From: Aromatoleum petrolei
GTDB taxonomy: Bacteria > Pseudomonadota > Gammaproteobacteria > Burkholderiales > Rhodocyclaceae
Direction: 5' to 3'
Assembly (NCBI RefSeq): GCF_017894385.1
Contig: NZ_CP059560.1
Coordinates: forward strand, 2,108,001 to 2,172,000
Length of the DNA stretch: 64,000 nucleotides
In this document: one piece after another, positions 1-64,000 of the stretch
Numbering within the stretch: position 1 is the first letter of the stretch
How the letters are laid out: each line of letters starts with the position of its first letter
Notes under the pieces: generated by a model
Told to the model about the DNA's origin: nothing
The model's input: only the letters and a program-made list of their open reading frames with translations
The model's database searches: none
Program-made: the position numbers and the translations under genes

Positions 1-1
1 G

Positions 2-787
2 GGTACGCTGGGACTGATCACGGAGCTGACCGTGCGCCTGCATCCGCTGCCGGAGGCGGTGTCGGCGGCGGTGTGCGCTTTCCCAGAGGTTGACGACGCG
101 GTGCGTACGGTGATCCAGACGATCCAGCTCGGGGTACCGGTGGCGCGCATCGAGTTGCTGGACACGCTCACCGTGCAGGCGGTCAACCGTTACAGCAAGA
201 CGAGCCTGCGCGAGGCGCCGATGCTGTTCTTCGAGTTCCACGGCTCGGCGGCGGGCGTGGAGGAGCAGGCGCAGACGGTGCAGGAGATCGCGCGCGAGAA
301 CGGCGGCCAGAATTTCGAGTGGGCGACGCGCCCCGAGGATCGGAGCCGGTTGTGGGCCGCGCGCCACGACGTGTACTTCGCGTCGATCAATCTGCGCCCC
401 GGCTGCCGGGGCGTCACCACCGACGCATGCGTGCCGATTTCGCGGCTTGCGGAGTGCATCGCCGGCGCACGCGAGGACATCGCGGCGAGCGGCTTGATCG
501 CGCCCATCGTCGGGCATGTCGGCGATGGCAACTTTCACACGGTCATCCTGGTCGATCCGGAGAACCCGGACGAGATTGCGCGCGCCGAAGCGCTGAACCG
601 CAAGATCGTCGAACGCGCGCTGGCGATGGACGGGACCTGCACGGGCGAGCACGGCATCGGTTTCGGCAAGCAGGATTTTCTCATCGCCGAGCACGGCGAC
701 ACCGCGGTCGGTGCGATGCGGGCGCTGAAGCTCGCGCTCGATCCGCACAACCTGATGAATCCGGGCAAGGTCGTCCCTGCGGGCTGA
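2..787 (+). CDS. FAD-linked 2-hydroxyacid oxidase (D-lactate dehydrogenase/GlcD type), 3' part
   Basis: These are the last 261 residues of a flavoprotein whose start lies left of the window. The frame is already open at base 2 and begins with the end of a FAD-binding type 4 domain (GTLGLITELTVRLHP). The remainder is the FAD-oxidase C-terminal domain, with the family signatures GHVGDGNFH near residue 170 and GTCTGEHGIGFGK near residue 210 of the visible part. Relatives oxidise D-lactate, glycolate or other 2-hydroxy acids at the membrane and pass electrons to quinone or cytochrome c. The substrate cannot be told from this fragment. The next gene starts 103 bases downstream on the same strand, so joint transcription is possible. 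Confidence 0.85.
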   Translation, partial: GTLGLITELTVRLHPLPEAVSAAVCAFPEVDDAVRTVIQTIQLGVPVARIELLDTLTVQAVNRYSKTSLREAPMLFFEFHGSAAGVEEQAQTVQEIARENGGQNFEWATRPEDRSRLWAARHDVYFASINLRPGCRGVTTDACVPISRLAECIAGAREDIAASGLIAPIVGHVGDGNFHTVILVDPENPDEIARAEALNRKIVERALAMDGTCTGEHGIGFGKQDFLIAEHGDTAVGAMRALKLALDPHNLMNPGKVVPAG

Positions 788-890
788 ACACCCCATTGCC
801 ATGCCTGGCGCGAGAGGCTAGTCTCGACCGGGTCGCGGCAACCTGTCCGCGCGGTGTTCCGGAAACGCAGTTCTTGCGCAAGGAGTCGCC

Positions 891-3800
891 ATGGCCGTAG
901 CCGATCCCCGCAGCGACGCATCGACGGCGAGGAACGTCAGCCTCGAGGACAAGTACACGCAGGCGTCGGGGCGCGTGTATCTGACGGGTTATCAGGCGCT
1001 GGTGCGCCTGCTGATGATCCAGAAGGAACGCGACCGCGCCGCCGGGCTGAATACCGCGGGCTTCGTTTCCGGCTACCGCGGCTCGCCGCTGGGCGGACTG
1101 GACCAGACGCTGTGGAAGGCGAAGGTGCACCTTTCGAGCCACGACATCGTCTTCCAGCCGGGCGTGAACGAGGATCTCGCGGCCACCGCAGTGTGGGGCA
1201 CGCAGCAGGTGAACCTGTCGCCGCAGGCGAAGTACGACGGCGTGTTCGCGTTGTGGTACGGCAAGGGACCGGGCGTCGACCGCAGTGGCGACGTGTTCCG
1301 CCACGCGAATGCGGCCGGGACCTCGCCGCATGGCGGCGTGCTGGTGGTGGCCGGCGACGACCACGCGGCGAAATCCTCGACGCTGCCGCACCAGACCGAC
1401 CATTTCTTCAAGGCGGTGATGATGCCGGTGCTGGCGCCCGCCGGCGTGCAGGAGTATGTCGATTTCGGCGTGCATGGCTACGCGCTGTCGCGCTATTCGG
1501 GCTGCTGGGTGGCCTTCAAGGCGCTCGCCGACACGGTGGAGACCTCGGCGTCGGTGGATGTCGATCCGCAGCGCGTGGAGGTCGTGATCCCGACCGATTT
1601 CGCGCTGCCGCCCGACGGGCTCAACATCCGCTGGCCGGATCCGCCGCTGGTGCAGGAAAAGCGCCTGCTGCACTACAAGCTGTACGCGGCGCTGGCGTAC
1701 TGCCGCGCCAACGGGCTCAACCGCATCGTGATCGACTCGCCGGCGCCGCGACTGGGCATCATCACCTGCGGCAAGTCCTATCTGGACGTGCGCCAGGCGT
1801 TCGACGACCTGGGCATCGACGAGGCGCTGGCGGCCGAGATCGGCATCCGCCTGTACAAGGTGGGCATGGTGTGGCCCCTGGAGGCGGAGGGGGTGCGGCG
1901 CTTCGCGGAGGGGCTGGACGAGATCCTCGTCATCGAGGAGAAGCGCCAGCTGCTGGAGTACCAGCTGAAGGAGGAGCTGTACAACTGGCGCGAAGACGTG
2001 CGCCCGCGCGTGGTCGGAAAGTTCGACGAGAAGGGGGAATGGGCGATGATCCCGCAGGCAGGCGGGGTCGTCGATCACGGCGAATGGCTGCTGCCCGCCG
2101 CCGGGGAGCTGACGCCGGCGATGATCGCGCGGGTGATCGCAGCGCGTGTCGGGCGCTTCTTCACGTCGGCACGCATTGAGGCGCGGCTCACCTTCCTGCA
2201 GGAGAAGGAGAAGGCATTGTCGGAGCGCTTCTTCGCGATCGACCGCGTGCCGACCTTCTGCCCGGGCTGTCCGCACAACACGTCGACGCACGTACCCGAG
2301 GGCAGCCGCGCGGTGGCCGGGATCGGCTGCCATTACATGGCGACGTGGATGCCGGAGCGGCGCACCGGGACCTTCACGCAGATGGGCGGCGAAGGGGTGC
2401 CTTGGGTCGGGCAGGCGCCGTTCACGAACGAGCCGCACGTGTTCGCGAATCTCGGCGACGGCACGTATTTCCACTCCGGCCTGCTGGCGATCCGCCAGGC
2501 AGTCGCCGCGGGCGTGAACATCACCTACAAGATCCTGTTCAACGACGCGGTGGCGATGACCGGCGGACAGCCGCTGGACGGCGGACTGACGGTGCCGAAG
2601 ATCGTGCGCCAGTTGCAGGCCGAGGGCGTGAGCAACATCGTCGTCGTGACGGACGGCACCGAGCGTCATTACGGGCCGTCGGACCTTCCGCACGTGCCGA
2701 TGCGCCATCGCGACGAACTGGACGCCGTGCAGCGCGAGCTGCGCGCCTCGCCGGGGGTCACGGCGCTGATCTACGACCAGACCTGCGCGGCGGAGAAGCG
2801 GCGCCGGCGCAAACGTGGCACCTACCCGGATCCGGCACGGCGCGTGTTCATCAACGAGGCGGTTTGCGAGGGCTGCGGCGATTGCGGCGTGCAGTCGAAC
2901 TGCATGGCGGTGGTGCCCGTCGAGACACCCCTGGGGCGCAAGCGCCAGATCGACCAGTCGGCATGCAACAAGGACTTTTCGTGCCTCAAGGGCTTCTGCC
3001 CGAGCTTCATCACGATCGAGGGCGGGCGTTTGCGCAAGGGCAGCGCGCAGGCGACGGACGACACATGGATCGGCGCGCTGCCCGAACCGGTGCTGCCGGG
3101 AACGGCCAGCCCCTTCGGCATCCTCGTGACCGGCGTGGGCGGGACGGGGGTGGTGACGATCGGCGCGCTGATCGGCATGGGGGCGCACATCGACGGCAAG
3201 GGGGTGACGGTGCTGGACATGACCGGCCTCGCGCAGAAGGGCGGATCGGTGTTCAGCCACATCCGCGTTGCGGACCGGCCGGAGGACCTGCACGCGGTGC
3301 GTATCGCGGCGGGAGAGGCTCAGGCTGTGATCGGGGGCGATCTCGTCGTAACGGCGAGCGTCGAGGCGCTGGCGAAGATGGCAGCCGGGCGCACGCGCGC
3401 GATCATCAACACCGCGGAGACTCCGACCTCGGAGTTCGCCCGCAACCCCGACTGGAGCTTCCCGATCGAACGCATGGAGCGCGCGATCCGCGAGGCGGTC
3501 GGCGACAGTCCCGCGCAGCCGGCTGCCGACTTCATCGATGCGCAACGGATCGCCACGGCGCTGATGGGCGACGCGATCGCGACGAATGCCTTACTGCTCG
3601 GCTACGCATGGCAAAAGGGACTGGTACCCGTCACGCGCGCAGCGCTGCTGCAGGCGATCGAACTCAACGGGGTCGCCGTCGCGATGAACACGAAAGCCTT
3701 CGCGTTGGGGCGCCGCGCCGCAGTCGAACCGGACGCGGTTGCACGGGTGCTGGAGCCGGCGCAGGTTGTGCCGATGCGGACCAAGACGCTCGACGGGCTG

Positions 3801-4463
3801 ATCACCGTGCATGAAGAGATGCTCACGAGGTATCAGGATGCGGCTTACGCGGCGCGCTACCGCACCCTCGTCGAACGCGTGCGGACCGCCGAGGTGCGTG
3901 TGACCGGCGAGCACGCGACGCTGCGCCTGACGGAGGCGGTGGCACGCGGCCTCTTCAAGCTGATGGCGTACAAGGACGAATACGAGGTCGCCCGCCTCTA
4001 CACCGACCCCGCCTTCTGGGAGCGCGTCGAGGCGACCTTCGAGGGGGACTACGAGGTGCGCTTCCATCTCGCCCCGCCGCTGCTCGCGCGGCCGGACCCG
4101 AACACCGGCAGGCTGCGCAAGAAGGCCTACGGCCCGGGCATGCTGAAGGCCTTCCGCTGGCTGGCGCGGCTGCGACGCCTGCGCGGCACGGCGTGGGACG
4201 TCTTCGGCTACAGCGCCGAGCGGCGGGCCGAGCGGGCCTTGATCGCGCAGTACGAGCGCGATGTGCTCGAACTGCTGGAAACGCTGTCCTTCCTGCGCCT
4301 GCCCGCGGCGGTCGAGATCGCGCGGCTGCCCGAGGAGATTCGCGGATACGGACACGTGAAGGCGCGCAACATGGAACTGGCCGCGGCAAGGCGGACCGAA
4401 CTGCTGGCCGCGTGGCGCGAACCTGTCGATGCGCGCCAGGCGACCGCATCCGAGGCGGCCTGA
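891..4463 (+). CDS. Indolepyruvate ferredoxin oxidoreductase family protein, fused alpha and beta subunits
   Basis: A 1190-residue fusion of both subunits of a 2-oxoacid:ferredoxin oxidoreductase. In this family arylpyruvates such as indolepyruvate or phenylpyruvate are oxidatively decarboxylated to aryl-acetyl-CoA with ferredoxin reduction. The thiamine-diphosphate half shows FCPGCPHNTST near residue 455 and GDGTYFHSG near 522. A ferredoxin-like cysteine cluster (CEGCGDCGVQSNC) starts near residue 659, with more cysteines (CNKDFSCLKGFCP) after it. The gamma-type domain opens with GILVTGVGGTGVVTIGALIG near 740. The length matches the fused form common in Proteobacteria, which is usually oxygen tolerant. 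An AGGAG Shine-Dalgarno lies 6 bases before the ATG. A role in aromatic amino acid breakdown is inferred from the family. Confidence 0.93.
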   Translation: MAVADPRSDASTARNVSLEDKYTQASGRVYLTGYQALVRLLMIQKERDRAAGLNTAGFVSGYRGSPLGGLDQTLWKAKVHLSSHDIVFQPGVNEDLAATAVWGTQQVNLSPQAKYDGVFALWYGKGPGVDRSGDVFRHANAAGTSPHGGVLVVAGDDHAAKSSTLPHQTDHFFKAVMMPVLAPAGVQEYVDFGVHGYALSRYSGCWVAFKALADTVETSASVDVDPQRVEVVIPTDFALPPDGLNIRWPDPPLVQEKRLLHYKLYAALAYCRANGLNRIVIDSPAPRLGIITCGKSYLDVRQAFDDLGIDEALAAEIGIRLYKVGMVWPLEAEGVRRFAEGLDEILVIEEKRQLLEYQLKEELYNWREDVRPRVVGKFDEKGEWAMIPQAGGVVDHGEWLLPAAGELTPAMIARVIAARVGRFFTSARIEARLTFLQEKEKALSERFFAIDRVPTFCPGCPHNTSTHVPEGSRAVAGIGCHYMATWMPERRTGTFTQMGGEGVPWVGQAPFTNEPHVFANLGDGTYFHSGLLAIRQAVAAGVNITYKILFNDAVAMTGGQPLDGGLTVPKIVRQLQAEGVSNIVVVTDGTERHYGPSDLPHVPMRHRDELDAVQRELRASPGVTALIYDQTCAAEKRRRRKRGTYPDPARRVFINEAVCEGCGDCGVQSNCMAVVPVETPLGRKRQIDQSACNKDFSCLKGFCPSFITIEGGRLRKGSAQATDDTWIGALPEPVLPGTASPFGILVTGVGGTGVVTIGALIGMGAHIDGKGVTVLDMTGLAQKGGSVFSHIRVADRPEDLHAVRIAAGEAQAVIGGDLVVTASVEALAKMAAGRTRAIINTAETPTSEFARNPDWSFPIERMERAIREAVGDSPAQPAADFIDAQRIATALMGDAIATNALLLGYAWQKGLVPVTRAALLQAIELNGVAVAMNTKAFALGRRAAVEPDAVARVLEPAQVVPMRTKTLDGLITVHEEMLTRYQDAAYAARYRTLVERVRTAEVRVTGEHATLRLTEAVARGLFKLMAYKDEYEVARLYTDPAFWERVEATFEGDYEVRFHLAPPLLARPDPNTGRLRKKAYGPGMLKAFRWLARLRRLRGTAWDVFGYSAERRAERALIAQYERDVLELLETLSFLRLPAAVEIARLPEEIRGYGHVKARNMELAAARRTELLAAWREPVDARQATASEAA

Positions 4464-4522
4464 AGGCTCGGGACCACGGCGGGGCGCGGTATGATGGGGC
4501 GCCCGCTCCATCCCCCGCCCCC

Positions 4523-5278
4523 ATGCCGCCCGCGCTCAAAGCCCTGTTCGCCCAGCTTGCCGGCTGGGCCTGCGCCATCGTTCTGGCTCGCGCCGGATGG
4601 CTGCCGCCCGGCATCTGGGCGCTTGCCGGCACCCAGGCGCTGTGCGCCACGGTCGCGGCGGCGGCGATGCGCAGCGCGCGCTGGTGGCTGTTCATCCATG
4701 CTGCGTTCGCGCCGCTGCTGATCATAGCCGGGCGGGCGGACATCGCGCCGGCGTGGTATCTGGCGGCGTTCGCGCTGCTGCTCGTCGTGTATTGGACGAG
4801 CTTCCGCACGCAGGTGCCGCTCTACCTCTCGAACCACGCAACGATCGGCGCACTGGCGGCGCTGTTGCCGGTCGGACGGTCGGTGCGCGTGCTGGATCTG
4901 GGCAGCGGGACGGGTTCGCTGCTGCGCGGGCTGGCACGCCTGCGCCCCGACAGCCACTTCGACGGCGTGGAAGCCGCGCCCGCACCGTGGCTGCTGAGCC
5001 GCCTGCTTGCCCGTGCGGCGGGGCGGATCTCGGTCCGGCGCGGGGATTTCTTCGCGGAGTCGTGGGCCTCCTATGACGTCGTCTATGCGTTCCTCTCGCC
5101 GGTTCCCATGGCGCGCGTGTGGAGCAAGGCGGCGCAGGAACTCGCGCCCGGCGCGCTCGTCGTAAGCAACAGTTTTCCGATTCCCGGCCGTAAACCGGAC
5201 GAGGTCGTGGCGGTCGGCGACCGAAGGGCGACGCGGCTGTACGTGTATCGCGTGACGGACGGGCGGGCGTCGAAATAG
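4523..5278 (+). CDS. Membrane-anchored class I SAM-dependent methyltransferase
   Basis: A 251-residue protein. The first 90 residues are strongly hydrophobic and hold about three membrane segments. A Rossmann methyltransferase domain follows, with the SAM-binding motif VLDLGSGTGSLLRGLARL near residue 121 and an acidic second strand (FDGVEAAP). The upstream frame stays open for another 110 codons but runs antisense-like inside the preceding gene and has no methyltransferase character, so the ATG at 4523 was chosen. It lies 59 bases after the oxidoreductase gene and may be cotranscribed. The substrate is unknown. Relatives are annotated only as class I SAM-dependent methyltransferases. Confidence 0.8.
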   Translation: MPPALKALFAQLAGWACAIVLARAGWLPPGIWALAGTQALCATVAAAAMRSARWWLFIHAAFAPLLIIAGRADIAPAWYLAAFALLLVVYWTSFRTQVPLYLSNHATIGALAALLPVGRSVRVLDLGSGTGSLLRGLARLRPDSHFDGVEAAPAPWLLSRLLARAAGRISVRRGDFFAESWASYDVVYAFLSPVPMARVWSKAAQELAPGALVVSNSFPIPGRKPDEVVAVGDRRATRLYVYRVTDGRASK

Positions 5279-5374
5279 CGGGCGTATCCGGGCGCTTTTT
5301 CGCCCCTTGCGCGCAAGCTCCCGAACCGATAATGCAATCGTGCGGCGTGGGGGCCGCGAGTGAGGAACACCGGC

Positions 5375-6082
5375 ATGGCTGAAATCATCTGTGTGATCGG
5401 TAACAAGGGCGGTACGGGCAAGACCACCTTGTCGCACATGCTGTCGCAGGGCCTGGGCCTGTTGGGCCATCGCGCCGCATGCGTGCTGACCGATACGTCG
5501 CGCGAACCGCTCAGTCCGGCGGGGCGGCGCTACATCACTGCTGACGCGCGTACGCGCGAGGCGCTCACGAAGGTCGTCGAGAAGCTGCGCTCGCTCGACG
5601 GCTGGCTGGGCGTGATCGACGGCGGCGGCAACCGCACGGAGATGGACCGCAAGCTGTACGCGATGTCGGACATCGTCTTGCTGCCCTTCCGCGAGTCCCA
5701 TGAGGACATTCGCACGGTCGTGCGCGACCTGGAGATGTTCCCGCGCGCCTATGCAGTGCCGACGCAATGGCCGACCAACGCATGGCAGCGCGAGGCGGTC
5801 GACCGCAGCGTCGCGCAGCTAATGGGGGCGTACCGCCACCGCATCCTGAATCCGGTGCTGGCGCTATCGGGCACCAAGCTGCTGCTGCAGAAGCAGATTC
5901 CGGAACACCTGCCGACCGCAGTGGCGAACGCGTGCCGCGCGCTGGCACGACAGGTGCTCGAACTCATGGACATGGAACATGCGGAAACGGCAGCGGACGA
6001 CGTGGACGAGCCACAGTTGAGCGGCCGACTGTCGGCGGCCGACATGCCGATGCGCCTGCAGGCGAACCGGCGCCCCCATTGA
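5375..6082 (+). CDS. Orphan ParA/MinD-like ATPase
   Basis: A 235-residue P-loop ATPase of the ParA/MinD type. It starts MAEIICVIGNKGGTGKTT, the deviant Walker A box (KGGTGKTT) typical of dimer-switching partition ATPases. A GTG start 15 bases upstream is possible, but a GAGGAA Shine-Dalgarno at 5362-5367 is spaced correctly for the ATG at 5375. The switch region reads VIDGGGNR rather than the usual D-x-P-P. No parB or parS-like partner is adjacent, so it is unlikely to be the chromosome-segregation ParA. A role in positioning another cellular cargo is possible but unproven. It ends 36 bases from the convergent response regulator. Confidence 0.8.
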   Translation: MAEIICVIGNKGGTGKTTLSHMLSQGLGLLGHRAACVLTDTSREPLSPAGRRYITADARTREALTKVVEKLRSLDGWLGVIDGGGNRTEMDRKLYAMSDIVLLPFRESHEDIRTVVRDLEMFPRAYAVPTQWPTNAWQREAVDRSVAQLMGAYRHRILNPVLALSGTKLLLQKQIPEHLPTAVANACRALARQVLELMDMEHAETAADDVDEPQLSGRLSAADMPMRLQANRRPH

Positions 6083-6118
6083 GCGGCGGCGACGCTGCCG
6101 GAGCGGGCCAGCGGCGCG

Positions 6119-6721
6119 TCAGAGCCGCGAGCCGTGGCGGCTGCTGACGTTGAGCGCGCGGAAGATCGCCGACATGTGCACCTTGACGGTGCCCTCGGAC
6201 AGGCCGAGCAGGTCGGCGATCTCGCGATTGGTCTTTCCCTGGGCAAGGAGTTCGAGCACGCGGGTCTGTCCGGCGGTCAGACCGAAGCGTTCGCTGACGG
6301 GCGCCCCCGAGCGCTTGGAGGCGGCGTCAGTGGCAATGTCGGGCGCATAAACCCCGCCATCCAGAACGCAACGCACCGCCGCGCGCAGCGTGTCGCCGGA
6401 ATCGGCCTTGGACACGAAACCGGACGCTCCGCCCTTCATTGCCCGCCGGATCGACGCCGGGTCGTCGAGTGCGGACACGACGATCGTGGGCACATCGGGG
6501 AAGCGCTTCGCGAGCACGCCCAACAGCGAGAAGCCATTGAGGTCCGGCAGCATCAGGTCGATCACGGCCAGATCCCAGTCGGCGCTGGCTTCGAGCTTGG
6601 CGAGCGCGTCCTCGGATCCCTTGGCCTCCACACACTCGACGCCAGGCTCAAGGCGCGCGAGGGTCTGCGCCATGGCTTCACGAACAAGGGCATGGTCTTC
6701 GACAATGAGAATCCGGGTCAC
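6119..6721 (-). CDS. NarL/FixJ-type response regulator, LuxR-like HTH output
   Basis: A 200-residue two-component regulator with an N-terminal receiver (acidic pair E8/D9, phosphoacceptor D55 in AVIDLMLPDLNG) and a C-terminal LuxR helix-turn-helix (TAGQTRVLELLAQGKTNREI...LSEGTVKVHM). The start is taken as the GTG at 6721, giving VTRILIVEDHALVREA, because a GGAG ribosome site precedes it. The longer open frame upstream adds 43 residues without receiver homology. It diverges from the binding-protein/hybrid-kinase pair at 7057-9926, whose kinase has no DNA-binding output. It is therefore the best candidate partner for that kinase. Confidence 0.88.
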   Translation of the reverse strand: MTRILIVEDHALVREAMAQTLARLEPGVECVEAKGSEDALAKLEASADWDLAVIDLMLPDLNGFSLLGVLAKRFPDVPTIVVSALDDPASIRRAMKGGASGFVSKADSGDTLRAAVRCVLDGGVYAPDIATDAASKRSGAPVSERFGLTAGQTRVLELLAQGKTNREIADLLGLSEGTVKVHMSAIFRALNVSSRHGSRL

Positions 6722-7056
6722 AATGCGCTCCGCTATGCTGCAATTGTAAAAGCGTGAGGATAGCATGCAGCGGCAGCCAAAAAAGATAGGAGCATTTTCC
6801 CCCCTCGCCGGCAAGAAATCGGGGAAAATTGCCCTGTTATATCCTGGCAACCCATTTTTGCTCCCGCCGCGCGGACATCACTGATTGTCGTGGCGCGCGC
6901 ATGGCAACTATCATCATCCGATGAGCATACGAGTTCCGCATCCGGCCAGAGTTCGGCGGACGCCTGTCGCGACATCCGCGCTCGCGGGCGGAATCCGTCG
7001 TCTTCGCGCAATGGCGAGCGATGCCATGTTCGCCGGACGCGCCCGCTGAAGCGCCG
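6722..7056. promoter_or_regulatory. Divergent intergenic region between the NarL regulator and the binding-protein gene
   Basis: A 335-base stretch without a convincing gene. It is less GC-rich than its surroundings near 6735-6900 and must hold the promoters of both flanking genes. No strong sigma-70 hexamer pair stands out. TTGTCG at about 6887 with CTATCA 17 bases later is a weak rightward candidate. No clear inverted repeat for the adjacent NarL-type regulator was found by eye. Confidence 0.4.
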
Positions 7057-8004
7057 ATGTTGCGGCTCGGCCATCGCCTTCTGCGCGCCGTGGCGCTGGC
7101 GCTTGCGATCCTTGCGGTCTGTTGCGGTCGCGCGTTCGCCGGCTCGCGGGTGGTGGTGGTCACGGCCGAACGCAGCGGCGCGCACGAGGAGACCCTCGTT
7201 GCGCTGCGCAATGCATTGGCGCAGGATCTTCCCGACGGCGAGGTGGCGGTTTTCGGGGTGCGCGATCTCGAGCGCGCGACGCTGGCCGATGCGCGCATCG
7301 TCGTCACCATCGGCACGCAGGCGGCAAAGGCGGTGGGAATCCGCAACCCCTCGACGCCGGTGCTGCACACACTGATTCCGCGCGACGCATTCGACCTCAT
7401 CCAGTACGGCCCCCACGCCGGTCGATATTCGGCGATCTTTCTCGACCAACCCGTGCACCGGCAGATCGCGCTGCTGAATATTGCCCTTCCGCATAAACCT
7501 GCAGTAGCCCTGCTTTCGAGCCCCGCCTCGGACGAACTCGCTCGCCGACTGGCTTCGGTCGCCCGGGAACAGCAACTGCGGGCGAATATCGAGAAGGTTT
7601 CGTCTGCCGACGAGATCTATCCGGCGCTCGAGCGCCTGCTCGATGAACCTGCCGTCCTGGTGGCCTTGCCCGACAGCACGCTGTTCAACAGCTACACGAT
7701 CCAGAACGTGCTCCTGACGAGCTATCGCCATCGCGCACCACTGGTGGGCTTTTCGCCCGCCTATGTCCGCGCGGGAGCGCTGCTGGCGCTGTATTCGACG
7801 CCCGCGCAGATCGCCCGCCAGGCGGCCGACGCGGTGCGCCACGTCCTCGCCGGCGGAGGCTTGCCGCCGCCACAGGCACCGCGCGAGTTCGAGATCGCGA
7901 CGAACCCCAATGTCGCACGTTCGCTGGCGATCGAACTGGACTCGCCGGAACGCATCGCCGAGCGACTGCGACAGCGCGAAGGCCGCCCGGAGGTGAAGCC
8001 GTGA
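7057..8004 (+). CDS. Periplasmic substrate-binding protein of the ABC_sub_bind family (sensor-linked)
   Basis: A 315-residue exported protein. After a signal peptide (MLRLGHRLLRAVALALAILA, cleaved near AFA-GS) it shows the type 1 periplasmic-binding fold seen in ABC_sub_bind/TrpX-like proteins, for example RIVVTIGTQAAKAV and PAVALLSSPASDELARRL. An ATG at 7021 would add 12 residues in frame; 7057 is preferred because it puts the signal peptide at the terminus, although neither start has a strong ribosome site. There are no ABC permease or ATPase genes nearby. Its stop overlaps the start of the hybrid histidine kinase by four bases, so it probably acts as the ligand-binding part of a signalling system rather than of a transporter. 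Confidence 0.82.
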   Translation: MLRLGHRLLRAVALALAILAVCCGRAFAGSRVVVVTAERSGAHEETLVALRNALAQDLPDGEVAVFGVRDLERATLADARIVVTIGTQAAKAVGIRNPSTPVLHTLIPRDAFDLIQYGPHAGRYSAIFLDQPVHRQIALLNIALPHKPAVALLSSPASDELARRLASVAREQQLRANIEKVSSADEIYPALERLLDEPAVLVALPDSTLFNSYTIQNVLLTSYRHRAPLVGFSPAYVRAGALLALYSTPAQIARQAADAVRHVLAGGGLPPPQAPREFEIATNPNVARSLAIELDSPERIAERLRQREGRPEVKP

Positions 8005-9926
8005 TCGATACCTGGGGCGTGCGGGCGCGGGTGATGCTGGTGGCGGTGCTGCCGATGCTGGTGCTTGCCATCGTGCTGACTGCCTTCTACACGCGTTCGC
8101 GGGTCGCGGACCACGAGGAGGCCTACCATGCTCGGGGGCAGGCATTTGCACGCCAGCTTGCGGCCGCGAGCGAGTACGCATTGTTCTCGGGCAACCGCGA
8201 GACCCTTCATCGACTGGCTTCGGCGATGCTCGCCGAGGACGACGTGACGGGCGTACTGATCGTCGATCGCGGCGGCGAGGCGCTGGCACGCAGCGGCTAT
8301 CTGGACAACTCGCTGCCGATACTCTCCCAGTTGGCGCCTTCGCGACGCCTGTTCGACACGCCGCAGACGCTGCGCATCATCGAACCGGTTGTTCCGAGCA
8401 CGCTCGACCTTGACGACGATCTCTCCGGACAGACGCCCGGCGCCGGACCGGTGGCTGCACCGCCACCGATGCTGGGGGCGGTGATCGTCGACATGTCGCG
8501 CAGCCGCCTGGACGACCGCCAGCGCGAACTGCTGCTGACGGGGAGCATCGTGATCGTGCTGGTGCTCCTGGGCAGCATGATGCTGGCCAACTACATGAGC
8601 CGGGGCGTGACTGGCCCGATCCGCCAGGTCGCGGTGACAGTGGAGCGCATCGGCAGGGGGCAGTTCTCCGCTCGCGTCCCGCCCGTGGGCGGCGGCACGC
8701 TGCGCACGCTCACCGATGGGGTGAACCAGATGGCGGCCCAGCTCGCGAGCGCACACGACGACATGAGCCGCCAGATCGCCGAGGCGACGGCCGAGCTGCG
8801 CGAGAGCAAGGACCAGGCGGAACGCGCGACCCTGTCGAAATCGCGCTTCCTCGCGGCGGCCAGCCACGACTTGCGCCAACCGATGCACGCACTGGGGCTC
8901 TTCATCGCGGAGCTGGCACAGCACGACCATGCGCCCGACGTGCAGCGGCTCGTCGAGCGCATCGCCGCGTCGGCCGCGGCAATGGAGAATCTGCTAGACA
9001 GCCTCCTCGACATCTCGCGCCTCGACGCGGATGTGGTGAAACCGAACGTGCGCGCCTTCCCCCTGCAACCCCTGCTCGACCGCATCGCTGCCGACGAGCG
9101 TCCCGGCGCGGACGCCCGCGACCTGGAGCTGAAGGCGCGGCCCACCGACGCGTGGATCAGCAGCGACCCCGTGCTGTTCGAGCGTATCCTCAGCAATCTC
9201 GTCAGCAACGCCGTGCGCTATACGCGCAAGGGGCGCGTGCTGGTGGCCTGTCGTCGACGCGGCGACCGGCTGCGCATCGAGGTGCGCGACAACGGCGTCG
9301 GCATCCCCGCAGAATTCCAGGAGACGATCTTCCAGGAGTTCGTACAATTGCATAACCCCGAACGCTCCCGCGACAAGGGCCTGGGTCTCGGCCTGCCCAT
9401 CGTGCGACGTCTGACCGAATTGCTCCACCATCACCTGACGCTGCGTTCCAGCCCTGGCCGGGGCTCGGTGTTCGCGGTGGAAGTCCCTCTCGCCAAGCCC
9501 GAAGCCTCCACCGCCGGGGCCGAGAGCGAGCGCATGCCCGGCGACCTGGGCGGGCTGCACGTGGCGCTGGTGGATGACGACCCGCTGGCGCGCGGCAGCA
9601 TGCAGAGCCTGCTCACATCCTGGGGCTGCAAGGTTGCGGCGGCGGGCGACGCGGAATCGCTGGTCGACCAGTTGAACCGCGACGGGACCGTCCCGGAACT
9701 GATCATCAGCGACTTCCGACTCGATGGGGGTTTCAACGGCATCGACGTGATCCGCAGCCTGCGCGCGTGGACGGCCGCAGACATCCCGGCGGTGCTGGTG
9801 ACGGGCGATACGGGGCCCGACACGTTGCGTCAGGCGCAGGAGGAAGGCCTGCCGCTGCTGCACAAGCCGGTGCGTCCCGCACGCTTGCGGGCGCTGCTCA
9901 ATCGCTTGCCCGGACGCAACGACTAG
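8001..9926 (+). CDS. Hybrid sensor histidine kinase/response regulator
   Basis: A 641-residue inner-membrane kinase starting with GTG inside the stop of the previous gene (GTGA overlap). Segments in order: TM1 (about residues 12-30), periplasmic sensor region to about 175, TM2 (SIVIVLVLLGSMMLANYM), HAMP, dimerisation helix with H289 in AAASHDLRQPMHAL, a HATPase domain (N box NLVSNAVRY, G boxes DNGVGIP and GLGLGLPIV), and a C-terminal receiver with phosphoacceptor D571 (IISDFRLDGG). It lacks a DNA-binding domain, so output probably passes to a separate regulator, most simply the divergent NarL-type protein at 6119-6721. Translational coupling to the binding protein suggests that protein presents the ligand. 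Confidence 0.92.
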   Translation: MIDTWGVRARVMLVAVLPMLVLAIVLTAFYTRSRVADHEEAYHARGQAFARQLAAASEYALFSGNRETLHRLASAMLAEDDVTGVLIVDRGGEALARSGYLDNSLPILSQLAPSRRLFDTPQTLRIIEPVVPSTLDLDDDLSGQTPGAGPVAAPPPMLGAVIVDMSRSRLDDRQRELLLTGSIVIVLVLLGSMMLANYMSRGVTGPIRQVAVTVERIGRGQFSARVPPVGGGTLRTLTDGVNQMAAQLASAHDDMSRQIAEATAELRESKDQAERATLSKSRFLAAASHDLRQPMHALGLFIAELAQHDHAPDVQRLVERIAASAAAMENLLDSLLDISRLDADVVKPNVRAFPLQPLLDRIAADERPGADARDLELKARPTDAWISSDPVLFERILSNLVSNAVRYTRKGRVLVACRRRGDRLRIEVRDNGVGIPAEFQETIFQEFVQLHNPERSRDKGLGLGLPIVRRLTELLHHHLTLRSSPGRGSVFAVEVPLAKPEASTAGAESERMPGDLGGLHVALVDDDPLARGSMQSLLTSWGCKVAAAGDAESLVDQLNRDGTVPELIISDFRLDGGFNGIDVIRSLRAWTAADIPAVLVTGDTGPDTLRQAQEEGLPLLHKPVRPARLRALLNRLPGRND

Positions 9927-10010
9927 GTTCGCAGGAGTCCGATCAGCGCTCGTCCCGTCGAGAAGCGGGAGGAGTAATATGAAAACGTATTCATCTGAGG
10001 GGAGAGAGGC

Positions 10011-10451
10011 ATGGCGAATGACAACTCGGCGAAGGATCCGCTCGAATTCGTGCGCGGCATGTGGAACAACATGGGTTTCTCCCTGCCCGGCATGATCACG
10101 CCGACGCTGGATGTGGGCGAGTTGGACAAGCGCATCGCCGACCTGAAGGCGGTGGAGAACTGGCTCAAGATGAACCTGAGCATGCTGCAGATGACCACCC
10201 AGGGCCTGGAAGTGCAGCGTGCGGCGATTGCCGCGGTGCAGGCGATGAGCCAGCAGACACGCGAGTCGGGCGCTCAGGGGCCGGGTGAAGCGCAGCCCAA
10301 CCCCTTCGCTTCTGCTGCGATGTGGCCGTGGGCGGCGATGACTGGGGCCTCGGCCGGTGGCACGCCGGCAGGCGCGGCGAACCCCGCCTCGGCCGCAGCC
10401 GGCGGCGTTTCGGGACACGGTGCGCGCAAGTCCGCGGCAGAGAAGAAATAA
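10011..10451 (+). CDS. phaM: PhaM-family polyhydroxyalkanoate granule regulatory protein
   Basis: A 146-residue protein of the PhaM family. PhaM activates PHA synthase and ties granules to the nucleoid in Cupriavidus and relatives. The conserved N-terminal half is visible (FVRGMWNNMGFSLPGM, GELDKRIADLKAVENWLKMN, LEVQRAAIAA). The second half is low-complexity, rich in alanine, glycine and proline, and ends in a short basic tail (GARKSAAEKK). The DNA-binding tail is shorter than the AAKP-repeat tail of the Cupriavidus protein. A GGGGAGAGAG stretch just before the ATG is the ribosome site. It implies that the host makes PHA; no PHA synthase gene lies in the window. Confidence 0.88.
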   Translation: MANDNSAKDPLEFVRGMWNNMGFSLPGMITPTLDVGELDKRIADLKAVENWLKMNLSMLQMTTQGLEVQRAAIAAVQAMSQQTRESGAQGPGEAQPNPFASAAMWPWAAMTGASAGGTPAGAANPASAAAGGVSGHGARKSAAEKK

Positions 10452-10503
10452 GGCGCCCCGGGGGCCGGCGTGCCAGCGCCGCCCTCGGAAACTGCGCCGC
10501 CCG

Positions 10504-11394
10504 TCACAGGAGGTGCAGCCACAGGGTCAGCGAGGGAACGGCGAGGAGCGTCGTCGCCGAGATCAGCCACGCGACGCCGGCACCGTCGCCCCCCATGCGC
10601 ATCGCAAGAATATAGGCGGAACTCGCGCTCGGCAGCGCCGCGAACAGCACCAGCATATCGAAGGCGACGCCTTCCACCCCCAGCACACGTCCGATCTGCC
10701 AGGCCAGCGCAGGCAGGAACAGCAATTTGACCGCGATGATCCACGCGGAGCCGGTCCAGCGCCCGCCCACCATCGCCCAGCGCAATGCGGCACCGACCGC
10801 GAGCAGGCCCAGCGCCACCGCGGCATCGCCGAGGCGCTTGAGGAAGGACGTCAGCGGAGCGGGCAGGTCGATGCCGGCGAGGTTGAACAGCAGGCCGGCG
10901 AGCGTCGCGAGGACCAGCGGGTTGCGCGACAGTTCGCGCAGCAGGCTGCCCTGGCCGTGGCGGGCGAGCATGCCGACCGCCATCACGTTCGCGAAAGGCA
11001 CCATCGCGCCGCACAGGCCGCCCATCAGAGCGATGCCCGCGGCACCGTGCAGCTTGCCGGCAATCGCGATGCCGATGTAGGTGTTGAAGCGATAGGCGCA
11101 CTGCAGGCGCGACGCGAACCCCATCGCGTCGAGCCCCATCAGGCCGCGCCCGAGCCAGCCGAGGACGAAACCGGCGACCATCGTGCCAAGCCCTGCGAGG
11201 AAGAGCGGCAGCGCACGGCCCGGGTCGATTTCGGCACTCGCGAGCGCGTTGAACAGCAGCGCGGGGAACAGCACGAAGTAGACCAGCTTCTCGACACCGG
11301 TCCAGAAGCCCTCAACCTCGACGAGGTGGCGGCGCAGGACCGCGCCGAGAAGGATCAGCGAGAAGTCGGGGAGGAGCAGGAGCAGGCTTTGCAT
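10504..11394 (-). CDS. AEC-family permease (auxin efflux carrier type)
   Basis: A 296-residue integral membrane protein with about ten hydrophobic segments arranged as two five-helix halves, characteristic of the AEC family (LLLLLPDFSLILLGAVLRR at the N terminus, EGFWTGVEKLVYFVLFPALL next). Bacterial members export or take up carboxylates such as malate or malonate. It is the last gene of the long leftward run that begins at 21261, 64 bases behind the CoA transferase. It may therefore move the acid handled by that pathway, which is an inference from position. Confidence 0.87.
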   Translation of the reverse strand: MQSLLLLLPDFSLILLGAVLRRHLVEVEGFWTGVEKLVYFVLFPALLFNALASAEIDPGRALPLFLAGLGTMVAGFVLGWLGRGLMGLDAMGFASRLQCAYRFNTYIGIAIAGKLHGAAGIALMGGLCGAMVPFANVMAVGMLARHGQGSLLRELSRNPLVLATLAGLLFNLAGIDLPAPLTSFLKRLGDAAVALGLLAVGAALRWAMVGGRWTGSAWIIAVKLLFLPALAWQIGRVLGVEGVAFDMLVLFAALPSASSAYILAMRMGGDGAGVAWLISATTLLAVPSLTLWLHLL

Positions 11395-11458
11395 CGGCGA
11401 AGCTTAACCTGCCCCGGACACCCTCGCGACTGCGGCTTCCACTCCTTGCCGAAAATGC

Positions 11459-12625
11459 TCAGATGACGCCGGCAGCGCGCAGGCGCGCGATTTCCGCGGC
11501 GTTGAGCCCGAGCGATTCCAGCACCGCATCGCTGTCCGCGCCGGCCGGCGGCGCGGGCGCAAACGGCCCGGGCTCGAAGCCGGACAGGCGCACGGGCGGG
11601 CCGAACTGGCGCACGCCGTCGACTTCGGTGACCATGCCCCGCGCGCGCAGCTGCGGGTTGTCGAGGCTTTCCTCGAGGCGCAGGATGGGCGTCACGCAGC
11701 AGTCCACACTGTCGAAGAGCGCCGTCCATTCGGCCTGGGTGCGGCTGCGGAAGATCGCCGCGACCTCGCCACGGGCGCGGGCGCCCTCTTCGCCCATCGC
11801 GAGATGCGCGGCCTTGAGGTCCGGCCGGCCGAGCGTGTCGCACACGAGATGCCAGAACTTCTCCTCCAGCGAACCGACCGCCATGTGGCGCCCGTCGGCG
11901 GTCTCATATACGCCATAGCACGGCACGCCTCCGGTCAGGAGGTCCTCGCCGCGCGGTTTCACGCCGCCATGCGCGAGCACTTCGGCGAGCGGGAAGATCG
12001 CGTGCGCCAGCGCCGCATCGGTCATCGCTACGTCGACATGCCGTCCTTGCCCGCTCGCGCGTGCGTCGAGCACCGCGACGAGCAGACCGAACAGCGCGGA
12101 CATCGTGCCGCCGAGGAGGTCGCCGATCTGCAGGTTGGAGAGCGCCGGCGCGCCGCCCGCGGTGCCGATCTGGTCGAGCACGCCGGCGTAGCCGATGTAG
12201 TTGATGTCGTGGCCGGCGCGCAGCGCGTAGGGGCCGGTCTGGCCGTAGCCGGAGATGCTGCACACGACGATCCTCGGATTGCGTTCGGTGAGCGCGTCGT
12301 AGCCGAGGCCCAGCTTGTCCATCACGCCCGGGCGGAAACCTTCGACGACGACGTCCGCGGTATCGACGAGGCGCAGGAACAGCTCGCGGCCTTCGGCATG
12401 CTTGAGATCGAGGCGCACGCTCTTCTTGCCGCGGTTGCACACCTGATAGAAGAAGCTGGTGTCACCGTTCATCGCGCCCATCGTGCGCGCGTAGTCGCCG
12501 GCACCGGTGTCCTCGACCTTGATGACCTCGGCGCCGTAGTCGGCAAGGTGCTGGGTCGCCAGGGGACCGGGAAGGAGGCGCGTGAGGTCGAGGACGCGCA
12601 GGTTCGCGAGGGGCTTGTGTCTCAT
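11459..12625 (-). CDS. CaiB/BaiF family (class III) CoA transferase
   Basis: A 388-residue class III CoA transferase. It has the family N terminus (PLANLRVLDLTRLLPGPLAT, QHLADYGAEVIKVE), the aspartate-bearing segment (KHAEGRELFLRLVDTADVVVEGFRPG) and SISGYGQTGPYALRAGHDINY. In its closest well-known relatives these enzymes move CoA between carboxylic acids such as carnitine, formate/oxalate or aromatic succinates, or act as alpha-methylacyl-CoA racemases. The DIN-Y-G-AGVLDQIG region is racemase-like, so an alpha-methylacyl-CoA racemase activity is an alternative. It lies between the PaaK-like ligase and the AEC permease in the leftward operon. Confidence 0.9.
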   Translation of the reverse strand: MRHKPLANLRVLDLTRLLPGPLATQHLADYGAEVIKVEDTGAGDYARTMGAMNGDTSFFYQVCNRGKKSVRLDLKHAEGRELFLRLVDTADVVVEGFRPGVMDKLGLGYDALTERNPRIVVCSISGYGQTGPYALRAGHDINYIGYAGVLDQIGTAGGAPALSNLQIGDLLGGTMSALFGLLVAVLDARASGQGRHVDVAMTDAALAHAIFPLAEVLAHGGVKPRGEDLLTGGVPCYGVYETADGRHMAVGSLEEKFWHLVCDTLGRPDLKAAHLAMGEEGARARGEVAAIFRSRTQAEWTALFDSVDCCVTPILRLEESLDNPQLRARGMVTEVDGVRQFGPPVRLSGFEPGPFAPAPPAGADSDAVLESLGLNAAEIARLRAAGVI

Positions 12626-12706
12626 GCTGTCGGTATCGGTTTGCTGGAAGCCGCAATTCTACCGCCCGCGGGGCGGGACGCCGCGGAACGCTGCGCGCGA
12701 ACGCCC

Positions 12707-13939
12707 TCAGTCGTACTTGCGCACGTCGTCGATGACCTTCCCGTCGTTGGCGAGGCTGCCGGGCGCGCAGAAGCTCACTTCCCCGCGCAGTTTGGTGAGT
12801 TCGCGGATGCTCGCTGCGATTGCGCCGGAGAGGGCCTCGCCGGGCTGCGCGGTCTCGCAGTGCAGGGTCATGCGGTCGTTCAGGTCCGGGTTGTCAACGA
12901 CGAGGCGCGCACGCACGATCTCGGGATGGCGTTTCGCGACCGCCGCGATCTGGCCGGGATGCACGAACATGCCCTTGACCTTGGTCGTCTGGTCCGCACG
13001 CCCCATCCAGCCCCTGATGCGCACGTTGGTGCGGCCGCAGGGCGAAGCGCCGGGCATCACCGCCGAGAGGTCGCCGGTACCGAAGCGGATCAGCGGATAG
13101 TCGGGATTGAAGGTCGTCACGACGACCTCCCCGACCTCGCCAGGCGCCACGGGGTCGCCGGTGCCAGGACGCACGATCTCGAGGATGACGTCCTCGTCGA
13201 GCACCATGCCCTCGCGAGCGGGGGTCTCGTAGGCGATGAGCCCGATGTCGGCGGTCGCGTAGGCCTGGTAGGCGGCGATGCCGCATGTCGCAAACGCATC
13301 GCGCAAGGCGGTCGGAAAGGCTTCGCCGGAGACGAAAGCCTTGGTGAAGCTGTGCGCGATGCCCATCTCCTCGGCCTTGTCGAGGATGATGCGCAGGAAG
13401 GACGGCGTACCGACGTAGACGTTGGGCTTCAGGTCGGCGAGGGCGGCGACCTGCTGCTCGGTCTGGCCCACACCGGCGGGGAAGACGGTGCAGCCCAGCG
13501 CGTGCGCGGCGGTCTCCATCATCGAGCCAGCCGGAGTGAAGTGGTAGGAGAAGGTGTTGTGGACGAGATCGCCGGCGCGGAAGCCGGCGGCGTGGAAGGC
13601 GCGCGCGAGGCGGTAGTAGTCGGGCCGTGCGCTCTCCGGTTCATAGAGCGGCCCCGGCGAGGCGAAGACGCGGCGGCAATCCGCACCCCAGCGCGTCGCG
13701 GCGAAACCGCCGAAGGGGCGCGCGGCCTTCTGGTGCTCGAGGAGCTCCGACTTGCGCGTAACCGGCAGGCGGGCGAGTGCCTCGCGGCTCGTGATCGTGG
13801 CCGGATCGACGCCTTCCAGCAGGCCCGCGAAGGCCGGCGCGTTCGCCTGCGCATGGGCGATCTGGGCCGGCAGGCGGGCCATCAGGCCCCGCTCGCGCTC
13901 GGCGGGGTCTCGGGTTTCTCTGGCGTCGTAGTAGGTCAT
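12707..13939 (-). CDS. Phenylacetate-CoA ligase-like adenylate-forming enzyme
   Basis: A 410-residue member of the PaaK branch of the ANL superfamily. Recognisable parts are LARLPVTRKSELLEHQ near residue 58, the acyl-adenylate region AYATADIGLIAYETP, the hinge region LIRFGTGDLSAVMPG, and a C-terminal GKVIDDVRKYD that retains a lysine in the catalytic position. The phosphate-binding loop usually written SSGTTG is replaced by ASPGPLYEPES, so classical ATP-dependent ligase chemistry is not assured. It follows livF by 116 bases in the leftward catabolic run and probably activates, or once activated, the imported acid. The substrate is unknown. Confidence 0.78.
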   Translation of the reverse strand: MTYYDARETRDPAERERGLMARLPAQIAHAQANAPAFAGLLEGVDPATITSREALARLPVTRKSELLEHQKAARPFGGFAATRWGADCRRVFASPGPLYEPESARPDYYRLARAFHAAGFRAGDLVHNTFSYHFTPAGSMMETAAHALGCTVFPAGVGQTEQQVAALADLKPNVYVGTPSFLRIILDKAEEMGIAHSFTKAFVSGEAFPTALRDAFATCGIAAYQAYATADIGLIAYETPAREGMVLDEDVILEIVRPGTGDPVAPGEVGEVVVTTFNPDYPLIRFGTGDLSAVMPGASPCGRTNVRIRGWMGRADQTTKVKGMFVHPGQIAAVAKRHPEIVRARLVVDNPDLNDRMTLHCETAQPGEALSGAIAASIRELTKLRGEVSFCAPGSLANDGKVIDDVRKYD

Positions 13940-14055
13940 CGCTTGATCCTAGGTGCAATACAGGGCCAACCGGGCGATCAGGTTGTTGTTTGATGCGGCA
14001 CAGGGGACAGCCCCCTGCCGGGGCGCGCGCCGCGCCGCGCCGCGATCGCCCGTCG

Positions 14056-14865
14056 TCAGGACAGCCAGCGCTTCCTGCGGCGATAATGCTTCACGTCGCG
14101 GAAGCTCTTGCGGCCCTCGCCCGAGATGCCGAGGTAGAACTCCTTGACGTCCTCGTTATCGGCCAGGCTCTTCGCCTCGCCTTCCATCACGATGCGGCCG
14201 TTCTCGACGATGTAGCCGAAATCCGAATAGCGCAACGCGACCATGGTGTTCTGTTCGGCGAGCAGGAAGCTCACCTTTTCCTTCACGTTGAGGTCCTTCA
14301 CGATCTCGAACACCTCCTCGACGATCTGCGGCGCGAGCCCCATCGAGGGCTCGTCGAGCAGGACCATGCGCGGGTTCGACATCAGCGCGCGGCCGATCGC
14401 GCACATCTGCTGCTCGCCGCCCGAGGTGTAGGCGGCCTGGCTGGTGCGCCGCGTCTTCAGACGCGGGAAGTAGGTATAGACCTTGTCGAGATTGGCAGCG
14501 ATCTCGCCCTTGTCCTTGCGCGTGTAGGAACCCGCGAGCAGGTTTTCCTCGATCGTCAGGTGGGCGAAGCAGTGGCGCCCTTCCATCACCTGCACGACGC
14601 CCCGGCGCACCAGCTCGGACGGCGACAGGCTCTCCACGCGCTCGCCCTTGAGCTCGATCGTGCCCTTGGTGACTTCGCCGCGCTCACCCTTGAGCAGGTT
14701 TGACACCGCGCGCAGCGTCGTCGTCTTGCCCGCGCCGTTGCCGCCGAGAATCGCGACGATGCGGCCTTCGGGGACCTGCAGCGACACGCCCTTGAGCACC
14801 AGCGCGACGTGGTTGTAGATCACCTCGATGCCATTCACATTGAGGAGAAGGTTCGACGTATCCAT
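14056..14865 (-). CDS. livF: Branched-chain-type ABC importer ATPase (LivF family)
   Basis: A 269-residue ABC ATPase. Walker A is GGNGAGKTT, the signature is SGGEQQM, and Walker B is MVLLDEPSMGLAP. The start MDTSNLLLNVNGIEVIYN at 14865 matches LivF proteins. The upstream 35 residues of open frame are not conserved. A basic C-terminal tail of about 25 residues (SFRDVKHYRRRKRWLS) extends beyond the usual 235-240 residues. It works with livG, livH, livM and livK upstream in the same operon and energises uptake of an organic acid or amino acid. The presence of acyl-CoA ligases at both ends of the operon suggests a carboxylate rather than an amino acid. Confidence 0.92.
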   Translation of the reverse strand: MDTSNLLLNVNGIEVIYNHVALVLKGVSLQVPEGRIVAILGGNGAGKTTTLRAVSNLLKGERGEVTKGTIELKGERVESLSPSELVRRGVVQVMEGRHCFAHLTIEENLLAGSYTRKDKGEIAANLDKVYTYFPRLKTRRTSQAAYTSGGEQQMCAIGRALMSNPRMVLLDEPSMGLAPQIVEEVFEIVKDLNVKEKVSFLLAEQNTMVALRYSDFGYIVENGRIVMEGEAKSLADNEDVKEFYLGISGEGRKSFRDVKHYRRRKRWLS

Positions 14866-14892
14866 CGGTTCATCCGGTAAGTCGTGTTCGCT

Positions 14893-14916
14893 CCGGCCAT
14901 GCCCAGGCATGGCCGG
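14893..14916. repeat. Perfect inverted repeat (hairpin) between livK and livF
   Basis: Two 11-base arms, CCGGCCATGCC and GGCATGGCCGG, are separated by two bases and give about ten stable GC-rich pairs. It sits after the livK stop and before the livF start in the leftward transcript, with no T-run, so it is not a typical terminator. Hairpins at this position often protect the 3' end of mRNA for an abundant binding protein. Confidence 0.6.
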
Positions 14917-14979
14917 TTGCGCGGAAATTCCGCGTGCGGCAGCCGGCACGAACCGGACCGCCACACGCACCAGCGACGA

Positions 14980-16305
14980 TCAGGCGTTGCAGTCGCTCGC
15001 GTCGCGCCGCTTGAGCTGCTTGTCGGCGGCGTACTTGTCCGCGGCCTCCTTCACGAGCGGGTCGATGACGCTCTTGTCGGCCTCGTACCAGTCGGGCTGC
15101 ATCTTCCAGGTCGTCCCGTCCCAGCTATGCACGCGGACCGCGGTCGAGCCCATGTGGTCGGTGCAGGTCGTCTTGATCGGGCGGATCAGGCCGGGCAGGC
15201 CCAGCTCGGCGATGCGCTTCTCGTCGACGTTGAGGTTCTCCAGGCCCCAACGCACCTGCTCGCCGGTCATGACCTTGCCCTTGCCGAACTTCTCCTGCGC
15301 GGTGCGCACGGCCTCGACGGCGAGCATCTGGATGATCAGGCCGCGCATGTAGAGCACCGAACCAACTTCGTCGCGCGGACCGCTGCCCTGGCCACCGTCA
15401 TGCACCTTCTTGAGGATGTCCTTGATCAGCGGAGAATCCGTGCCGTGCGGGTTGAGCGCAAGCGCGCTGTAGCCCTTGGCGTTCGCGCCGACGTCCTTGA
15501 CGTCCGGCTCGGCACCCGACCACCACACGCCGAAGAGTTTCTCGCGGGGGTAACCGGTCGCGACGGCTTCCTTCAGCGCGGTCGAGTTCATCACGCCCCA
15601 GCCCCACAGCAGCGTGTAGTCCGGGCGCTGCTGGCGCACCTGCAGCCAGGTCGCCTTCTGCTCGACGCCGGGCGCCGTGACGGGCAGCAGCACGAGCTCG
15701 AAACCGTGCATCTGTGCCCGCTTCTGCAGCAGCGGGATGGGCTCCTTGCCGAAAGGCGAGTCGTGATACACGAGCGCGATCTTCTTGCCCTTGAGCTTGT
15801 CGAGCCCGCCTTCCTTCTTGCCCAGGTGCTGGATCAGCGCATCGGCCGCGGTCCAGTAGCTGCCCATCAGCGGGAAGTTCCACTTGAACACGCCGCCGTC
15901 CTGCGACGCGGCCAGGCCGTAGCCGAGCGTGATGAGGGGAATCTTGTCGACCGGCGCCTTGTCGGTGAGCGCAAAGGTGATGCCGGTCGCCTGCGGATCG
16001 ATCACCGTAGACTTCTTGCTCTTCAGGCGCTCGTAACATTCCACGCCCTTGTCGGTCGCGTAACCGGTTTCGCATTCCTCCCAGGCGATCTTGACGCCGT
16101 TGATGCCGCCGGTGGCATTGACGTACTTGACGTAGTCCTGCTTGCCGTTCGCCCAGGGCGTGCCGTTCGGCGCGTAGGCGCCGGTGCGATAAACGAGCAG
16201 CGGGAAGAACTGCTCGTTGGCCTGCTGTGCCGCCGCCGGGGCGGACAGGGTGCCGGTACCGAATGCCGCCAGTGCTGCGACGAGCGCGATCGCCTTGCTT
16301 TTCAT
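14980..16305 (-). CDS. livK: ABC importer periplasmic substrate-binding protein (LivK family)
   Basis: A 441-residue exported binding protein with a classic signal peptide (MKSKAIALVAALAAFGTGTL, cut near AAAQ-QA) and a type I periplasmic-binding (Peripla_BP_6) fold: WANGKQDYVKYVNATGGING, KIALVYHDSPFGKEP and DYTLLWGWGVMNSTALKEAV. It is longer than amino-acid LivK proteins (about 370 residues), which fits the subgroup found near aromatic and fatty-acid catabolic genes. A very strong GGAGGAGG ribosome site precedes the ATG. The ligand cannot be read from the sequence. Confidence 0.92.
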   Translation of the reverse strand: MKSKAIALVAALAAFGTGTLSAPAAAQQANEQFFPLLVYRTGAYAPNGTPWANGKQDYVKYVNATGGINGVKIAWEECETGYATDKGVECYERLKSKKSTVIDPQATGITFALTDKAPVDKIPLITLGYGLAASQDGGVFKWNFPLMGSYWTAADALIQHLGKKEGGLDKLKGKKIALVYHDSPFGKEPIPLLQKRAQMHGFELVLLPVTAPGVEQKATWLQVRQQRPDYTLLWGWGVMNSTALKEAVATGYPREKLFGVWWSGAEPDVKDVGANAKGYSALALNPHGTDSPLIKDILKKVHDGGQGSGPRDEVGSVLYMRGLIIQMLAVEAVRTAQEKFGKGKVMTGEQVRWGLENLNVDEKRIAELGLPGLIRPIKTTCTDHMGSTAVRVHSWDGTTWKMQPDWYEADKSVIDPLVKEAADKYAADKQLKRRDASDCNA

Positions 16306-16399
16306 TGTGTCTCCTCCTCCATTTTGGATGGCACTTGCGGCGTGCCTGCCGTTCTTCTCTTGCCGAACTACTACTATCTTGAACCCGGCCCCAAGCGCA

Positions 16400-17464
16400 T
16401 CAATGCGGGAAGGGCCAAAGGCGCAGCTTCTGCTTGCCGATACTCCAAAGCTTCGCCAGCCCGTGCGGCTCGACGATCAGGAAGAACACGATCAGCGCGC
16501 CGAAGATCATGTGCACCAGGTGCGAAGTCGTCGCCGTCGACAGCGGGATGTCGAACCAGTGCGGCACCTGGTCGAGGATGATGGGCAGGACGACGATGAA
16601 GGCCGCGCCGAAGAAGGCGCCCATGATCGAACCCAGCCCGCCGATGATGACCATGAAGAGCAGCTGGAAGGAGCGGTCGATGCTGAACGCAGCCGGCTCC
16701 CACGCCCCCAGATGCACGAAGGCCCACAACACGCCGGCGACACCGACGATGAAGGAGCTCACCGCAAAGGCGGTCAGCTTCGCATACACGGGGCGGATGC
16801 CGATCACCGCGGCGGCGACGTCCATGTCGCGGATCGCCATCCACTGACGGCCGGTGGCCGTGCGCGTGAGGTTCTTCGCCGCCAGTGCGAACACGCACAC
16901 GACGGTGAGGCAGAACAGGTATTTCGCCACCGGCGACTCGATCGGCACGCCGAACACATTCAGCCCGGCGACGCTCACCGAACCCGAGGTCGAGTTGTTG
17001 GTGAACCAGCTGATGCGCAGGAAGGCCCAGTCGGTGAAGAACTGTGCCGCGAGCGTCGCCACCGCCAGGTACAAGCCCTTGATGCGCAGCGAGGGAACAC
17101 CGAACAGCACGCCGACGACGGTCGCCGTGAGGCCGCCGAGCAGCATCGCCGCGATCAGCGGCATGCCGTCGATGCGCACCATGAAGTTGTAGGCCGCGTA
17201 GGCCCCAACCGCCATGAACGCGCCGGTGCCGAGCGAAATCTGGCCGCAGTAGCCGACCAGGATGTTGAGGCCCAGCGCCGCGAGGGCGAGGATCAGGAAG
17301 GGGATCAGCACGGCGCGGAACAGGTATTCCGAGCCCGCCATCGGCATCACGACGAAGGCGACGAGGAGCAGCAGGCCGATCGCGATGCGGTCCTGAGCGA
17401 TCGGGAAGATCTGCTGGTCGGCCGCGTAGCTCGTCTTGAACTGGCCGTTTTCTCTGTACAGCAT
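16400..17464 (-). CDS. livM: Branched-chain-type ABC importer permease (LivM family)
   Basis: A 354-residue polytopic permease with about nine hydrophobic segments and the LivM hallmark LNILVGYCGQISLGTGAFMAVGAYAAY near residue 65. The ABC-coupling loop AIRDMDVAAAVIGIRPVYAKLTAF follows about 200 residues from the start. The start MLYRENGQFKTSYAADQ at 17464 is 29 bases after the livH stop. The open frame further upstream is antisense-like. It pairs with LivH to form the membrane channel. Confidence 0.92.
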   Translation of the reverse strand: MLYRENGQFKTSYAADQQIFPIAQDRIAIGLLLLVAFVVMPMAGSEYLFRAVLIPFLILALAALGLNILVGYCGQISLGTGAFMAVGAYAAYNFMVRIDGMPLIAAMLLGGLTATVVGVLFGVPSLRIKGLYLAVATLAAQFFTDWAFLRISWFTNNSTSGSVSVAGLNVFGVPIESPVAKYLFCLTVVCVFALAAKNLTRTATGRQWMAIRDMDVAAAVIGIRPVYAKLTAFAVSSFIVGVAGVLWAFVHLGAWEPAAFSIDRSFQLLFMVIIGGLGSIMGAFFGAAFIVVLPIILDQVPHWFDIPLSTATTSHLVHMIFGALIVFFLIVEPHGLAKLWSIGKQKLRLWPFPH

Positions 17465-17493
17465 GAGGAAACTCTCCCGGTGTGGGTGCCGCG

Positions 17494-18423
17494 TCAGACG
17501 CGGTCGATGATTTTTTCGCCGAACAGGCCCTGCGGACGCACCAGCAGGAAGCCCAGCGCCAGGACGTACGCGAACCAGATCTCGATGCCGCCGCCGAAGA
17601 AGGAGCCGAGGTAGATCTCCGACAGCTTCTCGCCGACGCCGATGATCAGGCCGCCCAGGATCGCGCCCGGCACCGAGGTCAGGCCGCCCAGGATCACTAC
17701 CGGCAGCGCCTTCAGCGCGACCAGGGAGAGCGAGAACTGCACCCCGAGCTTGGAGCCCCAGATGATGCCGGCGACCAGCGCCGCGAAGCCCGCCACCGAC
17801 CACACGATGACCCAGATGCGGTTCAGCGGGATGCCGATCGACTGGGCCGCCTGGTGGTCGTCCGCCACCGCACGCAGCGCGCGGCCGGTCGTCGTCTTCT
17901 GGAAGAACAGCGCCAGCGCGAGCACCAGGCCGGCGGCGATCAGCGCGGCGACGAGGTCCTCCTTGCTGATCAGCAGGCCCCCCTCGAACATGCCTTCGAG
18001 GATCATCGCCGGCTCCTTGGGCATGCCGACGTTGATGCTGTAGATGTCGTTGCCGAACAGCGTCTGGCCGAGGCCGTCGAGGAAGTAGCTGATGCCCAGA
18101 GTGGCCATCAGCAGCGTGATGCCTTCCTGGTTCACCAGCCTGGACAGGCACAGGCGCTCGATCACCCACGCCAGCACCACCATCAGCGCCATCGCGACGC
18201 AAAACGCGAGCAGGTTCGCGACGATCAGGTTGTCGAACCCGAGCCACTTCGGAATCCACTCGGCGAAGCGCGCCATCGCCAATGCCGCGAACAGCACCAT
18301 CGCGCCCTGCGCGAAGTTGAACACGCCCGAGGCCTTGTAGATCAGCACGAAGCCGAGCGCGATCAGCGAATACAACATGCCGGCCATCAAACCGCCGAAC
18401 AAGGTTTCAAGAAAGAATCCCAT
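17494..18423 (-). CDS. livH: Branched-chain-type ABC importer permease (LivH family)
   Basis: A 309-residue permease with the LivH N terminus (GLMAGMLYSLIALGFVLIYKASGVFNFAQGA) and the conserved coupling segment RAVADDHQAAQSIGIPLNRIWVIV. About eight membrane segments are visible. The start is 14 bases after the livG stop, so the two are translationally close. It dimerises with LivM. Confidence 0.93.
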   Translation of the reverse strand: MGFFLETLFGGLMAGMLYSLIALGFVLIYKASGVFNFAQGAMVLFAALAMARFAEWIPKWLGFDNLIVANLLAFCVAMALMVVLAWVIERLCLSRLVNQEGITLLMATLGISYFLDGLGQTLFGNDIYSINVGMPKEPAMILEGMFEGGLLISKEDLVAALIAAGLVLALALFFQKTTTGRALRAVADDHQAAQSIGIPLNRIWVIVWSVAGFAALVAGIIWGSKLGVQFSLSLVALKALPVVILGGLTSVPGAILGGLIIGVGEKLSEIYLGSFFGGGIEIWFAYVLALGFLLVRPQGLFGEKIIDRV

Positions 18424-18437
18424 TGCGAAGCTCCCGC

Positions 18438-19274
18438 TCAGTGCGACGTGCCGAGGTAGGCACGGATGACGTCCTCGTTGGCGCGCACCTCGTCGGGCAC
18501 GCCGTCGCCGATCTTCTTCCCGTAGTCGAGCACCACGACACGGTCGGAGATGTCCATGACCACGCCCATGTCGTGCTCGATCAGCACGATGGTCGTGCCG
18601 AACTGGTCATTCACGTCGAGGATGAAGCGGCACATGTCCTGCTTTTCCTCGACGTTCATGCCCGCCATCGGCTCGTCGAGGAGCAGCAGACTGGGCTCGG
18701 CGGCGAGTGCGCGGCCGAGCTCGACACGCTTCTGCAGGCCGTAGGGCAGCGCGCCGACCGGGGTCTTGCGGATGTCCTGGATCTCGAGGAAGTCGATGAT
18801 CTCCTCGACCTTCACGCGATGCTCGATCTCCTCCTTCCGCGCGCGGCCCCAGTACAGCGCGTTCGCGAGCAGGCCCGACTTCATCTTCAGGTTGCGCCCC
18901 GTCATGATGTTGTCGAGCACGCTCATGCCCTTGAACAGCGCGATGTTCTGGAAGGTGCGCGCGATGCCCTGGGCGGCCGCCATGTGCGGCTCCATCCTGC
19001 GCCGCTCTTCGCCGCGGAACAGGATGCGGCCTTCCTGCGGGTGATAGACGCCGTTGATCACGTTGAGCATCGAGCTCTTGCCGGCGCCGTTCGGGCCGAT
19101 GATCGAGCGGATCTCGTGCTCGCGCACGTTGAAGCTGATGTCGGTCAGCGCCTTCACCCCGCCAAAGGACAGCGAGATGTTCTGCAGGTCGAGGACCACT
19201 TCGCCGATGCGGCGCCCGTTGCCCTGTGCCGGTTCCTGCGCCTGCACCGCCTGCGGCATGTCGTTCATCATCAT
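18438..19274 (-). CDS. livG: Branched-chain-type ABC importer ATPase (LivG family)
   Basis: A 278-residue ABC ATPase with Walker A GPNGAGKSS, a signature-region LPYGLQKRVELGRAL in which the canonical LSGGQ is replaced by LPYGLQ as is common in this subfamily, and Walker B LLLLDEPMAGMNVEEK. The N terminus carries about 25 extra polar residues (MMMNDMPQAVQAQEPAQ) before the fold begins at VLDLQNISLSFGG. It starts 10 bases after the acyl-CoA synthetase stop, which supports one operon. Confidence 0.93.
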   Translation of the reverse strand: MMMNDMPQAVQAQEPAQGNGRRIGEVVLDLQNISLSFGGVKALTDISFNVREHEIRSIIGPNGAGKSSMLNVINGVYHPQEGRILFRGEERRRMEPHMAAAQGIARTFQNIALFKGMSVLDNIMTGRNLKMKSGLLANALYWGRARKEEIEHRVKVEEIIDFLEIQDIRKTPVGALPYGLQKRVELGRALAAEPSLLLLDEPMAGMNVEEKQDMCRFILDVNDQFGTTIVLIEHDMGVVMDISDRVVVLDYGKKIGDGVPDEVRANEDVIRAYLGTSH

Positions 19275-19284
19275 CTTCCTCCCC

Positions 19285-21261
19285 TCACGCCGCCTGCTTC
19301 GCCGCCTGGGGCGCGAAGGTCTTCACTTCCTCGATGCGCAGGTCCGCGCTGATGCGCCCCTCGCGCCCGTCCTCGTACTTCACGACGGTCTCGATGTGCT
19401 GCGTCGTCTTGCCCTCGAACAGCGCGTCGATCAGCACCTCATAGCGTTCGGCGATGAAGTTGCGCCGCACCTTGCGCGTGCGGGTGAGCTCGCCGTCGTC
19501 GGCGTCCAGTTCCTTGTGCAGGATCAGGAAGCGCTTGACCTGCGAGCCGCTCATCTGCGGATCGACGGCGAGGTCGGCATTCACCTTCTCGACGCAGTCG
19601 CGGATCAGCTCATACACCGCCGGCTGCGACGCGAGATCGGTGTAGCCGGAATACGGCAGACCGCGCCGCTCGGCCCAGTTGCCGACGGCCTCGAGGTCGA
19701 TGTTGATGAAGGCGGTGACGCAGTTGCGGCCGTTGCCGAAGGTGACCGCCTCCTTCACGTGCTGGAAGAACTTGAGCTTGTTCTCGATGTAGTTGGGCGC
19801 GAACATCGAGCCGTCCTTGAGCTTGCCGACGTCCTTGGCACGATCGATGATCTTCAGGTGGCCATCCTCGTCGAAATAGCCGGCGTCGCCCGTCAGGAAG
19901 TAGCCCTCGGCGTTGATCGACTCGGCCGTCGCATCCGGGCGCTTGTAGTAGGCCTTCAGCAGCATCGGTCCCTTGACGAGGATCTCGCCGTTGTCGGCGA
20001 GCTTCACATCGACGAAGGGCGCGGGCTTTCCGACCGAGTCCAGCTTGATCTGGCCATCCGGTTGCAGACACACGTAGGCGCAGGTCTCGGTCTGGCCATA
20101 GAGCTGCTTGAGGTTCACGCCGATCGAACGGTAGAAGCGGAAGAGGTCCGGGCCGATCGCCGCACCCGCCGTGTAGGCGACGCGGATGCGGCTCATGCCG
20201 AGCACGTTCTTCAGCGGGCCGTAGATCAGCAGGTCGCCGAGCCAGTACTGCAGGCGGTCACCCGCGGACACCGGCTTGCCGTCGAGGATGTCGGCACCGC
20301 AGCGACGCGCGACATCCATGAAGTACGCAAAGAGCTTGCGTTTGAGCGCGCTGGCGTCCTCCATGCGGATCATCACCTGCGTGAGCAGATTTTCGAACAC
20401 GCGCGGCGGCGCGAAGTAGTAGGTCGGCCCGATCTCGCGCAGGTCCGTCATCACCGTGTCGCCGGATTCCGGGCAGTTGATCGTGAAGCCCGCGACCATC
20501 GCCTGCGCGAAGGAGAACAGGTGGTCGCCGACCCAGGCCATCGGCAGGTAGGACAGGATGTCTTCCTGCTCGGTGAGCTTGTCGAAGCTCATCGCGCCGG
20601 TCGCCGCGGCGATGAAGGCGGAATGCGTCTGGCACACGCCCTTGGGCTTGCCGGTCGTGCCGGAGGTATACAGCATCACCGAGATGTCGTCCGCCGCCCC
20701 CTTGTCGATCTCCCCGTCGAGGAAATCGGTGTGGTTGCGGTCGTGGATGGCGCCCATCTCCTGCAGCTCGTCGAGGCCCAGCAGCATCGGCTGGCTGTAA
20801 TGGCGAAGGCCGCGCGGATCGTCGTAGATCACGTGCTCGAGAAACGGCACCTCGGGGTGGATCTCGAGCATCTTGTCCACCTGCTCCTGGTCCTCGACCA
20901 CGGCGAAGCGGATCTCGGCGTCCTGCAACACGTAGGACATTTCCGGCGCCACGGCGTCCTGATAGAGCATCACGGGAATGCCACCGAGGCACTGGCAGGC
21001 GGTTACCGACCAGTACAGGCGCGGGCGGTTGTCACCGATGACGGCGAGGCGGTCGCCGCGCTTGAAGCCCAATTCCGCGAGCCCGCAGGCGATCGCGCGC
21101 ACGTTGCGCGCGACTTCGGCCCAGCTGTAGGTCTGCCAGATGCCGAACTCCTTCTCGCGCATCGCAGGCCGGTTGGGTCGCACGGCCGCATGCTGCATCA
21201 GCAGCCGCGGAAAGGTGTCCAGGGCGGCCGGTTGCGCGGCGTGCCCGTTCCTGTCGGACAT
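19285..21261 (-). CDS. AMP-dependent acyl-CoA synthetase (long-chain fatty acid-CoA ligase type)
   Basis: A 658-residue ANL-superfamily ligase that activates a carboxylic acid to its CoA thioester through an acyl-adenylate. It has the P-loop MLYTSGTTGKPKGV, the A5-like YGQTETCAYV, the hinge DGHLKIIDRAKDVGKLKDG and the ferrying lysine segment near KVRRNF. The size and split C-terminal motif fit the long-chain/FadD15-like group. ATG 21261 is preceded by GGAGGAGATGG. It is the first gene of the leftward operon with the Liv-type importer, so import and CoA activation are coupled. Substrate length and ring type are not evident. Confidence 0.9.
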   Translation of the reverse strand: MSDRNGHAAQPAALDTFPRLLMQHAAVRPNRPAMREKEFGIWQTYSWAEVARNVRAIACGLAELGFKRGDRLAVIGDNRPRLYWSVTACQCLGGIPVMLYQDAVAPEMSYVLQDAEIRFAVVEDQEQVDKMLEIHPEVPFLEHVIYDDPRGLRHYSQPMLLGLDELQEMGAIHDRNHTDFLDGEIDKGAADDISVMLYTSGTTGKPKGVCQTHSAFIAAATGAMSFDKLTEQEDILSYLPMAWVGDHLFSFAQAMVAGFTINCPESGDTVMTDLREIGPTYYFAPPRVFENLLTQVMIRMEDASALKRKLFAYFMDVARRCGADILDGKPVSAGDRLQYWLGDLLIYGPLKNVLGMSRIRVAYTAGAAIGPDLFRFYRSIGVNLKQLYGQTETCAYVCLQPDGQIKLDSVGKPAPFVDVKLADNGEILVKGPMLLKAYYKRPDATAESINAEGYFLTGDAGYFDEDGHLKIIDRAKDVGKLKDGSMFAPNYIENKLKFFQHVKEAVTFGNGRNCVTAFINIDLEAVGNWAERRGLPYSGYTDLASQPAVYELIRDCVEKVNADLAVDPQMSGSQVKRFLILHKELDADDGELTRTRKVRRNFIAERYEVLIDALFEGKTTQHIETVVKYEDGREGRISADLRIEEVKTFAPQAAKQAA

Positions 21262-21530
21262 ACCATCTCCTCCTTTGGTTTTTATCCTGCGTCTCCACCC
21301 GGCCGTGTTTGTCGTTATCGGGTCCGGGGTCCGGCGCGATCGTGTGCGCCGCAGCGTCGGCAGCCGCTCGGTGGCGGCCGCTCGCGCTTTTGTGTGCGTG
21401 CAGTCTCGCAAGCCATGTTTGCGCAACTGTTTGTGAAATGTAGTGAATCGTAACAACGGGCGGTGACGGGTCCGCCAGGTGCGAGCCACGGCAACCCGCA
21501 CCTGCTGCGCGGCCGCCCGTGGACGAAAAA

Positions 21531-21552
21531 AAGGGGAGGTCGCCCTCCCCTT
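21531..21552 (-). terminator. Rho-independent terminator of the cytochrome operon
   Basis: AAGGGGAGG and CCTCCCCTT form a nine-pair stem with a four-base loop. Read leftward it is followed by a run of seven Ts (21524-21530). It lies 25 bases after the stop of the multihaem cytochrome b gene and separates that operon from the acyl-CoA synthetase operon. Confidence 0.9.
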
Positions 21553-21576
21553 CTTCGTTACGCCTTCAGGCAGCGA

Positions 21577-23571
21577 TCAGCTGAAGAAGCCGGTCACCAC
21601 CAGCACCAGCAGCACCAGGCCGACGGTGATCAAGGTCAGGCCGAGGATCACCGAACCGACGTGCATCTGGCGCGACGGCGCGTCGACCAGGTACTTCTCC
21701 AGCTCACCGGACTCCACCAGACGCTGGTAGTGCGCCGGGTGCTCTCGGCTGAACTCTTCCAGCGACTGCGTGCCGGTGAACATCACCACATCCGGCGGCG
21801 GCAGCTTGTCGGGGCGGAAGTGGTTGTTGAAGAAGTGCACCGTGAAGAGGAACACCGCCGCAAGGAAGGCTTCCTCGCCATGCACCAGCGTGCCGACGTT
21901 GAACACCCAGCCCGGCAGGAGGCTCGCCGTCACGTGCGGGAAGGCCAGCATCAGGCCGCTCCAGCCGATGATGTTCACACCCCAGAACACCGCCCAGTAG
22001 TCGAACTTCTCGAAGTAGGTCCAGCGGTCGAAATTCGGCTTGGGCCCCTTGCCGAAGAACCACTTGAACATGCCCCAGCAGTCGGCGAGGTCCTTCCAGT
22101 TCGGGATCAGCGAATCCGGGCCGAACCAGCGGAACTTGCGGTTCCGGAGCAGGCGCGACATCACGTACACGAAGTGGATCATGAAGATGCCGACGAAGAG
22201 CGAGGCGGCGACGCGGTGGATGATGCCCATCACCTTCGGCCCGCCGAGCAGCGCAGCAATCTTCGGCGCCCACGAGCTGTCGGCAAACATCACCGTCGTG
22301 CCGGTCAGCACCAGGGTCATCGTCACCAGCGCAAAGCACAGGTGCGCAACACGCCAGCCCCAGGCGAAGCGCACGAAGTGCTTGCCCTCGTTCACACCCA
22401 GCTCGCCGGTGCGCACGTGCGGCACGGTCTTGCGCTCCTTGCGCTCCTGCCATTCACGGTAGTACCACAGGCCGCTGTGCAGCCAGAAGAAGGCGAACAC
22501 GCCGATCAGCAGGGCCGTCATGAACTTGCCGGCGATCCACATCTTCGGATACTTCTCGAAGTCGTGCGTGTTGGCGTGCGGCCCGAAGGTCACGAAGCCC
22601 GCCGTCGCCTTCACCATGCCCGGCTTCTTGTCGTCGTGACACTTCTGGCAGGTCTTCAGGCGGTTGTCCGGATGCACGCGCGACTTCGGATCGTCGCCCG
22701 CCTTGATGCCGTGACTGCCGTGGCAGTCCGCGCACTTGGCGGTGTAGACGAAGCCGAGACGGTTCACCTGCCCGTGGTAGGTGTCACGGTAGCTGTGCAG
22801 CTCTTCCGTGTGGCAGTCGCCGCAGGCGAGCACGTTCTTGAGCTTGAACGCCTCCGACGACGAGTTGCGGATCTCGTGCGTCGTGTGGCAGTCGATGCAC
22901 ACTGCGCCCTTCGTGTCGCCCTTCTCGATGAGCTTGCCATGCACCGACGAGGTGAAGTCGTCGAGCTGGTCCTCGTGACAGGCGGCGCCGCAGGTCTCGG
23001 GGATAGTCATGCGCCACTTTTCGCGCTCGGGCGTGCCGGCAACGGGCACGGCGAAATCGTGCGTCGCGTGGCACTGGTTGCAGTAGGCCTTGGGACGATC
23101 AGGATTGTCCGCATCAGGACGGGCGTGGAAGGACTCCTTGTACGCGGCGATGTTCTCGACCACGATGCCCAGGCGCTCCTTGCCCGCGGCCTGGTTGTTC
23201 TTCTTCGCCTCGTCCCACAGCTTCTCGTGACAGGCGGCACAGTCGGGCTTGACCGCGTTGGGCGCCTTCTCGTGCTTCTCCTTCGCGTCGACGATATCGG
23301 TGTGGCAGGCCACACAGTCGATCTTGGCGTGCACCCCCTTCGCGACCTTGGCCGGATCGATCGCGGGAAGGGCGACCTCCTCGCCCTCCGCATCCTCGCC
23401 CTCCGCATCCTCGACCTTGATCTCCGGCTTGCCCGCGGCGTGGCAGTTCAGGCAAGTCGCGTTATCAAGCGCGGCCGGCGCATTGCCGCCGGCCGCATGG
23501 CCCGACAAGGGCCACAGCAACGCGGCAGACGCGACCGCCGCCAGCAGGCCCCGAATGTTGCGTATTTTCAC
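21577..23571 (-). CDS. Multihaem cytochrome c fused to a cytochrome b-type membrane domain (quinone-linked)
   Basis: A 664-residue protein in two parts. After a signal peptide, residues 40 to about 330 carry eight CXXCH haem sites (CLNCH, CVACH, CAACH, CNQCH, CIDCH, CGDCH, CADCH, CQKCH) and one CX3CH (CGAACH). From about residue 344 there are six membrane segments with paired histidines (VAH, IIHR, MIHF, LVHGEE, FTVHFFNNHF), as in cytochrome b561/FdnI-type quinol oxidoreductases. It probably exchanges electrons between the quinone pool and periplasmic haems, the job CymA does in other organisms. The GTG at 23571 was chosen because GGGGAG lies 7 bases before it; the longer frame lacks a usable signal peptide. 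Last gene of the operon. Confidence 0.85.
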   Translation of the reverse strand: MKIRNIRGLLAAVASAALLWPLSGHAAGGNAPAALDNATCLNCHAAGKPEIKVEDAEGEDAEGEEVALPAIDPAKVAKGVHAKIDCVACHTDIVDAKEKHEKAPNAVKPDCAACHEKLWDEAKKNNQAAGKERLGIVVENIAAYKESFHARPDADNPDRPKAYCNQCHATHDFAVPVAGTPEREKWRMTIPETCGAACHEDQLDDFTSSVHGKLIEKGDTKGAVCIDCHTTHEIRNSSSEAFKLKNVLACGDCHTEELHSYRDTYHGQVNRLGFVYTAKCADCHGSHGIKAGDDPKSRVHPDNRLKTCQKCHDDKKPGMVKATAGFVTFGPHANTHDFEKYPKMWIAGKFMTALLIGVFAFFWLHSGLWYYREWQERKERKTVPHVRTGELGVNEGKHFVRFAWGWRVAHLCFALVTMTLVLTGTTVMFADSSWAPKIAALLGGPKVMGIIHRVAASLFVGIFMIHFVYVMSRLLRNRKFRWFGPDSLIPNWKDLADCWGMFKWFFGKGPKPNFDRWTYFEKFDYWAVFWGVNIIGWSGLMLAFPHVTASLLPGWVFNVGTLVHGEEAFLAAVFLFTVHFFNNHFRPDKLPPPDVVMFTGTQSLEEFSREHPAHYQRLVESGELEKYLVDAPSRQMHVGSVILGLTLITVGLVLLVLVVTGFFS

Positions 23572-23711
23572 TTTGATGCTCCCCTTTTTCCGGCGCAAGC
23601 TGCGCGCCACAAACAAAGAAGGGGCCGACACGTCGCACGCCAATCGCCAGACGCGCAAGCGTCATATGTGCTCGTGGGCCCCTGCCGGAAAACTTGCCAT
23701 TCCCGGACGAA

Positions 23712-23735
23712 AGCCGGGCCGCTTCCGGCCCGGCT
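23712..23735 (-). terminator. GC-rich hairpin after the MtrB-like gene (terminator or attenuator)
   Basis: AGCCGGGCCG and CGGCCCGGCT form a perfect ten-pair stem with a four-base loop, 15 bases past the stop of the barrel gene. Read leftward it is followed only by TTTCG, so termination is probably partial and would set the amount of downstream cytochrome b mRNA. Confidence 0.65.
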
Positions 23736-23749
23736 GTTGCTGCCGTCAA

Positions 23750-25873
23750 TCAGAACGCATGCGAGACGGTCACCGCGATCACGCGCGTGATCTGGTTCGG
23801 ATCCACGAAGACCTTTGTGCCATCCGAGTAGCTCCAGCTCGACCATGTATAGTCATCCATCTCGCGACGATCCCAGACATAGTCTAAACGAATACCCGTT
23901 GCCTTGGTGAGGGCATACCGGGCGAATAGCCGCAGGGTGTTCAGCGTGTACTCGGTATCCGGGAGGATCCCCGCACCCTGGCGGATCGACGACAGCGCAC
24001 CGGCAGCCGCGTAGGAGATGTCGTACTTGCTCACGTCGCGGCTGTATAGATATTGCCCGCCCACCGAGAATTTCGAACTGATCTGCCCGTCGAATCCGGC
24101 GCCGACGGCATTCGAGCTCAGCTTGAGGTCGGCACCCCACGGCACGCAGGTGTAGGCGAGCGTGGTGCCGTCGCACTTCGACCCGTAGGTGCTGTTCAGC
24201 GATTTCTGCTCGATTTCGTTGGTGGAGTGCGAATACCACATGTTCGCCTTCCAGCGATCACTGAAGCGGTATGACGCATCGAGCGAGAACAGCTCCGAAC
24301 GGCCCTCGTTCAGACCGATATCGAAGATGCGCGTCTTGTAGTCGTCCATCGCGTACTCGTAGGCGAACTGCACCGACAGCGGCTCGACCGGCATCCAGTC
24401 GAGCATGAGCTTGAGCTTGTCGCGCTCGCGGTCGGAGAACTGCGCCGGCGCCGTCCAGTGCTCGCCCACGGCCGTCGTGGCGGTCTTGACGAGGACCGGC
24501 GTGGTGCCCCAGCTCGAACCGTCGCGCTCGCTGCGGGCGAGGGTCACGCTGCCGTTCAGGGTGTCGCTGAGCGACTTGCGCAGGTCGATACGATAGGTGT
24601 GCTCCGTCATCTCGTCGCGGTACAACTCGTCCATGCCCTCGTACTTCCTGAAGTCATAGTCGTAACCGGCGGTCAGGTTGTAGCCCCTCGGCAGACGGTA
24701 GCTCGCCTCGAGCTTGCCGCGATGCGTCGACTGCGACTCCGGGTTGTTCTGCAGGATCCTCCCGTTGTAATTCGCATAATCGAGTTGCGGAGTCCGGTCA
24801 TCCCGGTCCTCGTACGCCCACGACGCAAGCAGGTTGAGCTTGTCCGTGATGCGCGAGGTGAGCGAGCCGAACACGTTGGTCGTGTCGACCTTGCCGCCGA
24901 GGTCGCTGCGGGTCATGCCCGGCAGGTAGGGCACGACCGAGGACGGCAGGAAGCTGTCGTCCTGGGTCGCGAAGCTCTTGCTCACCTTCAGGTTCGCGCG
25001 CGTGTCGCGGCTGAAGTTGTAGCCGCCAGCGAGCGCGATCTGGTGCATCTGGTTGTCGGGTGCGAGCGACAGCGGGCTCATCTGGGTCGGCGTGCCCTGC
25101 ACAGCGACCGGGTTGCCCGCACCGCCGGTGGTGCCGTAATTGACGAACAGCCCCTTGCCGGCCTTGTTTTCGTAGAAGCTGGCGTAGTAGCTGCCTGAGA
25201 CGTAGAACTTCTCGGTCGCGTAGTCCAGCGAGGCCTCGATCTGCTTGTGGTTCGAGTCGATCGGCTCGGGCGCGAACAACTGCCCGAGGTAGCCGCCGAC
25301 GTTGCCGTTGGAGCCGAACAGGCGCTCGCCCTTCTTGGCCTCGTTCTTGAACGTGACGTTCGCCTGCAGGTTCTTGCTGATGAACTTGGTGGCGGTCAGG
25401 GACGTGGCGGTGCGCTCGGTCTTGAGGTCCTTGTCGTCGAAGCGGGTGCCGAGGTTGAGCGAGTCGTGGCCGATTCCGGTCACGCGGGTGGACACCTCGA
25501 ACGGTGCGTAGCGCGGGATCTGGTTGTAGTCGATGCCCAGCTTCCAGTCGCCCTGCTGCTCTATCGACGCGCCGAACTCCTGCGTGCGCAGGCCCAGGTC
25601 GCGGCCCTCGATGCGCAGCCAGCGTCCCTCGTCGGAGCGGCGGATGACCTTGAGGTCGGCGCCGCCATGCACACCCTCGTCATTAATGCCGTAGTACTGG
25701 CGGTACAGCGGATTGACCTCGTCGAGGTGTTGCAGCTTGATGCTTGCTTCGGCGACGTTCGGGCTGATCAGTTCCGCGACCTCGTCTTCCTGCGCGAGGG
25801 CGGACGACACGGGGAAGGCCATCGACACGGCCAGCGCCAGCACGGTCCGCTTGAAGATGCGATTGTTGTCCAT
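23750..25873 (-). CDS. MtrB/PioB-family outer-membrane beta-barrel
   Basis: A 707-residue outer-membrane protein with a signal peptide (RTVLALAVSMAFPVSSALAQ) and long alternating beta-strand sequence ending in phenylalanine (VTVSHAF), the outer-membrane insertion signal. The length and the DWMPVEPLSVQFAYEYAMDDY-like strands match the MtrB/PioB decahaem-associated family, in which the barrel threads a decahaem cytochrome through the outer membrane. The N-terminal CXXC seen in Shewanella MtrB is absent. The gene lies 17 bases downstream of the decahaem cytochrome gene, its expected partner. No outer-surface MtrC-like cytochrome is present nearby. Confidence 0.87.
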   Translation of the reverse strand: MDNNRIFKRTVLALAVSMAFPVSSALAQEDEVAELISPNVAEASIKLQHLDEVNPLYRQYYGINDEGVHGGADLKVIRRSDEGRWLRIEGRDLGLRTQEFGASIEQQGDWKLGIDYNQIPRYAPFEVSTRVTGIGHDSLNLGTRFDDKDLKTERTATSLTATKFISKNLQANVTFKNEAKKGERLFGSNGNVGGYLGQLFAPEPIDSNHKQIEASLDYATEKFYVSGSYYASFYENKAGKGLFVNYGTTGGAGNPVAVQGTPTQMSPLSLAPDNQMHQIALAGGYNFSRDTRANLKVSKSFATQDDSFLPSSVVPYLPGMTRSDLGGKVDTTNVFGSLTSRITDKLNLLASWAYEDRDDRTPQLDYANYNGRILQNNPESQSTHRGKLEASYRLPRGYNLTAGYDYDFRKYEGMDELYRDEMTEHTYRIDLRKSLSDTLNGSVTLARSERDGSSWGTTPVLVKTATTAVGEHWTAPAQFSDRERDKLKLMLDWMPVEPLSVQFAYEYAMDDYKTRIFDIGLNEGRSELFSLDASYRFSDRWKANMWYSHSTNEIEQKSLNSTYGSKCDGTTLAYTCVPWGADLKLSSNAVGAGFDGQISSKFSVGGQYLYSRDVSKYDISYAAAGALSSIRQGAGILPDTEYTLNTLRLFARYALTKATGIRLDYVWDRREMDDYTWSSWSYSDGTKVFVDPNQITRVIAVTVSHAF

Positions 25874-25890
25874 TTCGTTCTCCCTGACTC

Positions 25891-26895
25891 TTAACGCCAG
25901 AAGCGGGCAGCCTTCGAGCTGGCCGACGGACTGTTGCTGCCATGGATTTCGGTGTGGCAATTCAGGCAGGCACGCCCCTGGGTCACACCGACCGAATTGA
26001 GACCGTTGTTCTGGCTTGCCGGCGAAACGATCGCGGTGCCATTCACGTTGCGGCTGAGATCGGTATTCGCCGCAACACCCGGAATCGTGCCGAGGTGGTT
26101 GGCGGGGTCATGGCACTGCTGGCACAGGAAGGGCGGACGGGTCTTGAGCATCGCGTCGGCGACGGTGCCATGCGGGTTGTGGCAGTTGGCGCAGTCCTCG
26201 GTGACCGGTGCATGGTTATGCACGAAGGGGCCGCGTTTTTCGGCGTGGCAGGTGTAGCAGGTCGCGTTGGTGCTGTCCTTCACGAGCAGCTTCGGCCCGG
26301 TGGTGCCGTGCGGGTTGTGGCAGTCCGAGCAGGACATCTTGCCTTCGGGGATCGGGTGGTGCGACGGACGGTTGACCTGTGCGCGCTGCTCCTTGTGGCA
26401 GGCGAAGCACACGTCGGCCTGGGTGCGCTTGTCGCGGACCTTGTCGTCGGCGGCGTGCGTGTCGTGACAGGAACTGCAGGCGACGTCGCGGCGCTCGTGC
26501 GTGCTGCCGGTCCACAGGTGGCGCTTGGGATCGGTCTGGTGACAGGACAGGCAGGCGGCGTTGCGCTCGGCCACGGGCGTCGCGGACGTCTTGTCGAAGG
26601 TGCGATCGGGCTTGGGCGGCTTGTCGCTACCCTTGTAATTCACGTGCTTTTCGCTTTCGCCGTGGCAGTCGCTACAGGTCGGGGTGCGGTCGTCGGCGCG
26701 CGTGCCGTGCTTCGTCTTGCCGATGTGCAGCACGCCCGGGGCGTCCGCCTCGTCGTGACAGGACGTGCATTTGGCATCTCCCTTCAGAACGATGTCCTTG
26801 GGCGCCTCTTTCGGCGCATCCGCGGCGAATACCGCCCCGGAGCAGACGCTGCCGATGACGGCCAGCGCTGCAAGCACGCTTCGCATTTTTTTCAT
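25891..26895 (-). CDS. MtrA/DmsE-type periplasmic decahaem cytochrome c
   Basis: A 334-residue exported cytochrome with exactly ten CXXCH sites (CTSCH, CSDCH, CLSCH, CSSCH, CFACH, CSDCH, CYTCH, CANCH, CQQCH, CLNCH) after a signal peptide ending near VFA-AD. The number and spacing of haems and the length equal those of MtrA, PioA, MtoA and DmsE. These fill the MtrB-type barrel and wire the periplasm to the outside for metal reduction or Fe(II) oxidation. It sits between a monohaem cytochrome and the barrel gene. Sequence alone does not show the direction of electron flow. Confidence 0.9.
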   Translation of the reverse strand: MKKMRSVLAALAVIGSVCSGAVFAADAPKEAPKDIVLKGDAKCTSCHDEADAPGVLHIGKTKHGTRADDRTPTCSDCHGESEKHVNYKGSDKPPKPDRTFDKTSATPVAERNAACLSCHQTDPKRHLWTGSTHERRDVACSSCHDTHAADDKVRDKRTQADVCFACHKEQRAQVNRPSHHPIPEGKMSCSDCHNPHGTTGPKLLVKDSTNATCYTCHAEKRGPFVHNHAPVTEDCANCHNPHGTVADAMLKTRPPFLCQQCHDPANHLGTIPGVAANTDLSRNVNGTAIVSPASQNNGLNSVGVTQGRACLNCHTEIHGSNSPSASSKAARFWR

Positions 26896-26964
26896 GTTAT
26901 CCCCTTGGTTCCGAACGTCATTGCCGCACCGCCCGCCCGGACGGTGCGATTCAGGCCATGCGGC

Positions 26965-27312
26965 TTACTGCGAAAGAATCCATTCCATGAGGTTCTTGAT
27001 CTCGGCCTCGTTCTTGGTGTTGATGATCTTGTGCTCTTCCTCGGTGCCGTCCTCGAGCTTCACCTTCGGGCCGGTGGTGATGTTCTTCTTCATCTTTTCG
27101 AAGCCCTCGACTTCCTTGCCCTTGTACTTGGCGGCAATCTTCTGGTACGAGGGACCCTTCTTGGTCTTGTTGACGGCGTGGCACTTGAAGCAGTCGTTGT
27201 CTTTCGCGAGCGACTTGGCGGCGTCGGCGTCGACGGCAAATGCGGAGGAAGAAGCGAAGATCGCGGCGGTGGCGGCAATGAGCAGCGACACGCGGTTGAG
27301 ACGGAATTGCAT
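26965..27312 (-). CDS. Small periplasmic monohaem cytochrome c (class I-like)
   Basis: A 115-residue protein with signal peptide (LLIAATAAIFASSSAFA) and one haem site CFKCH near residue 41, followed by the class I C-terminal helix NLMEWILSQ. The usual Met ligand loop (P-x-M-P) is missing; the equivalent stretch reads EDGTEEEHKIINTKNE, so a histidine may be the distal ligand. ATG 27312 is favoured because it starts the signal peptide; the upstream frame is not conserved. It is the first gene of the cytochrome operon and resembles MtoD-type shuttles that carry electrons between the decahaem conduit and other redox partners. Confidence 0.85.
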   Translation of the reverse strand: MQFRLNRVSLLIAATAAIFASSSAFAVDADAAKSLAKDNDCFKCHAVNKTKKGPSYQKIAAKYKGKEVEGFEKMKKNITTGPKVKLEDGTEEEHKIINTKNEAEIKNLMEWILSQ

Positions 27313-27432
27313 TTGGGCTCTCCTGTCGAAGCTGGAATTTCGTCCTATGGACCGCAACATGGGCGCGGCCCGACGTGAGGGAATTTTCACGAATTCGCGC
27401 AATCCCACATATCGGACAGGGTTTAAATTGCG

Positions 27433-27450
27433 TGTAGGAAAATTCCTAAC
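27433..27450. promoter_or_regulatory. Inverted repeat upstream of the cytochrome operon (candidate NarL-type operator)
   Basis: TAGGAA and TTCCTA are separated by two bases (27435-27448). The symmetry continues outward as GCGT...ACGC with one extra base in the left arm. It lies 123 bases before the cytochrome c start, in the 288-base gap that separates the cytochrome genes from the NarL-family regulator. Position and symmetry suit a dimeric regulator. Binding by that regulator is inference. Confidence 0.5.
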
Positions 27451-27600
27451 GCACGGGCAGTACGCGAACGCGTGACAGGCCGGCCCGCGCAGGACGCGCG
27501 CGGGTGCGCCGCGGCCTTCACGGCGCGGCGGACGGGACGGGATGTGGGATGGGGCGGAAGGCGGGATGAGCCCGAGACGCCGCGCAGCGGCGGCGCGGGC

Positions 27601-28251
27601 TTACACGTCGGTGGACTTCACCAGGTGGTGCGCGACGGCGTAGCGGATCAGCTCGGAGGTGTTCGTCATCGCCATCTTCTGCAGGATGCGCGTCTTGTGC
27701 GTGCTGATCGTCTTCACGCTGAGCGACAGCTCGTTGGCGATGTCGGTGAGGCCCTGCCCGAGCACCAGGCGATGGAAGATCTGGTATTCGCGATCCGACA
27801 GGGCGGTGTGCGGCAGTTCGTTCGCTGCGGGCATGAGGCCGCGCGCCATCAGCTCGGCGACGGTGTCGCTCACATACACGCCGCCGCGCGCGACGCGGCG
27901 GATTGCGTGCACGAGCAGGTCGGCGTCGCTTTCCTTGGTCAGGTAGCCGGACGCGCCGGCATGCAGCGCGCGCACCGCGTACTGCTCCTCGTGGTGCATG
28001 CTCAGGATCAGGATGGGGAGCTTGGGCTTCTCGTCGTGGATCAGGCGGATGAGGTCGAGGCCGCTGCGCCCCGGCATGGAGATGTCGAGCACGACCACGT
28101 CCCAGTCCTGTTCGCGCACGAGCAGCAAGGCCTCATTGCCGTTGGCGGCCTCGCCGCACACCGCCAGGTCTTCGGTGTCGGCGAGGATCTGCTTCAGGCC
28201 GTCGCGGATGATCGCGTGGTCGTCGGCGAGCAATACCCTCAGTTTTTCCAT
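27601..28251 (-). CDS. NarL/FixJ-type response regulator upstream of the cytochrome operon
   Basis: A 216-residue regulator with a receiver (D10/D11, phosphoacceptor D56 in VVVLDISMPGRSG, KxxD-like K in GYLTKESDADLL) and a C-terminal LuxR HTH (SDREYQIFHRLVLGQGLTDI...LSVKTISTHKTRILQKM). The start MEKLRVLLADDHAIIRDG at 28251 has GGGAAGCAAG before it. The upstream frame overlaps the kinase gene out of frame. It lies 10 bases after the histidine kinase stop, so the two form a cognate pair, and directly upstream of the extracellular-electron-transfer genes, which it probably controls. Confidence 0.9.
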   Translation of the reverse strand: MEKLRVLLADDHAIIRDGLKQILADTEDLAVCGEAANGNEALLLVREQDWDVVVLDISMPGRSGLDLIRLIHDEKPKLPILILSMHHEEQYAVRALHAGASGYLTKESDADLLVHAIRRVARGGVYVSDTVAELMARGLMPAANELPHTALSDREYQIFHRLVLGQGLTDIANELSLSVKTISTHKTRILQKMAMTNTSELIRYAVAHHLVKSTDV

Positions 28252-28261
28252 CTTGCTTCCC

Positions 28262-30286
28262 TCATTGCCCGGTCGGCACGGTGACGTCGATCGTCGTGCC
28301 GTCGCCGGGCGTGGAATGGATCGCAAAGGTTCCCTGCACCAGGCGGATGCGCTCGCGCATGCCGAGCAGGCCGAACCCCGCCTGGCTCGCCGCATCGAGC
28401 ACGAAACCAACGCCGTCGTCGCGCACGGTCAGGCGCCAGTCATCGCCGTCGCGGTGGAACGCCACCCATACGGTACTCGCCTGCGCGTACTTCGTGACAT
28501 TGGTGAGCGATTCTTGCAGCACGCGGAACAGCGTCGTCGCCTCGGCGCTGCCCCGCTCGGGCTCGTCGTCGTCCAGGTCCAGCACCAGCTCGATGCCGGT
28601 GCGTTTGGAGAAATCGCCCGTGAGCCAGGAGATCGCCGCGCGCAGGCCGAGGTCGTCGAGGATCAGGGGGCGCAGCTCGTAGGTGATGCGCCGCACCGAG
28701 GCGATCGTCTGGTTGAGCTGCTCCTTGATGACGCCCACCTTGTCCTGCAGGTCGGCGCGCTCGCCGGGCAGGCGGCCGCCGAGCCAGGACAGCTCGAGCT
28801 TGATCGCGGTGAGCCGCTGCCCGAGCTCGTCGTGCATCTCGCGTGCGATGCCGGCACGCTCGTCCTCGCGCACGCGCTGCAGCGCGGTGGAGAGCTCCTG
28901 CAACTGGCGATTGGTTTCGCGCAGGTGCGTTTCGATCCGTTTGCGCTCGGTCAGGTCGCGCAGAACCACGGTGAGGAATCGTCGCCCCTGGATCTCGGTC
29001 GAGGAGAAGGTGGTGTCTGCGGGGAACTCGCGCCCGTCGGCATGGCGCGCAGTGAGTTCGGCACGGCCGCGACGTGCGTTGCGCGTTTCGCCCGAATTGC
29101 GCCGCCGTCCGACGATGGCGTGGTAGGCGCCGCGGGACTCCGCGGCGAGCAGGCGGTCGAAGGGCTTGCCGAGCGCCTCGTCGGCGGGAACCCCAAACAT
29201 GTGCTCGGCCGCGCGGTTGTACAGCACCACGGACAGGTCCTCGTCGATGGTGACGATCGCATCCATCACCGATTCGACCATCTCGCGCAGGCGCTCCTCG
29301 CTGTCCTGCAGCGCACTCGCCATCAGCGCCCGCCGGCGCATGCTCCATACGACACCGCAGGAGGCGGCCAGCAACAGCAGGGCGACGATGCCGGCGCCCG
29401 CGACGATGGGCCGCGCCGTCATCGGCCAGGACACCAGCGCCGAGTCCTGATCGACGGCGACGCCGATCAGGAAGGGATAGCGCGGCACGGGATGGTAGGC
29501 GACGAAGCGGTTCTCGCCGGCCAGGGTCTCGGTGACGTGGATCGTGCCGGTCGGATCGGCGGCCTTTGCGGTGAGCCGCGGCAGCCCCTGGACCGGCTGG
29601 TCGACCTTGTCCATGTCGCTGGGGAAGCTGGCGACCAGGTTGCCACGCGCGTTGATCAGCTGGATCTGCTTGCCGAAGCGCAGGTCGAGCCGGCGGTAGA
29701 AGGATTCGAAATAATTCGCGACGACCGCCGAAGCGACAACGCCGCGGAAATTCCCGCCGGCATCGACGAGGCGTGCGCTGAGGTAGAAGGTCCACTCACC
29801 GTCGAAGCGGCGGCGGTACATCTGGCTGACGAAGAGCCCTTCGTCCCTGCGCACGAGAGTCGCGAAGTAGTCGCGGTCCGCTTCGTTGAAGCCCGGACGG
29901 GTGCCGAGCAGGGTCGAGTTCATGACGACGCCGCTGGCATTGACGACGAACATCGACGAAAACTGAGGCAAGCCCTCGGCGCGGGCCTTGAGGAGCGCCT
30001 GGACGGGGAAGCTGTCGAGTTCGAGCTGCAGCCCGATACTGTCGGACAGCCTGTCCTGGGCGCCGCGCAGCGCCATCGCGACGCCGTCGAGCGTGCGCGC
30101 CGTCTGCTCCGCGAGGATGCGGCTCAGGGTCGAGATCTCGCTGCGCGCATACTCGATCTCGCGCTGGCGCATGTCGTAGAGCAGGAAGGCGGTGCCGCCG
30201 GCGAGGACCGCCAGCATCAGCGCGGTCAGCAACATCACCGCGCGCACGGGCGGCTCGATCCAGAATTTGCGCAACAGGCCGGACAT
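28262..30286 (-). CDS. Membrane PAS-domain sensor histidine kinase (NarX/DegS type)
   Basis: A 674-residue kinase. TM1 lies at about residues 17-38, then a periplasmic double-Cache-like sensor region of about 250 residues, TM2 (IVAGAGIVALLLLAASCGVVW), a PAS domain with GRRFLTVVLRDLTERKR, and a HisKA_3 dimerisation helix with H485 in AGIAREMHDELGQRL. A HATPase domain with DDGVGF and GFGLLGMRERI ends the protein. The start at 30286 was chosen because the longer open frame lacks conservation; an ATG ten codons upstream remains possible. It should sense a small periplasmic molecule and phosphorylate the adjacent NarL-type regulator. Confidence 0.9.
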   Translation of the reverse strand: MSGLLRKFWIEPPVRAVMLLTALMLAVLAGGTAFLLYDMRQREIEYARSEISTLSRILAEQTARTLDGVAMALRGAQDRLSDSIGLQLELDSFPVQALLKARAEGLPQFSSMFVVNASGVVMNSTLLGTRPGFNEADRDYFATLVRRDEGLFVSQMYRRRFDGEWTFYLSARLVDAGGNFRGVVASAVVANYFESFYRRLDLRFGKQIQLINARGNLVASFPSDMDKVDQPVQGLPRLTAKAADPTGTIHVTETLAGENRFVAYHPVPRYPFLIGVAVDQDSALVSWPMTARPIVAGAGIVALLLLAASCGVVWSMRRRALMASALQDSEERLREMVESVMDAIVTIDEDLSVVLYNRAAEHMFGVPADEALGKPFDRLLAAESRGAYHAIVGRRRNSGETRNARRGRAELTARHADGREFPADTTFSSTEIQGRRFLTVVLRDLTERKRIETHLRETNRQLQELSTALQRVREDERAGIAREMHDELGQRLTAIKLELSWLGGRLPGERADLQDKVGVIKEQLNQTIASVRRITYELRPLILDDLGLRAAISWLTGDFSKRTGIELVLDLDDDEPERGSAEATTLFRVLQESLTNVTKYAQASTVWVAFHRDGDDWRLTVRDDGVGFVLDAASQAGFGLLGMRERIRLVQGTFAIHSTPGDGTTIDVTVPTGQ

Positions 30287-30540
30287 GCGGAATTCCCGAG
30301 CTAAGGCCGGCGCCATTCCGACGCGATCGTCGGTCCCGGCCCACCGGTGCGGGCGGACTATAGAAGGCGGTGACGTGCTCGGCAAGTTTGAAACAAACAA
30401 TTCATCGTGACGATTTCCGCAACAATCGCCTGCCAGAATGGGCAGTTCCGCTGTCCGCCTGCCACATCGCCGGCCGCTGTTCCGGTCGCCGGCCCGGGCG
30501 TCGGGTAGAATTCCGGCCTTTCCCACCTGCGCATCCGTCC

Positions 30541-31182
30541 ATGGAATTTTTCGCTCCGCTGCTCGACATCGTCCTGCACCTCGACAAGCACCTCGAAGCG
30601 CTCGTCAGCGCCTACGGCGTCTGGATCTACGCGATCCTGTTCGCGGTGATCTTCAGCGAGACCGGCTTCGTCGTCACCCCCTTCCTGCCGGGCGATTCGC
30701 TGCTGTTCATCGCCGGCGCGCTGGCCGCGCTGGGCAACATGGACATCTCGCTGCTGATCCTCACGCTGACGGCCGCCGCGATTCTCGGCAACACCGTGAA
30801 TTACTCGATCGGCCGCTACTTCGGCCCGAGGGTCTTCCATTGGGAGAACTCGCGCCTGTTCAACAAGGCGGCGCTGATGAAGACGCATCTGTTCTACGAG
30901 AAGCACGGCGGCAAGACGCTAGTGATCTCGCGCTTCCTGCCGCTGTTCCGCACCTTCGCGCCCTTCGTCGCCGGCATCGGCAGCATGAGCTACGCGCGCT
31001 TCACGCTGTTCAACCTCGTCGGCGCGCTGGCCTGGGTCGTGTCGCTCACGCTCGCCGGCTACTGGTTCGGCAACATGCCGTGGATCAAGCAGAACCTCAC
31101 GCTGGTGATCGTCGGCATCATCGTGCTGTCGCTGCTGCCCGTGGTGATCGGCGCATTGAAGGCACGCTCGACCGCGTCCTGA
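30541..31182 (+). CDS. DedA-family (VTT-domain) membrane protein
   Basis: A 213-residue inner-membrane protein with the DedA/VTT features: the amphipathic FVVTPFLPGDSLLFIAGALA segment near residue 45, NYSIGRYFGPR near 95 and the conserved SRFLPLFRTFAPFVAGIGSM near 138. DedA proteins act as lipid scramblases or flippases, including for undecaprenyl phosphate and phosphatidylethanolamine, and need proton motive force. It stands alone, diverging from the kinase at 30286 across a 254-base gap in which no strong promoter was recognised. Confidence 0.92.
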   Translation: MEFFAPLLDIVLHLDKHLEALVSAYGVWIYAILFAVIFSETGFVVTPFLPGDSLLFIAGALAALGNMDISLLILTLTAAAILGNTVNYSIGRYFGPRVFHWENSRLFNKAALMKTHLFYEKHGGKTLVISRFLPLFRTFAPFVAGIGSMSYARFTLFNLVGALAWVVSLTLAGYWFGNMPWIKQNLTLVIVGIIVLSLLPVVIGALKARSTAS

Positions 31183-31322
31183 GCGTGACGGAAGTGGCGG
31201 CGCAGCGTTGCGTCGCCGCGCGCCCGGCACTAGGATGAATTGTCGCCGGTGCGAGCGCGCGCCGTCGGCACGGCGCTCGGGCCGACAGACGCCGTGGCGG
31301 TGCACGCGCAAAGGAGAGCGTC

Positions 31323-33206
31323 ATGAGCTACGCCGAACGCGCGCTGCGCACACTGAGCGCGGGCAACCGCACGCTGTTGCGGGCGCAGGACGAGGCAACG
31401 CTGCTGCACGACATGTGCCGGGTGATCGTCGAACTCGGCGGCTATCGCATGGCGTGGGTCGGCTACGCCGAACACGACGAGGCGAAAACCATACGTCCGA
31501 TGGCGCACATGGGTTTCGAGGAGGGTTTCCTCGAGCTCGGCCGCTTCACCTGGGCGGAAGGTGAATCCGAGAGCTCGCGCGGCCCGACATCCCAGGCGAT
31601 CCGCAGCGGGAAACCGGTGGTAGTGCAGGACACCACCACGCTGGCCAGCACCCAGCTCCCCGTCCCCCTCGAAGAAACGCTCAGGCGCGGCTACGCATCG
31701 ATCGCCGCTTTCCCGCTGATCATCCAGGACAGGACGATCGGCAACCTGACGATCTTCGCCGCCGAAGCGGACGCCTTCGACGAATGCGAGACCCGGCTCC
31801 TCGCCGAGATGGCCGACGACCTCGCCTTCGGCATCGCGAACCTGCGCATGCGCGAGCGCCACCGCGAGGCCGAGGAAACGATCCGCCACATGGCGTTTTT
31901 CGATGCGCTCACCGACCTGCCCAACCGCAGTTCGGTGGGCGAGACGCTGGCCGCGGAGATCACGCAGGCGCAGCTGGAAAACCAGTCGATGGCTGTGCTG
32001 CTGCTGAAGGTCGGACGTTTCCAGGAGATCAGCGACACGCTCGGCTATCAGGAAGGCGACCACCTGATCGTCGAAATGGCCGCGCGGCTGCGCCACCTAG
32101 CGGGACCCGACAAGTCGGTTGCGCGCGTCGGCGAGGACGAATTCGCGATCATCATGCCGCGCTCGAGCGCCGAAGCGGCGATGCGCGTGGCCCACCACAC
32201 GATGCGCGAGGCGTGCGATCCGGTGGACTTCGCCGGACTGGCGATGGACCCGCATGCCTACATCGGCATTTCGCTCTTCCCCGGTCACGGCAACACCCCC
32301 GAGGCGCTGCTGCGACGGGCGAAGATTGCCGCGGTTCAGGCGCGCCGGACGGCATGCAAGTACACCTTGTACAAGGGCACCGAAGACCGCGAGAGCACTC
32401 GTCGGCTGGAGCTGATGAGCGAGTTGCGCAGTGCGATCGACCATAACGAACTGCTGCTGTACTGCCAGCCCAAGGTATCGATCCGCAGCGGTGAAGTCTG
32501 CGGCGCCGAGGCGCTGGTGCGCTGGCAGCACCCGCAGCACGGCATGATCGCCACCGGCGAATTCATCGCACTGGCCGAACACGCCGGCCTGATCATGCCG
32601 CTCACGCGCTGGGTGCTCGAGGCGGCCTTCCGCCAGTCCTACGCATGGCACGAGAGGGGGATCGCACGGCCGCTGTCGGTGAATCTGTCGGCCCAGGACC
32701 TGCGCGACCCGCGTCTGATCGACCGAATCAGCGGACTGTTCGCGACCTGGGCGCTGCCGCCCGAACTGGTGCAGTTCGAACTTACGGAGAGCGCGCTCAT
32801 GGAAGACCCGGCCGGCGCCCTGGAGACACTGGATCACCTCAAGGATCTCGGCGTCGACCTCTTCATCGACGACTTCGGCATCGGCTACTCGAGCCTGAGT
32901 TATCTGCAGAAGCTGCCGGTCGATTCACTGAAGATCGACCACTCCTTCGTGACCAGCATGCTGGAGAACCAGGGCTCGGCCGTGATCGTGCATTCGACGG
33001 TCGAGCTGGGTCACAACCTCGGGCTGGGTGTCGTCGCCGAGGGGGTCGAGAGCGAGGGGCTGTGGAACCGGTTGCAGGAGCTGGGCTGCGACACGGCGCA
33101 AGGCCATTTCGTCGGCCGGCCGATTCCGACTGCGCAGTTCGACGAATGGGAGGCGCAGTCGCCTTGGAGCCATCCGGCGCCGGGCAACCACGTGGCGCTG
33201 CACTGA
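31323..33206 (+). CDS. GAF-GGDEF-EAL cyclic-di-GMP protein, probable phosphodiesterase
   Basis: A 627-residue cytosolic protein: GAF domain (about 10-170), diguanylate-cyclase-like domain (about 185-345) and EAL domain (about 370-610). The cyclase signature reads GEDEF at 270-274 instead of GG(D/E)EF, so cyclase activity is doubtful. The EAL domain keeps the residues needed for hydrolysis: E396 in GAEALVRW, NLSAQDL, ELTES, FIDDFGIGYSS, LKIDHSF and AEGVE. It should therefore lower c-di-GMP, with the GAF domain sensing a ligand and the degenerate GGDEF domain perhaps binding GTP as an activator. It is monocistronic and convergent with gdhA. Confidence 0.9.
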   Translation: MSYAERALRTLSAGNRTLLRAQDEATLLHDMCRVIVELGGYRMAWVGYAEHDEAKTIRPMAHMGFEEGFLELGRFTWAEGESESSRGPTSQAIRSGKPVVVQDTTTLASTQLPVPLEETLRRGYASIAAFPLIIQDRTIGNLTIFAAEADAFDECETRLLAEMADDLAFGIANLRMRERHREAEETIRHMAFFDALTDLPNRSSVGETLAAEITQAQLENQSMAVLLLKVGRFQEISDTLGYQEGDHLIVEMAARLRHLAGPDKSVARVGEDEFAIIMPRSSAEAAMRVAHHTMREACDPVDFAGLAMDPHAYIGISLFPGHGNTPEALLRRAKIAAVQARRTACKYTLYKGTEDRESTRRLELMSELRSAIDHNELLLYCQPKVSIRSGEVCGAEALVRWQHPQHGMIATGEFIALAEHAGLIMPLTRWVLEAAFRQSYAWHERGIARPLSVNLSAQDLRDPRLIDRISGLFATWALPPELVQFELTESALMEDPAGALETLDHLKDLGVDLFIDDFGIGYSSLSYLQKLPVDSLKIDHSFVTSMLENQGSAVIVHSTVELGHNLGLGVVAEGVESEGLWNRLQELGCDTAQGHFVGRPIPTAQFDEWEAQSPWSHPAPGNHVALH

Positions 33207-33234
33207 GCGCGACGCGGTTGCCCTTGCATGGGTG

Positions 33235-34578
33235 TCAGATCACGCCCTGCGCCAGCATCGCGTCGGCGACCTTCACGAAGCCGGCGATGTTCGCACCGTC
33301 CACATAGCTGACCGAGCCATCCGGTCGAGTGCCGTGCTGCACGCATGCTTCGTGGATGCTGCGCATGATGCCCAACAGGCGGGCGTCGACCTCTTCGCGC
33401 GGCCAGGACAGACGCATCGCGTTCTGGCTCATCTCCAGGCCCGAAGTCGCGACGCCGCCGGCGTTGCTCGCCTTGCCCGGCGCATACAGCACCCCGGCAT
33501 CCTCGAACACGCGCACCGCTTCGGCCGTCGACGGCATGTTGGCGCCTTCGGCGACGCACTTGACGCCACTCTTCACCAGCTTGCGCGCGTCCTCGCCGTC
33601 GAGCTCGTTTTGCGTCGCACACGGCAATGCGACATCAACGGGCACGTGCCACGGCGAGACGTCGGGCTGGAAGTTGGCCTTCACGCGCTGGGCGTAATCG
33701 CTGACGCGACCGTAGAGGTGATTCTTCACTTCCATCAGCTCGGCGAGCTTCTCGGTCGTGAAACCGTCCTCGTCGACCACCGTGCCGCTCGAATCGGACA
33801 CCGTCACGACCTTCGCGCCGAGCGCCATTGCCTTCTCGACCGCGTACTGCGCGACATTGCCCGAGCCGGACACGCTGACGCGCAGGCCGTCGAAGGACAT
33901 GCCCTTGCGCTTGAGCATATCTTCGGCGAAATACACGGTCCCGTAGCCGGTCGCCTCGGGGCGGATCAGCGAGCCGCCGAAGGCGAGGCCCTTGCCCGTG
34001 AACACGCAGTCGGCGCGGTTCGACAGCTTCTTCATCATGCCGGCCATGAAGCCCACTTCGCGCCCACCCACGCCGATGTCGCCTGCCGGCACGTCGGTGT
34101 CCGAGCCCACGTGGCGGAACAGCTCAGTGACGAAAGCCTGGCAGAAACGCATCACCTCGGCAGGGCTCTTGCCCTTGGGATCGAAGTCCGAACCGCCCTT
34201 GCCGCCACCCATCGGCAGCGTCGTCAGCGCGTTCTTGAAGGTCTGTTCGAAGGCGAGGAACTTGAGGATGGAGAGATTCACCGAGGGGTGGAAGCGCAGA
34301 CCGCCCTTGTAAGGGCCGATCGCCGAACTGTGCTGGATGCGGTAGCCGCGGTTGACCTGCACGTCGCCGTGGTCGTCCACCCACGAGACGCGGAACATGA
34401 TCACGCGCTCGGGCTCGACCAGGCGATCGAGCAGGCCCTGCTCGGCGTATTTGGGGTGGCTGGAGATGAACGGCCAAAGGCTTTCGATGACCTCGGTCAC
34501 GGCCTGCAGGAATTCGGGCTGGCCGAGATTGCGCACAGCGACGTGTTCAAGAAACTGCTCGAGCGATTGGTATTTCAT
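33235..34578 (-). CDS. gdhA: NADP-type glutamate dehydrogenase
   Basis: A 447-residue hexameric-type glutamate dehydrogenase of the same length as E. coli GdhA. The glutamate-binding and catalytic region is clear: SSAIGPYKGGLRFHPSVN, then FKNALTTLPMGGGKGGSDFD with the catalytic lysine and PAGDIGVGGREVGFM. The Rossmann NADP-binding motif is VSVSGSGNVAQYAVEKA. It makes glutamate from 2-oxoglutarate and ammonia. The 218-base upstream region is AT-rich. It also contains the terminator of the icmF gene. Confidence 0.95.
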   Translation of the reverse strand: MKYQSLEQFLEHVAVRNLGQPEFLQAVTEVIESLWPFISSHPKYAEQGLLDRLVEPERVIMFRVSWVDDHGDVQVNRGYRIQHSSAIGPYKGGLRFHPSVNLSILKFLAFEQTFKNALTTLPMGGGKGGSDFDPKGKSPAEVMRFCQAFVTELFRHVGSDTDVPAGDIGVGGREVGFMAGMMKKLSNRADCVFTGKGLAFGGSLIRPEATGYGTVYFAEDMLKRKGMSFDGLRVSVSGSGNVAQYAVEKAMALGAKVVTVSDSSGTVVDEDGFTTEKLAELMEVKNHLYGRVSDYAQRVKANFQPDVSPWHVPVDVALPCATQNELDGEDARKLVKSGVKCVAEGANMPSTAEAVRVFEDAGVLYAPGKASNAGGVATSGLEMSQNAMRLSWPREEVDARLLGIMRSIHEACVQHGTRPDGSVSYVDGANIAGFVKVADAMLAQGVI

Positions 34579-34744
34579 CGAATTCCCCGAAATGGTGCGT
34601 TTATTACGCCGATAGTGGATCGCCCGCCTTTATGCACCACTTTGAGGCGCCAAATCAACGATTTTCTGCAGCTTTGTTAACTTTTCTTAATTTTCGCCCC
34701 ATTCTGGTGCGCAAATCGCTGCGCGTAGGGCGTTACACGCAAGA

Positions 34745-34768
34745 AAAACGGCGCCGAAGCGCCGTTTT
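34745..34768 (-). terminator. Rho-independent terminator of icmF
   Basis: AAAACGGCGC and GCGCCGTTTT form a perfect ten-pair stem with a CGAA loop. Read leftward it continues into TTTTTCTT. It lies 29 bases after the icmF stop. Confidence 0.9.
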
Positions 34769-34796
34769 CCGATCGATTGCGCAGGTTTTCTGCGAC

Positions 34797-37700
34797 TTAC
34801 ATGCTGCGACGATACTGGCCGCCGACCTCGTACAGCGCGCCGGTGATCTGGCCGAGCGAGCAGTAGCGCACCGCATCCACCAGCACCTCGAACACGTTGC
34901 CGTTTTCGATCACGGTCTGGCGCAGCTTGGCCTGCCACTTCGACGCGTCGGCCTTGTTGCGGGCATGGAAGTCGGCCAGGCGCTTCAACTGGCTCTGCTT
35001 CTCCTCCTCGGTCGAGCGCGCAAGTTCGATCTCCTGCTGCGCCTGGCCCTTCGGGTTGAGGAAGGTGTTCACGCCGATAATCGGGTAAGAGCCGTCGTGC
35101 TTCTTGTGCTCGTAGTAGAGCGACTCCTCCTGGATCTTGCCGCGCTGGTAGCCGGTTTCCATCGCGCCGAGCACGCCGCCGCGCGAGGCGATCGCCTCGA
35201 ATTCCTTCAGCACCGCCTCTTCGACGAGATCGGTCAGTTCGTCGATGATGAAAGCGCCCTGGTTCGGGTTCTCGTTCTTCGCCAGACCCCATTCGCGGTT
35301 GATGATGAGCTGGATCGCCATCGCGCGGCGCACCGATTCCTCGGTCGGCGTGGTGATCGCCTCGTCGTAGGCGTTGGTGTGCAGCGAGTTGCAGTTGTCG
35401 TAGATCGCGATCAGCGCCTGCAGCGTGGTGCGGATGTCGTTGAAGTCCATCTCCTGCGCGTGCAGCGAGCGGCCCGAGGTCTGCACGTGGTACTTCAGCT
35501 TCTGGCTGCGCTCGTTCGCCCCGTACTTGTTCTTCATCGCCACCGCCCAGATGCGGCGGGCGACGCGGCCGATCACCGAGTACTCCGGGTCCATGCCGTT
35601 GGAGAAGAAGAAGGACAGGTTGGGCGCGAAGTCGTCGATGTGCATGCCGCGCGCCAGATAGGACTCGACGTAGGTGAAGCCGTTCGACAGCGTGAAGGCG
35701 AGCTGCGAGATCGGGTTCGCACCGGCTTCGGCGATGTGGTAGCCGGAGATCGACACCGAGTAGAAGTTCTGCACCTTGTGATGGACAAAGTATTCCTGGA
35801 TGTCGCCCATCATCTTCAGCGCGAACTCGGTCGAGAAGATGCAGGTGTTCTGGCCCTGGTCTTCCTTCAGGATGTCGGCCTGCACGGTGCCGCGCACCGA
35901 GGACAGCGTCCATTCCTTGATCTTCTGGTACTCGGTCTCGGTCGGCTCGCGGCCGTTGTCGGCCTTGAACTTGGCGACCTGCTGGTCGATCGCGGTGTTG
36001 AAGAAGCACGCGAGGATGATCGGCGCCGGTCCGTTGATGGTCATCGACACCGAAGTCGTCGGCGCGCACAGGTCGAAGCCGTCGTACAGCACCTTCATGT
36101 CGTCGAGCGTCGCGATCGACACGCCGGAGTTGCCGATCTTGCCGTAGATGTCCGGACGCAGGTCGGGGTCGCAGCCGTACAGGGTTACCGAGTCGAAGGC
36201 GGTCGACAGGCGGTGCGCGGGCATGCCCTCGGAGACCTTCTTGAAGCGGCGGTTGGTGCGGAAGGCGTCACCTTCACCTGCGAACATCCGCGTCGGGTCC
36301 TCGCCTTCGCGCTTGAATGCGAACACGCCGGCCGTGTAGGGGAAGGAGCCGGGGACGTTTTCCTTCATCAGGAATTTCAGCGACTCGCCGTCGTCATCGA
36401 AATTCGGCAGGGCGACCTTGCGGATCTTGGTGCCCGACAGCGAATCCGAGGTCAGCTTGGTGCGGATTTCCTTGTCGCGGATCTTCACGACGTATTCGTC
36501 TGCGGCGTACAGCTCCTTCGTGCGCGGCCACATGTCGAGCAGCTTCTTGGCGGCCGGCGTGAGTTCGCCGTCCTTCCAGTCGATCATCTCGGCGAACGAA
36601 CCGGCATCCTTGCCGCATTGCTCGAACAGCGCCTTGGCGATCTTCAGCGATTGGCGCTCGCGCGCGACGCGGGCCTGCTGCTGCACGTGCTGGTGGTAAT
36701 CGCGAACCGTGTCGGCGATCTCGGCGAGGTAGCGCACACGCTCGGCCGGCACGATCGCACGGCCGCGGCTCGACGCCTTGGTCGTGACCTTGGGCAGCGC
36801 GCCCGGCTTGGCCTTGAGGCCCTTCTCCACGAGGCGCGGGAAGATCGCCTGGTACAGCGCGGTGATGCCGTCGTCGTTGAAGCGGGCGGCCATCGTGCCG
36901 AACACCGGCATGTCGTCGGTCGGGGTGCTGAAGAGCTCGCGGTTGCGCTGGTACTGCTTGCGCACGTCGCGCAGCGCGTCCTCGGCGCCCTTGCGGTCGA
37001 ACTTGTTGATCGCGACGAAGTCTGCGAAGTCGAGCATGTCGATCTTCTCGAGCTGGCTCGCGGCGCCGAATTCGGGCGTCATCACGTACAGCGACAGATC
37101 GACGAAGGGCACGATCGCGGCGTTGCCCTGGCCGATGCCGGAGGTCTCGACGATGATCAGGTCGAAGCCGGCAAGCTTCGCGGCGGCGATCACTTCAGGG
37201 AGTGCCGCGGAGATCTCGGAGCCGGTGTCGCGCGTCGCCAGCGAGCGCATGTAGATGTTCTCGTGCTCGATCGCGTTCATGCGGATGCGGTCGCCGAGCA
37301 GCGCGCCGCCGGTGCGCTTGCGCGACGGGTCGATCGACACGATGCCGACGCGCAGCTTGTCGTTCTGGTCGAGGCGGAAGCGACGCACCAGCTCGTCGGT
37401 GAGCGAGCTCTTGCCGGCACCGCCGGTACCGGTGATGCCCAGCGTAGGGGTCTTGACCTTGGCGGCGGCTTCGACGAGCGCCTTCTTGACGTCGTCGCCA
37501 TAGGCGCCATTTTCCAGCGCCGTGATGATGCGCGACAGGCTGCGCAGCGCCGCCTTGCGGTCGCCGTTCGTAAGGGCCTTGACGACCGCGTCAGCGGCGC
37601 CGGGGGCGGCTGCGGTGAGGTCGAAGTCGGAATTCGCGACGAGGTCGTTGATCATGCCCTGCAGGCCCATGATCGCGCCGTCCTCGGGCGAGTAGATGCG

Positions 37701-38075
37701 CGTGACGCCGTAGTCGTGGAGTTCCTTGATCTCGGACGGCACGATCACGCCGCCGCCGCCGCCGAACACCTTGATGTTCTCGCCGCTATTGGCCTTCAGC
37801 AGGTCGATCATGTATTTGAAGAACTCGACGTGGCCGCCCTGGTAGCTGGTGATCGCGATGCCCTGCACGTCTTCCTGCAGCGCCGCGTTGACGATCTCGC
37901 CGACCGAGCGGTTGTGGCCCAGGTGGATGACCTCGGAGCCGGTCGATTGCAGAATCCGCCGCATGATGTTGATCGACGCGTCGTGGCCGTCGAACAGCGC
38001 GGCGGCGGTGACGAAACGCACCTTGTGCTGCGGCTTGTAGGCGACGAGCTTCTTCGCTTCGCTGAGATTGGTCAT
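34797..38075 (-). CDS. icmF: Fused B12-dependent isobutyryl-CoA mutase with G-protein chaperone (IcmF)
   Basis: A 1092-residue three-part enzyme of normal IcmF length. Residues 20-150 are the B12-binding domain ([15 protein letters not shown], then [15 protein letters not shown]). A MeaI-type GTPase follows with P-loop GTGGAGKSS and [16 protein letters not shown]. The C-terminal mutase barrel contains [20 protein letters not shown]. It interconverts isobutyryl- and n-butyryl-CoA and in some hosts acts on isovaleryl/pivalyl-CoA. The fused GTPase gates cofactor loading. ATG 38075 with the sequence [15 protein letters not shown] matches family starts. It diverges from an AraC regulator across 150 bases. 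The classical mutase for methylmalonyl-CoA is a separate gene at 55.5-57.7 kb. Confidence 0.94.
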
Positions 38076-38225
38076 GCCTTCTTCCCTCTGGTTGGCGCCC
38101 GGGCGGCGCTGGGTCATGTTTGTGCGCTTAATGGTAGAAGGCGGACGAGGCATTTGCCATTGTGCGTACCGACGACAATCGTGCAAAATCCGCCAATCTC
38201 TCGCCACCCATCAGGACACCCCCGC

Positions 38226-39329
38226 ATGCCCGCAGGCCTGCCGCCCTCCGCTGCCGATGCCGTGCCGCTGCGCCCGAAGCGCGCGACGGTCGCCATGGGT
38301 TTCGTGAGCGGGATGCTCGCGGGCATGCAGGGCCGCGGCCGCGACCCGACGCCCTTTCTGGTCGCGGCCGGCATCGAGCTTGCAGACCCCGCCACACGGG
38401 TGCCGATCGACCGTTACGCCCGGCTCTACAACGACATCACGCGCGCGCTCGACGACGAGGGCTTCGCCCTGTTCGCACAGCCGATGCGCAGCGGCAGCTT
38501 CGAATTCCTGTGCCGCGGCATGCTCGGCGCCGCGACGCTGGGCGAGGCGCTGGACCGCGCGGCGCGCTTCCTGCGCATCGTGCTGCCCGATCTGGCCGTG
38601 AGTGTGCGCCGCGCTGAGGACCCGGACGACGAGCGCGCCGAGCTGCGCATCTCCGAGACGCGCCGCCTCGCCGACTGGCGTGGCGATCCTGCACGCGTGT
38701 TCGCCTTCGAATGGCTGCTGCGCCTGATCCACGCGGTGGCCTGCTGGCTCGTCGGCCGCGGGCTCGCGCTCGACTCGGTGCATTTCCCCTATCCGCGCCC
38801 CGCGCACGCCGACGACTACGCGCTGGTGTACACGGAGCACTCCTTCTTCGACGCCGGCACGCTGGTCGCGCGCCTGCGCGACAACCTGCTGGACCTGCCC
38901 GTGCGGCGCGACGAGGCGGCGCTCAAGGCCTTCCTCGACGGCGCACCGGGCAAGATCACGATGCTGTACCGGCGCGACCGCGACATGGTGCTGCGCGTGC
39001 GCGACCTGCTGCGCGACGCGCTGCCGGCGAGCCTCGCGCTGGAAGACATCGCCGCGCGCATGCATATTTCGCCGCGCACGCTGCACCGCAGGCTGGAGGA
39101 CGAAGGGGCGACCTTCCGCTCGATCAAGGACGCGCTGCGGCGGGACATCGCGCTGTCGCGGCTGACGAAGACGCAGCAACCGGTCGCGACGATCGCAGCC
39201 GAACTGGGGTATGCCGACACTTCCGCCTTCTACCGGGCCTGCGTCGCGTGGACGGGGGTGTCGCCGGAACGCTTCCGCCGGCAACTGCACCATCAGCCGG
39301 GCGGCCGCCGGACCTCGCAGGACGGATGA
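38226..39329 (+). CDS. AraC-family regulator with arabinose-binding-like N-terminal domain
   Basis: A 367-residue regulator. The N-terminal two thirds match the Arabinose_bd (PF12625-like) ligand domain of OruR/AraC-type proteins (PIDRYARLYNDITRALDDEGF). The C terminus has the double HTH: IAARMHISPRTLHRRLEDEG and then VATIAAELGYADTSAFYRAC. Its start at 38226 is the first ATG after the shared 150-base region with icmF. The divergent arrangement makes icmF a candidate target, which is inference. Confidence 0.88.
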   Translation: MPAGLPPSAADAVPLRPKRATVAMGFVSGMLAGMQGRGRDPTPFLVAAGIELADPATRVPIDRYARLYNDITRALDDEGFALFAQPMRSGSFEFLCRGMLGAATLGEALDRAARFLRIVLPDLAVSVRRAEDPDDERAELRISETRRLADWRGDPARVFAFEWLLRLIHAVACWLVGRGLALDSVHFPYPRPAHADDYALVYTEHSFFDAGTLVARLRDNLLDLPVRRDEAALKAFLDGAPGKITMLYRRDRDMVLRVRDLLRDALPASLALEDIAARMHISPRTLHRRLEDEGATFRSIKDALRRDIALSRLTKTQQPVATIAAELGYADTSAFYRACVAWTGVSPERFRRQLHHQPGGRRTSQDG

Positions 39330-39414
39330 GCACCGCGCTTTCCGCCCTGCGCCCCGGTCCCGCGAGAACAAGCTGCTCTAGAATGGTGCAGACTCTGCCG
39401 GAGCCGACCACCCG

Positions 39415-41523
39415 ATGCTACGCAACGCCCCCCCATCCGAGCCGCCCAAACTGCCGCCGCGCATGTCCGGGCACGAACTGCGGCGCTACGACCTGCTGCT
39501 CGCCGGCCTCGACCTGCTCGATCAGGCCATTGCGGTGTTCGACGCAACCCCGAAGCTCGTCACCTGGAACAAGGCGATGCTGCGCCTGCTCGACTTCCCC
39601 GAGAGCATGGTGCGCGTCGGCACGCCCTTCGAGGAATTCGTGCGCTTCAACGCCGAACGTGGCGAGTACGGCGACGGCGAACTGGAAAAACTGGTGTCGG
39701 AACGCATGGCAGCGGCCCGCGCCTTCCTCCCACACTACGCCGAACGCAAGCGCCCCAACGGCAAGATCCTCGCGATCCGCGGCGTGCCGATCCCGAACCT
39801 GGGCTTCGTCTCGCTGTGGACCGACATCACTGAGCAGCGCCGCGCCGAGGAGGTCATCCACCAGCAGAATCTCGAGCTCGAGGCCCGCGTCAAGGCGCGC
39901 ACGCAGGAACTGGAAGACGCCAACGCCTGCCTCGCGCGCGCCAACGCCGAGATCGACGAGATCGCCGGCGCTCTACGCCACAGCGAGGAGAAACTCAAGA
40001 CCATCATCGACTCGATCCCCGCACTGATCGCCTACGTCGGCCGCGACGAAGTGTACCGGTTCGCGAACCGCGGCTATGCGGAGTGGTTCGGTCTGGGCAA
40101 GGAAGAGATCGTCGGGCGCTCGATCGAGAGCTTATTCGGACCCGAGCTCTATCCCATCGTCCGGCAACGTCTCGCAGTCGTGGACCGCGGCGAGCGCGTG
40201 AGCTACGAATACGCGCGCAGGCTCGCCAATGGCCGCACGGTGCATGCGCGCAGCGTGATCGTGCCGGAGATGTCCGCACAGGGCGAGGTGCAGGGCTATT
40301 TCGTGCTGTCGACCGACATCACCGAGCAGAAGGCGAGCCAGGCCGCGCTCATCCAGGCGCAGAAGATGGAGGCCGTGGGACAACTCACCGGCGGCCTCGC
40401 GCACGACTTCAACAACCTGCTGACCATCATCATCGGAAATCTGTCGGCGCTGCAGGCGCAGGCGCCCGGCGCCCGCCTGAGCGAGCACCTCGACCCCGCG
40501 CTGCACGCCGCGCGACGGGGCGCGGAGCTCATCAAGCGCCTGCTGACCTTCTCGCGCGGCCAGGCGCTGGAGCCTCGCGCCGTCGAGGTTGGCGCCCTGG
40601 TGCAGGACATGGCGCAGCTGCTCGCTCGTTCGCTGACCGAGAACGTACGACTGCACACGAGCCTGCCGGGCGCGCCGCTGTTCGCCTTCGTCGACGCCCA
40701 CCAACTCGAGAACGCGCTGCTGAACCTCGCGCTCAACGCGCGCGACGCGATGCCCGACGGCGGCGACCTGACGATCGCGATCAGCGAACGCCACCTCGAC
40801 GAAGAGCTGGCGGCACTCGCGGAGCTGCCGGCAGGCGACTACGTGCAGATCGACATCGCCGACACCGGCAGCGGCATCGACCCGGAACTGCTGCCTCGCC
40901 TCTTCGAACCCTTCTTCACCACCAAACCCTTCGGGCGCGGCAGCGGGCTGGGCCTGGCGATGGTGTACGGCTTCGTGCGCCAGTCCGGCGGCAACATCCG
41001 CATCCGCAGCACTCCCGCCAAGGGCACGACGGTGACCTTCGTGCTGCCGCGCGCGGAAGCCCCCGCCAGCGCCGACGCGAGCGCCTCGGCCCCGACCGTG
41101 AGGGCGGCCCTCAGCGTGTCGGGCCCTGTCCTGCTGGTCGAGGACGAACCTGAAGTGCGGCGCATCATCCGCTTGCAGCTCACCGCGCTGGGCCACACGG
41201 TGATCGAAGCGGGCGACGGCGTCGAAGCGTGGCTGCTCCTCGAGGCGGTGTCCGACATCGCCGTCCTCGTCACCGACACCATCATGCCGGGCGGCATCGG
41301 CGGGCGCGAACTCGTCGCTCGCACGCGCACCTTGCGTCCCGACATGCCCATCCTCATGATTACCGGTTACGCGAGCGACAACGCGCTCGCCGGCACCGCC
41401 GAACTCGACGTGCCCGTGCTGCGCAAACCCTTCGACCAGGCCGCGCTCGCTGCCGCACTCGACGAACTGCTCGAACACAGCGGGACAACTGCCATCCAGA
41501 GAGAGGAAGCCGCCGACCGATGA
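39415..41523 (+). CDS. Cytosolic PAS hybrid histidine kinase with C-terminal receiver
   Basis: A 702-residue soluble kinase. Residues 20-145 form a PAS-7-like domain ending in TDITEQRR, followed by a coiled coil (LELEARVKARTQELEDANA) and a second PAS (IPALIAYVGRDEVYRFANRG). The HisKA helix carries H330 in TGGLAHDFNNLLT. HATPase boxes are NLALNARDAM, DTGSGIDPEL and GSGLGLAMVYGF. The receiver has D621 in VLVTDTIMPGG. Its stop overlaps the next regulator gene by four bases (ATGA), so the two are coupled. No transmembrane segment is visible, so the signal is cytoplasmic. Confidence 0.92.
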   Translation: MLRNAPPSEPPKLPPRMSGHELRRYDLLLAGLDLLDQAIAVFDATPKLVTWNKAMLRLLDFPESMVRVGTPFEEFVRFNAERGEYGDGELEKLVSERMAAARAFLPHYAERKRPNGKILAIRGVPIPNLGFVSLWTDITEQRRAEEVIHQQNLELEARVKARTQELEDANACLARANAEIDEIAGALRHSEEKLKTIIDSIPALIAYVGRDEVYRFANRGYAEWFGLGKEEIVGRSIESLFGPELYPIVRQRLAVVDRGERVSYEYARRLANGRTVHARSVIVPEMSAQGEVQGYFVLSTDITEQKASQAALIQAQKMEAVGQLTGGLAHDFNNLLTIIIGNLSALQAQAPGARLSEHLDPALHAARRGAELIKRLLTFSRGQALEPRAVEVGALVQDMAQLLARSLTENVRLHTSLPGAPLFAFVDAHQLENALLNLALNARDAMPDGGDLTIAISERHLDEELAALAELPAGDYVQIDIADTGSGIDPELLPRLFEPFFTTKPFGRGSGLGLAMVYGFVRQSGGNIRIRSTPAKGTTVTFVLPRAEAPASADASASAPTVRAALSVSGPVLLVEDEPEVRRIIRLQLTALGHTVIEAGDGVEAWLLLEAVSDIAVLVTDTIMPGGIGGRELVARTRTLRPDMPILMITGYASDNALAGTAELDVPVLRKPFDQAALAAALDELLEHSGTTAIQREEAADR

Positions 41524-42254
41524 CCGGACAAGAAACCTCGTCGCCACTGATCCTCGTGCTGGAGGACGAACCCGACATCGCGCGCATCATCTGCAACGCG
41601 CTGGCCGGCTACGGCTTCCGCAGCGAACACCTGCGCAGCGGACGCGAGCTGCTGGCCCGCGCGCAGCAAACCTCCCCCGACCTGGTGATCGTCGACCTCG
41701 GCCTGCCCGACATGGACGGCATGCAGGTCGTGCGCGAACTGCAGGACGGCAGCCCCTGCGCCGTGCTGATCCTCACCGGCCGCAACGACCTCACCGACCG
41801 CGTGCTGGGCCTCGAACTCGGCGCCGACGACTACATCGTCAAGCCTTTCGAACCGCGCGAACTGGTCGCCCGCGTGCGCTCCATCCTGCGCCGCTACACG
41901 CGCTCGGCCGCCCCCGAGGCCGGCGGCGAGGCGCCCGCCGAACGCACCGTCGCGCGCTTCGGCGACTGGCGCTTCGACACCGGATGCCATTCCCTGGTGC
42001 ACGCGGACGGTTGCGAGACGGCCCTGTCCTCGGCCGAGGCCGCGCTGCTCCTGACGCTGGTGCGCCGCCCGAACAAGATCCTTAGCCGCGAGCAGCTGCT
42101 GGGCGAGCGCGACGTCGACCCCTTCGACCGCAGCATCGACGTGCGCATCTCGCGCCTGCGCCGCAAGCTCGGCGACGACCCGCACAATCCCAGGATGATC
42201 AAGACCGTGTATGGCGCGGGCTACCTGTTCGCGGCCCAGGTCGGCTGGGAGTAG
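41520..42254 (+). CDS. OmpR/PhoB-type response regulator
   Basis: A 244-residue regulator with a receiver (E15/D16, D59 in VIVDLGLPDMDG, K in DDYIVKPFEPREL) and a winged-helix OmpR output (LSREQLLGERDVDPFDRSIDV, RRKLGDD...IKTVYGAGYLF). Its ATG overlaps the stop of the hybrid kinase, so the pair is translated together and is almost certainly cognate. Targets are not evident. The convergent neighbour is the metal-permease gene. Confidence 0.93.
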   Translation: MTGQETSSPLILVLEDEPDIARIICNALAGYGFRSEHLRSGRELLARAQQTSPDLVIVDLGLPDMDGMQVVRELQDGSPCAVLILTGRNDLTDRVLGLELGADDYIVKPFEPRELVARVRSILRRYTRSAAPEAGGEAPAERTVARFGDWRFDTGCHSLVHADGCETALSSAEAALLLTLVRRPNKILSREQLLGERDVDPFDRSIDVRISRLRRKLGDDPHNPRMIKTVYGAGYLFAAQVGWE

Positions 42255-42317
42255 GCGCACCGGGGTGACGTGAAGGGCGCCCGCCATCGCGCACGGGCAG
42301 CCCTCCTCCGGCGCCGT

Positions 42318-43097
42318 TCAGCGGACCTCGGCCGGCAGCGCGGCCGGCCGTGCCGCAGCCGCCCCCACCAGCGCGCAGGCCGCCAGCGTCCACACGATCA
42401 CCGCGCCCGATGGCAGATCGAACACTGCCGACAGCGCCAGCCCGACTGCATAGCCGGTCGCGCCGAGCGCATAGGCGACGCCATAGCGCCGGGCCCCATA
42501 GTGCGCGCGCGTGCCGAGCGCCGGGATGATGAGGCTCGAAAACACGAGATACACGCCGACAAGCTGCACGGACGCCGTCACCGCGAGCGCGAACGCGGCG
42601 TAGAAACCGAAACGGCCGAGCCGGCGGACCAGCCCCAACCACATCGCCGCGAGCAGCAGCGCCGACACGGCCGCCAGCCACAGCAGCTGCGTCGTGCTGA
42701 CCCACAGGATCTGCCCGACCAGGAGATCCTTCAGGTGTTCGCCGCCGTGCGGGTTGCCCGCGAGCAGCAGGATGCCGGCGCAGGCGGCGAGGATGAACAT
42801 CACGCCGATCAGCGCCTCCTGCTGACGTGGCGCCCGCCGTTCGGTCCAGGTGAGCAACAGCGCGCCGAGGAGCGCCGCACCGACGGCCGCGAGCTGCACC
42901 GCGACGCCCCCCTCGGGCATGCCCAGCGCGTCGGCCGCAATCACGCCGAGTCCGGCGATCTGCGCAATCGCGAGATCGATGAACACGATGCCGCGGTCGA
43001 GCACCTGCGTGCCCAGCGGCACGTGCGTCGCGAGCACCAGCAGTCCTGCGACGAGCGCGGGCCCGAGGATGCCCCAGTCGAGCGCGCTCCAGTTCAT
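42318..43097 (-). CDS. znuB: Zinc/manganese ABC importer permease (ZnuB type)
   Basis: A 259-residue ABC-3 permease with about eight membrane segments. The family signature regions are IVFIDLAIAQIAGLGVIAA near residue 40 and VYLVFSSLIIPALGTRAHYG near 195. ATG 43097 overlaps the stop of the binding-protein gene (ATGA), showing coupling. The open frame upstream belongs to another frame of that gene. No ATPase subunit is encoded next to it, so the importer must borrow one from elsewhere. Confidence 0.9.
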   Translation of the reverse strand: MNWSALDWGILGPALVAGLLVLATHVPLGTQVLDRGIVFIDLAIAQIAGLGVIAADALGMPEGGVAVQLAAVGAALLGALLLTWTERRAPRQQEALIGVMFILAACAGILLLAGNPHGGEHLKDLLVGQILWVSTTQLLWLAAVSALLLAAMWLGLVRRLGRFGFYAAFALAVTASVQLVGVYLVFSSLIIPALGTRAHYGARRYGVAYALGATGYAVGLALSAVFDLPSGAVIVWTLAACALVGAAAARPAALPAEVR

Positions 43098-44011
43098 CGC
43101 TTGCCCCCGGCGGCGAGCAGACGGGCCACGGTATCGTCGAACAGACCGAAAAGATCCTTGGCACCCTCGCTGCCGCCGACGGTGAAGGGCAGCTTCACCG
43201 CGGGGACCCCCGCATTGGTGTTGAGCCACTCCGACGCGCGCGGATCCTGGTATGCCGCATGGATCACCATGCGTACCGGCGTGCCCTTCAGCGCGGACAA
43301 CACCCCCTGCAGATGCGATGCGGTGGGCTCCACGCCGGGCTTGGGCTCGAGCACGGCGACTTCCTTCAGGCCGAGCCAGTCGTAGAGATAGGTGAAGGCC
43401 TTGTGCTGCGACACCACCGGCGCGCCCTTCAGCGGCGCGGCCTGCGCGCTCCAGCGCGCGATCGCCTGCTGCCAGCGTTGTGCGAAGTCGGCCTGCCGCC
43501 GGGCGTACTCGGCCGCATGCGCCGGATCGACCTGCTGCAGGCGCGTGCCGAGCGCGGTCGCGACCTGGGCGATGTTGCGCGGATCGGTCTGGACGTGCGG
43601 ATTGCCGGCGGCATGCACGTCGCCCTGCGAACGGTCGAGTTGGCCCGGCACGTCGAGCTTGCGCACGTAGTCGGCCGCGGCGAAGTTGCCCGGCTGGCCG
43701 GGCTGCACCTTCGCGTTTCCGGACTGCTGCAGCAGTATCGGCAGCCAGCCGATCTCGAGCTCGGCGCCCGTGCACACGACGAGGTCGGCATTGCGGGCAC
43801 GCGCGATCAGGCTCGGTTTGGCCTGGATCTGGTGCGGGTCCTGCAGTGCGCCGGTGGCAACCGACACCTCGACCAGGTTGCCGCCGAGCTCCTGCACGAG
43901 CGCGCCCCACTCGGGCTCGCAGGCGAAGACGCGCAGCGCCGCGTCGGCGGGGCCCGCCAGCAGCGCGAGCGGCGCCGCAAGCAGGGCGATGAGGGCATTT
44001 CGGATCATCAT
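43094..44011 (-). CDS. znuA: Zinc/manganese ABC importer periplasmic binding protein (ZnuA type)
   Basis: A 305-residue cluster-9 binding protein. The signal peptide MMIRNALIALLAAPLALL is followed by FACEPEWGALVQELGG. Likely metal ligands lie in DPHQIQAKPS, GNPHVQTDP and SQHKAFTYLYDW. The third is the conserved histidine before the helical linker. The ATG at 44011 is chosen because GGGGA precedes it; a start 39 bases upstream would place polar residues ahead of the signal peptide. The gene lies 28 bases after the porin gene and is coupled to znuB. Confidence 0.9.
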   Translation of the reverse strand: MMIRNALIALLAAPLALLAGPADAALRVFACEPEWGALVQELGGNLVEVSVATGALQDPHQIQAKPSLIARARNADLVVCTGAELEIGWLPILLQQSGNAKVQPGQPGNFAAADYVRKLDVPGQLDRSQGDVHAAGNPHVQTDPRNIAQVATALGTRLQQVDPAHAAEYARRQADFAQRWQQAIARWSAQAAPLKGAPVVSQHKAFTYLYDWLGLKEVAVLEPKPGVEPTASHLQGVLSALKGTPVRMVIHAAYQDPRASEWLNTNAGVPAVKLPFTVGGSEGAKDLFGLFDDTVARLLAAGGKR

Positions 44012-44039
44012 GGTGTATTCCCCGTCATCGAAGGACATG

Positions 44040-45440
44040 TCAGTAGCCATGCGCGCCGTGCGCGCCCAGGCTCATCTGGTACTGGATGAAGAACTGGTTG
44101 TCGGTGACGCCCTCGCGCGAGCGGTCACGCGCGAACTGCAGGCGCACGCGCGAGAACTCGCTCGGGTTGTAGTCGAACATCAGCGTGTTCTTGCGCGGCC
44201 GGTAGTTGCCAAGGTCCAGCGCCGCCGCGTTCGCACCGAAGCGGGACGAACCGGGATCGAGCTGCTCGGTGCGCAGGCCGACCCGCCAGCCCGGCATGAA
44301 CTGGTAAATCCCCTGCAGGTACCAGCCCGACTGCACCGCGCGGTAGTCGGCCGCACTGGCAACGTTATCGACGTCGTAGACGAGGTCGCCGTCGCGCGTG
44401 CTGCGCAGGTATTCCCCTTGCAACTTGAAGCTGGTGCGCGTCGCATTTCCGTTCGGCGCCCATTTCCACACGGCGTCGGCCACCCACACGCGCGTCCTGC
44501 CGCTGAACGCGTTGGTCACGCTGTTTCCGGCGGTATTCATCGCGTCGAGCTCCTGGTCCTTGGCCTTCGCACGCAGCACGGACAGTCCGGCGCGCCAGCT
44601 GTGACTCGCGCCGATGTCGCCGCCGGTATGCGCCGTAAGCGCGACCATGCCCGCGCCGTTGCGCGAGGTATCCGTACCGGGGAAGCTGCGCCCGCGTCCG
44701 AGTTCGGCCCCCAGTTCGAGGTACTGGTCGATCGGCGCCAACCAGGTCAGCTGCACGCCGTCGTCGCCGTATTGCGTGCCGAGCAGGGCCTGGTAGGCGA
44801 GCGGGTTGTCGACGAAATCCCAGGTGTGCGCATGCTGCGGATTGAGATAACCGATGCCGGAAAAGAAGCGGCCTGCCTTCAGCGACGCTCCGTGGCCGAG
44901 CGAGGTCGTCTGGACATAGGCCTCCTCGACCGAGACTTCGTTGTCCGGATGAAGGGCGATTGCAGTACTGCCGCGCCACCAGGGGTCGATGTTGGCCGAG
45001 ATCCCGAGTTCGGTTTCGGCCAGGCTCAGACCGCGCGTTCCCGGCCCCACTTCCGCGTCGGTTGGCAGCTGGAAGCCGGAGATCGCGAAGTGCTCGGGGT
45101 CTCGCGACGTACTCGTATACAGACCCGAGAGAATCAACGATATGGCCGGATTGAAGGCGTTGGCGCCGCCACCCGACGCCACCGGGGCCGGCGGCGGTGG
45201 CGCGCTCGCGACCACGGCAGCGGCCGATGCCGCAGTGGCCCCCGGAACGGTGGCGGAGTTTGCCGCGGCGGCTTCCGCGGCCTTCAGGCGCGTTTCCAGC
45301 GCCTCAAGGCGTGCCTCGTAGGCGGCACGCATGGTGGCGATCTCCTGACGCAGCGTGGCGAGATCGGACGGGGATTCGGCCAGCGCGCAATGAGGCGTGG
45401 CCAAGGCGAGCGCGAGGCTCGCCGGCAATAGCTTGTGCAT
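44040..45440 (-). CDS. Outer-membrane porin-like protein of the metal-uptake cluster
   Basis: A 466-residue exported protein: signal peptide (HKLLPASLALALATPHCALA), an N-terminal coiled coil (LRQEIATMRAAYEARLEALE), an Ala/Pro-rich linker and a barrel with many aromatic beta strands. It resembles large trimeric porins that carry an N-terminal periplasmic coiled coil. The C terminus is unusual: the last strand FFIQYQMSL is followed by GAHGAHGY, which adds two histidines and ends in Tyr. The gene is first in line with znuA and znuB, so outer-membrane passage of zinc or manganese is a reasonable guess. The start MHKLL at 45440 fits the signal peptide. Confidence 0.8.
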   Translation of the reverse strand: MHKLLPASLALALATPHCALAESPSDLATLRQEIATMRAAYEARLEALETRLKAAEAAAANSATVPGATAASAAAVVASAPPPPAPVASGGGANAFNPAISLILSGLYTSTSRDPEHFAISGFQLPTDAEVGPGTRGLSLAETELGISANIDPWWRGSTAIALHPDNEVSVEEAYVQTTSLGHGASLKAGRFFSGIGYLNPQHAHTWDFVDNPLAYQALLGTQYGDDGVQLTWLAPIDQYLELGAELGRGRSFPGTDTSRNGAGMVALTAHTGGDIGASHSWRAGLSVLRAKAKDQELDAMNTAGNSVTNAFSGRTRVWVADAVWKWAPNGNATRTSFKLQGEYLRSTRDGDLVYDVDNVASAADYRAVQSGWYLQGIYQFMPGWRVGLRTEQLDPGSSRFGANAAALDLGNYRPRKNTLMFDYNPSEFSRVRLQFARDRSREGVTDNQFFIQYQMSLGAHGAHGY

Positions 45441-45515
45441 GAGTTTCCTGCTCCGGCAAGGACGTCGAGACGCACCCGCCCGCAATCGACGGCGGGCAGG
45501 CGCAAGAGGCAACAA

Positions 45516-45878
45516 TCAGTGCGGAACGAGGAAGGGAGGCGCGCGGCTGAGGTAGGCCCGCGCGTACAACGGCAGCCATGTGCCGTCGAGCGCGGCCTGC
45601 GGCACTTCGTGGCGCGCCGTCAGGTCCGGCGGAGGCGGAGGCGCTCCACGCAGGCCGCCCCCGCCGAGGGCGGCCGCAATCAGGCACAGATCGCAGGCCT
45701 TGTCGGGCAGGCCCTTCTCGCGCCCGGCCTGACGACTCGTTTCCTCCGACACATGCGTTACCGCATGGCACATCGCTGCCAGCTGCCCGACGGGCAGCAG
45801 CAGCGCGAGCCAAAGCAGCCACGCCAGATGGCGCGGCGCGGCGGTTCGGGAACGAGGGGTGTGTTCGGTGGAGAACAC
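45516..45878 (-). CDS. Small DUF2946-like membrane or exported protein
   Basis: A 120-residue protein starting with GTG. A hydrophobic segment (LAWLLWLALLLPVGQLAAMCHAV) is followed by the CDLCLIAAALGGGG motif seen in short proteins found next to metal and copper transport genes (DUF2946-like). It lies 75 bases before the porin gene on the same strand and may open the metal-uptake operon. No biochemical role is known. The two paired cysteines and nearby histidines could bind metal. Confidence 0.7.
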   Translation of the reverse strand: MFSTEHTPRSRTAAPRHLAWLLWLALLLPVGQLAAMCHAVTHVSEETSRQAGREKGLPDKACDLCLIAAALGGGGLRGAPPPPPDLTARHEVPQAALDGTWLPLYARAYLSRAPPFLVPH

Positions 45879-45990
45879 CGATCTATCTCAGCCTGATCGT
45901 GTTGCCAGAGACGTGCAAGGGAATGGACGCGGGTGCGTCGCCGGCCCGATTGTACCGGCCATTCGCATCGCCGGGGACACCACAACCCTC

Positions 45991-46019
45991 TCGACGCTCA
46001 GGCGTGAAATAGCCATAAT
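45991..46019 (+). promoter_or_regulatory. Candidate sigma-70 promoter of the VOC gene
   Basis: TCGACG (45991-45996) and CATAAT (46014-46019) are separated by 17 bases. The -10 matches the consensus at five of six positions, while the -35 is weaker. The -10 lies inside the shared palindrome, so a protein on that site would block the promoter. Confidence 0.5.
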
Positions 46020-46026
46020 TATGAAT
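46013..46026. promoter_or_regulatory. Shared 14-bp operator candidate, copy 1 (perfect palindrome CATAATTATG)
   Basis: CCATAATTATGAAT contains the ten-base perfect palindrome CATAATTATG at 46014-46023. It lies 33 bases before the VOC start and overlaps the predicted -10 box. The same 14 bases recur at 57928-57941 between the methylmalonyl-CoA mutase gene and its divergent GntR/FCD regulator. In DNA this GC-rich an exact repeat of an A/T-rich 14-mer at two functionally linked promoters is unlikely to be chance. Confidence 0.7.
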
Positions 46027-46058
46027 TCTTAATCCAAACGCCCCACGGAGATACTTCC

Positions 46059-46535
46059 ATGACGCAGCGCCCGTTCAAGATCCTCGGTATCCAGCAGATC
46101 GCCATCGGCGGCCCGAGCAAGGACAAGCTCAAGACCCTGTGGGTCGACATGCTCGGACTGGAAGTGACCGGCAACTTCGTGAGCGAGCGCGAGAACGTCG
46201 ACGAGGACATCTGCGCGATGGGCAATGGCCCGTTCAAGGTCGAAGTGGACCTGATGCAACCGCTGGACCCGGAAAAGAAGCCGGCCGTGCATGCGACGCC
46301 GCTCAACCACGTCGGCCTGTGGGTGGACGATCTGCCGACGGCGGTGGAATGGCTCTCCGCGAACGGCGTGCGCTTCGCCCCGGGCGGCATCCGCCGAGGC
46401 GCCGCGGGCTACGACATCACTTTCCTGCACCCGAAGGGCAACGACGAGTTCCCGATCGGCGGCGAAGGCGTGCTGGTCGAACTGGTCCAGGCCCCGGCTG
46501 AAGTCGTCGAGGCCTTTGCGAAGCTCGCGGGCTGA
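46059..46535 (+). CDS. VOC-family protein, probable methylmalonyl-CoA epimerase
   Basis: A 158-residue vicinal-oxygen-chelate protein with two beta-alpha-beta-beta-beta modules: [20 protein letters not shown] and [18 protein letters not shown]. The last strand [12 protein letters not shown] is the classic end of methylmalonyl-CoA epimerases, with the metal-binding glutamate. The first metal ligand, normally His in DHIGIAV, is Gln here (IQQIAI). Methylmalonyl-CoA epimerase turns the S form made by propionyl-CoA carboxylase into the R form needed by the mutase. No other epimerase is in the window, and the operator shared with the mutase promoter supports this role. A glyoxalase-like activity remains an alternative. 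GGAG lies 8 bases before the ATG. Confidence 0.78.
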
Positions 46536-46572
46536 AGCCGCTCCCACATGGCATGCCCCGGCGAAATCCTGA

Positions 46573-47439
46573 CTAAAGCTTCGCAGTATTGAAGGTATCG
46601 CAGGACTTCAGCGAGCCCCTCTCCAGCCCGATGCGGAACCAGCGCACGCGCTGTGCGGAACTGCCGTGCGTGAAGCTGTCGGGCATCACGCGCCCCTGCG
46701 ACTGCTGCAGGCGGTCGTCGCCGATCGCGGTCGCGGCGCCGAGCGCCTCCTCGACGTCGCCGGCTTCCAGCACCTGACGGCTGCGGTCGGCGTGGTGGGC
46801 CCACACGCCCGCCAGGCAGTCGGCCTGCAGTTCCAGGCGCACCGACAACTGGTTGCCCTGGCGCTCCGACACACGCTGGCGTGCCTGTTGCACCTTGTCC
46901 GAGATCCCGAGCAGGTTCTGCACATGGTGGCCGATCTCATGCGCGATCACATAGGCCTGGGCAAAGTCGCCGGGCGCGCGGAAACGGTTCTTCAGCTCGT
47001 TGAAAAAGGACAGATCGCGATAGACCTTCTGGTCCGCGGGACAGTAGAAGGGGCCCATCGCCGCCTGCCCGACGCCGCAGGCGCTGCGCGTCGCGCCGGT
47101 GTAGAGCACCATGCGCGGCTCGTTATAGCGCCCGCCGGCCGCCTTGAAGATCGTCCCCCAGGTGTCCTCGGTATCCGCCAGCACCATCGATGCGAAGCGC
47201 GCCAGCTCGTCCTCCGCCGGCGAGCGCGGCGCCGAACGGCGCACTGCCTCGGCCGGCCGCGGCTGCGTGACACTTGCGGTGTCCAGCACCACACGCGGGT
47301 CGATGCCGAAGTACATCGCCACCAGCGCGATCACGATCGTGCCGACGCCGATGCTGCGGCCACCGCCGAAGCCCCCGCCGCCCCCATCGTCGCGTCGATC
47401 CTCGATGTTGTCGCTCTCGCGGCCGTTGCGAAACAGCAT
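46573..47439 (-). CDS. ypfJ: YpfJ-family neutral zinc metallopeptidase
   Basis: A 288-residue membrane-anchored protein. A glycine-rich cytosolic start (DDGGGGGFGGGRSIGVG) and one membrane segment (IVIALVAMYFGI) precede the periplasmic peptidase. The zinc motif is HEIGHH at 167-172, with ADCLAGVWAHHAD containing the third-ligand region. Length and layout equal those of E. coli YpfJ, whose substrates are unknown. It is convergent with the VOC gene and ends 37 bases from it. Confidence 0.93.
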   Translation of the reverse strand: MLFRNGRESDNIEDRRDDGGGGGFGGGRSIGVGTIVIALVAMYFGIDPRVVLDTASVTQPRPAEAVRRSAPRSPAEDELARFASMVLADTEDTWGTIFKAAGGRYNEPRMVLYTGATRSACGVGQAAMGPFYCPADQKVYRDLSFFNELKNRFRAPGDFAQAYVIAHEIGHHVQNLLGISDKVQQARQRVSERQGNQLSVRLELQADCLAGVWAHHADRSRQVLEAGDVEEALGAATAIGDDRLQQSQGRVMPDSFTHGSSAQRVRWFRIGLERGSLKSCDTFNTAKL

Positions 47440-47547
47440 GCGCCTTCCCCGTCCTTCAATGACCCGTAAAAATCATATTATGGACCAGCGTGCCCCGCCC
47501 TCCGCTTGCGGCGCGTAACGAGGGGTGAGCGGCCGGGCGCCCGCGCC

Positions 47548-48708
47548 TCAGTTGCCCGGCTGCAGCGTCACCGACAGGTTCAGCTCCTTGCCCTCGCGCA
47601 ACACGCCGAGCTTAACGGTGTCGCCCACGCGGTGGTCGTCGAGGCGGGCCGTGAGCTTCGCGACCGAGTCGACCTCCTGCCCGTCCAGCGACACGATGAT
47701 GTCGCCCGGATAGAAACGGCCGTCGCGCTCCTGCCGGATCCCTCGCAGGCCGGCCTTGTCCGCAGCCGAGCCGGGCATCACACGCAGCACCACGATGCCC
47801 TCGACCTCGAGTTCTTCCAGCAGGCGCGCGTTCACGTCCTCGTCGATCTGAATGCCCAGCACCGGGCGGACATACAGGCCGTGCTTGATGAGTTGCGGCA
47901 CGACGCGCATCACGGTATCGACCGGAACCGCGAAGCCGATCCCGGCCGAGGCGCCCGAGGGGCTGTAGATCGCCGTGTTGATGCCGATCAGCCGCCCGTT
48001 GGAGTCGAGCAAGGGGCCGCCCGAATTGCCGGGATTGATTGCCGCGTCGGTCTGGATCAGGTGCTCGATCGTCGTCTCGCCGTCCTCGCCGGGCAGGGAG
48101 CGATCGAGCGCCGAGACGATGCCGGTGGTGAGCGTCCAGTCCAGCCCGAAGGGATTGCCGATCGCGAACACCTTCTGCCCCACCTTGAGGTCGCCGCTCG
48201 TGCCGATCGGCACCGGCGGCGGGCGCTTGAAACCCACCCCGATCCGCAGCACCGCGATGTCGTGCGCGGGACTCGCCCCGATCAGTGCGGCCTGGTAATC
48301 GCGCCCGTCGGCGAGCTTCACGGTCGCCTGCGAGGCGCCCCGGATCACGTGGAAATTCGTCACGACGTGACCGGCGTCATCCCAGATGAAGCCCGAGCCG
48401 GTGCCACGCGGCACCTGCATGACATTGCGCGTCCACGCATCGCGCACCAGTTGGGCCGTGCTGATGAAGACCACCGAATCGCGCGCATGCTCGAACAATT
48501 CGATGGTGGACTTCTCGTCTGCGGCCAGGTCGCCACGCGGCGTCACCGTGCGCTCGGCCGCCTGCTTGGGGCTGAACCAGTCCTCGATGACCGGCTGCAG
48601 CCACCAAAACACCATCAGCGCCGCCGCAGCGAGGGTCACCAGGAGCAGGCGCCGCAGGAAGCGGTCGCGCACGGGCGCGGAGTCGGGAAATCGGGAATCG
48701 GGTCTCAT
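47548..48708 (-). CDS. Membrane-anchored trypsin-PDZ serine protease (DegS/HtrA family)
   Basis: A 386-residue HtrA-type protease. One N-terminal membrane anchor (RRLLLVTLAAAALMVFWWL, residues 19-37) replaces a cleaved signal. The catalytic triad is visible as H120 (VTNFHVI), D150 (AHDIAVL) and S229 (INPGNSGGPL). A single PDZ domain follows (VLGIQIDEDVNARLLEEL to the end). One PDZ plus an anchor is the DegS layout, but the family is broad, so regulated cleavage of an anti-sigma factor is only a possibility. ATG 48708 begins MRPDSRFPDSAPVRDR; the longer frame is not conserved. Confidence 0.9.
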   Translation of the reverse strand: MRPDSRFPDSAPVRDRFLRRLLLVTLAAAALMVFWWLQPVIEDWFSPKQAAERTVTPRGDLAADEKSTIELFEHARDSVVFISTAQLVRDAWTRNVMQVPRGTGSGFIWDDAGHVVTNFHVIRGASQATVKLADGRDYQAALIGASPAHDIAVLRIGVGFKRPPPVPIGTSGDLKVGQKVFAIGNPFGLDWTLTTGIVSALDRSLPGEDGETTIEHLIQTDAAINPGNSGGPLLDSNGRLIGINTAIYSPSGASAGIGFAVPVDTVMRVVPQLIKHGLYVRPVLGIQIDEDVNARLLEELEVEGIVVLRVMPGSAADKAGLRGIRQERDGRFYPGDIIVSLDGQEVDSVAKLTARLDDHRVGDTVKLGVLREGKELNLSVTLQPGN

Positions 48709-48766
48709 GATCACGTCGAAATTGGAAAACAGCGGAAACGGGCCAGGGCGCCGCTGTCCGTGCCCT

Positions 48767-49174
48767 TCAGTGGCGGACGATCGACTCGGCCACCTTTGCG
48801 AACGCTGCGACGAGTTGAGCACGCAGTTCCACGTCGGCGACCTGCTCCTCCAGCGCTCGCGTCATGCAGAGCATCCACGCGTCGCGCGCGGCGCTATCAA
48901 CGCCGAAGCGGGCATGGGCGCGGCCCAGTCGCGGCGGGCCGTGGCGTTCTGCATACAGGGGAGGGCCGCCCAGCCAGCCCGACAGGAACATGAAGAGCTT
49001 TTCCTTCGAATGGCCGAGATCCTGAGGGTGCATCGCCCGAATCGCCACCGCCTCCGGTAGTTCGTCCATGAGTTCGTAGAAGCGCTCAACCAGCCGGCGT
49101 ACGGCGGGCTCGCCGCCGAGCTTCTCGTAATGCGGATTTGCGTTAGCAGCGACTTTCGGTGATTGCGGGTGCAT
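48767..49174 (-). CDS. Group II truncated haemoglobin
   Basis: A 135-residue globin. It opens with PHYEKLGGEPAVRRLVERFY and shows HPQDLGHSKEKLFMFLSGWLGGPPLY, the proximal-histidine segment PPRLGRAHARFGV and the group II tryptophan in RDAWMLCM. TrHbII proteins bind oxygen or nitric oxide and often help in NO or peroxide handling. The ATG at 49174 fits the family; the 19 residues upstream in frame are not globin-like. It lies 58 bases upstream of the protease start on the same strand. Confidence 0.92.
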   Translation of the reverse strand: MHPQSPKVAANANPHYEKLGGEPAVRRLVERFYELMDELPEAVAIRAMHPQDLGHSKEKLFMFLSGWLGGPPLYAERHGPPRLGRAHARFGVDSAARDAWMLCMTRALEEQVADVELRAQLVAAFAKVAESIVRH

Positions 49175-49339
49175 CAAGAAATCCTCAAGGGGCGACCGGC
49201 GATTGCCGGACGGAGTGCGCTGCCCGCGCATGTCCTTTACGGTACGAGCGGCGATGGCAAGGCGCCGTGTGTAAACGAGCAGGTCGGAGGACGCCGGATC
49301 AGAGCCGGAATCCTCCGCTTGAAGGGTGTCCGACCAGGA

Positions 49340-49495
49340 TCAGCAGTTCCCCTTCTTCGCCTGTCCCGGCGGACAGAAACCGCCGCCCGAGCCGCCGGGG
49401 CCGCCCGGGTCGACCACAACCGAACCGGCCGGCGTGTAGACGGCACACGCGCCGAGGAGCGACGCCAGCGCAATCAGGGCAAGAAACCGCTTCAT
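49340..49495 (-). CDS. Small putative lipoprotein
   Basis: A 51-residue protein with a lipoprotein signal peptide (MKRFLALIALASLLGAC, lipobox LLGAC) followed by a short Gly/Pro-rich mature part that ends FCPPGQAKKGNC. GGAGG lies just before the ATG. Only the signal sequence and ribosome site support it. The two C-terminal cysteines could form a disulphide. The function is unknown. Confidence 0.65.
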   Translation of the reverse strand: MKRFLALIALASLLGACAVYTPAGSVVVDPGGPGGSGGGFCPPGQAKKGNC

Positions 49496-49577
49496 GCAAC
49501 CTCCGCAGTTCAAGGAATAAGGCGCAATCATAGCGCGCCAGCGGGCATGCCCCGGGGCTGCAGGCGTGCGGATGATT

Positions 49578-50384
49578 TCAATCGGGCTCGCGCTCCGCAA
49601 GGGCGCGTGCCGCCGAGATGCGTTCGGCGCTGTCCGGATGAGTAGCGAGGAAGGCGAATCGCTCCGGCTGTCCGCTGATGGAGAGCTTCTCGAAGAAGCG
49701 CACCGCCCCCGCGGGGTCGTAGCCCGCGCGCAGCATGTAGGCGATGCCCGCCTCGTCCGCGGCGCGCTCATCGTCGCGGCTGTAACCGTTCTCGGCCAAG
49801 CTGGTGGCGAGTTCCGCGAAGATCGGCGTCAGAGGGAAGGCCACCACCGTGAGGAGCACGCTCGCGATCGCCACCAGGCCGCCGGTTTCGTTGCGGCGCG
49901 ACAGGCGTTGCTCGGAATGGCGCAGGTTCAGGTGCGCCAACTCGTGTCCGATCAGCGCCGCCCATGCGGCCTCGTCCGCGCCGAGCAGCTCGACCATGCC
50001 GGAGTGGATACCGATCACGCCGTCCTTGCCCGAGCGCATTGCGAAGGCGTTGGCGCTGGGGTCGTCGACCAGCAGGAACTGCGGACGTGCACCCGGCGTG
50101 GTCGCCCCCATGCGTCGCGCCGCCGTCCAGGCTGCGCGCAGGGCCTCCCCGTCGAACCAGCGCACGGCGCCCTGCACCTGCACGCCGACCCGCCGCCCCT
50201 CGGCGGCGCCGAGCTCCGCCAGCGGCCACGCCGCCGCGTGGCCGTTGTGTCGCGGCCCCTTGCTCCGCGGGTGCGGGTTCTCTGCGGACGGATGGCCCGC
50301 CGGCGGCTGCATCGCACATCCGCCTGCCAGTACCAGCATCAGCGCGAGCGCACACCTCCGGCCGTGGGCTCCGAGCTTCATCAT
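49578..50384 (-). CDS. M48-family metalloprotease lipoprotein
   Basis: A 268-residue lipoprotein with lipobox LAGGC at residue 23. The zinc motif HELAH at 147-151 lies in WAALIGHELAHLNLRHSEQ. The third-ligand region is YSRDDERAADEAGIAYM. This is the compact M48C/LoiP-like periplasmic form involved in outer-membrane protein quality control. ATG 50384 is used; a second ATG follows directly, and the upstream frame lacks a signal peptide. The gene is alone, reading toward the small lipoprotein gene. Confidence 0.9.
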   Translation of the reverse strand: MMKLGAHGRRCALALMLVLAGGCAMQPPAGHPSAENPHPRSKGPRHNGHAAAWPLAELGAAEGRRVGVQVQGAVRWFDGEALRAAWTAARRMGATTPGARPQFLLVDDPSANAFAMRSGKDGVIGIHSGMVELLGADEAAWAALIGHELAHLNLRHSEQRLSRRNETGGLVAIASVLLTVVAFPLTPIFAELATSLAENGYSRDDERAADEAGIAYMLRAGYDPAGAVRFFEKLSISGQPERFAFLATHPDSAERISAARALAEREPD

Positions 50385-50535
50385 CCGGACGGGCAATCCA
50401 TGCGCCAATTCATTCCGAAAGCATACACAAGGAATGCCGGCAGGGGCTATCGCCGCGATCGCGGGCTCGTCCCGGCATTCCCGCAGCCCGACCGCCTTCG
50501 GTCGATCGCGCACCGACGCCCGCATAAAAGGGAAA

Positions 50536-50553
50536 GGCCTGCTCGCGCAGGCC
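50536..50553 (-). terminator. Rho-independent terminator of the propionyl-CoA operon
   Basis: GGCCTGC and GCAGGCC form a seven-pair stem, extended by flanking A-T pairs, with a TCGC loop. Read leftward it runs into TTTCCCTTTTAT. It lies 52 bases past the pccA stop, the last gene of the operon. Confidence 0.85.
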
Positions 50554-50604
50554 CTTCCGGTATTGCGACAGGCGCCGCCGCAGATGCGGCGGCGGCCGTC
50601 CCGA

Positions 50605-52596
50605 TCACTCGAACTCGATGATGACTTCGTCGACGGACAGGCTCGCACCCGGCTTCGCGACGAGCTTCTTCACCTTGCCGTCCTGCTCGGCCTTGAGCAC
50701 GTTCTCCATCTTCATCGCCTCGATGATCGCGAGCTTCTCGCCCGCCTTCACTTCCTGGCCTTCGGCGACGCAGATGTCGCGCAGCAGGCCCGGCATCGGC
50801 GACAGCAGGAACTTCGACATGTCCGGCGGCAGCTTCTCCGGCATCATCGCCAGCAGCTCGGCAGCGCGTTCCGTCATCACGATCGGCTCGACCTGCAGGC
50901 CGAAGTGCGAGATGCGGTAGCGCAGGCCGCGACGCTCGATCTGCAGGCAGATCGGGGAACCGTTCACCGTGCCCTGGAACAGCAGATCACCGAAAGTCCA
51001 GTCCGACGCGATGCGATAGGTCTTGTCGGCATGCGTGATGTCGAAGCCTTCGGCGGACGCCTCGACCGCCATGTGGTACTGCTTGCCGCCCATCACGACG
51101 ACCCAGTCCTGGCCCACCTTGCGACCGTGACCGGCGAGCTGGCCATCGATCTGCACGGCACGACCGATGTAGCGCAAGCGGGCAAAAGTCGCGACCGCCG
51201 CGAGCAGCGCGGGATCGTCGTGCGGCACCATCGACGCGTCGAAGCCCTGCGGGTACTCCTCGGCGATGAAGCCGGTGTTGAAGTTGCCCGAGCAGAAGCG
51301 CGGATGCTGCAGGAGCGCCGCCTGGAACGGGATGTTCGAGCTGATGCCGCGGATCACGAAGGCGTTGAGCGCGTCGCGCATGCGCTCGATCGCCTGCTCG
51401 CGGTTCGCGCCATGGACGATCAGCTTCGCGATCATCGAGTCGTAGAACATCGAGATCTCGCCGCCTTCATACACGCCGGTGTCGACGCGCACCTGGCCCT
51501 CGACCTCCTTCGGCGCCTGGAACTTCACGAGGCGGCCGGTGGAAGGCAGGAAGCCGCGGAACGGGTCTTCCGCGTTGATGCGGCATTCCATCGACCAGCC
51601 GTTGATCTTCACGTCGGCCTGCGTGATCGGCAGCTTCTCGCCGTTGGCGACGCGGATCATCTGCTCGACCAAATCGAGGCCGGTGATCAGTTCGGTGACC
51701 GGGTGCTCGACCTGCAGGCGGGTGTTCATCTCCAGGAAGTAGAACTCCTTGGTCGCACCGCTGACGACGAACTCGACCGTGCCGGCCGATTCGTAATTCA
51801 CCGCGCGCGCCAGCGCCACGGCCTGCTCGCCCATCGCCTTGCGCATGTCGGCGTCGACGAAGGGGCTCGGCGCCTCCTCGATGACCTTCTGGTGACGGCG
51901 CTGGATCGAGCAGTCGCGCTCGTTCAGATACACGTAGTTGCCGTGCGAGTCGCCCAGCACCTGGATCTCGATGTGGCGCGGCTCGAGCACGTACTTCTCG
52001 ATGAACACGCGGTCGTCGCCGAACGAGGCCTTGGCTTCATTCACGCAGGACGAGAAGCCTTCGAAGGCTTCCTGGTCGTTGAACGCAACGCGCAGGCCCT
52101 TGCCGCCGCCACCGGCGGAGGCCTTGATCATCACCGGGTAACCGATCTTCTTGGCGATCTCGACCGCCTCGGCCGGGCCGGCGATCGCGTCGTTGTAGCC
52201 GGGGATGGTATTCACACCGGCTTCGATCGCGAGCTTCTTCGACTCGATCTTGTCGCCCATCTTCGCGACCGAGTAGTGCTTCGGCCCGATGAACTTGATG
52301 CCTTCCTCTTCCAGGCGGCGCGAGAACTCGGCGTTCTCCGACAGGAAGCCGTAGCCCGGATGGACCGCCTCGGCGCCGGTCTGCTTGCAGGCGGCGATGA
52401 TCTTGTCCATGACCAGGTAGGACTCTTTCGACGGCGCCGGCCCAATGCACACGGCCTCGTCGGCGAGCTCGACGAAGAGCGCGTCCTTGTCGGCTTCCGA
52501 ATGCACGGCAACGGTGGCGATGCCCATCTTGCGGGCGGTCTTGATCACGCGGCAGGCGATTTCACCGCGGTTTGCGATCAGTATTTTTTTAAACAT
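50605..52596 (-). CDS. pccA: Propionyl-CoA carboxylase biotin-carboxylase/biotin-carrier subunit
   Basis: A 663-residue subunit that carboxylates biotin and carries it to PccB for making methylmalonyl-CoA. The biotin carboxylase half starts MFKKILIANRGEIACRVI and shows the ATP-grasp motif KASAGGGGKGLRVA and EMNTRLQVEHPVTE. The C-terminal carrier domain has the biotinylation motif EAMKMEN with K629. The start is preceded by GGAG. Its first codons are unusually A/T-rich (TTTAAAAAAATA) for this genome, and a near-copy of its first 36 bases, with GC-rich synonymous codons, lies 118 bases upstream. Confidence 0.95.
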   Translation of the reverse strand: MFKKILIANRGEIACRVIKTARKMGIATVAVHSEADKDALFVELADEAVCIGPAPSKESYLVMDKIIAACKQTGAEAVHPGYGFLSENAEFSRRLEEEGIKFIGPKHYSVAKMGDKIESKKLAIEAGVNTIPGYNDAIAGPAEAVEIAKKIGYPVMIKASAGGGGKGLRVAFNDQEAFEGFSSCVNEAKASFGDDRVFIEKYVLEPRHIEIQVLGDSHGNYVYLNERDCSIQRRHQKVIEEAPSPFVDADMRKAMGEQAVALARAVNYESAGTVEFVVSGATKEFYFLEMNTRLQVEHPVTELITGLDLVEQMIRVANGEKLPITQADVKINGWSMECRINAEDPFRGFLPSTGRLVKFQAPKEVEGQVRVDTGVYEGGEISMFYDSMIAKLIVHGANREQAIERMRDALNAFVIRGISSNIPFQAALLQHPRFCSGNFNTGFIAEEYPQGFDASMVPHDDPALLAAVATFARLRYIGRAVQIDGQLAGHGRKVGQDWVVVMGGKQYHMAVEASAEGFDITHADKTYRIASDWTFGDLLFQGTVNGSPICLQIERRGLRYRISHFGLQVEPIVMTERAAELLAMMPEKLPPDMSKFLLSPMPGLLRDICVAEGQEVKAGEKLAIIEAMKMENVLKAEQDGKVKKLVAKPGASLSVDEVIIEFE
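52561..52596 (-). repeat. Direct repeat, copy A (5' end of pccA)
   Basis: The first 36 bases of pccA match the block at 52679-52714 at 30 of 36 positions. Five of the six differences are synonymous in the encoded peptide (MFKKILIANRG) and the sixth turns Glu into Asp at the twelfth codon. Confidence 0.85.
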
Positions 52597-52714
52597 TCAT
52601 GGTCTCCGCGGTGAAACCGCCTGCGCACGCTTCGCGTGCAAGGCAATGTGACTTCGTCGCTGCGCCGCTTCGCGGCTGGTCACCGCGGTTTGCAATCAGG
52701 ATCTTCTTGAACAT
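52586..52714 (-). pseudogene. Remnant second biotin-carboxylase start upstream of pccA
   Basis: From the ATG at 52714 the frame reads MFKKILIANRGD, nearly identical to the pccA N terminus, and then 30 unrelated residues (rich in Ala, Arg and Gly) before a stop at 52586, ten bases inside pccA. GAGAGG lies 11 bases before this ATG. It looks like the stump of a duplicated or replaced carboxylase gene, with a small hairpin (GCACGC-TTC-GCGTGC, 52625-52639) in the intervening DNA. It could still be translated as a 42-residue leader and so affect pccA expression. No function is claimed. Confidence 0.7.
52679..52714 (-). repeat. Direct repeat, copy B (duplicate of the pccA 5' end)
   Basis: This block encodes MFKKILIANRGD with codons typical of the genome (AAG, ATC, CTG). 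It is the GC-rich partner of the repeat at 52561-52596. Confidence 0.85.
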
Positions 52715-52738
52715 GTCTTTATGAACCTCTCGCGGCGA

Positions 52739-54271
<1,533 letters not shown>

Positions 54272-54368
54272 TGATGACCTCCTTGACTTGTTCTGCTGTC
54301 CCCGACCTTGTGCCGGCCGGGCGTTCAACTTCAATTCTGTTCGGAAGGATGCGCCCCTGCCCTGGGTT

Positions 54369-55385
54369 CTAGCCCGCATCCTTCTCGACGTAGCGGAGCA
54401 ATCGCATCGCGGCAGCCGAAGGCGTCGTCGTGCCCTCCTCCACCGCACGCGCCAGTCCCGGCAATTCGTGCTTCACCTGCGCGTGGCTGCGGAAATGGCT
54501 GCGCAGCCCGGCATCGATCAGATCCCACATCCACGCCAGCGCCTGATGGCGTCGCTTGGCCTCGAACTCGCCGGAGGCCTGCATCGCCTTGCGGTAGTCC
54601 GTCACCGCCGTCCAGAAATCGGCGATGCCCTGCTTCTGCAAGGCCGAGAGCGTCAGCACCGGCACCGTCCAGTTCAGGCTCGCCGGCCGCAGCATGTGCA
54701 GCGCCGTCTTCATCTGCGACTTCGCACGCATCGCCGCACCGGCGTCGATGTCGGCCTTGTTGATGACGATCAGGTCGGCGATCTCCATGATGCCTTTCTT
54801 GATCGCCTGCAGATCGTCACCCGCGTTGGGCAGCTGCAGCAGGCAGAAGATGTCGCTCATGCCGGCGACCGCGGTCTCGGACTGGCCGACGCCGACCGTT
54901 TCGATGATGATCACGTCGAAGCCCGCCGCCTCGCACACCAGCATCGTCTCGCGCGTCTTCTCGGCGACGCCGCCCAGGCTGCCCGCCGACGGGCTGGGGC
55001 GGATGAAGGCGGCGGGGTTCTGCGACAGCAGCTCCATGCGCGTCTTGTCGCCGAGGATGGAGCCGCCGGTGAGCGACGAGGACGGATCCACCGCCAGCAC
55101 CGCAACGCGCAGCCCCAGCTCGATCAGGTACAGACCCAGCGCCTCGATGAAGGTGGACTTACCGACCCCCGGCACGCCGGAAATGCCCACGCGCATCGCG
55201 CCGCCGGTATGCGGCAGCAGCGCTTCGAGCACGTGGCGCGCGCGTGCCTTGTGGTCCTCGCGCTGCGACTCGATCAGCGTGATCGTCTTCGCGAGCGGGC
55301 GCAGCTGGCGCGCGAGCACGCCGTCGACCAGCGCCTGGTCGGCGGCGTCGAGCACGGGCAGATGTTCGGGCTTGTTCATCGGCAT
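54369..55385 (-). CDS. meaB: MeaB/ArgK-type GTPase, chaperone of methylmalonyl-CoA mutase
   Basis: A 338-residue G3E GTPase that loads and protects the B12 cofactor of methylmalonyl-CoA mutase. The P-loop is [17 protein letters not shown]. Other motifs are [20 protein letters not shown], the Walker B region [12 protein letters not shown] and base recognition in VINKAD. The start is uncertain: ATGs at 55385, 55379 and 55442 are all in frame and none has a clear ribosome site. 55385 gives the usual N terminus. It follows the mutase gene by 126 bases, the normal genetic context. Confidence 0.92.
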
Positions 55386-55511
55386 CGAGGCGTCAACGAG
55401 GCGGTTCACGTAGGGCGGGAGGAAAGAAGCGTATCCCGCCATTCCAACGATGAAAACGGGTTCGCGCGGGAGGTGGCGGGATGCGTTGCACCCCGCCACC
55501 CGACCTGAAGA

Positions 55512-57671
55512 TCAGGCCTTCGCCGCGCGGATCTGCTTCAGCACTTCGCGCGCGGCCGCCGGAATCGGCGTGCCCGGCCCGAAGATGCCTTTTGCCCCGG
55601 CAGCATACAGCGCATCGTAGTCCTGCGCGGGGATCACGCCGCCGACGAAGACGACGATGTCGTCCGCGCCGAGGCGCTTGAGCTCATTGACGATCTGCGG
55701 CACGAGCGTCTTGTGGCCCGCAGCGAGGCTCGAGCAGCCGACCGCATGCACGTCGTTCTCGACGGCGTGGCGTGCGGCTTCTTCCGGCGTCTGGAAGAGC
55801 GGGCCGATGTCGATGTCGAAGCCGAGGTCGGCGAAGGCCGACGCGACGACCTTCGCGCCGCGGTCGTGGCCGTCCTGGCCGAGCTTGGCGATCATGATGC
55901 GCGGGCGGCGGCCCTCTTCAGCGACGAAGGCTTCGATGTCGGCCTTCAGTTCCTTCCAGTCGGCATCGTTTTCCACGACGGCTCCATACACGCCGGACAC
56001 GGCCTGCGGGTTGGCACGATAGCGGCCGAAGACCTTCTCCAGCGCGTCCGAGATCTCGCCGACGGTCGCACGCAGGCGCACGGCCTTCACCGACAGGTCG
56101 AGCAGGTTGCCCTCATTGGTCTCGGCGCACTTGGTCAGCGCGTCCAGCGCGGCCTGCACGGCGGCGTTGTCGCGCGTCGCGCGGATCTTCGTCAGGCGGG
56201 CAACCTGCGCCTCGCGCACCGCGTGGTTGTCGATGTCGAGGATTTCGATCGGATCTTCCTTCGCCAGCTTGTACTTGTTCACGCCGACGATGACATCCTT
56301 GCCCGAGTCGATGCGCGCCTGCTTGTCCGCCGCGCATTCCTCGACCTTCATCTTGGCCCAGCCGGACTCGACCGCCTTGGTCATGCCGCCCATCGCCTCG
56401 ATTTCCTCGATCAGGCTCCAGGCCTTGTCGGCCATGTCCTGCGTGAGCTTCTCCATCATGTAGGAGCCGGCCCACGGATCGACGACGTTACAGATGTGCG
56501 TCTCTTCCTGGATGATGATCTGCGTGTTGCGCGCGATACGGGCCGAGAACTCGGTCGGCAGCGCGATCGCCTCGTCGAGCGCGTTGGTGTGCAGCGACTG
56601 CGTGCCGCCGAACACCGCGGCCATCGCCTCGATCGTCGTGCGCACGACGTTGTTGTACGGGTCCTGCTCGGTGAGCGACCAGCCGGAAGTCTGCGAGTGC
56701 GTGCGCAGCATCATCGACTTCGCGCTCTTCGGGTTGAACTGCTTCATGATCCGCCACCACAGCAGACGCGCCGCGCGCATCTTGGCGATCTCGAGGTAGA
56801 AGTTCATGCCGACTGCCCAGAAGAAGGACAGGCGGCCGGCGAAGGTGTCGACGTCCATGCCGCTGTTGATGCCGGTGCGCACGTACTCCATGCCGTCGGC
56901 GAGCGTGAATGCGAGCTCGATCGCCTGGTTCGCGCCCGCTTCCTGGATGTGATAGCCGGAGATCGAGATCGAGTTGAACTTCGGCATGTGCTGCGCCGTG
57001 TACCCGAAGATGTCGGCGATGATCTTCATCGACGGCGTCGGCGGGTAGATATAGGTGTTGCGGACCATGAACTCCTTGAGGATGTCGTTCTGGATGGTCC
57101 CGGACAGCTTGTCCTGGCTCACGCCCTGCTCTTCGGCGGCGACGATGTAGCCGGCGAGGATGGGCAGCACGGCGCCGTTCATCGTCATCGACACCGACAC
57201 CTTATCGAGCGGAATCTCGTTGAAGAGGATCTTCATGTCCTCGACCGAGTCGATCGCCACGCCGGCCTTGCCGACGTCACCGACCACGCGGGGATTGTCG
57301 GAGTCGTAGCCGCGGTGCGTCGCGAGGTCGAACGCCACCGACACGCCCTGTCCGCCGGCGGCGAGCGCCTTGCGGTAGAAGGCGTTGGAAGCCTCGGCGG
57401 TCGAAAAGCCCGCGTACTGGCGGATCGTCCACGGCTTGACCGCATACATCGTCGGCTGCGGACCGCGCAGGAAGGGCTCGAAGCCGGGCAGCGTGTCGGC
57501 GTGCTGCAGGTCGGCGGTGTCGGCCTTCGTATACAGCGGCTTCACCGCGATGCCTTCGGGCGTCACCCAGTTGAGCTTCTCCACGTCGCCACCCGGCGCA
57601 TGTTTCGCGGCAGCCTTGTTCCAGGCTTCCAGGTCCGACTGGGGATAAGCCGGCATCTTGTCGTTCGGCAT
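55512..57671 (-). CDS. scpA: Methylmalonyl-CoA mutase (single-chain, B12-dependent)
   Basis: A 719-residue mutase of normal length that converts (R)-methylmalonyl-CoA to succinyl-CoA. The substrate barrel shows [19 protein letters not shown], with the Tyr typical of methylmalonyl- rather than isobutyryl-CoA mutases, and [20 protein letters not shown]. The C-terminal cobalamin domain has [11 protein letters not shown] with the cobalt ligand H602. It is the first gene of the leftward operon mutase-meaB-pccB-pccA. ATG 57671 ([17 protein letters not shown]) follows GGAGAGGG. It is distinct from the fused mutase icmF at 34.8-38.1 kb. Confidence 0.96.
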
Positions 57672-57894
57672 GACAAACCCTCTCCGATTCCAATGGCCGC
57701 GGCTAGCGGCGTTGCGATTTTGTGTGCTGCAGGTCAGACGGTTTCCTGGCGACGACGAGACCGCCCGCAGTCCGAAGACTGCAGGCGGTCGCCGGCGCTC
57801 CCATGCATTCGGCGTAGCTCCCTCTCCCTCTCGTTGCGCAGCAGACCAAGGGTCCGCCAACGCAAGCTCCCAATCCTACGCCGCACATGGGAAG

Positions 57895-57923
57895 TTGACT
57901 TGTACCGTCGCACAAATAATACT
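57895..57923 (+). promoter_or_regulatory. Candidate promoter of the GntR/FCD regulator
   Basis: TTGACT (57895-57900) and AATACT (57918-57923) are separated by 17 bases and read rightward toward the regulator at 58011. The shared palindrome begins five bases after this -10 box, where the transcript would start, so it is placed for autorepression. Confidence 0.5.
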
Positions 57924-57945
57924 TTATCCATAATTATGAATGCAA
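57916..57945 (-). promoter_or_regulatory. Candidate promoter of the methylmalonyl-CoA mutase operon
   Basis: Read leftward, TTGCAT (57945-57940) and TATTAT (57921-57916) are separated by 18 bases and match sigma-70 elements well. The palindrome CATAATTATG lies entirely in the spacer, the classic position for a repressor. Confidence 0.6.
57928..57941. promoter_or_regulatory. Shared 14-bp operator candidate, copy 2 (perfect palindrome CATAATTATG)
   Basis: This block is identical to the one at 46013-46026. The palindrome is at 57929-57938, in the 339-base divergent region (57672-58010) between the mutase operon and its GntR/FCD regulator. It overlaps the leftward promoter spacer and the presumed start region of the rightward promoter. 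The rest of the divergent region shows no other strong repeat. Confidence 0.75.
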
Positions 57946-58010
57946 CTGTCCGTGAGTCGGGATTTCGACGACAATCCGGCCCGCAACATTTCGCACACCG
58001 AACAGCACCC

Positions 58011-58682
58011 ATGACCGCCACCCGCATCGCCCCGCTCGCGCTGTACCAGGAAGTCGCCGAGCGGCTGCGCCAGCTCATCTTCTCGCACGAACTGGCGCCC
58101 GGCACCTGGATCGACGAGCAGGCGCTCGCCGACAACTACGGCATCTCGCGCACGCCGCTGCGCGAGGCGCTGAAGGTGCTTGCCTCCGAAGGGCTCGTCA
58201 CGCTCAAGCCGCGCCGCGGGTGCTACGTGACCGAGATTTCCGAGCGCGATCTCGACGAGATCTTCGCCGTGATGGCCCTGCTCGAAGGCCAGTGCGCCCA
58301 GACCACGGCGCAGAAGGCCAGCGACGCGGACCTCGGCCGCCTGCGCGAGATCCACGCCGGACTCGAGAAGGCGGCGACGGCGGACGACATCAACGGCTTC
58401 TTCGAGTCGAACCAGGCCTTCCACCTCGCGCTGCAGGAGATCGCCGACAACCGCTGGCTGCAGCACGCCATCGAGGACCTGCGCCGCGTGATCAAGCTGT
58501 CGCGCCATCACTCGCTGTTCGGCGAAGGCCGCCTCGAGCAGTCGCTCGCCGAACACCGCGAGCTCCTCGCCGCGCTCACCGAGCGCCGTGCGGATGACGC
58601 GGAGCGACTGATGCGCGCCCACATCAGCAGCGGCCGCGCGGCCCTCGTGCGCATCGCCAAGGCGCGCAACAAGGTCGCCTGA
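58011..58682 (+). CDS. GntR-family (FCD) transcription regulator, probable propionyl-CoA pathway regulator
   Basis: A 223-residue FadR/FCD-type regulator. The winged HTH lies at about residues 10-75 (LADNYGISRTPLREALKVLASEGLVTL, then RRGCYVTEI). The all-helical FCD ligand domain follows (FFESNQAFHLALQEIADN, LAEHRELLAAL), including histidines that bind metal or carboxylate ligands in relatives. It diverges from the mutase operon, with a palindrome on the promoters between them, so it probably represses that operon and itself until a pathway acyl-CoA or acid appears. The direct target evidence is positional only. Confidence 0.9.
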   Translation: MTATRIAPLALYQEVAERLRQLIFSHELAPGTWIDEQALADNYGISRTPLREALKVLASEGLVTLKPRRGCYVTEISERDLDEIFAVMALLEGQCAQTTAQKASDADLGRLREIHAGLEKAATADDINGFFESNQAFHLALQEIADNRWLQHAIEDLRRVIKLSRHHSLFGEGRLEQSLAEHRELLAALTERRADDAERLMRAHISSGRAALVRIAKARNKVA

Positions 58683-58702
58683 ACAAGGTCGCCGGGCACT
58701 TG

Positions 58703-58728
58703 TTCCTCCCCCTTGAAGGGGAGGAACA
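58703..58728. terminator. Bidirectional hairpin between the GntR regulator and fumC
   Basis: GTTCCTCCCC and GGGGAGGAAC form a perfect ten-pair stem around a six-base loop, in the 53-base gap between two convergent genes. T-runs are short, so it may act as a weak terminator in both directions. Confidence 0.65.
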
Positions 58729-58735
58729 GTCGGAT

Positions 58736-60136
58736 TCATGCCCCCGGCCGCGTCATCGCCTCCGGATCCACCCACAGGTCGAACTCCTCCGCCCGGACGT
58801 AACCCGACGCCAGCGCCGCCTCGCGCAGCGACAGTCCTTCCCCGTGCGCCTTCTTCGCAATCTCCGCGGCGCGGTCGTAGCCGATGTGGCGGTTGAGCGC
58901 CGTCACGAGCATCAGGTTCTTCTCCAGGTTCTCGCGGATACGCGGCAGGTTCGGCTTGAGCCCGCGCGCGCAGTGCGCCTCGAAGGCATCGCAGGCATCG
59001 GCCAGCAGCGCGATGCTCTCCAGCACGTTGTGCGCCATCACCGGCTTGTACACGTTCAGCTGGAAGTTGCCCTGCGTGCCGGCGAACGCGACCGCGGCGT
59101 CGTTGCCGAACACCTGCACGCACACCATCGTCAGCGCCTCGCACTGCGTCGGGTTCACCTTGCCCGGCATGATCGACGAGCCCGGTTCGTTCTCGGGGAT
59201 CAGCAGTTCGCCGATGCCGCAGCGCGGCCCGCTCGCCAGCCAGCGCACGTCGTTGGCCATCTTCATCAGCCCGCCCGCGAGCGTGCGCAGCGTCGCTGAA
59301 CACTGCACCAGCGCATCGTGCGCCGCCAGCGCGAAGAAGCGATCCGGCGCGCTGCGGAACGGCTGACCGGTCAGCTGCGCGATCTGCGCCGCCGCGCAAT
59401 CGCCGAAGCGCGGATGGGCATTGAGGCCGGTGCCGACCGCGGTGCCGCCGATCGCCAGCTCGTGCAGCCCCGGCAGGCTCGCCGTCACCGCGGCAAGGCC
59501 GAAATCGATCTGCGCCACCCACGCGCCGATCTCCTGCCCCAGCGTCACCGGCGTCGCATCCTGGAGGTGAGTGCGGCCGGTCTTCACGATCTCCTCGCCG
59601 GCCTTCGCCCTGTCCGCCAGCGTGTTGCGCAGGCGGCGCACGGCGGGGAACAGGCGATCATGCAGTTCGCCGACGACCGCGATGTGCATCGCGGTCGGAA
59701 ACGTGTCGTTGGATGATTGCCCGCGATTGACGTGATCGTTCGGATGGATCGGCCGCTTCGAGCCCATCGTCCCGCCCGCCAACTCGATCGCGCGATTCGC
59801 AATCACCTCGTTGGCGTTCATGTTGGACTGCGTGCCCGATCCGGTCTGGAACACCACCAGCGGAAAGTGGCCATCCAGCTCGCCCGAGATGACCTCGTCC
59901 GCCGCCGCCGCGATCAGCGTGGCGAGCTCCGGTGGCAACTCGCCGAGCTCGGCATTGGCCTGCGCCGCGGCCTTCTTGAGGATGCCCAGCGCCCGGATCA
60001 TCGCCCGGCCCCAGCGGAAGCGGTCCGTGCCGATGGGGAAGTGCGCCAAAGAGCGCTCCGTCTGGGCGCCCCAGTAACGGTCCGCCGCGACCTCGACGGA
60101 TCCCATCGAATCGGTTTCGGTACGTGTCGCATCCAT
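58736..60136 (-). CDS. fumC: Class II fumarate hydratase
   Basis: A 466-residue iron-free fumarase that interconverts fumarate and malate in the TCA cycle. It has the family signature [11 protein letters not shown], the active-site segments [14 protein letters not shown] and [13 protein letters not shown], and [14 protein letters not shown]. Length is typical (460-467). ATG 60136 ([16 protein letters not shown]) is used; the longer frame adds 29 non-conserved residues. Its place beside the propionyl-CoA module is metabolically sensible because that pathway delivers succinyl-CoA, the precursor of fumarate. Confidence 0.95.
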
Positions 60137-60348
60137 GCTCGTCTCCCGGCCATCTCCCGAACATCTCCCGGCCATGTGGACTTCGACGCGCACGCCTGCG
60201 CGTGATTCCCCAGCCCGACGCAAGCTCCACGCCCCGTGACTTTGTAACTTTATGCTTCACATCCATCCCTCTAACATCCATGCGGGATCCGGAAGCATTC
60301 GCTCCGAGAAGACGCTTCAGGCGCAACGCCCAAGGGAGACAACGGACA

Positions 60349-62052
60349 ATGCCGCGAACGGACGGCGAAACCGGCAAGCCGGCAGGTGCAATACCGGCGA
60401 CCACGCGCGCGGGCAACAGCCCGGAGCTGCGGCGTGTACTCGCGAACATTCGCGTGCTGGTCGCCATCGTCGCCGCCACCGAGGCCGTGTCGCTGTCGGC
60501 GGCGACACGCCCGCCAATGATGCTCGCCGTGCTCGGCTACGCGGCCTGGGCCGGATGGCTGTGCTGGATCGAACTGAACGGCAACCGCCCGCTCCGCTCC
60601 ATGCTGACGTCCTGGATCGACGCGACCTGGATCCTCGTCTTCGCATGGCTGGCGGGAACCCAAAGCAGTCTCTACACCCTGCTGCTGCTGTTCCCGGTGC
60701 TCTTCGCCGCGCTGAGCTTCGGCTTCGTGCCCGGCCTCGTGATATCGCTCTTCTCCGCCGCCGGCGCGGCCGCTGAACTGCTCGCCCGCGACCTCAACAT
60801 CGGCAAGCTCTCCCCGGAAATCATCCTCCAGCCGCTGTCGATCCTGGTCCTCGGGCCGCTCGTTGCCGGTCTCGCACGCGCCGGCGTGCAGATGAACGAG
60901 CAGATGTCCGTCGCCGATCGCCTGCTCGGCGCCGCCGACCCCCGCCTCGGCGTCAAGCGGGTCGCCGAGACCCTGCTGCGCGCCGTCTCGCGGCACTTCA
61001 CGGCCGATCTCGGGCTGCTGCTGATCTGGCTTCCCGGCAGCGAGGCGCGACTGTTCCGCTGCGACCGCAACGGCCGCTTCGGCGAACTCGACGGCGAACT
61101 GCGCAGCGCCCTCGTCGAAGCGCTGGTGCGCCTGCCCGCCGACGTCGTCAGCGTGCACCACCACGCCCACGTCCTCGGCCGCTTTCCGCTGCGCTATACC
61201 AGCGGCTTCGACCTGGTGAGCAAGGTGCCCACAAACACGGCACGGACGGCCGTGCAGGATCTTGCCGAGGCGCTCGATGCGCACTCGATGATCGCCATCC
61301 CCATCTGCCGCCGCGGCCCGCATCCCTGCCGCCTGGTCCTTGAATCCGGACACCGCCGCTATCGCTCCCACGACGCCGACCTCCTCGCGGGCATCATGGA
61401 CCAGCTCGCCCCCGTGCTCGAGAACGCCGGCCTGCTGGAACGCCTCGCCGACGAGGCGATGGCCACCGAGCGCGCGCGCATCGGCCGCGACCTGCACGAC
61501 AACGCGATCCAGCCCTATCTGGGCCTCAAGTACGGCATCGAAGCCCTCGCACGCAAGGCCGGCGACGACAATCCGCTGCGCACGGACATCCTTGCCCTGC
61601 AGGAAGTCGCGCTCGAGGAACTCCACACCCTGCGCGAACTCGTCAGCGGCATGCGCAATGGCGCCTCAGGCGGCGACAACGCCCTCGGCCCCGCCTTGCA
61701 GCGGCAAGCCAAGCGTTTCACCGAGCTGTTCGGCATCGACGTGGCGGTGCAGTGCGAAGGCAACCTGTCGATCCGGCGCAAGCTCGCCGCCGCGATCTTT
61801 CCGATGGTCAGCGAGGCCCTCACCAACATCCGGCGCCACACCCCGGCCCAACGTGCAGAGATCCTCGTCCGTGCGGATGCCATCGACTACGTCGTCGAAG
61901 TCCGCAACCCGCATGACATAGGCTCGCCACCGGAGCCCTTCGTCCCCCGCGCCGTGGTCGAGCGCGCGGAATCTGTAAGTGGATGTGTCGTAGTCGACAT
62001 CCGGCAGGACGGCACCACTGCTCTAATGATCTCGATCCCGAAAACAACCTGA
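60349..62052 (+). CDS. Membrane histidine kinase (HisKA_3 type) with degenerate ATPase domain
   Basis: A 567-residue protein. Residues 30-190 hold about six membrane segments (VLVAIVAATEAVSLSA, TLLLLFPVLFAALSF, ILVLGPLVAGLA). A GAF-like region follows, then a HisKA_3 helix with H383 in IGRDLHDNAIQPYLGL. The ATPase domain keeps the N box (SEALTNIRRH) but lacks the D-x-G-x-G and G-x-G-x-G boxes; the equivalent stretch reads VRNPHDIGSPPEP. It may therefore be a weak kinase, a phosphatase, or dependent on another kinase. It lies 13 bases before a NarL-type regulator. ATG 60349 has GGGAG upstream. Confidence 0.85.
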   Translation: MPRTDGETGKPAGAIPATTRAGNSPELRRVLANIRVLVAIVAATEAVSLSAATRPPMMLAVLGYAAWAGWLCWIELNGNRPLRSMLTSWIDATWILVFAWLAGTQSSLYTLLLLFPVLFAALSFGFVPGLVISLFSAAGAAAELLARDLNIGKLSPEIILQPLSILVLGPLVAGLARAGVQMNEQMSVADRLLGAADPRLGVKRVAETLLRAVSRHFTADLGLLLIWLPGSEARLFRCDRNGRFGELDGELRSALVEALVRLPADVVSVHHHAHVLGRFPLRYTSGFDLVSKVPTNTARTAVQDLAEALDAHSMIAIPICRRGPHPCRLVLESGHRRYRSHDADLLAGIMDQLAPVLENAGLLERLADEAMATERARIGRDLHDNAIQPYLGLKYGIEALARKAGDDNPLRTDILALQEVALEELHTLRELVSGMRNGASGGDNALGPALQRQAKRFTELFGIDVAVQCEGNLSIRRKLAAAIFPMVSEALTNIRRHTPAQRAEILVRADAIDYVVEVRNPHDIGSPPEPFVPRAVVERAESVSGCVVVDIRQDGTTALMISIPKTT

Positions 62053-62065
62053 GCGGCGACAGATC

Positions 62066-62746
62066 ATGATCGAAGTCACCGAACGCCCAATCCGTGTTTT
62101 CCTCGTCGACGACCATCGTGCAACGCTGTGGGGCCTCGAGCGCCTCGTCGACGGCGCACAACGCATGCAACTGGCCGGCAGCGCGACCAGCGTCGCCGAA
62201 CTCCTCGCCTCCCCGGAAAGCCGCGAAGCCGACGTCATCGTCATCGACCTCGATCTCGGCGGCCACGACTCCAGCGACTCCTTCGCCGAACTGCTCTCGA
62301 CCTACGGCGCGAAAGTCCTCGTCCTCACCGGCGCCCGCGACCTCGACGCCCATCGCCGCGCGGTCATGGCCGGCGCCCGCGGCGTCGTGCGCAAGGAAGA
62401 GCCGGTGGACGTCCTGCTGCGCGCCATCGAAAAGGTGCACGAGGGCGACGTGTGGGTGAACCGCGCCCTCATCGGCGACATCATGAACATGCTCACCGGC
62501 AACAAGAGGGCCGCCGCGCCCGACGACGCCCGCATCGCCAGTCTCACGCCCAAGGAGCATGAAGTCATCGGCGCCGTGGTCCGGCACAAGGGCGCGAAGA
62601 GCCTCGTCATCGCCGACGACCTCGGCATCAGCGAGCACACGCTGCGCAACCACCTCACCGCCATCTACCACAAGCTCGAAGTGCACGGCCGGCTCGAGCT
62701 GTACCTGTACGCCAAGGAACGCGGCATCGGCACGGTAGCGCAATAA
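62066..62746 (+). CDS. LuxR-type response regulator paired with the 60.3 kb kinase
   Basis: A 226-residue regulator with a receiver (D15/D16, phosphoacceptor D61 in VIVIDLDLGGHD, K in GVVRKEEPVDVLL) and a C-terminal LuxR HTH (SLTPKEHEVIGAVVRHKGAKSL...LGISEHTLRNHL). The HTH is slightly atypical, with HKGAKSLVIADDLG where most have GxSNKEIAxxL. It follows its presumed kinase by 13 bases. The next gene on the strand is a secreted protease, a possible but unproven target. Confidence 0.88.
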   Translation: MIEVTERPIRVFLVDDHRATLWGLERLVDGAQRMQLAGSATSVAELLASPESREADVIVIDLDLGGHDSSDSFAELLSTYGAKVLVLTGARDLDAHRRAVMAGARGVVRKEEPVDVLLRAIEKVHEGDVWVNRALIGDIMNMLTGNKRAAAPDDARIASLTPKEHEVIGAVVRHKGAKSLVIADDLGISEHTLRNHLTAIYHKLEVHGRLELYLYAKERGIGTVAQ

Positions 62747-62779
62747 ACCTCCGGGCCCCTCACCCGGCCGGAGCGTTCC

Positions 62780-62808
62780 GTTCGCCCTGAGCTTGTCGAA
62801 GGGCGAAC
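62780..62808. repeat. Short palindromic intergenic repeat
   Basis: GTTCGCCC and GGGCGAAC enclose TGAGCTTGTCGAA. This hairpin type (core TTCGACAAGCTCA on the other strand) is a very common small intergenic repeat in GC-rich Proteobacteria. It lies 25 bases before the protease start and may act as a transcription punctuation mark after the regulator gene. Confidence 0.75.
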
Positions 62809-62832
62809 GCAATACATCGTGGAGGAGAGATC

Positions 62833-64000
62833 ATGCGCCGAGCCTTCTTCCTGGCCCCGTTCGTTGCAGCCAGCGTGCTGTTCGCCCTGCCCTCCTCCCA
62901 CGCCGGCGGTCTCCCCGAAGGCGCTCCCCCGCCCCCGCGCTTCGCCCCCGACCAACTGCTGGTCGCCTTCAAGCCCGGCACCCCCGGCGCGCAAATCGCG
63001 CAGGCCCACGCCGCAGCCGGCGCACAAGTGATCAAGAGGTTCGACGCCATCGGCGTCCAACTGCTCGCCATCCCTGCCGGCGCCGTCGAAGCGAGCATCG
63101 CGCTCTATGAGCACAACCCCTACATCCGCTACGCCGAGCCCAACCTCCATCGCGCCCTAATCCTGCCGACAGAAGGCCGCGACCCGATGCTGCCGACGGG
63201 ACTCGGCACCGAATACCTCGCTCTGCAATGGGGCATCAACAACACCGCGCAGCCCCTCTACGACACCGCGTCAGGCGCCAACGTCACCGGCACCCTCGAC
63301 GCCGACATCGACGCACCCGAAGCGTGGGACCTCTCGCGCAGCAACGAGAACATCCGGATCGCGATCCTCGACAGCGGCGTCGAATGCACCCACGTCGACC
63401 TCCTCGGCAAATGCATCGAGGAGCGGAACTTCACCGCCAGCACCACCACCGCCGACGTGATCGGACACGGCACCCACGTCGCCGGCATCGCCGCCGCCAA
63501 CACCGACAACGGCAAGGGCACCGCCGGTGTCGGCTGGAACGCCCGGATCGGTTCGCTGAAAGTGTGTCACGAATGGCCCTCGGTGGATTTCCCGCTGCTG
63601 GGCATGTGCGACGTCGCCGACTCCGTCGCAGGCCTCCTGTACGCCGCCGACAACGGCTATCGCGTCGCCAACATGAGCTACGGCAGCGACCCTGACCCCT
63701 ATTCCCCGTCCCAGGCCGAAGCGGACGCCATCAAGTACGCCTGGAGCAAGGGCGTCGTCCTCGTCGCCGCCGCCGGCAACGATTACGCATCGACGCGCCA
63801 CTACCCCGCCGCCTTCCCCGAAGTCATCTCCGTCGCCGCCACCGACCGCCACGACAACCTCGCCTATTTCTCCAGCTTCGGCTCGTCCTGGGTATCGGTC
63901 GCCGCCCCCGGCCACGACATCCTGTCGGCCTACCCGAACGTCGCCTGCGGCATCCCGCCGGACGACCCCGAAGGCTGTTACAACTGGCTCTCCGGCACCT
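62833..64000 (+). CDS. Secreted subtilisin-like (S8) serine protease, 5' part
   Basis: The first 389 codons of a gene that runs off the right edge. A strong GGAGGAG ribosome site lies 6 bases before the ATG. A signal peptide (RRAFFLAPFVAASVLFALPS) is followed by an inhibitor-I9-like propeptide (APDQLLVAFKPGTPGAQIAQ) and the S8 domain: Asp in RIAILDSGVECTH, His in GHGTHVAGIAAAN, and oxyanion Asn in VAAAGNDYAS. The window ends at WLSGT, directly before the expected catalytic serine of the GTS motif. Whether the full protein carries C-terminal repeats or a P domain cannot be seen. Confidence 0.9.
   Translation, partial: MRRAFFLAPFVAASVLFALPSSHAGGLPEGAPPPPRFAPDQLLVAFKPGTPGAQIAQAHAAAGAQVIKRFDAIGVQLLAIPAGAVEASIALYEHNPYIRYAEPNLHRALILPTEGRDPMLPTGLGTEYLALQWGINNTAQPLYDTASGANVTGTLDADIDAPEAWDLSRSNENIRIAILDSGVECTHVDLLGKCIEERNFTASTTTADVIGHGTHVAGIAAANTDNGKGTAGVGWNARIGSLKVCHEWPSVDFPLLGMCDVADSVAGLLYAADNGYRVANMSYGSDPDPYSPSQAEADAIKYAWSKGVVLVAAAGNDYASTRHYPAAFPEVISVAATDRHDNLAYFSSFGSSWVSVAAPGHDILSAYPNVACGIPPDDPEGCYNWLSGT

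Follow-up and report, generated by a model that had tools for sequence, protein, structure and literature searches.

This locus raises the question of why the same A/T-rich 14-mer, CCATAATTATGAAT, stands at exactly 46013-46026 and 57928-57941 of the window (the whole stretch of 64,000 nucleotides that was analysed). A sequence-only reading had placed an identical site at both coordinates, which the window scan bore out, and had called the 14-bp site palindromic, with a perfect palindrome as its core; the palindromy holds for the 10-bp core, CATAATTATG, and fails for the full length. The answer favoured here, with high confidence in the explanation as a whole, is that the string would serve as the shared operator of a GntR/FCD repressor acting on its own gene, gntR, on the mutase-meaB-pccB-pccA operon and on a VOC-superfamily gene. 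The features involved are as follows.

45991 to 46019, plus strand: promoter-like site of the VOC gene, TCGACG-17-CATAAT, whose -10 is contained in the palindrome (promoter scan).
46013 to 46026, unstranded: site 2, the same 14-mer, core at 46014 to 46023, 5' of the VOC gene (window scan).
46059 to 46535, plus strand: gene of the VOC superfamily, 158 aa, probably encoding a non-canonical methylmalonyl-CoA epimerase (domain and family models).
50605 to 52596, minus strand: pccA, encoding the biotin carboxylase subunit, which carries PCC_BT and biotinyl domains (domain models).
52739 to 54268, minus strand: pccB, propionyl-CoA carboxylase carboxyltransferase subunit (Carboxyl_trans).
54369 to 55499, minus strand: meaB, GTPase associated with the mutase (domain and family models).
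55512 to 57671, minus strand: methylmalonyl-CoA mutase, 719 aa, leading the target operon (domain and family models).
57895 to 57923, plus strand: promoter-like site of gntR, TTGACT-17-AATACT (promoter scan).
57916 to 57921, minus strand: TATTAT, proposed as the -10 for the mutase operon (by eye), in columns kept in 73-75 of 76 sequences.
57916 to 57946, unstranded: conserved 31-bp block ATAATACTKTATCCATAATTATGRANGCAAG, read as operator plus overlapping promoter elements (alignment).
57928 to 57941, unstranded: site 1, CCATAATTATGAAT, core at 57929 to 57938, separating the mutase operon from gntR.
57940 to 57945, minus strand: TTGCAT, proposed as the -35 for the mutase operon (by eye), overlapping the conserved plus-strand GCAA.
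58011 to 58682, plus strand: gntR, regulator of the GntR/FCD (FadR-subfamily) type, 223 aa, proposed repressor for both sites (Pfam domains).

The product of gntR exceeds the Pfam cut-offs for both of its domains (GntR, 75.4 bits for a cut-off of 27; FCD, 99.2 for 24.3). It passed the cut-off of none of the 22 NCBIfam models listed, among them equivalogs for curated GntR regulators such as PhnR, NanR or LldR, the best regulator model being TIGR03338, with 132.3 bits for a cut-off of 271.5. Its second-best solved relative is PDB 7xp0, which we take to be PmiR. As for the operon, the best NCBIfam match of pccB was the methylmalonyl-CoA decarboxylase subunit alpha subfamily, at a score under the cut-off of that model.

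When 76 distinct sequences of the gntR/mutase intergenic region were aligned, the 31-bp block stood out as a sharp island of conservation: within the core, CATAATTA was invariant in all 76, and in the GCAA that comes later the C and both A residues were found in 76/76 and the G in 71/76. Read by eye, the mutase promoter is TTGCAT-18-TATTAT, lies on the minus strand and holds the palindrome in its spacer; these elements were not listed by the promoter scan, and the -35 matches the consensus at only three of six positions. On the other strand, the palindrome begins 5 bp past the promoter-like site of gntR. The earlier statement that the site lies on a -10 or in a spacer agrees with the scan at the VOC gene and with inspection by eye at the mutase operon. 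Operators on the -10, in the spacer or just after the -10 occupy positions typical of repression, and it is from these positions that the gntR product is proposed to be a repressor. The alternative that GntR activates, or both activates and represses, is unlikely, though it is the one that survives best: the conserved block does reach well past the palindrome, but the operator lies in the mutase spacer, on the VOC -10 and just past the gntR -10.

The pairing of this palindrome with this particular regulator is founded on comparison with relatives. Of 80 gntR loci from relatives, 77 have the core in the stretch that separates gntR from the divergent mutase operon, within the conserved block (67 exact, eight with one mismatch and two with two, set in the same flanks). 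In 77/77 orthologues the helix-turn-helix region shows no variation at residues 44-49, 51-53 and 55-58, as expected for a protein reading an invariant operator. The three remaining loci encode proteins just 49-51% identical, and no mutase match was found in the locus DNA examined; at L080 and L082 a two-mismatch string lies 331-346 bp upstream, out of context, so that a two-mismatch match by itself says little. Among 150 Rhodocyclaceae-type genomes, which are related by descent and hence do not provide independent counts, the core was present in 111 of the 114 carrying gntR (called at E<=1e-50) and, counted anywhere in the genome, in eight of the 36 scored as lacking it, some of which may be merely incomplete (p=6e-20). 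The 13-mer CATAATTATGAAT was found in 91/114 and 1/36, respectively, and its reversed version in 0/150. The three gntR-carrying genomes without the core were G043, G063 and G123; of four genera of mixed gntR status, g8, g20 and g46 were in full agreement and g44 includes G043.

These observations make the palindrome very probably the binding site of the adjoining gene's product. It could be argued that the operator belongs to another regulator, gntR being just a fellow member of the regulon, since the site does not follow the GT/AC consensus that characterises this subfamily. This is improbable, because the core tracks this gntR across the 150 genomes and because mutase promoters that survive in the absence of gntR have no site: with up to one mismatch it was found in none of 20 stretches (19 of the 20 gntR-less genomes with a mutase were read; G014, whose gene start is missing, was excluded), and the same is true inside g8, g20 and g46.

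The position of the VOC gene in the regulon is more nuanced. The predicted small regulon under one repressor is upheld in that the sites are confined to the two loci, and weakened in that the VOC protein was named an epimerase more firmly than its 45-46 bits (46.1) against the methylmalonyl-CoA epimerase model TIGR03081 permit, far under the cut-off of 114.95, and in that the repressor role, too, was stated more firmly than site positions allow. The VOC protein is still the top of six TIGR03081 matches in its own genome, none of which passes the cut-off, and is a probable non-canonical methylmalonyl-CoA epimerase. With up to one mismatch, the site was present at VOC promoters in 34 of the 109 gntR-carrying genomes read and absent from 75, and in none of 20 VOC stretches from gntR-less genomes (p=0.014 in the test of the VOC counts, with 109 gntR-carrying genomes; the upstream regions of gntR-carrying G063 and G123 and of gntR-less G131, two, and G138 are left out of these counts). 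The site at the VOC promoter is, therefore, a minority feature across the family, concentrated where the VOC protein is most similar (22/29 genomes versus 12/80 others). Conservation at orthologous loci, which the sequence-only reading had anticipated, is accordingly extensive at gntR and partial at VOC promoters. In the single-contig genomes G112 and G147 the VOC gene has the site in spite of lying 3.66 and 3.0 Mb from gntR in contig coordinates, or about 0.56 and 0.57 Mb by the shorter way if the contigs are circular. The gntR-less G035, one of the eight such genomes with a core, 82% complete and also devoid of the mutase, has a VOC site. Two-mismatch strings occurred in four of the 20 gntR-less VOC stretches, against 0.9 in mononucleotide shuffles, so remnants of the site are possible there.

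Relatives also contain 40 further 13-mer sites, which are not random: 35 of them adjoin pathway-linked genes. The genes lying 3' were sucC or DUF2889-sucC (19 sites), carbonic anhydrase (seven), bioB (four), an amino-acid-type binding protein (three), GTP-PEPCK (pckG, one) and icd (one). The distance from the site to the start of sucC is 130-187 bp, and for most DUF2889 genes it is 69-203 bp; the shuffle control for the DUF2889-type stretches was mononucleotide and covered 20 of 50. The DUF2889 gene of the genome under study (L327) has no site upstream. Outside the family, the 14-mer TTCATAATTATGAA was found in 10 of 369 genomes of a class sample, this one included, the same number as its reversed control and hence without excess, and a Polynucleobacter locus (L078, gntR 56%) retains the site.

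A quite different proposal would be that the 14-mer is a strong A/T-rich promoter element, a -10 with its flanks, at genes that simply need a good promoter, with no common regulator. TATAATTATG variants do form a perfect -10 at many VOC promoters, but this explanation is very improbable: the control palindrome CATTATAATG, of the same composition and holding TATAAT, occurs in 35 of the 150 genomes with no link to gntR (25/114 with it and 10/36 without it, p=0.5), the distances to sucC and DUF2889 are long, and the genome holds only two copies. Indeed, the genome scan that had been suggested found exact CATAATTATG at just two places in 5,407,396 bp, both in the window, rather than at many unrelated promoters. 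From the base composition of the window, 0.357 copies of the core and 0.0011 of the 14-mer would be expected in the genome, in keeping with the rarity claimed for such a string. Within the window, four matches with up to three mismatches (the two sites, counted on each strand) contrast with 0.52 expected, and 0/100 shuffles reached four. Weaker sites are not in excess: with up to one mismatch there were 11 places (two exact and nine others), as for the reversed control, and none of the nine was recognised by eye as a promoter of the pathway. One of them falls within an acyl-CoA-dehydrogenase-like frame. Two copies by chance is an explanation of negligible probability, already contradicted by conservation, for although 0.36 copies of the 10-mer are expected anyway, the 14-mer is far rarer, both copies lie at one pathway and relatives keep them.

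The mechanism proposed builds on computed features (identity, rarity and conservation of the site, its tie to the presence of gntR and the identity of the neighbouring genes), and from them we infer this GntR as the binder, its repressive action and the nature of its effector. A GntR dimer would sit on CATAATTATG amid the divergent gntR and mutase promoters, providing autoregulation and control of the operon, and another on the identical palindrome over the -10 of the separate VOC promoter; RNA polymerase would be blocked until a metabolite of propionyl-CoA metabolism frees the DNA. In this genome the regulon would consist of these two sites alone, while relatives would have added the same site at sucC, either directly or by way of DUF2889-sucC, and at genes for a beta-carbonic anhydrase, bioB, GTP-PEPCK and others. 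The regulator would thereby govern the flux from propionyl-CoA through succinyl-CoA into the TCA cycle and, in some lineages, the supply of bicarbonate and biotin to the carboxylase. We lean, with some reserve, towards a broader reading in which propionyl-CoA assimilation in much of the Rhodocyclaceae-type bacteria, Accumulibacter included (L023), is under a single master regulator, a GntR/FCD protein whose operator lacks GT. Across lineages it would co-control the carboxylase together with its biotin (bioB) and its bicarbonate (carbonic anhydrase), the epimerase and the mutase as well as succinyl-CoA synthetase, and the DUF2889 protein, encoded just before sucC, would belong to the same pathway. 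The methylmalonyl-CoA pathway would thereby gain a predicted regulator, an operator sequence and a list of targets in a family whose members include Aromatoleum, an anaerobic degrader of aromatic compounds, and the wastewater bacteria Accumulibacter and Dechloromonas. In some of these cells, the scheme predicts, biotin and bicarbonate supply is tied to the demand of propionyl-CoA carboxylase; it also points to a non-canonical epimerase and gives DUF2889 a link to a metabolic role.

Among the matches listed from the open-licence literature, titles and beginnings of abstracts mention no GntR regulator or CATAATTATG operator of a mutase/pcc operon. An earlier prediction of this regulon elsewhere is possible; Suvorova 2012 is reportedly a study on propionate. 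PmiR of Pseudomonas aeruginosa, a 2-methylisocitrate sensor, and PrpR belong to the methylcitrate cycle. PrpR is named among the FadR-subfamily groups in PMC4494728, with GT-N2-AC spacing. Both share with the present case a GntR-type protein in propionyl-CoA metabolism, but gntR is tied here to the methylmalonyl-CoA pathway and its DNA motif differs from that of PrpR. With FadR-subfamily regulators in general it shares the GntR and FCD domains, an A/T-rich palindrome placed between divergent genes and a local operon. Yet the operator consensus given in PMC4494728 is TKGT/ACMA, with GT and AC 2-3 nt apart, and CATAATTATG is an even 10-bp palindrome with no GT/AC box. The exception cited there is the BioR operator, TTATMKATAA, which by eye is in neither site of the window. 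BioR, the alphaproteobacterial biotin regulator, is likewise a GntR-family protein with a palindrome devoid of GT/AC boxes, and PMC5343134 adds that BirA regulons are apparently absent from beta- and alphaproteobacteria; the biotin gene bioB adjoins the site at four of the loci studied here, although, unlike those of BioR, the chief targets belong to the propionyl-CoA pathway. Finally, PccR of Rhodobacter sphaeroides (PMC10370305) is a member of the ScfR family described as an activator, unlike the proposed repressor encoded by gntR, and shares with it the methylmalonyl-CoA pathway as a target.

Both copies of the 14-mer CCATAATTATGAAT lie where the sequence-only reading had placed them, and its 10-bp palindromic core, CATAATTATG, occurs at just two positions in the genome (a single contig of 5,407,396 bases, with the window at C1:2108001-2172000); the observation is real. 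Base composition predicts 0.36 occurrences of CATAATTATG and 0.0011 of the 14-mer. The features concerned are:

46013-46026, first copy of CCATAATTATGAAT, before the VOC gene
46059-46535, plus strand, VOC gene
57928-57941, second copy of CCATAATTATGAAT, between gntR and the mutase operon
58011-58682, plus strand, gntR, divergent from the minus-strand operon

When one mismatch was tolerated, 11 places were found genome-wide for the core and 11 for the reversed pattern, and none of the nine extra places was judged by eye to be a pathway promoter; support from the window's genome is limited to the two sites.

The operon comprises four genes (mutase, meaB, pccB and pccA), and the gene divergent from it encodes a GntR/FCD regulator that stays below the cut-off in all 22 NCBIfam models listed and shares 99% identity with its counterpart in Aromatoleum evansii. 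The VOC protein, encoded 12 kb away and assigned to Glyoxalase_4 in Pfam, scores higher than any other in its own genome with the model for methylmalonyl-CoA epimerase, though its 45-46 bits fall short of the cut-off of 115, and it matches solved epimerases weakly (3rmu, E=6e-4); it is probably a non-canonical epimerase. Sources label it lactoylglutathione lyase or VOC family protein, and its metal-site residues, compared by eye with the metal ligands of epimerases, seem to differ from theirs. At the proposed mutase promoter, TTGCAT-18-TATTAT on the minus strand frames the palindrome (by eye), the plus-strand promoter-like site of gntR, TTGACT-17-AATACT, ends 5 bp ahead of it, and the -10 of the promoter-like site of VOC, CATAAT, forms part of it.

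Among relatives, 80 of 95 loci found were kept, each encoding a relative of the regulator. The core was present upstream of gntR, in one flanking context, in 77 of them (with no mismatch in 67, one in 8 and two in 2), all 77 with a divergent mutase. The Polynucleobacter loci L080-L082 (49-51% identity) had neither the core in context nor a divergent mutase, and L080 and L082 carried a two-mismatch string that lies outside this context, 331-346 bp upstream. Alignment of 76 distinct sequences revealed a conserved 31-bp island, ATAATACTKTATCCATAATTATGRANGCAAG, with conservation dropping at both ends and CATAATTA invariant within it (76/76); this block reads as an operator plus promoter. TTATC adjoins CATAATTATG and might be likened to the additional half-sites that PMC4494728 describes in the GntR family at a distance of 7-12 nt from the centre. 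In L078, a Polynucleobacter MAG locus (gntR 56% identical), a 20-bp perfect palindrome, GAATTCATAATTATGAATTC, precedes gntR (at 4644) by about 25 bp and is possibly an ideal operator.

The site also follows the regulator across the family. In 150 genomes from 68 genera, gntR was called at E<=1e-50 in 114, and the core was found in 111 of these (not in G043, G063 and G123) vs 8 of the 36 lacking gntR (Fisher p=6e-20, kinship ignored and p a guide only). The 13-mer CATAATTATGAAT occurred in 91/114 vs 1/36 genomes, and its reversed control in 0/150; a control palindrome of the same composition, with a -10 consensus, CATTATAATG, gave 25/114 vs 10/36 (p=0.5, kinship ignored). Mutase promoters of genomes without gntR (20 stretches, from 19 of 20 such genomes) showed no match with at most one mismatch and a single two-mismatch stretch, the same as shuffles. 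Within three genera (g8, g20, g46), the core was present in members with gntR and absent from those without; in a fourth, g44, it was absent from the member without gntR and present in one of two with it.

Of the 150 genomes, 134 have a VOC relative. The sequence upstream of VOC was examined in 109 of the 111 gntR-bearing genomes having the gene: 34 held the site with at most one mismatch and four with two, two of these (G140, G104) at the usual position. These sites cluster with the most similar VOC proteins (22 of 29 gntR-bearing loci of that set vs 12 of 80 others). Without gntR, 0/20 stretches had at most one mismatch, and 4/20 had a two-mismatch string, vs 0.9 in shuffles. The exception was G035 (82% complete), with an exact site at VOC though gntR and mutase are both absent; including it, the comparison is 34/109 vs 1/21 (p=0.014, kinship ignored). 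The VOC site is not due to linkage, because G112 and G147, each a single contig, have VOC at 3.66 and 3.0 Mb from gntR by contig coordinates (on a circular molecule, about 0.56 and 0.57 Mb by the short arc), and yet VOC keeps the site there, with one mismatch. In G041, which has no VOC site, a biotinyl-domain-like pccA end is encoded just upstream of VOC (by eye), which suggests that VOC has become part of the operon in that genome.

Of the 126 13-mer sites, 79 are no more than 400 bp from gntR, 7 are at VOC (one in G035) and 40 are elsewhere; all 40 were examined, with neighbours identified by tblastn and representatives confirmed with Pfam. Downstream of 19 lay sucC, directly in 6 (130-187 bp) and via a same-strand DUF2889 gene in 13, whose match ends 42-143 bp ahead of sucC. 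The 13 include L242, a locus missing from the automatic tally of 12, where the match to DUF2889 is incomplete and extrapolation puts its start 30 bp ahead of the site. The remainder preceded beta-carbonic anhydrase (7: L243, L244, L245, L253, L261, L267, L273; operator 19-53 bp ahead of the start), bioB (4: L252, L256, L270, L277), a branched-chain amino-acid-type periplasmic binding protein (3), GTP-PEPCK (1), isocitrate dehydrogenase (1) or an unknown gene (2), with L263, L269 and L272 left without assignment. Five loci with the 10-mer only were read too: one before DUF2889-sucC, one before GTP-PEPCK, and L241, L246 and L248 with no recognised gene after the site. L241 and L246, from two genomes, share the same short CATAATTATG stretch in opposite orientation, and neither has a convincing gene close to it. 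The palindrome ATTCATAATTATGAAT stands at the start of a gene without a Pfam match in two related genomes:

L257:1602-2159
L258:1535-2113

Products of the sucC type convert succinyl-CoA to succinate, and other targets supply the carboxylase with bicarbonate and biotin or feed gluconeogenesis. The carbonic anhydrase sites suggest that bicarbonate supply is matched to carboxylase demand. The operator at bioB may be a missing biotin control of betaproteobacteria, which are said in PMC5343134 to be without BirA regulons.

In all 14 operator-bearing loci having both genes (L240, L254, L259, L268, L274-L276, and others), DUF2889 is the gene immediately ahead of sucC and shares its strand. The site, with at most one mismatch, was found at 15 of 50 DUF2889 upstreams (47 with gntR, 3 without), and all 15 belong to the 18 orthologues that most resemble the query; the copy in the window's genome has no site upstream. 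C88, C121, H123 and C159 (P0121 numbering) are invariant in 39 sequences and are possible ligands of a metal or Fe-S site. The best structural resemblance of the DUF2889 model, to IscU, was too weak to count.

Gln37 and Pro49 of the regulator, which would correspond to positions 28 and 40 by alignment with E. coli FadR, are present in 77/77 orthologues. PMC4494728 gives TKGT/ACMA as the FadR-subfamily consensus, cites the BioR site TTATMKATAA among those outside it, and reports for the helix-turn-helix that an Arg at position 28 goes with a preference for G/C and a Pro at position 40 with its avoidance. Both residues would fit an operator without G at that place; this is weak support, because the three site-less paralogues have both too.

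The proposal of a small regulon (regulator, mutase operon and probable epimerase) is strongly supported by comparative genomics, with the shared site as the predicted GntR operator. This regulon was not met in the titles and abstract beginnings of the open-licence literature examined; the kind of system is already known. PmiR and PrpR are likewise GntR proteins of propionate metabolism, and are linked with the methylcitrate cycle. The pathway considered here is regulated in Rhodobacter by PccR, a member of the ScfR family that PMC10370305 describes as an activator. The GntR protein would act like a local FCD repressor whose operator is GT-less and whose targets are different.
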